Shown here piece after piece: positions 1 through 21,225 of a DNA stretch of 21,225 bases. Each line of letters starts with the position of its first letter. Position 1 is the stretch's first letter. The DNA is taken from IMG/VR virus record IMGVR_UViG_3300046169_000021, positions 1 through 21,225 of that record; one strand, given 5' to 3'. The notes under the pieces were generated by a model. It did no database searches. It was not told the origin of the DNA and saw only the letters and a list, made by a program, of their open reading frames with translations. This stretch comes from a virus. The position numbers and the translations under genes were made by a program.

Positions 1-1782
1 TCTGCCATCTACTGTGCCGCTTACCGCAACGTTACCAACAACGTCTAATGTTTCACTAGGTTCAGTAGTACCAATACCTACTTTGCCATCTCTTGTAATG
101 TTTAAATCAGTTAAAAGTTTTTGTTCAGCTAAGGTGTCTTCAGTAGCTACAGTTTGGTCAAATACACCCAAGCCTAAGTATTTAGCATCGCCTGTTTCAC
201 CGCCACCATTATACGTAACTATTGCGTGTGCAACGCCCTCTACATAGTTGGCATGGTCGTCTGAAAATTCATTAAATATTAAAGAAGGTTTTCCATCGTG
301 ATGTATATTAGAATGAGTATCTGAATCACTAGTGACTCTAATATCCCCACCGTACACGTGTAATCTAGAGTCTGGATTATCTGTTGCGATACCTACATCA
401 TGGTCAAAATTTGCAGTACCGTCTACCCCCGCGTTTTGATAAGAATCTATGAATAATCCGCTACCGCCTCCTAAGGCTTTTAAGTGTAGTGATACATGGT
501 TACCACCACCTGCTACCATTGAATTTTGTATAGTTGCATTTTGTCCAGATACTTTTAGGTCTAAACCATTTGTCGCACTAGACGTGCTATTTTTTATTCT
601 TATTTGTGCCGAACCACCTGTAGTTTCAAAAATCGCTAAAGGCTGTGCCCAATCATTTTCATTGTCGTCTTCTACATCATAAACGTGTAGTTTAGCCGCA
701 GGTGTTGGAGGAACACCAACGGCTAGTTTATTATCGGCAGTAATACGCATGACTTCCGTGCCGTTAGTCCCAAACTTAGTATAAGTGTTGTCGTAATTCC
801 AAATTGCTGTATAATCAGTTGCAGCAAAAAGCCTAAATCCATCAGTAGCACTTGTGCCTGAATTTGTAAGCATTTGTATTGAGCTACTGCCAGCAAAATC
901 TTGAATAGTTAAAGGATAGTTAGGATTAGTAGTACCTATGCCTACTCTGTCTGATGTTGTTACATCACCAGTAAAGTTAGCACCTGTTAAGTTTGCTTTG
1001 CCTGAAATATCTTGATGCGTTGTTAAATAGTCAGAAGAATCAAAAGCTTTAACCTGTGCTAGGTTAGTTACTTCTGAATCCATTAACGCACCTGCGGCAG
1101 TTACATTAGCTGTATCCGTTACGTCCGCGCTTGCTTCGATACTATCTAGTTTAGTGCCGTCTGTAGCTAAGTCTCTACCATCTACAGTACCGCTAACTGT
1201 AATATCACCAGTAACAGTAATACCGCTTGATATAGCTTCTATTTTAGTAGAACCGTTATGAGCCAGTGTTGAGCCTAAAGCACCGTTAATAGTAGTAGTT
1301 AACGTACCACCGTCTTGTTGTGTAAGAGTGAGAGTAGAGCCAGAGTAATCGACAGCAGTAATGTGATTATTATAAGCTGTATTCCAATTAGATATGTTTG
1401 TAGCAGTAATACCGCTTGAAGCATGAGCAGAGAACACTGGGTCTGTCTCTGTGTATGACGTAAGAAATCTACCATCAAGGTCTGTAGTAACTGTACCACC
1501 GCCTAACTTAGTCAATGTAAGCACACCATTACCAGTATTAAAACTAGCTGATGTAACCTCTACATTCTGAACGGAAGCTAAATAGCTTGCCGCATCATCC
1601 GCAGAATCTTCAGCATTACTAGCAAAACCCTGTGCTTGTGACGCACTCTGAACAGCAAAAGTAGCGGCTGTTTGGGTTGCTGCTTTGTCTTCCTTTACTT
1701 CATTAGCTATTGCAGTGAGCTCTTCCAAATAGGAATTATCCGATGAATCTCCTGAGCCACCTACACCTCTGAATATAGCCAT
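1..1782 (-). CDS. Phage tail fibre / receptor-binding protein, C-terminus off the left edge
   Basis: The minus strand is open from the ATG at 1782-1780 to base 1, giving 594 residues with no stop, so the gene continues outside the window. The N-terminal 75 residues are rich in Ala, Ser, Asp and Glu and look coiled-coil-like. The rest is Thr/Gly/Ser-rich beta-type sequence. A VGIGTTxP-type strand motif recurs at about residues 280, 355 (degenerate), 461 and 568, several copies followed by a [KR]LHV-like segment, and SGTVDGR occurs at about 197 and again at the visible end. These repeats are typical of trimeric tail fibres of marine phages, which often end in an S74 chaperone domain; whether this one does cannot be seen. 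A GGAA sequence 7 bases upstream may be its ribosome binding site. It lies below the capsid terminator, so it is probably expressed less than capsid or from another promoter. Fibre role is likely; receptor specificity is unknown. Confidence 0.82.
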   Translation of the reverse strand, partial: MAIFRGVGGSGDSSDNSYLEELTAIANEVKEDKAATQTAATFAVQSASQAQGFASNAEDSADDAASYLASVQNVEVTSASFNTGNGVLTLTKLGGGTVTTDLDGRFLTSYTETDPVFSAHASSGITATNISNWNTAYNNHITAVDYSGSTLTLTQQDGGTLTTTINGALGSTLAHNGSTKIEAISSGITVTGDITVSGTVDGRDLATDGTKLDSIEASADVTDTANVTAAGALMDSEVTNLAQVKAFDSSDYLTTHQDISGKANLTGANFTGDVTTSDRVGIGTTNPNYPLTIQDFAGSSSIQMLTNSGTSATDGFRLFAATDYTAIWNYDNTYTKFGTNGTEVMRITADNKLAVGVPPTPAAKLHVYDVEDDNENDWAQPLAIFETTGGSAQIRIKNSTSSATNGLDLKVSGQNATIQNSMVAGGGNHVSLHLKALGGGSGLFIDSYQNAGVDGTANFDHDVGIATDNPDSRLHVYGGDIRVTSDSDTHSNIHHDGKPSLIFNEFSDDHANYVEGVAHAIVTYNGGGETGDAKYLGLGVFDQTVATEDTLAEQKLLTDLNITRDGKVGIGTTEPSETLDVVGNVAVSGTVDGR

Positions 1783-1800
1783 GAAACATTCCTATAGTTA

Positions 1801-1860
1801 AAAAAAAAAAAGAATAGTATAAAAAAGAAAAGGGGAAAGGGGCTTCCGAAGAAACCCCTT
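1801..1860 (-). terminator. Rho-independent terminator after the capsid gene
   Basis: Read on the minus strand, bases 1860-1837 form a 10-bp stem (one G-U pair) closed by a UUCG tetraloop, C(UUCG)G. It is followed by T-rich sequence and a run of about eleven T (the A-run at 1801-1811 on the plus strand). It starts 12 bases after the capsid stop codon, which suggests it insulates the highly expressed capsid gene from the tail fibre. Confidence 0.92.
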
Positions 1861-1871
1861 AAGTACTACTA

Positions 1872-2807
1872 TTAGCTTACAGTTAGTACGAAACCTGCTT
1901 CAGGACGTACTACTTGTGTACCGTACAAAGTATCAGCAGTATATAAAGTAGCAAGGAAGTCTTGCTTATACTGAGTCTGTGAACGAACACCTTGTTGCTC
2001 GGCAAGAACCATAGCATCTTTGTGGAACAAGTATGCGCCTTTACCACCGAAAGTAGTCGGGCAGTTGTTAGAAACAAATACGTCAACACCGTACAAGTTA
2101 CCAATCTGACCATTCACTACTGTCTGACCGTTTACGAAATCGCTAGATGAGAAACGCTCTTCAGCCATGATTGCGTTACGAGCAGAAGGTGGAATAACCA
2201 TGCAACGACCGTCCATAGGTACGTCAGCTTCATCCATTTTCTGAATGATAGAACGGAATGCCGCGTCAGTGAAAGCACCAATAGTGTTACCAGTAGTTGC
2301 TAGTGCAGTAGTACCGTCAGAAGCAAAAGAGTTAGTGTGTACAAAGTCTTCTGTACCAGTAGCACCGTCACCAAATAGTTTACCTAAGTCAAACAAGTCA
2401 GTATCAACTTGGTTAGCTAGAGCGTAACCTGCGTCACCAGTGTAGAACTGACGAAGAGATGCAAGTGCTTGTGCTTCAGTGATGTCTTCGATTAGACGTG
2501 AGTACTCGAAGTGCTTGTCGATTGTTACTAGTACTTCTGACTCAGTGTCTGCCTGAATAGTTACTGCTGTACCTGCGGCTTTAGCGTTAGCTGAACCACG
2601 AGTAGGCTTAGGAATGTGAAGGGTATCACCTTTCTTGCCAGTCATAGAAAGTTTCTTAACTAGGTTAGCTAGTACAAGATTCTTCTGATAAGCGGCAACA
2701 ACTTCGTCACTCCAGATTTCTGGGATAAAAGTTGCCGCGTTAGCGTTACCTACGACTGTGCTGTTTGAACTACCATCGGCAGTTGCGGGATATGTTGATG
2801 TAGCCAT
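1872..2807 (-). CDS. Major capsid protein
   Basis: 311 residues. The protein builds the icosahedral head. Evidence is the overall composition (Ala/Thr/Asp-rich, no membrane segment), the conserved-looking stretch at residues 57-71 with GKKGDTLHIPKPTRG, which fits the extended-loop region of HK97-fold coats of podovirus type, and its position directly after a scaffold gene and downstream of terminase and portal. The length is slightly shorter than T7 gp10A (about 345 residues). The start is supported by AAGGTG 8 bases upstream of ATG. The gap to scaffold is 23 bases with no promoter, so both are probably on one transcript starting at 4240-4268. A strong terminator follows. The call is by family style and synteny, not by catalytic motif. 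Confidence 0.88.
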   Translation of the reverse strand: MATSTYPATADGSSNSTVVGNANAATFIPEIWSDEVVAAYQKNLVLANLVKKLSMTGKKGDTLHIPKPTRGSANAKAAGTAVTIQADTESEVLVTIDKHFEYSRLIEDITEAQALASLRQFYTGDAGYALANQVDTDLFDLGKLFGDGATGTEDFVHTNSFASDGTTALATTGNTIGAFTDAAFRSIIQKMDEADVPMDGRCMVIPPSARNAIMAEERFSSSDFVNGQTVVNGQIGNLYGVDVFVSNNCPTTFGGKGAYLFHKDAMVLAEQQGVRSQTQYKQDFLATLYTADTLYGTQVVRPEAGFVLTVS

Positions 2808-2830
2808 TTTAATTCACCTTATAAATAATA

Positions 2831-3616
2831 TTAGTTTCGTACCCTCCCTTCTGCATACGCTTGCATAATCTCATTTGATAGTGCTTGGTATCTGTCTGGG
2901 TCAGTACGCATTAGTTTAATAATGTCTGCGCGTCTGTAGACTTTCTTGGCTCTCTGTTCACCACTACCACGAGCATTGCCTGTAGATGCGGATTTAACAG
3001 ATTGCTTTCGTTGTTGTTTCTCATTGGCGGCAGTTTGACTGACAACCTGTTGACGTTCCTTCCATAGGGAAAATAGTTCGTCAGCGGCATCTACATCATA
3101 CTGTTGGTCTGCCAAAGCAAAGAGCCGCGTCCTAATCTTCGAAGCTTTAATCCAATCAAGGAACTTAGCGTCTTGCAATATGCCCTGCATTTCAGGGTGT
3201 TTGGTTTGCAATTCAGCCCTAGCCGTTGATTGTCTGTATTGGTTGCTGATATTCTCAGCTTCCTTAATCTTCGGGTGATTATTAATTGCTCTCTCGACTG
3301 CCTTGTCAGGGTCAGAGAAAAAATCTACTTCTTCGTCAGCATATGTTTCTTGTGTTGCATTTTCGGTGAGTTGTGTCTGAATGTAGCCATCAACAACCTT
3401 TCGTAAGTCACCCACTTCAGAACTTTGTTTACCTAAGAGTTTTTCAGCTTCTTGGTGCATCCTTACTATCTCGGCTGTACTCTTCCCTTGATACTTCTCA
3501 GGTATGTCTGACTCAGGTTCTTCAAGAGTTGCCTCAGCTTGAGGTTCTTGTTCTAGCGTTGTGTCAATGTCGTTCTCTTCTACGTCTTCTGGACGCTCAT
3601 CTGTTAGTCGTGCCAT
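2831..3616 (-). CDS. Capsid assembly scaffolding protein
   Basis: 261 residues, strongly charged and predicted mostly helical. The first 40 residues are very acidic (Glu/Asp-rich). PEKYQGKSTAEIVRMHQEAE at about residues 39-58 is the pattern seen near the N-terminus of many podovirus scaffolds. The centre is helical, and the C-terminus is basic (QRAKKVYRRADIIKLMR onward), which suits a helix that contacts the coat protein, as in P22. The position immediately upstream of the major capsid gene supports the role. The start is preceded by GGAG 9 bases upstream on the minus strand. The protein should be present in procapsids and absent from or cleaved in mature virions; no protease gene is seen in the window. 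Confidence 0.85.
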   Translation of the reverse strand: MARLTDERPEDVEENDIDTTLEQEPQAEATLEEPESDIPEKYQGKSTAEIVRMHQEAEKLLGKQSSEVGDLRKVVDGYIQTQLTENATQETYADEEVDFFSDPDKAVERAINNHPKIKEAENISNQYRQSTARAELQTKHPEMQGILQDAKFLDWIKASKIRTRLFALADQQYDVDAADELFSLWKERQQVVSQTAANEKQQRKQSVKSASTGNARGSGEQRAKKVYRRADIIKLMRTDPDRYQALSNEIMQAYAEGRVRN

Positions 3617-3659
3617 TATTAAACTCCGTGATTAATATCATTATGGAGGTGTATTAAGT

Positions 3660-3691
3660 GTAAGGGTTCTATGGTCGAGAGTTAACCTTAC
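3660..3691 (-). other. Intercistronic hairpin between zinc-ribbon gene and scaffold
   Basis: GTAAGG(G)TT at 3660-3668 pairs with AACCTTAC at 3684-3691, with one bulged base and a 15-base loop. It sits directly after the stop codon of the upstream minus-strand gene and 44 bases before the scaffold start. There is no T-run after it on the minus strand, so it is not a good terminator. An RNA-processing or stability element is possible. Confidence 0.4.
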
Positions 3692-3692
3692 G

Positions 3693-3920
3693 TTATAGTG
3701 TTACGCCATGCTTCCTTTCATGCTTGATTTGTTTGTCCCGCTGTTTAGCCCATCTTTCTTTACCTGCGGGAGAGTTCATATCTCGCTTTATCTTTACAGG
3801 CGTAATAATCTTTCTAGCCTTCAACTCACAATCAGGGCAATCAACTTCTTCTACGTCTGAGTATCTGAGAAAATCGTTGACGTGTCCGTTGTCACATTGA
3901 AAATCGTATAAACGTCTCAT
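3693..3920 (-). CDS. Small FmdB-like zinc-ribbon protein
   Basis: 75 residues. The N-terminus reads YDFQCDNGH, then 14 residues later CPDC, giving Cys9, His13, Cys28 and Cys31 as likely zinc ligands in the FmdB-type zinc-ribbon arrangement. The C-terminal half is basic (Lys/Arg-rich) and could bind nucleic acid. The start overlaps the stop of the preceding gene by 4 bases (ATGA-type), so the two are probably translationally coupled. Similar small zinc-ribbon proteins are common in the head-gene region of podovirus-like genomes, but their function is not established. It could help head assembly or regulate late genes; nothing in the sequence decides this. Confidence 0.75.
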   Translation of the reverse strand: MRRLYDFQCDNGHVNDFLRYSDVEEVDCPDCELKARKIITPVKIKRDMNSPAGKERWAKQRDKQIKHERKHGVTL

Positions 3921-4168
3921 TCTTCCGAGTCGTCTTCTTCTTGTGCTTGTTGTTTAGCTGTTTCTATCTGTGACTCTAGGTTCAGCATATTAGCCATGAC
4001 TACAAGTTGTCCCTTACGAAAGTTAAGGTCTTTGTCGTCTTTACAGGCTTCTACGGAGTTGACCTGTTCTGCACTTCCTTTAAAGTCTTGCATCAAGTTC
4101 TTCCAACCATCTGTACGGAACATCTCTTCAAAGGAACGATAGTACTTCTCTAGTTCTACATCAGTCAT
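3917..4168 (-). CDS. Conserved small acidic protein of the head module, function unknown
   Basis: 83 residues, predicted mainly helical, with a very acidic C-terminus (EEDDSEE). It is the first gene after the internal minus-strand promoter at 4240-4268 and overlaps the next gene by 4 bases. The pattern (short N-terminal helix with YYRSFEEMF, a central LNFRKGQLVVM segment) resembles proteins I recall from marine podovirus genomes between portal and scaffold, where they are annotated as hypothetical. No catalytic motif, membrane segment or cysteine pair is visible. A role in head assembly is inferred from position alone. Confidence 0.7.
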   Translation of the reverse strand: MTDVELEKYYRSFEEMFRTDGWKNLMQDFKGSAEQVNSVEACKDDKDLNFRKGQLVVMANMLNLESQIETAKQQAQEEDDSEE

Positions 4169-4239
4169 TTACTGTTTCTCCCTATAGGACAGCTTTAATT
4201 AATAATTTAAATAACATACTTAATGTATATTATAGTAAT

Positions 4240-4268
4240 ATTATACCATAGTTTACTAAGAATGTCAA
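4240..4268 (-). promoter_or_regulatory. Consensus sigma-70 promoter for the scaffold-capsid operon
   Basis: On the minus strand, TTGACA (4268-4263) is followed by a 17-base spacer and TATAAT (4245-4240), a perfect match to the sigma-70 consensus. It lies in the only sizeable gap of the left arm (4169-4271), in front of the gene starting at 4168. The upstream context AGTACTTGACATT is shared with the promoter at 9659-9687. Confidence 0.88.
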
Positions 4269-4271
4269 GTA

Positions 4272-4670
4272 CTATTTACGATGTCTTGCTGTTTTCTTTG
4301 CAATCTTTTTAGGTTGTTTACTTACTTGTTTACCCGCTTTGGTGTCAGCACGTTTCTTACGTGTCGTAGCGGCATATTCTTTCTTGGTCAAAGCCTCACG
4401 TGCCTTCTTAGGCAAGTAACGCTCACCTGTAGCCTTCTTACTTTGAGTACTGGGTTTACCTGACTTAGTACCCCATTCCTCTTTAGTCCACTTAGAGAGA
4501 GACTTCTGGGCTTTGGTCTTACCGCCAGTATAACCACCGCCCGCCTTTTTGTAGCGTTGAGTGGCTAACTGTGCCTTACGAGCAGACCATTGCCCTGCCT
4601 TCCCGCCTTTGCTTCCTGCTTTGACTGCGGCTACGATGCGCTTCCATTTAGCTTCATCGGTTCTAGCCAT
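4272..4670 (-). CDS. Highly basic protein, DUF5872-like
   Basis: 132 residues with a very high Lys/Arg content and almost no acidic stretches, so it should be strongly positively charged. The segment WTKEEWGTKSGKPSTQ followed by GERYLPKKAREALTKKEYAA and a KQPKKIAKKTA tail matches the pattern of the DUF5872 family found in viruses. The family has no established function. It follows the 33-residue basic gene by one base and belongs to a trio of basic proteins downstream of portal. Possible roles are DNA condensation or ejection, or coating of the packaged genome, all inferred only from charge and position. Confidence 0.78.
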   Translation of the reverse strand: MARTDEAKWKRIVAAVKAGSKGGKAGQWSARKAQLATQRYKKAGGGYTGGKTKAQKSLSKWTKEEWGTKSGKPSTQSKKATGERYLPKKAREALTKKEYAATTRKKRADTKAGKQVSKQPKKIAKKTARHRK

Positions 4671-4672
4671 AG

Positions 4673-4774
4673 TTACTTACCTTTCTTCATTGGCTTCTTT
4701 TTAGCTTTAGTTGCAGTTTTCTTTTTAGGTGGTCTTCCAACTTTACTGCCGTATGTACCTTTACCGTATGGCAT
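4673..4774 (-). CDS. Tiny basic protein (33 residues)
   Basis: ATG at 4774-4772, TAA at 4675-4673. The product starts MPYGKGTYGSKVGRPPKKK and continues Lys-rich to the end, with 13 Lys in 33 residues. A GGGAG 8 bases upstream of the ATG is a good ribosome binding site, and the stop lies 2 bases from the ATG of the next gene, so it fits the operon. The GRPPKKK segment resembles an AT-hook core. Short proteins with this MPYGKGTYG start occur in many marine phages. The function is unknown. Confidence 0.72.
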   Translation of the reverse strand: MPYGKGTYGSKVGRPPKKKTATKAKKKPMKKGK

Positions 4775-4787
4775 AGTTATCTCCCGA

Positions 4788-5072
4788 TTACCATTTTGAT
4801 TTATTTGCCCAATAAGCCGCAGACATTTTGCCTTTGGCTATATTCTTGGCGTGTCGTGCTTTGAACGATTTACGTCTAGCTTTCTCAGCGGCAGTCTTAG
4901 GATTCTTACCTGCGCCTGAGACTCCTTGCTGTCCATAGCGTATGGTTTTAACCTTGTCACCTTCCTTAGCTACTACTACGTGAGACTTAGTAGGGTGACT
5001 AGGTGTACGCTTTGGTTTGTTAAATCCAGAGACTCCTGCTCTAGCTAGTCTTGGGTCTTTTTTTACTGGCAT
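4788..5072 (-). CDS. Conserved small basic protein following portal
   Basis: 94 residues, Lys/Arg-rich and with no acidic patches. The C-terminal half (VSGAGKNPKTAAEKARRKSF, then ARHAKNIAKGKMSAAYWANK) is a distinctive conserved-looking block that I associate with small basic proteins beside portal genes of marine phages. The ATG overlaps the portal stop codon by one base (TAATG arrangement), indicating coupled translation. No enzymatic motif is seen. Together with the two neighbouring basic proteins it could be a DNA-binding virion protein; this is inference. Confidence 0.75.
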   Translation of the reverse strand: MPVKKDPRLARAGVSGFNKPKRTPSHPTKSHVVVAKEGDKVKTIRYGQQGVSGAGKNPKTAAEKARRKSFKARHAKNIAKGKMSAAYWANKSKW

Positions 5073-7150
5073 TAGGCTTCTCCTTGCGGGATTCCTTGAG
5101 GACGCGGAGGTCTAATTCCAACGCCTCCAGTTTGCGGTCTTGGGATTGAAACGCTTTGTTGACTTGCTCTATTGCCTCGTTGAACTGGCGTTGTGTTATC
5201 ATTTGCTTTTCCTTGTGAGGTTTCTTTAACGGCTACTTCACGTTCTTTTAGTAACTGCTCTGATATTTTAAGACGTTTTTCAAACTCTTTATCATCACCG
5301 TCTCCTTTTTTAAGATTGGCTGTAACGGCTTTAATTCGGTCAATTTCAAGCTCTTGTGGCACTACTTGCGCTTCGGCTGACAGTTTTTGCGCTCTTGCTT
5401 GTGATTCTATGGCTTGTCCTTGTAAAGCCGCAGTTTGTGACTTCTGGAACTCCATCTGAGCTTGTTGTGCCATTTGAGACATTTGCTGTGCTTGTGGGTT
5501 AGGCTGATTGGCTTGTTGCAATGCTGAAATAAGCTCTTCGCGGTTAGATAAGTTCATGTTATCAATAATTGACATGATTAACTGTGAGTACATAGGGTTG
5601 TCTTGTTGCATTGTCTGTAATAGCTGTACAAGCTGTGTAACCTCATACTCACGAGCAATGATACCTAGACTGCTAGACGTATGAAACTTGTAGTCTGCTA
5701 CAGGATAACGCTCAGGATTAAACTGCATATAACGATGTGCGGCTTTAGTTACGAATGGAATAAGGAAAGATTCTTGGAAGTTAATCAATGTACGCTTGTG
5801 TCGTTTAATAATAGCACCGAGGCTCATAGAAACACCTGCGGCAGTTGACTCACCATTAATAGAGCCTGCGATACCCGCAGAATCAATAGCACCTGTAGCT
5901 GTCTGTACCATCTTTTGTAGTTCAGCGGCTTGCCCGAAAGTAACTTGACTAACATTACCGAAGTTTAATGGCTGTAGGACTTCAGAAGGGTTTCCGTTGG
6001 TTAGAATAGTCTTTCCTGCTCGTACCTCTGCTCGCGCACCTCTAGGCATACGTGTAGCATCAATAGCCATCATTGGGTGTATAGTAAGTGCTAAGGCATC
6101 AATTCTAGCGCGTAGTTCTGCGTCTAACGCCTTTTGAGAGTTATACCCTTTCTCACATACTCCTCGACCCCAGAAACGACTAGGAACGACATCCCACGGG
6201 AATGCAACGACAGGTCTGTCACCCATCATGTATGGGTTCTCTTCAGCCTTAAGCAATGTACCGTCATTAGCAATAATTACAATAGCTTCTACGTAATATG
6301 AGTTGTTTTCTTCATTATCAACCAGTTCTTCTACCTCTTCGTCGTCTTCTTCTTCTTGTGAGGCTGTTAATAAATGACGAGGTACTAAACCATAGTACTT
6401 AGTTAGACGTACTTTATCGTCCTCAAATACTGCTAGGTCTTTATCTGGTTCAATGTCAAAGTCCGATGGTGCATCACCTACGTATACGTCACGATAGACT
6501 CCTGCTTCCTGTAGTTGCTCTACAGAGTGCATAGGTACAAACTCATCTACCGCACAGCCTAATGCTTCCTCAATGGAAGTAGCCAGTGGGTCAATAAGGA
6601 AGTTCTGTGGCATTACTGGTCGTAGCTTTACGCAAGTCTTATCTACGATGTTGACACCAACCGCTGTTAAATCCCCACCCATAACAGGCTGTGTTGCAGG
6701 TTGAAACTCTTTCTCTTCTTCTAATACTACTTCAGCGATGCCTGTACCGAATACAGCCGCGTTAATAAGGCACTCAGCTACGCTCTTACGGACTTTATTC
6801 TTTTTAAAGTCTTTGTATAGGACTTCACGTAACATCGCTATATCACGCTTCTCGTTGTCCGCTACGTCATCCTCAATGTCAAACCACTTACCACGACCAA
6901 AGGTAGCTTCCTCTAGTTCCGCAACGGATGACTCAACTGCTTGCTGTAGCGCAGGGGAAATAATACGTGAGCGTTCTGACTCTCTGGTCTTATCCTCTGC
7001 CGCCCACTGACCACGCCATAGGCGATAGTACTCATCAAACTTCTGTGAGTAGTTAGACTCATAGTGGTCACGCCAACTTTGACATTTATCAATGACCCAA
7101 CCTTCTAAGTCTTGCTCCAGTGTAAACTCTTCCTTATCTTCTAGTAACAT
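5072..7150 (-). CDS. Portal protein
   Basis: 692 residues, within the range for podovirus-type portals. The portal is the dodecameric ring at the head vertex through which DNA is packaged and ejected and to which scaffold and terminase bind. It lies one base after the large terminase stop, the usual order. The N-terminal third has the Trp/Tyr-rich helical pattern YYRLWRGQWAAEDK and the ISPALQQAVESSVAELEEA segment, typical of portals. The last 150 residues are Gln/Ala-rich helix (QQANQPNPQAQQMSQMAQQA) ending in a Pro/Gly-rich tail, as in the barrel or C-terminal region of long portals. The start ATG at 7150-7148 is the first after the terminase stop. No inteins or breaks are seen. Confidence 0.9.
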   Translation of the reverse strand: MLLEDKEEFTLEQDLEGWVIDKCQSWRDHYESNYSQKFDEYYRLWRGQWAAEDKTRESERSRIISPALQQAVESSVAELEEATFGRGKWFDIEDDVADNEKRDIAMLREVLYKDFKKNKVRKSVAECLINAAVFGTGIAEVVLEEEKEFQPATQPVMGGDLTAVGVNIVDKTCVKLRPVMPQNFLIDPLATSIEEALGCAVDEFVPMHSVEQLQEAGVYRDVYVGDAPSDFDIEPDKDLAVFEDDKVRLTKYYGLVPRHLLTASQEEEDDEEVEELVDNEENNSYYVEAIVIIANDGTLLKAEENPYMMGDRPVVAFPWDVVPSRFWGRGVCEKGYNSQKALDAELRARIDALALTIHPMMAIDATRMPRGARAEVRAGKTILTNGNPSEVLQPLNFGNVSQVTFGQAAELQKMVQTATGAIDSAGIAGSINGESTAAGVSMSLGAIIKRHKRTLINFQESFLIPFVTKAAHRYMQFNPERYPVADYKFHTSSSLGIIAREYEVTQLVQLLQTMQQDNPMYSQLIMSIIDNMNLSNREELISALQQANQPNPQAQQMSQMAQQAQMEFQKSQTAALQGQAIESQARAQKLSAEAQVVPQELEIDRIKAVTANLKKGDGDDKEFEKRLKISEQLLKEREVAVKETSQGKANDNTTPVQRGNRASQQSVSIPRPQTGGVGIRPPRPQGIPQGEA

Positions 7151-7151
7151 A

Positions 7152-8405
7152 TTAGTACCCTGCGTAAGTATCTAAAAATTCAAATTCTTCTTCCACATAG
7201 TCCGAGGTGTAGGCTATGTTAGCCAACTGGTCTATGTAAGCGAGTGAGTCAATCAAGTCATCGTGTACAAGTTGATTGGGGAATTGAAACAGCTCATCTA
7301 AGAACTCTGTATTCCACGAACCCTTGTTAAGTGTAATCTTACCGTGTTCAAACCTACCTTGCAAAGCCCACACGATTCTATCGGTCTTCTTCTTGTTGCC
7401 GTGAGTTAGTTCCTCAATACGGAAGAACCTATCATTAGCCTTCATTAAGTCTGAGATGTATGGAAGTACAGCGTTCTTTAACGCCCCTTTCTCGATACCC
7501 ACGGACACTGGACGATAGTCTCGTACAGCTTCAAAGATTTTACGTGCAGTTTCTTCCACACCCCAACGACCATGAATGATGTCAGCAACGTACCAACCTT
7601 CTTCATTTGCTTTAACAACCGAGATAGCCGTTTGGTCAAGTCGTTTAGTTTTAGTTGTAGCTTTTGCCACATCAGCAAACCCCGCCAAATCGACAGCAAT
7701 ATAATACTGACCACTAGTGGGTTCTTCTTCAGAAAACTTAATGTAATCTTCTTTAAATAATTCACTGCCCTGTGCCTCGAAGGATGCCATGAACTCCTGA
7801 CGAAAACTAAAGGCTGACATAGACTTTTTAGCCGCTTCAATTTCTTCAGGGTCTAGTAGTGGATTATCATAGCTTGTAAAGTGATAACCTACAAAGGTCT
7901 CATCCTTTGACACACAAGCATAAGTATATAAGTCATAGAAGTGATTACGTCCCATTGGCGTACCAATGAATAACGCATCTCCCTTTTGGTCAGCTAGTGC
8001 AGGTCTAAGGATTTGCTCCCAGACCTCTGGCTTCATATCTGCATACTCATCCATAACGAGGAACTTAAGACTGACACCACGCATGGTTTCTGGTCTATCT
8101 GCACCCTTTAGTGCTATGGTTGCCCCGTTGACTAGCTTTATTTGTAAGTTATTAACATGACTAGAAGTTATGACGGGGTTGCCAATCTCCATCAATACCT
8201 GCCACATAATGTCCCTAGCCTGACCCTGTGTAGGTGCAACGTAGAACACATGACCCTTGTCCGACTGTAAAGCCCTGATGATTAACATCCATGCGGCTAG
8301 TCTGGACTTGCCTGTACGTCTACCTGCGGCTATGACCTTGAATCTAGTTGTGTCCTCAAAGACTTCCTGTTGCCACGGTAGTAGCGATACGTTTAACTCA
8401 GTCAT
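7152..8405 (-). CDS. terL: Terminase large subunit (packaging ATPase-nuclease)
   Basis: 417 residues. It pumps DNA into the procapsid and cuts the concatemer. The ATPase domain shows Walker A AGRRTGKS (residues 27-34), Walker B FLVMDEYA (Asp119, Glu120) and the coupling motif GTP (148-150). The RNase H-fold nuclease domain shows AVDLAG (Asp239), GIEKGA (Glu305) and VHDDLIDSLAY (Asp382/383, Asp386), which fit the three catalytic acidic positions. The protein is compact compared with T7 gp19 (586) but complete. Its ATG overlaps the upstream stop codon by one base. The N-terminal PWQQEVFEDTTRFKVIAAG stretch is the usual adenine-binding Q-motif region. Confidence 0.95.
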   Translation of the reverse strand: MTELNVSLLPWQQEVFEDTTRFKVIAAGRRTGKSRLAAWMLIIRALQSDKGHVFYVAPTQGQARDIMWQVLMEIGNPVITSSHVNNLQIKLVNGATIALKGADRPETMRGVSLKFLVMDEYADMKPEVWEQILRPALADQKGDALFIGTPMGRNHFYDLYTYACVSKDETFVGYHFTSYDNPLLDPEEIEAAKKSMSAFSFRQEFMASFEAQGSELFKEDYIKFSEEEPTSGQYYIAVDLAGFADVAKATTKTKRLDQTAISVVKANEEGWYVADIIHGRWGVEETARKIFEAVRDYRPVSVGIEKGALKNAVLPYISDLMKANDRFFRIEELTHGNKKKTDRIVWALQGRFEHGKITLNKGSWNTEFLDELFQFPNQLVHDDLIDSLAYIDQLANIAYTSDYVEEEFEFLDTYAGY

Positions 8406-8764
8406 TAAGGATTAAAGTTACTAGTCTGAGCATTGTCAGGGTGTAATTCAAAAGTAATGATATAGGAAAAAGTACTCCCTGCTTCAGTTAAACACTTTAT
8501 TTTATCATCTTCTCTTATTACTAAATTAATATCGTTTAAAATATACGTATCTGCATGGGCAAAGTTTTTATCATTAAACAGATAAATGTCATGGGAAGCA
8601 TCGTGTCCGTGTTCCCACCATAGGTCTGCTGTTTTATTGTTGCCTGACCCACTGTGGCTTGTAACCAAGATATTAGTAATAATAATCTTTTGTTTTTTAG
8701 GGACAACTACTAGTTCTGTTTCTGTAGCCGCTGTTGGGTGTATACCCATGCTAAACTTATTCAT
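8405..8764 (-). CDS. Small beta-rich protein, putative virion component
   Basis: 119 residues, alternating hydrophobic and polar residues consistent with a beta-sandwich. VVVPKKQKIIITNILVTSHS and an IREDDKIKCLTEAGSTFSYI segment resemble small beta proteins in phage genomes that cap or decorate structural parts. There is no signal peptide and no enzymatic motif. The gene sits between the peptidase and the large terminase in one tight operon (stop/start overlap of one base downstream, one base gap upstream). A tail, neck or head-decoration function is inferred from fold impression and context only. Confidence 0.65.
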   Translation of the reverse strand: MNKFSMGIHPTAATETELVVVPKKQKIIITNILVTSHSGSGNNKTADLWWEHGHDASHDIYLFNDKNFAHADTYILNDINLVIREDDKIKCLTEAGSTFSYIITFELHPDNAQTSNFNP

Positions 8765-8765
8765 A

Positions 8766-9128
8766 TTAGTAAGTCCACATTACATAAGGGGTTGTATCGT
8801 CAGGACTGCGGATATCAACATGGACGAAGCCACGAGCAACTCCCACGCCTGTGAATCCAAGCGCGATAGCCTTCTCAACGATTTTAAAACGCTGTAGACC
8901 GTTGTTGACTTTGATATCCGCGGCAATGCCCTGTGCATGAGTTCCTGTTCCTGGTTTTTCTTTCTTAGCTTCAATTGGGTGGCTAGGGTCTCTGTACCCC
9001 GATGTAATAATAAACGGGAAACCACAGGCTTCCCGAAGTTCATCTAAACGCTCAATGAACTCAGGTTTAATTTTGTTTTTACCTGTGTATTGACAAGCGA
9101 ACTCTTGTCTATTGAAGTACTTAGCCAT
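8766..9128 (-). CDS. M15-family zinc peptidase, probable endolysin
   Basis: 120 residues, close to the minimal Peptidase_M15_3 domain. Motifs are ITSGYRDPSHP (41-51), GTHAQGIAADIKV with His64 and Asp71, and FVHVDIR with His103, giving the His-Asp-His zinc site and the HxD catalytic pair. These enzymes cut peptide cross-links in peptidoglycan, either at lysis or locally during DNA entry. There is no signal peptide, so lysis would need a holin, and none was recognised next to it. The ATG overlaps the 3' end of the small terminase gene by 8 bases. Its position between the two terminase genes is atypical for a lysis gene. Confidence 0.9.
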   Translation of the reverse strand: MAKYFNRQEFACQYTGKNKIKPEFIERLDELREACGFPFIITSGYRDPSHPIEAKKEKPGTGTHAQGIAADIKVNNGLQRFKIVEKAIALGFTGVGVARGFVHVDIRSPDDTTPYVMWTY

Positions 9129-9522
9129 CTATGATTTCCCCTTCATCAATAGCATCTTCTTGGCTTGACACCACTGTAGTCTCTCCTCCAACTCCAGTAA
9201 TGTTTATCTGTATCGCTGACTTACCCGCGCCCTTAATGACATCATTCTCAAATACAGCTGTGGGTAATATCCTATCCATGACTAACTTCCATGCCGCGGC
9301 TTGATTCTTATGGTCATCGTTAAGTGCCGCATCGAATATAGAGTCTAGGACTTTACGAGACTTAGGGGATGACAACATCCTGCCCTTGTACTCGTTGATG
9401 ATAGCCGCATCACCCTTCGGGCGACCCCTTGACAAACCAGTAGTGCCTTTTTTTCTTGACACCATATCTGATTTCTTAGGTCTGCCCCTTCTCCTTTTCG
9501 GAGTAGCTGTATTATCGTCCAT
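9121..9522 (-). CDS. Terminase small subunit-like DNA-binding protein with two AT hooks
   Basis: 133 residues, first gene of the minus arm. The N-terminus contains KRRRGRPKK (residues 9-17) and SRGRPKG (31-37), both with the RGRP core of an AT hook that binds the minor groove of AT-rich DNA. The central part (INEYKGRMLSSPKSRKVLDS, then a DDHKNQAAAWKLVMDRILP helix) followed by an acidic tail fits the small terminase proteins I recall from marine phages. A small terminase recognises the packaging site and regulates the large subunit. The leading position, next to a probable packaging or origin region, agrees. The ribosome binding site is AAGGAG, embedded in the CTTAAG repeat array. It could instead be a regulator. 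Confidence 0.68.
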   Translation of the reverse strand: MDDNTATPKRRRGRPKKSDMVSRKKGTTGLSRGRPKGDAAIINEYKGRMLSSPKSRKVLDSIFDAALNDDHKNQAAAWKLVMDRILPTAVFENDVIKGAGKSAIQINITGVGGETTVVSSQEDAIDEGEIIDG

Positions 9523-9531
9523 TGTATTCTC

Positions 9532-9557
9532 CTTAAGTTATCTTAAGTATACTTAGG
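9532..9557. repeat. CTTAAG array A (three half-sites, 10-bp period)
   Basis: CTTAAGTTAT (9532), CTTAAGTATA (9542) and CTTAGGGACG (9552) follow one another at exactly 10-bp spacing. Bases 9542-9557 match the palindrome CTTAAGTATACTTAAG with one mismatch. The array overlaps the ribosome binding site of the small terminase gene on the minus strand. Confidence 0.8.
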
Positions 9558-9604
9558 GACGCGTTTAGTATTTAACTTTAAAGAATAATCATTAAAGAAT
9601 AATA

Positions 9605-9634
9605 TCTAAGACTACTTAAGTATCCTTAAGGCTT
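9605..9634. repeat. CTTAAG array B
   Basis: Bases 9615-9630 read CTTAAGTATCCTTAAG, one mismatch from the palindrome CTTAAGTATACTTAAG, with a weaker third unit TCTAAGACTA at 9605. It lies about 20-40 bases downstream of the start point expected for the minus-strand promoter at 9659-9687, so a bound protein could block elongation or the RNA could fold here. Confidence 0.8.
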
Positions 9635-9658
9635 TAAATTAATCTATACTATAAGTAT

Positions 9659-9687
9659 ATTATAGCATATTTATAGCTTAATGTCAA
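9659..9687 (-). promoter_or_regulatory. Consensus sigma-70 promoter of the packaging-head arm
   Basis: On the minus strand, TTGACA (9687-9682), a 17-base spacer and TATAAT (9664-9659): a perfect consensus promoter. Transcription would start near 9652 and run through terminase and portal genes. The core context AGTACTTGACATT is the same as in the promoter at 4240-4268. Confidence 0.9.
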
Positions 9688-9780
9688 GTACTTTATTAGC
9701 TTATTTAGACCCGCGAGCCAACTTTTTAGTTCCATAACTAATAGTAATTAAATTGTCCCTTTATATGAATATTTGTCATA

Positions 9781-9810
9781 CTTAAGTATACATAAGAATA
9801 CATAAGGAAA
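9781..9810. repeat. CTTAAG array C (three units, 10-bp period)
   Basis: CTTAAGTATA (9781), CATAAGAATA (9791) and CATAAGGAAA (9801) are spaced exactly 10 bp. Bases 9781-9796 match CTTAAGTATACTTAAG with one mismatch. It lies upstream of the minus-arm promoter. Confidence 0.75.
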
Positions 9811-9906
9811 ACAAATACTTAGGGGATAAACTTCGGTTAATTCTTTTTATTGAATTTTAGCTTTTTTAGTATACCTGCGGGTACACCTTTGATTAACTCA
9901 GGTCAG

Positions 9907-9923
9907 CCCGCCCCCCCACCCCC
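9907..9923 (-). other. Possible G-quadruplex tract
   Basis: The plus strand has CCCG, seven C, A, five C; the minus strand therefore carries G-runs of 5, 7 and 3, enough for four GGG tracts with loops of 1-3 bases. This is a striking GC-rich island in AT-rich surroundings. Formation is inferred from the pattern only. Confidence 0.55.
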
Positions 9924-9926
9924 AAG

Positions 9927-10028
9927 AATCCTCTAGCATATCCACAAGTATAACACAAGGATTAGGGGTGACTGGAATCCTTAAGGCGGTCACAAGGAAT
10001 CCTGTACAGGGGAACGTGAGTATGCTAG
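9927..10028. repeat. Cluster of AATCCT elements and palindromes, candidate origin or packaging site
   Basis: AATCCT occurs at 9927, 9976 and 9998, and in reverse orientation (AGGATT) at 9958. A perfect 10-bp palindrome CCTGTACAGG is at 10001-10010. The cluster is bounded by an inverted pair CTAGCATA (9933-9940) and TATGCTAG (10021-10028), and CACAAGGA is repeated at 9954 and 9991. Such dense short elements are typical of protein-binding loci, for example replication origins. Confidence 0.5.
9968..9993. promoter_or_regulatory. Dyad operator candidate 1 (GTGAC-N16-GTCAC)
   Basis: GTGAC at 9968-9972 and GTCAC at 9989-9993 form an inverted pair with a 16-base spacer. The same arrangement recurs at 10126-10151. 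The two copies also agree at several spacer positions (a T, GA and TTA at equal offsets and a final G). Confidence 0.5.
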
Positions 10029-10061
10029 TGGATACCTATAGACACACCTGAGATAAAACAC

Positions 10062-10090
10062 TTGACAAACTAAACCCGTTATGTTATACG
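10062..10090 (+). promoter_or_regulatory. Candidate sigma-70 promoter P1 of the plus arm
   Basis: TTGACA at 10062-10067 is perfect; 17 bases later TATACG at 10085-10090 is a weaker -10. Transcription would begin near 10097, ahead of the second dyad and the second promoter. Confidence 0.55.
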
Positions 10091-10125
10091 TATGCGCGCG
10101 CCTGTATATAAAGGTATATTATAAC

Positions 10126-10151
10126 GTGACTAGATTGTTTATATTGGTCAC
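10126..10151. promoter_or_regulatory. Dyad operator candidate 2 (GTGAC-N16-GTCAC)
   Basis: GTGAC at 10126-10130 and GTCAC at 10147-10151, spacer 16, the same geometry as copy 1 and 158 bp away (about 15 helical turns). It ends 10 bases upstream of the -35 of P2, a position that suits an activator, and downstream of P1, which suits repression of P1. Confidence 0.5.
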
Positions 10152-10161
10152 TCTTTAGGTA

Positions 10162-10189
10162 TTGACTTTATATTGTCATTGTATATAAT
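10162..10189 (+). promoter_or_regulatory. Sigma-70 promoter P2 of the plus arm
   Basis: TTGACT at 10162-10167, 16-base spacer, TATAAT at 10184-10189. It is the promoter nearest to the first plus-strand gene (ATG at 10223) and has a perfect -10 element. Confidence 0.8.
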
Positions 10190-10222
10190 GGTTGCATCAA
10201 TTAATTAAACAGGTGCAACAAT

Positions 10223-10432
10223 ATGAAATATAATGCTAAACAGCTAAACAATGGACAATGGGCGGTCTTTACTGGTAAACAGTATTTCCCCCATACTGTA
10301 GCAGATACCAAAGTAGAAGCGCATATATGGGCGATTAAAGAGTCTGCTATATGGCATCAGCAACAGCTTGATAAACTAGAAGATGAATTTGGTATAGTAG
10401 AAGGTTCTACGCTCAAAGAGTGGATTTGCTAA
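10223..10432 (+). CDS. Small protein of unknown function, first early gene
   Basis: 69 residues, with many aromatic residues (four Trp) and a helical C-terminal half (QQQLDKLEDEF). There is no recognised family, cysteine motif or membrane segment. ATG is preceded by AGGTG at 10211-10215, 7 bases upstream, within the leader TTAAACAGGTG that is reused by the next two genes. As the first gene after the strong promoter it is probably made immediately after infection. Early phage proteins in this position often act on host functions, but no target can be named. Confidence 0.72.
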   Translation: MKYNAKQLNNGQWAVFTGKQYFPHTVADTKVEAHIWAIKESAIWHQQQLDKLEDEFGIVEGSTLKEWIC

Positions 10433-10433
10433 G

Positions 10434-10478
10434 TAAATATATAGAGCCTGTTAGCGATAGCAGGTTCCGTTATATTTA
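10434..10478 (+). other. Intergenic hairpin 1 with GNRA loop
   Basis: Bases 10444-10467 form a 10-bp stem (two G-U pairs) closed by a GCGA (GNRA) tetraloop. An outer AT stem (10434-10441 with 10471-10478) extends it past a small internal loop. It starts two bases after a stop codon and ends just before the next gene's leader. The U-run after it is weak, so it may be an attenuator, processing site or stability element. Confidence 0.7.
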
Positions 10479-10507
10479 TTTAAACATTAACTAAACAGGT
10501 GATTATT

Positions 10508-10819
10508 ATGAGACAAATAGAAAAAAATATTGTAGGTGCTTTTATTCGCGGTGAGAATGCTAGAACGGATAACACTGAATCTAAAAATGGTACATTGTTT
10601 TTACACGGCAATCCTATTGCTATGCTAGGCGACAATGATAGATTGTATATCAGCAATGCGGGTTGGGAAACACGAACCACACAGAGCAGGCTTAACGCTG
10701 TTTTAACGCTTGCAAATAAGTATACTAGAGTTTATACGCGCAATTATGAGATGCGACTGGATAGTGGTGAAAATGATATTGTCACAATGAATAGTGACTG
10801 GTATTTAGTAACAGAATAA
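10508..10819 (+). CDS. Small protein of unknown function
   Basis: 103 residues from ATG 10508; the upstream GTG at 10499 overlaps the ribosome binding site AGGTG (10497-10501) and is not a good start. The middle (NGTLFLHGNPIAMLGDNDRL, then SNAGWETRTTQSRLNAVL) looks like a small domain seen in phage and plasmid proteins in which a GW-x-T-x-T-x2-R-x-N signature recurs; no function is known to me. There are no cysteines and no membrane segment. It is preceded by the shared leader TAAACAGGTG and flanked on both sides by intergenic hairpins. Confidence 0.75.
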   Translation: MRQIEKNIVGAFIRGENARTDNTESKNGTLFLHGNPIAMLGDNDRLYISNAGWETRTTQSRLNAVLTLANKYTRVYTRNYEMRLDSGENDIVTMNSDWYLVTE

Positions 10820-10824
10820 GCTAG

Positions 10825-10870
10825 TTAATTTATCGCGCCTATTGTCCACCAGTGGGCGTCATTAAATTAA
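10825..10870 (+). other. Intergenic hairpin 2, same architecture as hairpin 1
   Basis: Inner stem 10836-10844 with 10850-10858 (9 bp, two G-U pairs, loop of 5). Outer AT stem TTAATTTA (10825-10832) with TAAATTAA (10863-10870), separated by a small internal loop. Its total length of 46 bases nearly equals that of hairpin 1 (45), and it likewise precedes a TTAAACAGGTG leader. Confidence 0.65.
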
Positions 10871-10893
10871 TTAAACTTTAAACAGGTGATAAC

Positions 10894-11223
10894 ATGATTA
10901 AATTTCCAAGCGGTTTAAAATTTGGCAATGGTGAAGATTCACTAGTCGATTCGCTGTTTACTGGTTCTACTACCAATGATGGGTGGTATACGGTAACAGG
11001 TAGAAAGTATAAAACAATGCGATTCTTTACAGGTAACGGGAAACCATTGTTCTACATTGTCAGTAATAAACACGGCATTACTAGCGGCAATTTGACTAGT
11101 AACGCTGATAAGTTTTATTATATGGCGGGTACTTGTAGTTTAACCAGTAAAAAACTAGGCTTAGATAAACTGGATTACACTACGGAAAAAACTTTGATTA
11201 CTGATATTATTGAGGTGGCATAA
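10894..11223 (+). CDS. Small protein of unknown function
   Basis: 109 residues, rich in Gly, Ser, Thr and Lys, probably beta-containing (DGWYTVTGRKYKTMRFF, PLFYIVSNKHG). One cysteine only. There is no recognised domain. The ATG follows the third copy of the leader TTAAACAGGTG (10878-10888) with 5 bases spacing. The stop is one base before the next ATG, so the downstream 45-residue gene is cotranslated. The three leader-sharing proteins (10223, 10508, 10894) show no obvious sequence similarity to one another. Confidence 0.73.
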   Translation: MIKFPSGLKFGNGEDSLVDSLFTGSTTNDGWYTVTGRKYKTMRFFTGNGKPLFYIVSNKHGITSGNLTSNADKFYYMAGTCSLTSKKLGLDKLDYTTEKTLITDIIEVA

Positions 11224-11224
11224 T

Positions 11225-11362
11225 ATGAATACATATATTGAGATTAAAGAGTTGATTCCTGTAATCCTTGATTTGGGATGGATGGTTAAAAACGATACGT
11301 GGACTGATTGCCCCTATCGCATCTATGAACAACTAGAAGCAGACTATAATTGCGACCAGTAA
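11225..11362 (+). CDS. Very small acidic protein, unknown
   Basis: 45 residues (MNTYIEIKEL start, two cysteines, net acidic). The start is one base after the preceding stop and has GAGGTGG 9 bases upstream inside that gene. It ends 9 bases before a strong terminator. The amphipathic N-terminal segment (IKELIPVILDLGWM) may be a helix. No family is recognised. Confidence 0.6.
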   Translation: MNTYIEIKELIPVILDLGWMVKNDTWTDCPYRIYEQLEADYNCDQ

Positions 11363-11371
11363 GCACCAAAG

Positions 11372-11401
11372 AACGCCCTGTAATCCCTTGTAGGGCGTTT
11401 T
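11372..11401 (+). terminator. Rho-independent terminator of the first early unit
   Basis: AACGCCCT (11372-11379) pairs with AGGGCGTT (11392-11399), extended inward to a 12-bp stem with two G-U pairs and a TCCC loop, followed by TTTT. It separates the four leader genes from the next block, which may be served by read-through since no clear promoter is visible before 11471. Confidence 0.85.
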
Positions 11402-11470
11402 CTAGTGTTTATTAGTAGGATAGTATAGGTTAGCCGTAAAATGGCTTAGAATTGATTATATGAGGTTATT

Positions 11471-11620
11471 ATGAATTATACAGCGGAAAGATATTTAGCA
11501 TTGAAACAGTTTGAACGAGAGCAAAAACGCGATAAGATACGCGCGTTATTGTGGAACGTGTCAATTACTAGCATCTATGCTATGGTAGTGATTCAAGTAT
11601 TTACAGGGGTTATATCATGA
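11471..11620 (+). CDS. Single-span membrane protein, unknown
   Basis: 49 residues. Residues 1-24 are charged (ERYLALKQFEREQKRDKIR) and residues 25-49 form a hydrophobic span (ALLWNVSITSIYAMVVIQVF), consistent with an inner-membrane protein with N-terminus inside. GAGG sits 7 bases before the ATG. It ends in an ATGATG overlap with the next gene. Candidates are superinfection exclusion, a holin-like role or membrane remodelling; holin seems less likely given its distance from the peptidase gene and its early position. Confidence 0.65.
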   Translation: MNYTAERYLALKQFEREQKRDKIRALLWNVSITSIYAMVVIQVFTGVIS

Positions 11621-11751
11621 TGTACACAATATGGGTTGGTGGTGTAGAGGCGGTTGATTATTATTTGACTGAGACAGTAGCGGAACACGTAGCTAGTAAT
11701 TGGCGTAAAATGGGATATACTGACGTTACAATTAAAAAGGTGATACTATGA
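11617..11751 (+). CDS. Very small protein, unknown
   Basis: 44 residues (MMYTIWVGGVEAVDYYLTET start). Translation can begin at 11617 or 11620, since two ATG codons are adjacent; the 4-base overlap with the preceding stop favours 11617. It ends in another ATGA overlap with the next gene. The pattern of short strands and one helix (TVAEHVASNWRKMGY) recalls tiny beta-alpha phage proteins, but no family is recognised. Confidence 0.62.
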   Translation: MMYTIWVGGVEAVDYYLTETVAEHVASNWRKMGYTDVTIKKVIL

Positions 11752-11942
11752 GCTATTCAGTCAAACAGATAGCATTTGAGGGTTCTAACCATTGGGTACT
11801 GGATAAGGGTACAGGTTGGTTTGAAGTATACAAAACAGGTATTACCGCAAGCACTAAGGTAGCCACAATCCACTACTCAAACGATATTGAGTTAGCTAAG
11901 GAGAAGGCTATATCAGAGTGTTTAAGGAGGGACAATGCCTAG
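11748..11942 (+). CDS. Small protein, unknown
   Basis: 64 residues with several Trp/Tyr in the N-terminal half and a charged C-terminal helix (DIELAKEKAISECLRR). Its ATG overlaps the preceding stop by 4 bases, and its own 3' end holds the AGGAGG ribosome binding site (11924-11929) for the next gene, which starts 8 bases before this stop. Function unknown. Confidence 0.68.
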   Translation: MSYSVKQIAFEGSNHWVLDKGTGWFEVYKTGITASTKVATIHYSNDIELAKEKAISECLRRDNA

Positions 11943-12093
11943 ACTATGGCGTATATGGGTCAAAGCACTGGGAGAGAAGTCAGGTGCTAATGACCGCGAG
12001 GCTGATTACATTGCCATTGTGCGTAGTGTGATTGTGGGGTTGAACTTTATCACCTGTTTGTTTATAATTGCAGGTGTTATTCATAATTGGTAA
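11935..12093 (+). CDS. Small membrane protein, unknown
   Basis: 52 residues. The N-terminal 26 residues are polar and basic (PRLWRIWVKALGEKSG), and the rest forms one hydrophobic span (AIVRSVIVGLNFITCLFIIA) ending in VIHNW. It is preceded by a near-perfect AGGAGG at 11924-11929, the strongest ribosome binding site of the block, so it may be made in quantity. This is the second single-span protein in the block. A role at the membrane is likely, the specific function unknown. Confidence 0.68.
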   Translation: MPRLWRIWVKALGEKSGANDREADYIAIVRSVIVGLNFITCLFIIAGVIHNW

Positions 12094-12108
12094 AGAGAGG
12101 TTAAGACA

Positions 12109-12336
12109 ATGAGTAAAGATTATAGAGAACAGAGTCAGCTAGAAGATGAAGCTGATGAGAAGTATTTGACAATGTACCAGTACTATAAACAGCTTACAGA
12201 CTACGAGAGAGGCGAATATGACGCTTTACACTCGTATCCCTTTGATGAGTCAGAGGAAAGCAATAAGGACTATACAGAGGGATTTAGACAGGGTTATGAA
12301 TACGCACAACAAATGGGAGCAAACAACAATGAGTAG
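12109..12336 (+). CDS. Small acidic Tyr-rich protein, unknown
   Basis: 75 residues, strongly acidic and Tyr-rich (MYQYYKQLTDYERGEYDALH), with a C-terminal segment FRQGYEYAQQM that looks helical. GAGAGG lies 8 bases upstream. It overlaps the next gene by 8 bases. High negative charge is common in DNA-mimic anti-restriction proteins, but also in many neutral early proteins, so no function is assigned. Confidence 0.68.
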   Translation: MSKDYREQSQLEDEADEKYLTMYQYYKQLTDYERGEYDALHSYPFDESEESNKDYTEGFRQGYEYAQQMGANNNE

Positions 12337-12565
12337 ATACGAAGACGATAGCAGTTACGATTACAGTGATTACTGTGAGGGTAAAGGGTACTATGAGAGT
12401 TACACAGAGAAGCCCTTTGACGAAGATGAGGCATCACTAAGACGAATTGAAGCGAGAGAGGAGACAGAGAGACTAGCAAAGCTATACCCGCCAATAGGCA
12501 AGCAGGAAATGCAGGAACGTATTAAGGAAGTTAAAACTAGACTAGGAGCGAAGTATAATGATTAA
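12329..12565 (+). CDS. Small acidic protein with Tyr/Asp-rich head and charged coil
   Basis: 78 residues from ATG 12329; a longer frame opens at 12218, but that start lies deep in the previous gene without a ribosome binding site, while GGGAG 9 bases upstream supports 12329. Residues 1-35 are Tyr/Asp/Glu-rich (YEDDSSYDYSDY), the rest a charged helix (ASLRRIEAREETERLAKLY). It starts MSRYEDD and overlaps the following gene by 8 bases. Function unknown; a protein-protein interaction role or DNA mimicry are possibilities. Confidence 0.68.
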   Translation: MSRYEDDSSYDYSDYCEGKGYYESYTEKPFDEDEASLRRIEAREETERLAKLYPPIGKQEMQERIKEVKTRLGAKYND

Positions 12566-12770
12566 TGCAATAGTGTTTAATAAACTATTTACAGTGGAAC
12601 TAAGGAATGGCGTAGGTATAGACTTGGAGTTCGTTGATTCACGCCCAGTATGGACATATAACAGCGAGACAGAGGAGCATAGTACAATGCCCTTCGAGGG
12701 AGTAGTAGTCTTGTTACCATTCATTGTGATAACCTACGGAAGACCATACAAGGAAATAGAAGATGAGTAG
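12558..12770 (+). CDS. Small protein, unknown
   Basis: 70 residues. A hydrophobic stretch VVVLLPFIVITYG near residues 49-61 could be a buried strand or a short membrane segment, and the C-terminus is acidic. AGGAG lies 10 bases upstream of the ATG inside the previous gene. It overlaps both neighbours by 8 bases, so the block from 12109 to 12939 is one tightly coupled unit. No family is recognised. Confidence 0.63.
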   Translation: MINAIVFNKLFTVELRNGVGIDLEFVDSRPVWTYNSETEEHSTMPFEGVVVLLPFIVITYGRPYKEIEDE

Positions 12771-12939
12771 ATGCAAAGCCTGTGACGTTATACTAACTGA
12801 GGCTGAACTAAGGAAGCGTGACAGAGTGACAGACGAACACCTAGACTTATGTGCAGTTTGTCATTCAGCATCAGACGAAGCTATTGAAGAGAACTGGTCA
12901 ATAGCTGAAGACAATGGTATAATTAGGAGTAACAACTAA
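12763..12939 (+). CDS. Small zinc-ribbon protein, last gene of the early block
   Basis: 58 residues with two CxxC knuckles (Cys4, Cys7, Cys30, Cys33), the four-cysteine spacing of a zinc ribbon. Between them lies an acidic-basic helix (EAELRKRDRVTDE), and after them an acidic tail. It starts MSRCKACD, 8 bases inside the preceding gene, and the upstream GGAAATAGAAG gives a moderate ribosome binding site. Small proteins of this form occur just upstream of replication genes in marine podoviruses; DNA or RNA polymerase binding is plausible but not shown. Confidence 0.72.
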   Translation: MSRCKACDVILTEAELRKRDRVTDEHLDLCAVCHSASDEAIEENWSIAEDNGIIRSNN

Positions 12940-12959
12940 CGAACCTGTTACGGGTTATA

Positions 12960-13015
12960 GGAGTACTATGGGTACTGGGGGACGTTTCTATAGTATTCCC
13001 TACATTACCAGTACC
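12960..13015 (+). other. Possible RNA pseudoknot upstream of the replication operon
   Basis: Stem 1: 12960-12969 with 12990-12999 (10 bp, one G-U). Stem 2: 12971-12978 (GGTACTGG) with 13008-13015 (CCAGTACC), 8 perfect pairs. The 5' arm of stem 2 lies in the loop of stem 1 and its 3' arm outside, the interleaving of an H-type pseudoknot; the two stems may also be alternative folds. It is the only marked structure in the gap 12940-13158 besides the promoter and repeat array D. Confidence 0.5.
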
Positions 13016-13039
13016 TAATTCAAATTGACAATATAGGAG

Positions 13040-13068
13040 TTGCAATCGGTAAACAAACATGATATACT
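13040..13068 (+). promoter_or_regulatory. Sigma-70 promoter of the replication operon
   Basis: TTGCAA at 13040-13045, 17-base spacer, TATACT at 13063-13068. Transcription would start near 13075 and give a leader of about 85 bases before the ssDNA-binding protein gene, containing array D. A TTGACA at 13025-13030 is better as a -35 but has no -10 at a workable distance. Confidence 0.72.
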
Positions 13069-13108
13069 ATACATATGTACTTTAGTTTATAACCTTTAAA
13101 GATATATT

Positions 13109-13138
13109 CTAAAGTATACTTAAGTAATCTTTAATTAA
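13109..13138. repeat. CTTAAG array D in the replication-operon leader
   Basis: CTAAAGTATA (13109), CTTAAGTAAT (13119) and CTTTAATTAA (13129) again at 10-bp spacing; 13109-13124 matches CTTAAGTATACTTAAG with one mismatch. It lies about 35 bases downstream of the expected transcription start, a placement like that of array B relative to the minus-arm promoter. Confidence 0.78.
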
Positions 13139-13158
13139 TAACACAAAGGTAAATTACT

Positions 13159-13527
13159 ATGTTAACGATAGAAGGAACAATCGCATTTGCGGAGTTAGAA
13201 ACAACTGAAGTTTATAATGGTCAGGATACAGGTAAATATTCAGTAGTACTTTCTTTAGATGATTCAGATGCCACACAACTAGCAGACATGGGTGTCAAAC
13301 TGAGAGAGTATGAGGGTGTCAAACAGCGTAAGTTTAGTAGTAAGTTTGACGTACCTGTCTATGACGCAGAGGGCGTAGAGTTTGATGGTCGAGTGACCAG
13401 AGGCTCTAAGGTACGTATTCAATATAAACAGGGTAATGCTCACCCTGTACATGGTACTGGTACTTACCTCGAAAAGCTAAAGGTATTAGAATTAGCTGAG
13501 TATGAGGGAAGCGGTGGCGACTTCTAA
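13159..13527 (+). CDS. Single-stranded DNA-binding protein (T7 gp2.5-like)
   Basis: 122 residues, predicted all-beta with an OB-fold-like pattern (MLTIEGTIAFAELET, KYSVVLSLDDSDATQLADMG, GSKVRIQYKQGNA). The end is acidic and finishes in Phe (LAEYEGSGGDF), the arrangement by which T7 gp2.5 and similar proteins contact polymerase and helicase. It is half the length of T7 gp2.5 (232), so only the core fold is present. The gene heads the replication block and overlaps the primase-helicase start by one base (TAATG). It should coat single strands at the fork and help annealing. AAAGG lies 9 bases before the ATG. Confidence 0.78.
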   Translation: MLTIEGTIAFAELETTEVYNGQDTGKYSVVLSLDDSDATQLADMGVKLREYEGVKQRKFSSKFDVPVYDAEGVEFDGRVTRGSKVRIQYKQGNAHPVHGTGTYLEKLKVLELAEYEGSGGDF

Positions 13528-15146
13528 TGACTGACTCGCATTTTGTTAAACATGAGCCGTGCCCTTCGTGTGGCTCTAAGAACAATCTCGCGAGGTACTC
13601 CGATGGGCACGCCGTCTGTTTTACAGGCGGTTGTGACCACTACGAGAGAGGCAACGGAGAGGTTGTGGAAAGTAAACCTAAAGCGAACAGGAAACTAGAG
13701 ATGACAGGAGTAGTAGCGTCAATACCCGATAGACGTATATCAGAGGCAACGTGCAAGAAGTTTGGCGTTACAGTTGAGTACGACACAGAGGGTAAGATAA
13801 GCAAGCACCACTACCCATACTTTGACAAGGACACAGGCGCGCAGACAGGGAACAAGTCACGCATAGTAAGCAGTAAATCATTCTATGCAAGCGGTACGTT
13901 TGATAACGCAGGGCTGTTTGGTCAGCAAGCGTTTAAAGGTGGTGGTAAATACATAACAGTAGTAGAGGGAGAAGCTGATGCCCTAGCGGTATCGGAAATG
14001 TTTGATGGTAAGTGGGCTGTAGTATCCATACGCTCAGGAGCATCAGGCGCAGTGAAGGACATCAAGCAGAACTTGGAGTGGCTTGAATCATTCGAGAACG
14101 TAGTCATCTGTTTCGACAGTGACAATGCGGGTCAGGAAGCATCTCGTGCGGTGTTAGATTTATTTACACCCAACAAAGCGAAGAATGTAAAGTTACCTGT
14201 AAAGGATGCAGGTGAAATGCTGAAGGAACGCAACGTGCAAGGGTTCATCAGGGAATGGTGGAACGCTAAGACGTATCAACCAGATGGTATCATCGCAGGA
14301 CTAGATACTTGGGAGTCCATCGTAGCACAGGAAGACGTTAAGTCCATTCCGTATCCGTGGACTTGCTTGAATGAGATGACCTATGGTTTCAGGGAGAAAG
14401 AACTAGTAACAATAACCAGTGGTTCTGGTATGGGTAAGTCACAGATTGTCAGAGAGTTGGAACACTACTTACTAGGTGCAACTGACGACAACATTGGCAT
14501 ACTCGCGTTGGAAGAAGACATACCTAAGACTGCTCTAGGGATTATGAGCATCGAGGCAAACCAGACTCTACATCTGAGCCGTGAGTTTAGCAGGGAAGAC
14601 AAAAAGGTATTCTGGGACAACACGTTAGGTACAGGACGTATCTATATGTTTGACCACTGGGGTTCTACCAATGAGGATAACTTACTAAGTCGCATTAGGT
14701 ATATGGCGAAAGGTCTTGATTGTAAATGGATTATTCTTGACCACTTGAGTATCGTTGTGTCAGACCAAGAGAATGGTGACGAACGTAAAGCCATTGACAG
14801 CATCATGACTAAGCTACGACAGTTAGTGCAGGAGACAGGTGTTGGATTGTTCTTGGTGTCACATCTACGTAGACCATCAGGGAAGGCTCATGAAGATGGT
14901 GGACAGATTAGCTTGGCTGAGTTACGAGGTTCAGCGGCAATCGCACAGCTATCGGACATGGTGATTGGTTTAGAACGTGACCAACAGAACCAAGATGCAC
15001 AGGTAAGGAACACCACTACAGTACGGATACTTAAGAACCGATACGCAGGACTTACAGGGGCGGCTTGCTACCTCTACTACGACAAAGATACTGGGCGTAT
15101 GATTGAAACAACTTGTCCAGTTAACGATGATAATCAGGAGTTCTAA
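13527..15146 (+). CDS. Bifunctional DNA primase-helicase (T7 gp4-like)
   Basis: 539 residues, close to T7 gp4 (566). The N-terminal zinc-binding domain has Cys12, Cys15, Cys31 and Cys36. The TOPRIM primase core has VVEGEADAL (Glu147, Glu149) and CFDSDNAG (Asp197, Asp199). The RecA-type hexameric helicase has Walker A GSGMGKSQ (Gly299-Gln306), Walker B WIILDH (Asp405), the H3-like LFLVSHLRRP (His446), and KNRYAGLTG with the likely arginine finger Arg505. The tail (VNDDNQEF) is acidic and ends in Phe, as in T7 gp4, where it docks on the polymerase. It makes primers and unwinds the duplex at the fork. Overlaps: one base upstream, none downstream (GTG starts next base). Confidence 0.96.
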   Translation: MTDSHFVKHEPCPSCGSKNNLARYSDGHAVCFTGGCDHYERGNGEVVESKPKANRKLEMTGVVASIPDRRISEATCKKFGVTVEYDTEGKISKHHYPYFDKDTGAQTGNKSRIVSSKSFYASGTFDNAGLFGQQAFKGGGKYITVVEGEADALAVSEMFDGKWAVVSIRSGASGAVKDIKQNLEWLESFENVVICFDSDNAGQEASRAVLDLFTPNKAKNVKLPVKDAGEMLKERNVQGFIREWWNAKTYQPDGIIAGLDTWESIVAQEDVKSIPYPWTCLNEMTYGFREKELVTITSGSGMGKSQIVRELEHYLLGATDDNIGILALEEDIPKTALGIMSIEANQTLHLSREFSREDKKVFWDNTLGTGRIYMFDHWGSTNEDNLLSRIRYMAKGLDCKWIILDHLSIVVSDQENGDERKAIDSIMTKLRQLVQETGVGLFLVSHLRRPSGKAHEDGGQISLAELRGSAAIAQLSDMVIGLERDQQNQDAQVRNTTTVRILKNRYAGLTGAACYLYYDKDTGRMIETTCPVNDDNQEF

Positions 15147-16868
15147 GTGAAGCAGGTTGTTTTTGATATAGAAGCTAACGGACTAAAGCCTACAAAGGTT
15201 TGGGTAATCGTTGCTTGTGACCTATCAAACCAAGAGACAGTTACGTTCTCAGGTGATACGTTGCAGGACTTCAATGCTTATATCAAAGATGCTGAGGTCA
15301 TTGGTCACAACATCATTGGCTATGACGTACCAGTTCTTGAACGATTGTTAGGTACAGACTTTAGTAGTTGTAAGATTACAGATACATTAGTATTGTCACG
15401 ACTCACTGACCCATCACGGGAAGGTGGTCATTCATTGGATAGTTGGGGACAGCGTTTAGGTTTCCCGAAGGGAGAACATAATGATTGGGACACATTTTCT
15501 CAGGATATGGTGGACTACTGTAAGCAAGATGTGCTTGTTAATGTCAAAGTGTACAACGCGTTACGAAGTGTACTGGCAGGTTTCGGAAGCGAAAGCATTA
15601 GCCTTGAGCATCAAGTACAAAGCATTATTACAAAGCAAACAGACAATGGTTGGTTACTAGACCAAGAACACGCTTTCATATTGCTTGCACAACTTAAGGA
15701 AAAGAAGTACGACCTTGAAGATAAGGTACATGAAACATTTAAACCATTACCTACATTCGTCAAGGAGATAACACCTAAGTACAAGAAGGACGGCACGATG
15801 TCCGTAGTTGGTCTTAAGTTTCTAGGAGACCAGTGGGAGAACTATACAGCACCTTTCAGCCGTATTGATTACCCTTCGTTTAACTTAGGTTCACGTCAGC
15901 AGATAGGCAGATACTTGCAGTTCTTTGGTTGGAAGCCAGAGAAGTTTACAGAGAAGGGACACGTTATTGTAGACGAAGCCATACTGTCTAAGGTCACTGG
16001 TATACCCGAAGCTAATATGATTGCTGAATACCTAATGGTTCAGAAGCGTATTGCACAGGTACAGAGTTGGCTAGATGCTGTTGAAGATGATGGACGAGTG
16101 CATGGCTATGTTAATGCTAATGGTGCTGTAACGGGACGTATGACACATTCTAGTCCCAATGTAGCACAAGTGCCAAGTTCAAGCGCACCCTATGGCAAGG
16201 ACTGTAGAGCCTGTTGGACAGTACCCAAAGGCTACAAGGTTGTCGGTATGGACGCATCAGGGCTTGAGCTACGTATGCTTGCACATTATATGAACGATGA
16301 GGGATATACAAATGAAATACTCACTGGAGACATTCATACAGCAAACCAACTTGCTAGTGGTGTTGACACACGAAGTCAAGCAAAGACTTTCATCTATGCG
16401 TTCCTCTATGGAGCAGGGGATGCAAAAATCGGAAGTATCGTTGGAGGAACTGCTAGAGACGGTAAGCGACTTAAGGAGAAGTTCCTATCAAACACGCCAT
16501 CTCTTAAAGACCTACGAGAAAGAGTTAGCGTGGCATCTGGAAGAGGTTATGTTCACGGACTGGACAGGAGAAGGGTCGCAGTACGCTCAGAACACTCAGC
16601 ACTAAACACGTTACTACAATCGGCAGGTGCTATCGTTATGAAGAAGGCGTTATGTTTGCTAGACGAATACGCTAGTGCTTGGAAAATTGACTACAAATTT
16701 ATAGGTAATATACACGATGAAATTCAAACAGAAGTTAGAGCAGATGAGGCAGAAGTTTTCGGAAGGCTTGCGGTGTCTTGTGTCGAAGCCGCGGGTACTT
16801 ATTACAAACTTAATTGCCCTCTTGCGGGAGAGTATCAAGTCGGTAACAACTGGTCTGAAACCCACTAG
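15147..16868 (+). CDS. Family A DNA polymerase with 3'-5' exonuclease (T7-type)
   Basis: 573 residues, starting at GTG 15147 with AGGAG 6 bases upstream. Exonuclease domain: FDIEANG (Asp7, Glu9), HNIIGYD (Asp60), YCKQD (Tyr124, Asp128). Polymerase domain: motif A MDASGLELR (Asp369, Glu374), motif B TRSQAKTFIYAFLYG (Arg409, Lys413, Tyr417), motif C IHDE (His523, Asp524, Glu525). The end VGNNWSETH matches the final segment of T7 gp5 (GPNWAICH), so the stop at 16868 is authentic. It is about 130 residues shorter than T7 gp5 (704), so the thioredoxin-binding insert in the thumb is probably missing. Replicates the phage genome with the helicase and ssDNA-binding protein. Confidence 0.96.
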   Translation: MKQVVFDIEANGLKPTKVWVIVACDLSNQETVTFSGDTLQDFNAYIKDAEVIGHNIIGYDVPVLERLLGTDFSSCKITDTLVLSRLTDPSREGGHSLDSWGQRLGFPKGEHNDWDTFSQDMVDYCKQDVLVNVKVYNALRSVLAGFGSESISLEHQVQSIITKQTDNGWLLDQEHAFILLAQLKEKKYDLEDKVHETFKPLPTFVKEITPKYKKDGTMSVVGLKFLGDQWENYTAPFSRIDYPSFNLGSRQQIGRYLQFFGWKPEKFTEKGHVIVDEAILSKVTGIPEANMIAEYLMVQKRIAQVQSWLDAVEDDGRVHGYVNANGAVTGRMTHSSPNVAQVPSSSAPYGKDCRACWTVPKGYKVVGMDASGLELRMLAHYMNDEGYTNEILTGDIHTANQLASGVDTRSQAKTFIYAFLYGAGDAKIGSIVGGTARDGKRLKEKFLSNTPSLKDLRERVSVASGRGYVHGLDRRRVAVRSEHSALNTLLQSAGAIVMKKALCLLDEYASAWKIDYKFIGNIHDEIQTEVRADEAEVFGRLAVSCVEAAGTYYKLNCPLAGEYQVGNNWSETH

Positions 16869-17007
16869 GAAATGTAACCACTGTGGAGTCAAACTAAAGG
16901 AAGGAAATAATTGGGGCTTAGGTAATGTCCGCAAAAGGAATTATATTTGCAAGTCTTGCGACAACGCTAAAAGCAAAAGAAACCGCATTAAACGTGTAGG
17001 TAAATAA
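16717..17007 (+). CDS. Small zinc-finger protein overlapping the polymerase 3' end, start uncertain
   Basis: The frame is open from ATG 16717 (96 residues), but its first 152 bases lie inside the polymerase gene in another frame. Only the last 50 residues look like a real protein: CNHC (Cys53, Cys56) and CKSC (Cys78, Cys81), then a basic tail (NAKSKRNRIKRVGK). Within the overlap there is no well-placed ribosome binding site; other possible starts are ATG 16744, GTG 16780, TTG 16822 and CTG 16855. The pattern resembles small phage zinc-ribbon or HNH-associated proteins, though no HNH catalytic histidines are visible. It may bind DNA. It abuts the nuclease gene at 17009 by one base. Confidence 0.6.
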   Translation: MKFKQKLEQMRQKFSEGLRCLVSKPRVLITNLIALLRESIKSVTTGLKPTRKCNHCGVKLKEGNNWGLGNVRKRNYICKSCDNAKSKRNRIKRVGK

Positions 17008-17008
17008 T

Positions 17009-17422
17009 ATGAAACCTTGCAAAGCAGATAGAAAGAAGTTCGACCTCGACTTACAGTACGGAGAAGTCAGAGAAGATAAGGTAGCTGAGATGCTACAGGA
17101 CAAGAAGATTGAGGTTAAGTCTGAGAAGGACTTGTGGCAGAAGACAGGTAACATCTGCATTGAGTATGAGTCTTGGGGTAAGCCGTCAGGCATTGAGGCT
17201 ACCGAGTCAGACTACTGGTTTCATAACCTTTGCATTGGCGATGATGAGTATTGTACACTAGTGTTCAAGACACCTGTACTAAAGAAGATTGTCAATAAGT
17301 TAGATACGTTCAGGAGTGTATCAGGGGGAGACCATAATGCAAGCCGTATGCACTTGGTCAATCTACGTAAGTTATTTTCAAGCGATGTCATTAAGGCATT
17401 CAAGGATATAGAAGATGAGTAA
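17009..17422 (+). CDS. Putative PD-(D/E)XK nuclease, resolvase-like
   Basis: 137 residues. GEVREDKVAEMLQDKKIEVKSE carries an early Glu (Glu19 or Glu22), then the Glu35-x-Lys37 pair, and TGNICIEY brings further acidic residues (Glu52, Glu54), the order seen in small PD-(D/E)XK enzymes such as Holliday-junction resolvases. WGKPSGIEATESDYW (56-70) is a conserved-looking block. The expected catalytic Asp between the first Glu and ExK is not clear. The neighbouring genes are nucleases and polymerase, so a role in DNA processing fits. It overlaps the next gene by 8 bases. Confidence 0.62.
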   Translation: MKPCKADRKKFDLDLQYGEVREDKVAEMLQDKKIEVKSEKDLWQKTGNICIEYESWGKPSGIEATESDYWFHNLCIGDDEYCTLVFKTPVLKKIVNKLDTFRSVSGGDHNASRMHLVNLRKLFSSDVIKAFKDIEDE

Positions 17423-18290
17423 AACAATACACACATTAGTAGATGACATATACCGATTGATGGAGACTAAAGAGGCAGAGGAATCCGTAGACGTAGAGGC
17501 TGAGATTGAACTGTTCGGTGAGAACATGAAGGCTTTAATGCGTACCGAGTTCGGACGTAAGCGTACAACGGATAGAAGAACATTGCGCCTGTCAAACATT
17601 GGTCGTGACGATAGGGTCTTATGGAATGTTGTTAACGGTACTGAGAAGGAAGAGATTAAACCCGCTACCTACATTAAGTTTATGTATGGTCACTTGATTG
17701 AAGAGATGTTGTTGTTTATGACACGTATGGCAGGACACGAAGTATCAGACGAGCAACGCGTATGTGAAGTGGAGGGTATCAAGGGACACATGGACTGTAA
17801 GATTGACGGGCTTGTAGTGGACGTTAAGTCAGCCAGTTCCTTTGGGTTCAAGAAGTTTAAGGATGGTACACTGGCTATGGATGATGCCTTTGGTTACGTT
17901 GACCAGATTAAAGCATACGCCCATGCCTGTGGTGCGACTGAGTTCGGTTGGTTAGCTATGGACAAAGCCAATGGACATCTCGCGGTACTTAAGTACGACC
18001 TAGAGGATACCCAAGCCCCTATACATGAACACATCAAGGGAGACATTAGGGAGCGTATTAAGCACGTTAAGGAGATGGTTAAGGGAGATGAGCCTACTGA
18101 GTTATGTACCGAGACAGTACCAGATGGTAAGTCAGGTAACAAGAAGCTAGGTATCAAGTGTTCCTACTGTCAGTACAAGAAGCATTGCTATCCAGAACTA
18201 AGAGCCTTTGCCTATTCATATGGTCCGAAATTCTTAAGTGAGGTAGTTAACGAGCCTAGAGTACAGGAGATTAACCTTGAGCAAATATAA
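17415..18290 (+). CDS. Cas4/RecB-like exonuclease
   Basis: 291 residues. PD-(D/E)XK motifs: YGHLIEEM (His92-93 region, Glu96), GHMDCKIDG (Asp127, Asp131), VVDVKSAS (Asp136-x-Lys138) and QIKAYAHA (Gln164, Tyr168, motif QxxxY). The C-terminus has CSYCQYKKHC (Cys249, Cys252, Cys258) plus Cys231, which suggests a metal or Fe-S cluster, as in Cas4 and AddB-type enzymes, although the usual N-terminal cysteine is not obvious. In T7-like marine phages such a gene stands in for the T7 gp6 exonuclease and is used for degrading host DNA and removing primers. It overlaps its neighbours by 8 (upstream) and 14 (downstream) bases. Confidence 0.85.
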   Translation: MSKTIHTLVDDIYRLMETKEAEESVDVEAEIELFGENMKALMRTEFGRKRTTDRRTLRLSNIGRDDRVLWNVVNGTEKEEIKPATYIKFMYGHLIEEMLLFMTRMAGHEVSDEQRVCEVEGIKGHMDCKIDGLVVDVKSASSFGFKKFKDGTLAMDDAFGYVDQIKAYAHACGATEFGWLAMDKANGHLAVLKYDLEDTQAPIHEHIKGDIRERIKHVKEMVKGDEPTELCTETVPDGKSGNKKLGIKCSYCQYKKHCYPELRAFAYSYGPKFLSEVVNEPRVQEINLEQI

Positions 18291-18678
18291 GCCTAGAAAG
18301 ACTAGCGGTAAGTTTAGGTCAGCACTGGAGAAGGAGTTTTCAAAGGAGGTTAAACGTAAGGGGTTTGACTACGAGCCATACGGAATGCCTTACACGGTGT
18401 TCAGAACTTATATGCCAGACTTTGTACATGAACCAAGCAAGACAGTAGTGGAAGTAAAAGGTTTCTTTCGTGTAGGCGACACCTTGAAATATAAGTCAAT
18501 TCGTGATACAATATCAGTAGATGGTTACGAATTAGTATTCCTACTATCGAACGAACATAAGAAGGTACGGAAGGGCGGTAAGATTACAATGGGTCAGTGG
18601 TGTGAAAAGGAAGGCATGAAACACTACACCCTAAGTACCGCACAAGAACTTGTCAAATACGTTGAAGGAAAAGAATAA
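18277..18678 (+). CDS. Endonuclease I / Holliday-junction resolvase (T7 gp3-like)
   Basis: 133 residues against 149 in T7 gp3. The active site is intact by position: KFRSALEKE (Glu18), MPDF (Asp48), VVEVKG (Glu59, Lys61). The block VFLLSNEHKKVRKGGKITMGQWCEKEGM corresponds to the T7 segment ending in the GEFCEKHGIK-like motif. The family resolves four-way junctions and makes host DNA breaks, and works with the exonuclease upstream. Start ATG 18277 lies 14 bases inside the exonuclease gene. It ends by sharing one base with the next ATG. Confidence 0.93.
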   Translation: MSKYKPRKTSGKFRSALEKEFSKEVKRKGFDYEPYGMPYTVFRTYMPDFVHEPSKTVVEVKGFFRVGDTLKYKSIRDTISVDGYELVFLLSNEHKKVRKGGKITMGQWCEKEGMKHYTLSTAQELVKYVEGKE

Positions 18679-18842
18679 TGTCACATACATTGGAGGAACT
18701 CAAGGAAGCAGTAGCAAGGGACTACGATGCGGTACTGGTTGTCGAAGCATTAGACATCTCAGTTGAGGACTTGCTAGAGGCTTTTGAAGATAGATTAATT
18801 AGGAACAGAGACTTATTTACGGAGGATGATTATGAGCATTGA
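18678..18842 (+). CDS. Conserved small helical protein, unknown
   Basis: 54 residues, acidic and probably all-helical: SHTLEELKEAVARDYDAVLV, then EALDISVEDLLEAFEDRLI. Proteins of this type are frequent in marine T7-like phages between the endonuclease and nucleotide-metabolism genes, and are usually hypothetical; a small three-helix regulator or adaptor fold is a guess. ATG at 18678 overlaps the previous stop by one base. The next gene starts 11 bases before this stop. Confidence 0.72.
   Translation: MSHTLEELKEAVARDYDAVLVVEALDISVEDLLEAFEDRLIRNRDLFTEDDYEH
18821..18825 (+). promoter_or_regulatory. Ribosome binding site deciding the DUF3310 start
   Basis: GGAGG at 18821-18825 touches ATG 18826 but has 6 bases of spacing to ATG 18832, so 18832 is the better start for the DUF3310 protein. 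Confidence 0.75.
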
Positions 18843-19167
18843 TGATGCAACCCCTGCTGATTGGGACAAGCTGAGAGACAAACACCCTGCCCTAGTTAAG
18901 AAGTATGAAGACTATCTGGTAAACAACCCAGATGAACAGACAGAAGATATGGTTAACCACCCCAAGCATTACGCTTATGGTAGTATAGAATGTATCGAAG
19001 CTATTGAAGAGTCAATGACAATAGAGGCATTCAAAGGTTATCTCAAAGGCAATACCATGAAGTACCTATGGCGATATGAACGCAAAGGTAAACACGCAGA
19101 AGACTTGGAGAAAGCCCAGTGGTATTTAGATAGGCTGACCAGTGTAGTAACTAAGGAGGTTAGGTAA
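18832..19167 (+). CDS. DUF3310 protein (so-called nucleotide kinase family)
   Basis: 111 residues from ATG 18832. The first 40 residues are a variable charged lead. The domain follows: VNHPKHYAYGSIECIEAIEE, then FKGYLKGNTMKYLWRYERKG and DLEKAQWYLDRL, the recognised DUF3310 signature (PxHY ... NxxKYxxRxxxK ... DLxKAxWYL). The family is often labelled nucleotide kinase from its T7 relative (gene 1.7, which phosphorylates dGMP and dTMP), but no P-loop is present. Position just upstream of the ribonucleotide reductase supports a role in nucleotide supply. Confidence 0.9.
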   Translation: MSIDDATPADWDKLRDKHPALVKKYEDYLVNNPDEQTEDMVNHPKHYAYGSIECIEAIEESMTIEAFKGYLKGNTMKYLWRYERKGKHAEDLEKAQWYLDRLTSVVTKEVR

Positions 19168-19307
19168 TGAAAGGACAGACACACGGAGGCAAAGGGTCGG
19201 CACAACGACCCGCTGAAGACTCCAAGAAGTTTGCTAGTAATTGGGACGCAATCTTTAACAAAACACAACAGAAACCTAAAGACAATAAGAAGGAACTTAA
19301 AAAATGA
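19167..19307 (+). CDS. Small basic protein preceding the reductase, unknown
   Basis: 46 residues: MKGQTHGGKGSAQRPAEDSK, then a FASNWDAIF stretch and a Lys-rich tail. It overlaps the DUF3310 stop by one base and the reductase start by 4 bases (ATGA), so it is expressed with both. GGAGG stands 10 bases upstream. The HGGKGSxxRP start and WDxIF motif recur in small proteins of many phages, without known function. It is probably disordered with one short helix. Confidence 0.72.
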   Translation: MKGQTHGGKGSAQRPAEDSKKFASNWDAIFNKTQQKPKDNKKELKK

Positions 19308-21181
19308 ATCAGTATCAACAGTTTATACACAAGTCCCGTTACGCACGTTGGTTACCTGTCGAAGGTAGACGTGAGACATGGGCAGAGACAGTACAGCGTT
19401 ATGTAGACTTCTGGGATGGTCGTGGTCAGATAAGCAAAGCCGAAGGTAAGAAGCTATACAATGCTATATACAACCTAGAAGTAATGCCCAGTATGCGTTG
19501 TATGATGACAGCAGGTGAAGCGTTAGACAAGGACAATGTAGCAGGGTTTAACTGTAGCTACCTACACATTGACTCACCACGTAGCTTTGATGAACTTATG
19601 TACGTACTGATGTGTGGTACAGGCGTAGGGTTCAGTGTTGAACGTAACTTCATCAGTAAGCTACCAGTCATCGCTGAGTCGTTCCATGAGACTGACAGTA
19701 CCATTGTAGTGGCTGACAGTAAGATTGGTTGGGCTAGTGCATTCCGTGAGTTAATCGCTATGCTGTACGCAGGTAAGATACCTAAGTGGGACATGAGCAA
19801 GGTACGCCCATCGGGTGCTAGACTCAAGACCTTTGGTGGTCGTGCTAGTGGCGCAGAGCCTCTTGAGGATTTGTTTAACTTCTGCGTAGGTATCTTCCAG
19901 AAGGCACACGGACGTAAGCTAACGAGCATTGAGTGCCACGATGTTGTATGTAAGATTGCAGACATTGTAGTTGTCGGTGGTGTACGTAGGTCAGCATTGA
20001 TTAGTTTGTCAAACCTATCAGACCCGCGTATGGCTAAGGCTAAGTCTGGTCAGTGGTGGATGGATGAAGGACAACGTAGACTGGCTAACAACAGCGTAGC
20101 GTACACAGAGAAGCCAGACTTCGAGTCATTCCTTACTGAGATGCACACCATGTACGATAGTAAGGCAGGTGAACGTGGTATCTTTAGTCGTGTGGCGGCA
20201 CAGAAGATAGCCGCTAAGAACGGACGTAGAGACCCTGAGCAGGACTTTGGGACTAACCCTTGCTCTGAGATTATCCTACGCAGTAATCAGTTCTGTAACC
20301 TATCTGAGGTCGTTATACGTGCAGACGATGACCTTGTTAGTCTTAAGAAGAAAGTTGAAGTAGCTTCCATCATCGGAACTCTACAGGCTACCTTGACTGA
20401 CTTCCGCTACCTACGCAATGTATGGAAGAGAAACACAGAAGAAGAAGCACTATTGGGTGTAAGTTTAACTGGGATATGTGACCATTACTTGTTGGGTAAA
20501 GATTCGCCTGACCTAGATAAGTGGTTGACGGAGATGAAAGATGTTGCAATCAAAACTAATAAAGAGTGGGCTGACAAACTTGGCATTGCTCAGTCTGCGG
20601 CTATTACTTGTGTTAAGCCAAGCGGTACTGTGTCTCAGCTTGTTGATTCTGCTAGTGGCATACATCCCCGTTTTTCTAAGCATTATATCCGTAGAGTGCG
20701 TTCAGACAAGAAAGACCCGCTTGCTCAGTACATGACAGCCGCAGGTTTCCCTGTAGAAGATGACGTAATGAGTAAGTCTTCTCTGGTCTTTGGCTTCCCT
20801 ATCAAGTCACCCGACAGCAGTACTACAGTAAAGCAGGTGGGTGCAATGGAACAGCTAAGAGTCTGGAAGAAGTACCAAGATTACTGGTGCGAACATAAGC
20901 CAAGTATCACTGTTTATTATACAGATAGTGAGTTCCTGCAAATAGCACAGTGGATATGGGATAACTTTGATAGTGTCAGTGGTATTAGTTTGTTGCCAGT
21001 TAGTGACCATGTTTATCAGCAAGCCCCTTATGAGGACATAACCGCTGAGAAGTATGAGGAGTTACTAGCGGCTATGCCAGTGGATATTAAGTGGGAAGAC
21101 TTAGAACACTTCGAGAAGGAAGATAATACTACAGGTTCGCAAGAACTGGCGTGTGTCGGAGGCGCGTGTGAAATAGCATAG
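19304..21181 (+). CDS. Class II (adenosylcobalamin-dependent) ribonucleoside-triphosphate reductase
   Basis: 625 residues, shorter than Lactobacillus leichmannii RTPR (739). It reduces ribonucleoside triphosphates to dNTPs using adenosylcobalamin to make the thiyl radical, so no oxygen-dependent subunit is needed. Active-site residues are spaced as in RTPR: NPCSEI with Asn318, Cys320 (radical) and Glu322; Cys331 eleven residues later (RTPR Cys408 and Cys419); Cys84 in GFNCSYL as the other disulfide partner; Cys617 and Cys622 in ACVGGACE as the C-terminal shuttle pair (RTPR 731 and 736). No NrdB-like partner is present. It is the last gene before a terminator. Start ATG 19304 has AAGGAA upstream. 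Confidence 0.94.
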   Translation: MNQYQQFIHKSRYARWLPVEGRRETWAETVQRYVDFWDGRGQISKAEGKKLYNAIYNLEVMPSMRCMMTAGEALDKDNVAGFNCSYLHIDSPRSFDELMYVLMCGTGVGFSVERNFISKLPVIAESFHETDSTIVVADSKIGWASAFRELIAMLYAGKIPKWDMSKVRPSGARLKTFGGRASGAEPLEDLFNFCVGIFQKAHGRKLTSIECHDVVCKIADIVVVGGVRRSALISLSNLSDPRMAKAKSGQWWMDEGQRRLANNSVAYTEKPDFESFLTEMHTMYDSKAGERGIFSRVAAQKIAAKNGRRDPEQDFGTNPCSEIILRSNQFCNLSEVVIRADDDLVSLKKKVEVASIIGTLQATLTDFRYLRNVWKRNTEEEALLGVSLTGICDHYLLGKDSPDLDKWLTEMKDVAIKTNKEWADKLGIAQSAAITCVKPSGTVSQLVDSASGIHPRFSKHYIRRVRSDKKDPLAQYMTAAGFPVEDDVMSKSSLVFGFPIKSPDSSTTVKQVGAMEQLRVWKKYQDYWCEHKPSITVYYTDSEFLQIAQWIWDNFDSVSGISLLPVSDHVYQQAPYEDITAEKYEELLAAMPVDIKWEDLEHFEKEDNTTGSQELACVGGACEIA

Positions 21182-21189
21182 GTAAAACT

Positions 21190-21212
21190 AAGGGGGCGCA
21201 ATGCCCCCTTTT
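21190..21212 (+). terminator. Rho-independent terminator of the replication arm
   Basis: AAGGGGGC (21190-21197) pairs with GCCCCCTT (21203-21210), loop of five, then TT continuing the T-run. It begins nine bases after the reductase stop codon. Confidence 0.93.
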
Positions 21213-21225
21213 GTTATTCATCGTC

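Follow-up and report, generated by a model that had tools for sequence, protein, structure and literature searches.

Paired sites in the divergent region of a virus contig family point to a probable fixed genome end with a short terminal repeat

The gap between the two divergent operons of a virus contig, IMGVR_UViG_3300046169_000021, is in our judgement probably the fixed end of a tailed-phage genome of about 35 kb, cut by terminase and bearing a direct terminal repeat some 149 bp long. The record was analysed over its full 21,225 bp, which we refer to as the window. Two copies of one site, co-varying between lineages, stand in the gap with a C-tract between them, and contigs of relatives end on these sites. 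If our reading is true, the genome ends of a phage family, and hence its packaging mode, can be had from contig data alone. The family runs to hundreds of public contigs, and its terS gene found no match among 50,697 phage records (E 0.01). The genome end may also double as a control point, through the candidate host-regulator sites found in many of the relatives.

Genes around the locus

The locus lies in a non-coding gap at 9523-10222 (Table 1). To its left, on the minus strand, are a terS-like gene, an endolysin gene, terL (the terminase large subunit) and genes for a portal, a scaffold-like protein and the major capsid protein. To its right, on the plus strand, are small early genes and genes for a Gp2.5-like single-stranded DNA-binding protein (ssb), a primase-helicase, a DNA polymerase, a Cas4-like exonuclease, an endonuclease and a ribonucleotide reductase. 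The name terS is a positional assignment, made from the place of the gene beside terL. Its product has no PHROG match and its Pfam matches fall under the cut-off in the window (the GRP/AT-hook motifs pass it in the homologue of locus L153), while its predicted structure is a weak model with a mean pLDDT of 56.5. The rest of the genome is also some way from cultured phages: the isolate TerL matches, among those listed, are T4-like at about 24% identity, every capsid match in the phage collection is below 60%, and the nearest isolate primase, from Pelagibacter phage HTVC115P, is at most 50% identical. Site-specific recombinase families had no match among the 20 window proteins searched, and the single resolvase-like match, phrog_9019, belongs to the endonuclease. 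The phage RNA polymerase family PF00940 was silent in 10 records, as it was in all 14 of 14 control genomes.

Table 1. Features of the window at and near the locus; the terminal repeat and its boundaries are predicted
Feature	Position	Strand	Remarks
Terminase large subunit gene	7152..8405	-	PF03237 7.6e-18, PF17289 1.5e-9, both above cut-off
terS-like gene, 133 aa, GRP/AT-hook motifs	9121..9522	-	role suggested by place beside terL
Sigma-70-type promoter match, 12/12, TTGACA-17-TATAAT	9659..9687	-	reads towards terS/terL/portal
Site 1, first copy of motif GTATRCNNGNGGRTACC, 1 mismatch	9869..9885	+	putative left boundary
Direct terminal repeat (predicted), 149 bp	9883..10031		one copy in the 21-kb record; boundaries transferred from G002 and G033
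C-tract CCCGCCCCCCCACCCCC	9907..9923	+	similar form in most relatives
Variable cassette, box-poor, with CACAAG repeats and AATCCT elements	9926..10015		DnaA-like ATATCCACA at 9938-9946
Inverted repeat GTGAC-N16-GTCAC	9968..9993		retained in several close relatives
Site 2, second copy of motif, GTATGCTAGTGGATACC	10020..10036	+	putative right boundary
Sigma-70-type promoter match, 11/12	10162..10189	+	reads towards early genes

The leftward promoter (9687 to 9659) is mostly retained in an alignment of the window with 18 relatives. Promoter-like matches over the 2.1 kb of 9400-11500 came to 12, with 8.2 expected from shuffles. Around the leftward promoter there are three copies of a CTTAAGTAT-type repeat (9532-9559, 9605-9632 and 9781-9808). 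The hexamer CTTAAG has six copies within 9523-10822 of the window, and most close relatives have between three and nine. These repeats are possible operators controlling the late genes.

Paired sites around a variable cassette

The relatives come from viral contigs scanned with four terS queries; each query matched about 560-600 stretches, of which the best 80 were kept, giving 320 loci. Of 117 loci from a pattern scan, 47 satisfied a loose test of family membership, and a terS homologue was present in 32 of 35 checked. Conservation within the gap covers its AT-rich left portion, leftward promoter included, as well as site 1, the C-tract and site 2. With at most two mismatches allowed, the site motif is matched twice in 29 of the 30 relatives within L002-L038 that hold at least 600 nt of gap; the other, L016, has one match. 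For the distant loci L040-L081 the strict motif gives one site or none in most cases, and in distant clades both sites change together, as with GTATCTAGGTGGGATCT and GTGTCTAGGTTGGACCC. Over 115 distinct pairs, called automatically and, like the calls behind the edge placement and the cassette counts below, including some wrong ones, site 1 and site 2 of the same genome match at 10.67 of 17 bases. Shuffled pairs match at 9.46 (sd 0.15; best of 2,000 shuffles 10.0), and other pieces of the same gap, taken as background, at 7.8. Sites that co-vary by lineage in this way are as expected for the sites of one protein. They lie 87 to 328 bp apart, with a median of 150.

Between the C-tract and site 2 the sequence varies even between genomes with near-identical flanks. 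A cassette with a C-tract was found in 164 of 237 sequences. The CACAAG repeats of the window's cassette are common to close relatives in the alignment, and GTCACRRG was counted 29 times in cassettes and 6 times in the right flank. The C-tract may resemble the mitochondrial CSB II.

Contig ends on the sites

Two near-complete relatives have both ends on these sites. In G033 (35,752 bp) 146 bp are repeated exactly at the two ends, running from GTATCTGAGAGGGA^ in site 1 to GTGTCTAGGTTG^ in site 2. G002 (34,558 bp), which belongs to a different clade, starts GTATACAGGTGGAT^ and ends GTATACGTGCGG^, giving a terminal repeat of about 135 bp with one C-tract base differing between the ends. In both genomes the site 1 break follows base 14 and the site 2 break base 12. 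The two repeats differ in length, so one constant k-mer overlap does not account for both. A third long contig, G057 (37,662 bp), overlaps itself by at least 663 bp: it crosses the locus, returns to it and breaks off at site 2.

The same position, to within 2 nt, turns up when contig edges are collected across the family. The 320 loci listed contain 83 distinct edges within 900 nt right of terS; 65 of them could be mapped onto a relative and 18 could not, and 4 of the 65 had no site-2 call. Five of the 61 edges so placed on the terS side fall at offset +18/+19 from site 2, where 0.13 would be expected at uniform density over about 934 nt, a 2-nt window that we picked after viewing the edge positions. 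The five are L020 (the contig G002), L331 (G033), L379, L393 (G057) and L486; L331, L379 and L393 share one clade, so not all five are independent. Close to the spike lie L533 at +10 and L039, L366 and L406 at +22 to +27, and two of the unmapped contigs, L050 and L518, end in site 2 as judged by eye. Conservation of the motif continues for about 8-10 nt past the break point, and this argues against the breaks being due to strain divergence. In L078 primer-like sequence follows site 2, so that site 2 there is a junction and not a contig end. The sequence GTTTCCCAGTCACGATC or its complement, which resembles an amplification primer that was not trimmed from public viral contigs, is seen at or near contig ends in L078, L309, L405 and L458.

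Other edges are less tidy. Both ends could be read in 24 long records (one of which, G041, is probably outside the family), and 6 of them end in the segment from site 1 to site 2: G002, G020, G033, G051, G053 and G057. G052 is uncertain and the rest end elsewhere. Overlaps of 77-127 bp at the ends of G001, G006, G035, G058 and G060 lie in other genes, which shows assembly to be a further source of terminal overlaps. G020 begins within site 1, past base 5, and ends in the C-tract, where L031 and L037 also end. On the early-gene side, 13 of 141 starts map to the region and 2 of these 13 (G002 and G033) are at the predicted base; among the others, the start of L263 is at site 2, that of L083 at the C-tract and that of L088 in the cassette. 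Finally, 231 of the 320 listed loci (not all of them distinct contigs) continue for at least 900 nt past terS. Such run-through contigs do not exclude a terminal repeat, because a short repeat would not block assembly, though they do leave room for breaks caused by the C-tract or by strain mixing, and these two remain confounders of the contig-end evidence. Taken with the repeats of 135-146 bp in two near-complete relatives, the run-through loci speak against a cos site.

How, then, might such an end be made? Replication would yield circles or concatemers with one copy of the repeat between genome units. Terminase would cut at site 1 and at site 2 and the segment between them would be duplicated, so that the packaged genome would start at site 1, with the early genes next to it, and end at site 2, preceded by the late genes; both operons would then read inward from the genome ends. 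After entry the repeats would recombine, plausibly by means of the phage's Cas4-like exonuclease and Gp2.5-like protein. The cutting, the duplication and the part given here to terminase are inferred, as is the placing of the boundaries in the window.

Candidate host-type sites in the cassettes

We speak below of DnaA boxes, sigma-54 cores and Fur-like sites, by which we mean matches to consensus sequences. Across 61 loci the exact box TTATCCACA was found 113 times in 22.6 kb of zone at the locus and 4 times in 421.5 kb elsewhere, and 111 of the 113 lie on one strand. Control 9-mers, 31 in all (the reversed box and 30 permutations), averaged 0.23 in the zone and never exceeded 2. In the larger set of 213 distinct loci there are 314 exact DnaA boxes in 117 kb of zone and 17 in 1,015 kb elsewhere, the sequence outside being 8.7 times that inside. 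Two or more exact boxes are present in 94 of these loci; TTATNCACA is absent from the zone in 107. Within 137 distinct cassettes, from which the spacings and the comparisons with the right flank were also taken, TTATNCACA occurs 238 times, against 29 in the right flank, and successive boxes are most often 11 bp (44 cases) or 22 bp (23) apart, followed by 19 (13), 23 (10) and 33 bp (8). DnaA boxes occur in 16 of 49 cassette clusters. In L003, L016, L024, L034 and L038, CACACAGGC or CGCACAC-type repeats replace the boxes in the cassette or right flank.

The sigma-54 core TGGCAYRN4TTGC shows a similar concentration, with 186 copies in the zone and 40 elsewhere over the 213 distinct loci, and the count drops to 1, 0 and 0 in the zone when the spacer is N3, N5 or N6. 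These cores flank site 2 on both sides, 33 being in cassettes and 49 in the right flank. L521, L540, L541, L544, L552, L560 and others have tandem sigma-54-type cores at 250-800 nt right of terS, three to five of them, often with a spacing of about 47 bp. The Fur-like sequence AATGAGAATCA was counted 20 times in cassettes (10 cassettes of 3 clusters) and once in the right flank; in L080 and L379 it, or a close variant, lies between the C-tract and site 2.

The window itself is plainer. It has no exact DnaA box, in the predicted terminal repeat or anywhere else, and its best match, ATATCCACA with one mismatch, was equalled in 105 of 1,000 shuffles. No sigma-54 or Fur core was seen by eye in its predicted repeat. 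It belongs with the 92 of 213 loci that lack both a pair of DnaA boxes and a forward sigma-54 core. In L007, 88% identical to it along 1,001 nt, four TTATCCACA boxes stand at a place where the window lacks them, so the boxes are dispensable or replaceable.

From these arrays the segment could serve as an origin or a host-control element in many relatives, a suggestion that is weak for the window itself. A wider idea, which we float with more doubt than conviction, is that the terminal repeat is a swappable landing pad: lineages would fill the cassette with candidate DnaA, sigma-54 or Fur sites, the genome ends would engage host replication or transcription, and a change of cassette would be a change of host or of timing. 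If true, this suggests that arrays of sites for host replication and transcription may be carried at such genome ends, and it would give a sequence handle on the host link and infection timing of uncultured phages.

Alternative explanations

Two other readings of the locus are compatible with a terminal repeat. The segment could be a DnaA-dependent origin, where host DnaA binds phased boxes and opens the adjoining AT-rich DNA, the paired sites and C-tract being accessory and the contig breaks technical. We regard this as possible, with reservations. Exact boxes are concentrated in the zone, and their lying mostly on one strand at multiples of 11 bp favours DnaA assembly; the neighbouring 9560-9868 is 75% AT, but is also promoter DNA, and primase-helicase, polymerase and ssb genes are downstream. 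Some boxes are out of helical phase, however, the window has no exact box, half of the loci (the 107 above) have no TTATNCACA in the zone, and boxes that come and go between genomes as close as L007 and the window argue against a sole essential origin; nor does an origin account for contig ends on the paired sites. Alternatively the cassettes may be regulatory or decoy arrays: with their sites for DnaA, sigma-54 RNA polymerase and Fur at the genome end they would sense or soak up host regulators, or let the state of the host time early transcription. The enrichment of the sigma-54 core in the zone, specific to the N4 spacing, and of the Fur-like site in cassettes speaks for such arrays, as does the precedent of CtrA sites in the terminal repeats of some alphaproteobacterial phages (PMC9437464), a study in which DnaA sites showed no positional asymmetry in the phages. 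The sites are candidates by consensus match, the window's predicted repeat has none of the three kinds in clear form (no exact DnaA box; no sigma-54 or Fur core by eye), and sigma-54 cores lie outside cassettes as well as in them. We entertain this reading tentatively too.

The contig ends might also be artefacts of assembly, with the C-tract and a strain-variable cassette breaking the contigs of headful-packaged, permuted genomes, and with sites 1 and 2 as operators or as recombination sites for cassette exchange. The C-tract does differ in length between the two ends of G002, and likewise of G020; several contigs end in the C-tract or the cassette, long contigs end in other genes too, with assembly overlaps, and the cassette differs between near-identical flanks. 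Yet G002 and G033, from different clades, break at the same motif bases at both ends, the +18/+19 spike of edges falls inside a conserved motif, and none of the 20 window proteins searched matches a site-specific recombinase family. An artefact of this kind is, we think, unlikely. Chance features of an ordinary divergent promoter region are a very improbable explanation: the statistics of the short elements are mild (below), two strong sigma-70-type promoter matches flank the locus, and AATCCT and CCTGTACAGG are not conserved, but the paired sites and C-tract are, and host-type boxes are enriched in relatives. A fixed genome end with a terminal repeat is the reading that we prefer.

Short elements of the segment

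A sequence-only reading had marked 9907-10028 as a candidate origin or packaging locus for its short elements, and every one of them is where it was said to be: AATCCT at 9927, 9976 and 9998, AGGATT at 9958, the palindrome CCTGTACAGG at 10001, the repeat CACAAGGA at 9954 and 9991, and the flanking inverted pair of CTAGCATA at 9933 and TATGCTAG at 10021. Their density, which had been called unusual, is at best mildly above chance. Among 2000 shuffles of the 122-bp stretch that preserve its dinucleotides, 43 equal its 6-mer count of four over both strands, 204 reach a palindrome of at least 10, 190 an 8-bp inverted pair and 71 two or more 8-bp direct repeats, for motifs chosen post hoc with the sequence already in view. 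Sliding windows of the same size do equally well in 30, 69, 73 and 97 of 1,056 cases (6-mer, palindrome, inverted pair and direct repeats, respectively). Nor are the AATCCT set and the palindrome kept in relatives: among 75 of these, of which 12 cover no more than about 500 nt of the gap, CCTGTACAGG is in none, and AATCCT on the plus strand is found at most twice in any, against 4 in 1,300 nt of the window. CACAAGGA is present twice in L002, L004 and L010, and TATGCTAG falls within the conserved site 2.

A special non-coding locus does exist at that position. The terS-like gene is near it, as had been proposed, but about 385 bp away to the left and not adjacent. As to the choice between origin and packaging, packaging fits best, and is supported by inference from the relatives' contig ends, which fall on the two repeated sites bounding the stretch; an origin would have indirect support only, from box-bearing relatives and for those alone. 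GC skew had been put forward as a check. Its cumulative minimum is indeed at 9751-10250, but the genes switch strand there too, so the minimum decides nothing about an origin and we set it aside.

Relation to known phages

T7-like podoviruses have short, non-permuted direct terminal repeats, of about 160 bp in T7 and about 234 bp in cyanophage Pf-WMP3. A repeat of similar size is found at both ends of G033 and G002, terminase genes are close by, early genes are at one end, and the major capsid protein is 36.6% identical to that of Pf-WMP3 over 76% of its length. Here, in contrast, two copies of one site bound the repeat, and the late genes, on the opposite strand, run inward from the other genome end. 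Repeated terminase sites near the terminase genes are also a feature of lambda cosB and of pac; those of the present family differ as two like sites about 150 bp apart around a variable cassette. Compared with a bacterial oriC, the TTATCCACA boxes of relatives are likewise mostly on one strand with 11-bp spacing commonest, but they vary between near-identical genomes, and none is exact in the window.

With phages of the HMO-2011 type (HMO-2011, CRP-1, HTVC103P and HTVC115P) the family shares a primase at up to 50% identity, a portal at 20-28%, ribonucleotide reductase and polymerase genes, and late genes on the opposite strand. Those genomes are larger, at about 52-56 kb, and the phage collection holds no homologue of terS; a DnaA-box cluster is absent from HMO-2011 and HTVC115P. 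Membership of this group was considered and rejected on the portal identity, capsid identity below 60% and the want of a terS match.

A precedent for host-regulator sites at a genome end is CtrA. In some alphaproteobacterial phages its sites are concentrated in the terminal repeats or in gap regions, with EMSA and a reporter assay as tests (PMC9437464). The candidate sites of our family are concentrated in the predicted terminal repeat as in phiCbK-like phages, though the phiCbK repeat is 10,287 bp and its regulator CtrA (PMC9437464 and PMC3556154). For one Pseudomonas phage PMC11512268 gives a software-predicted origin with DnaA boxes. In the open-access PMC literature, to the extent that its text was available, we found no account of phage terminal repeats with arrays of DnaA boxes or sigma-54 cores. 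Such arrays would be new, and would extend the CtrA case.

Host scan and minor observations

A host scan of genome contigs matched 5 contigs of metagenome-assembled genomes (MAGs), in which binning errors are possible; one is labelled Crocinitomicaceae, two Flavobacteriales, one Planctomycetaceae and one Gammaproteobacteria. Right of the early genes, terminator-like hairpins are seen at 10444-10467 and 11370-11401. Primase and helicase form one open reading frame in the window and are separate genes in HMO-2011, and the corresponding parts of G033 (locus L591, 4516-6200) are matched by two frames that overlap.
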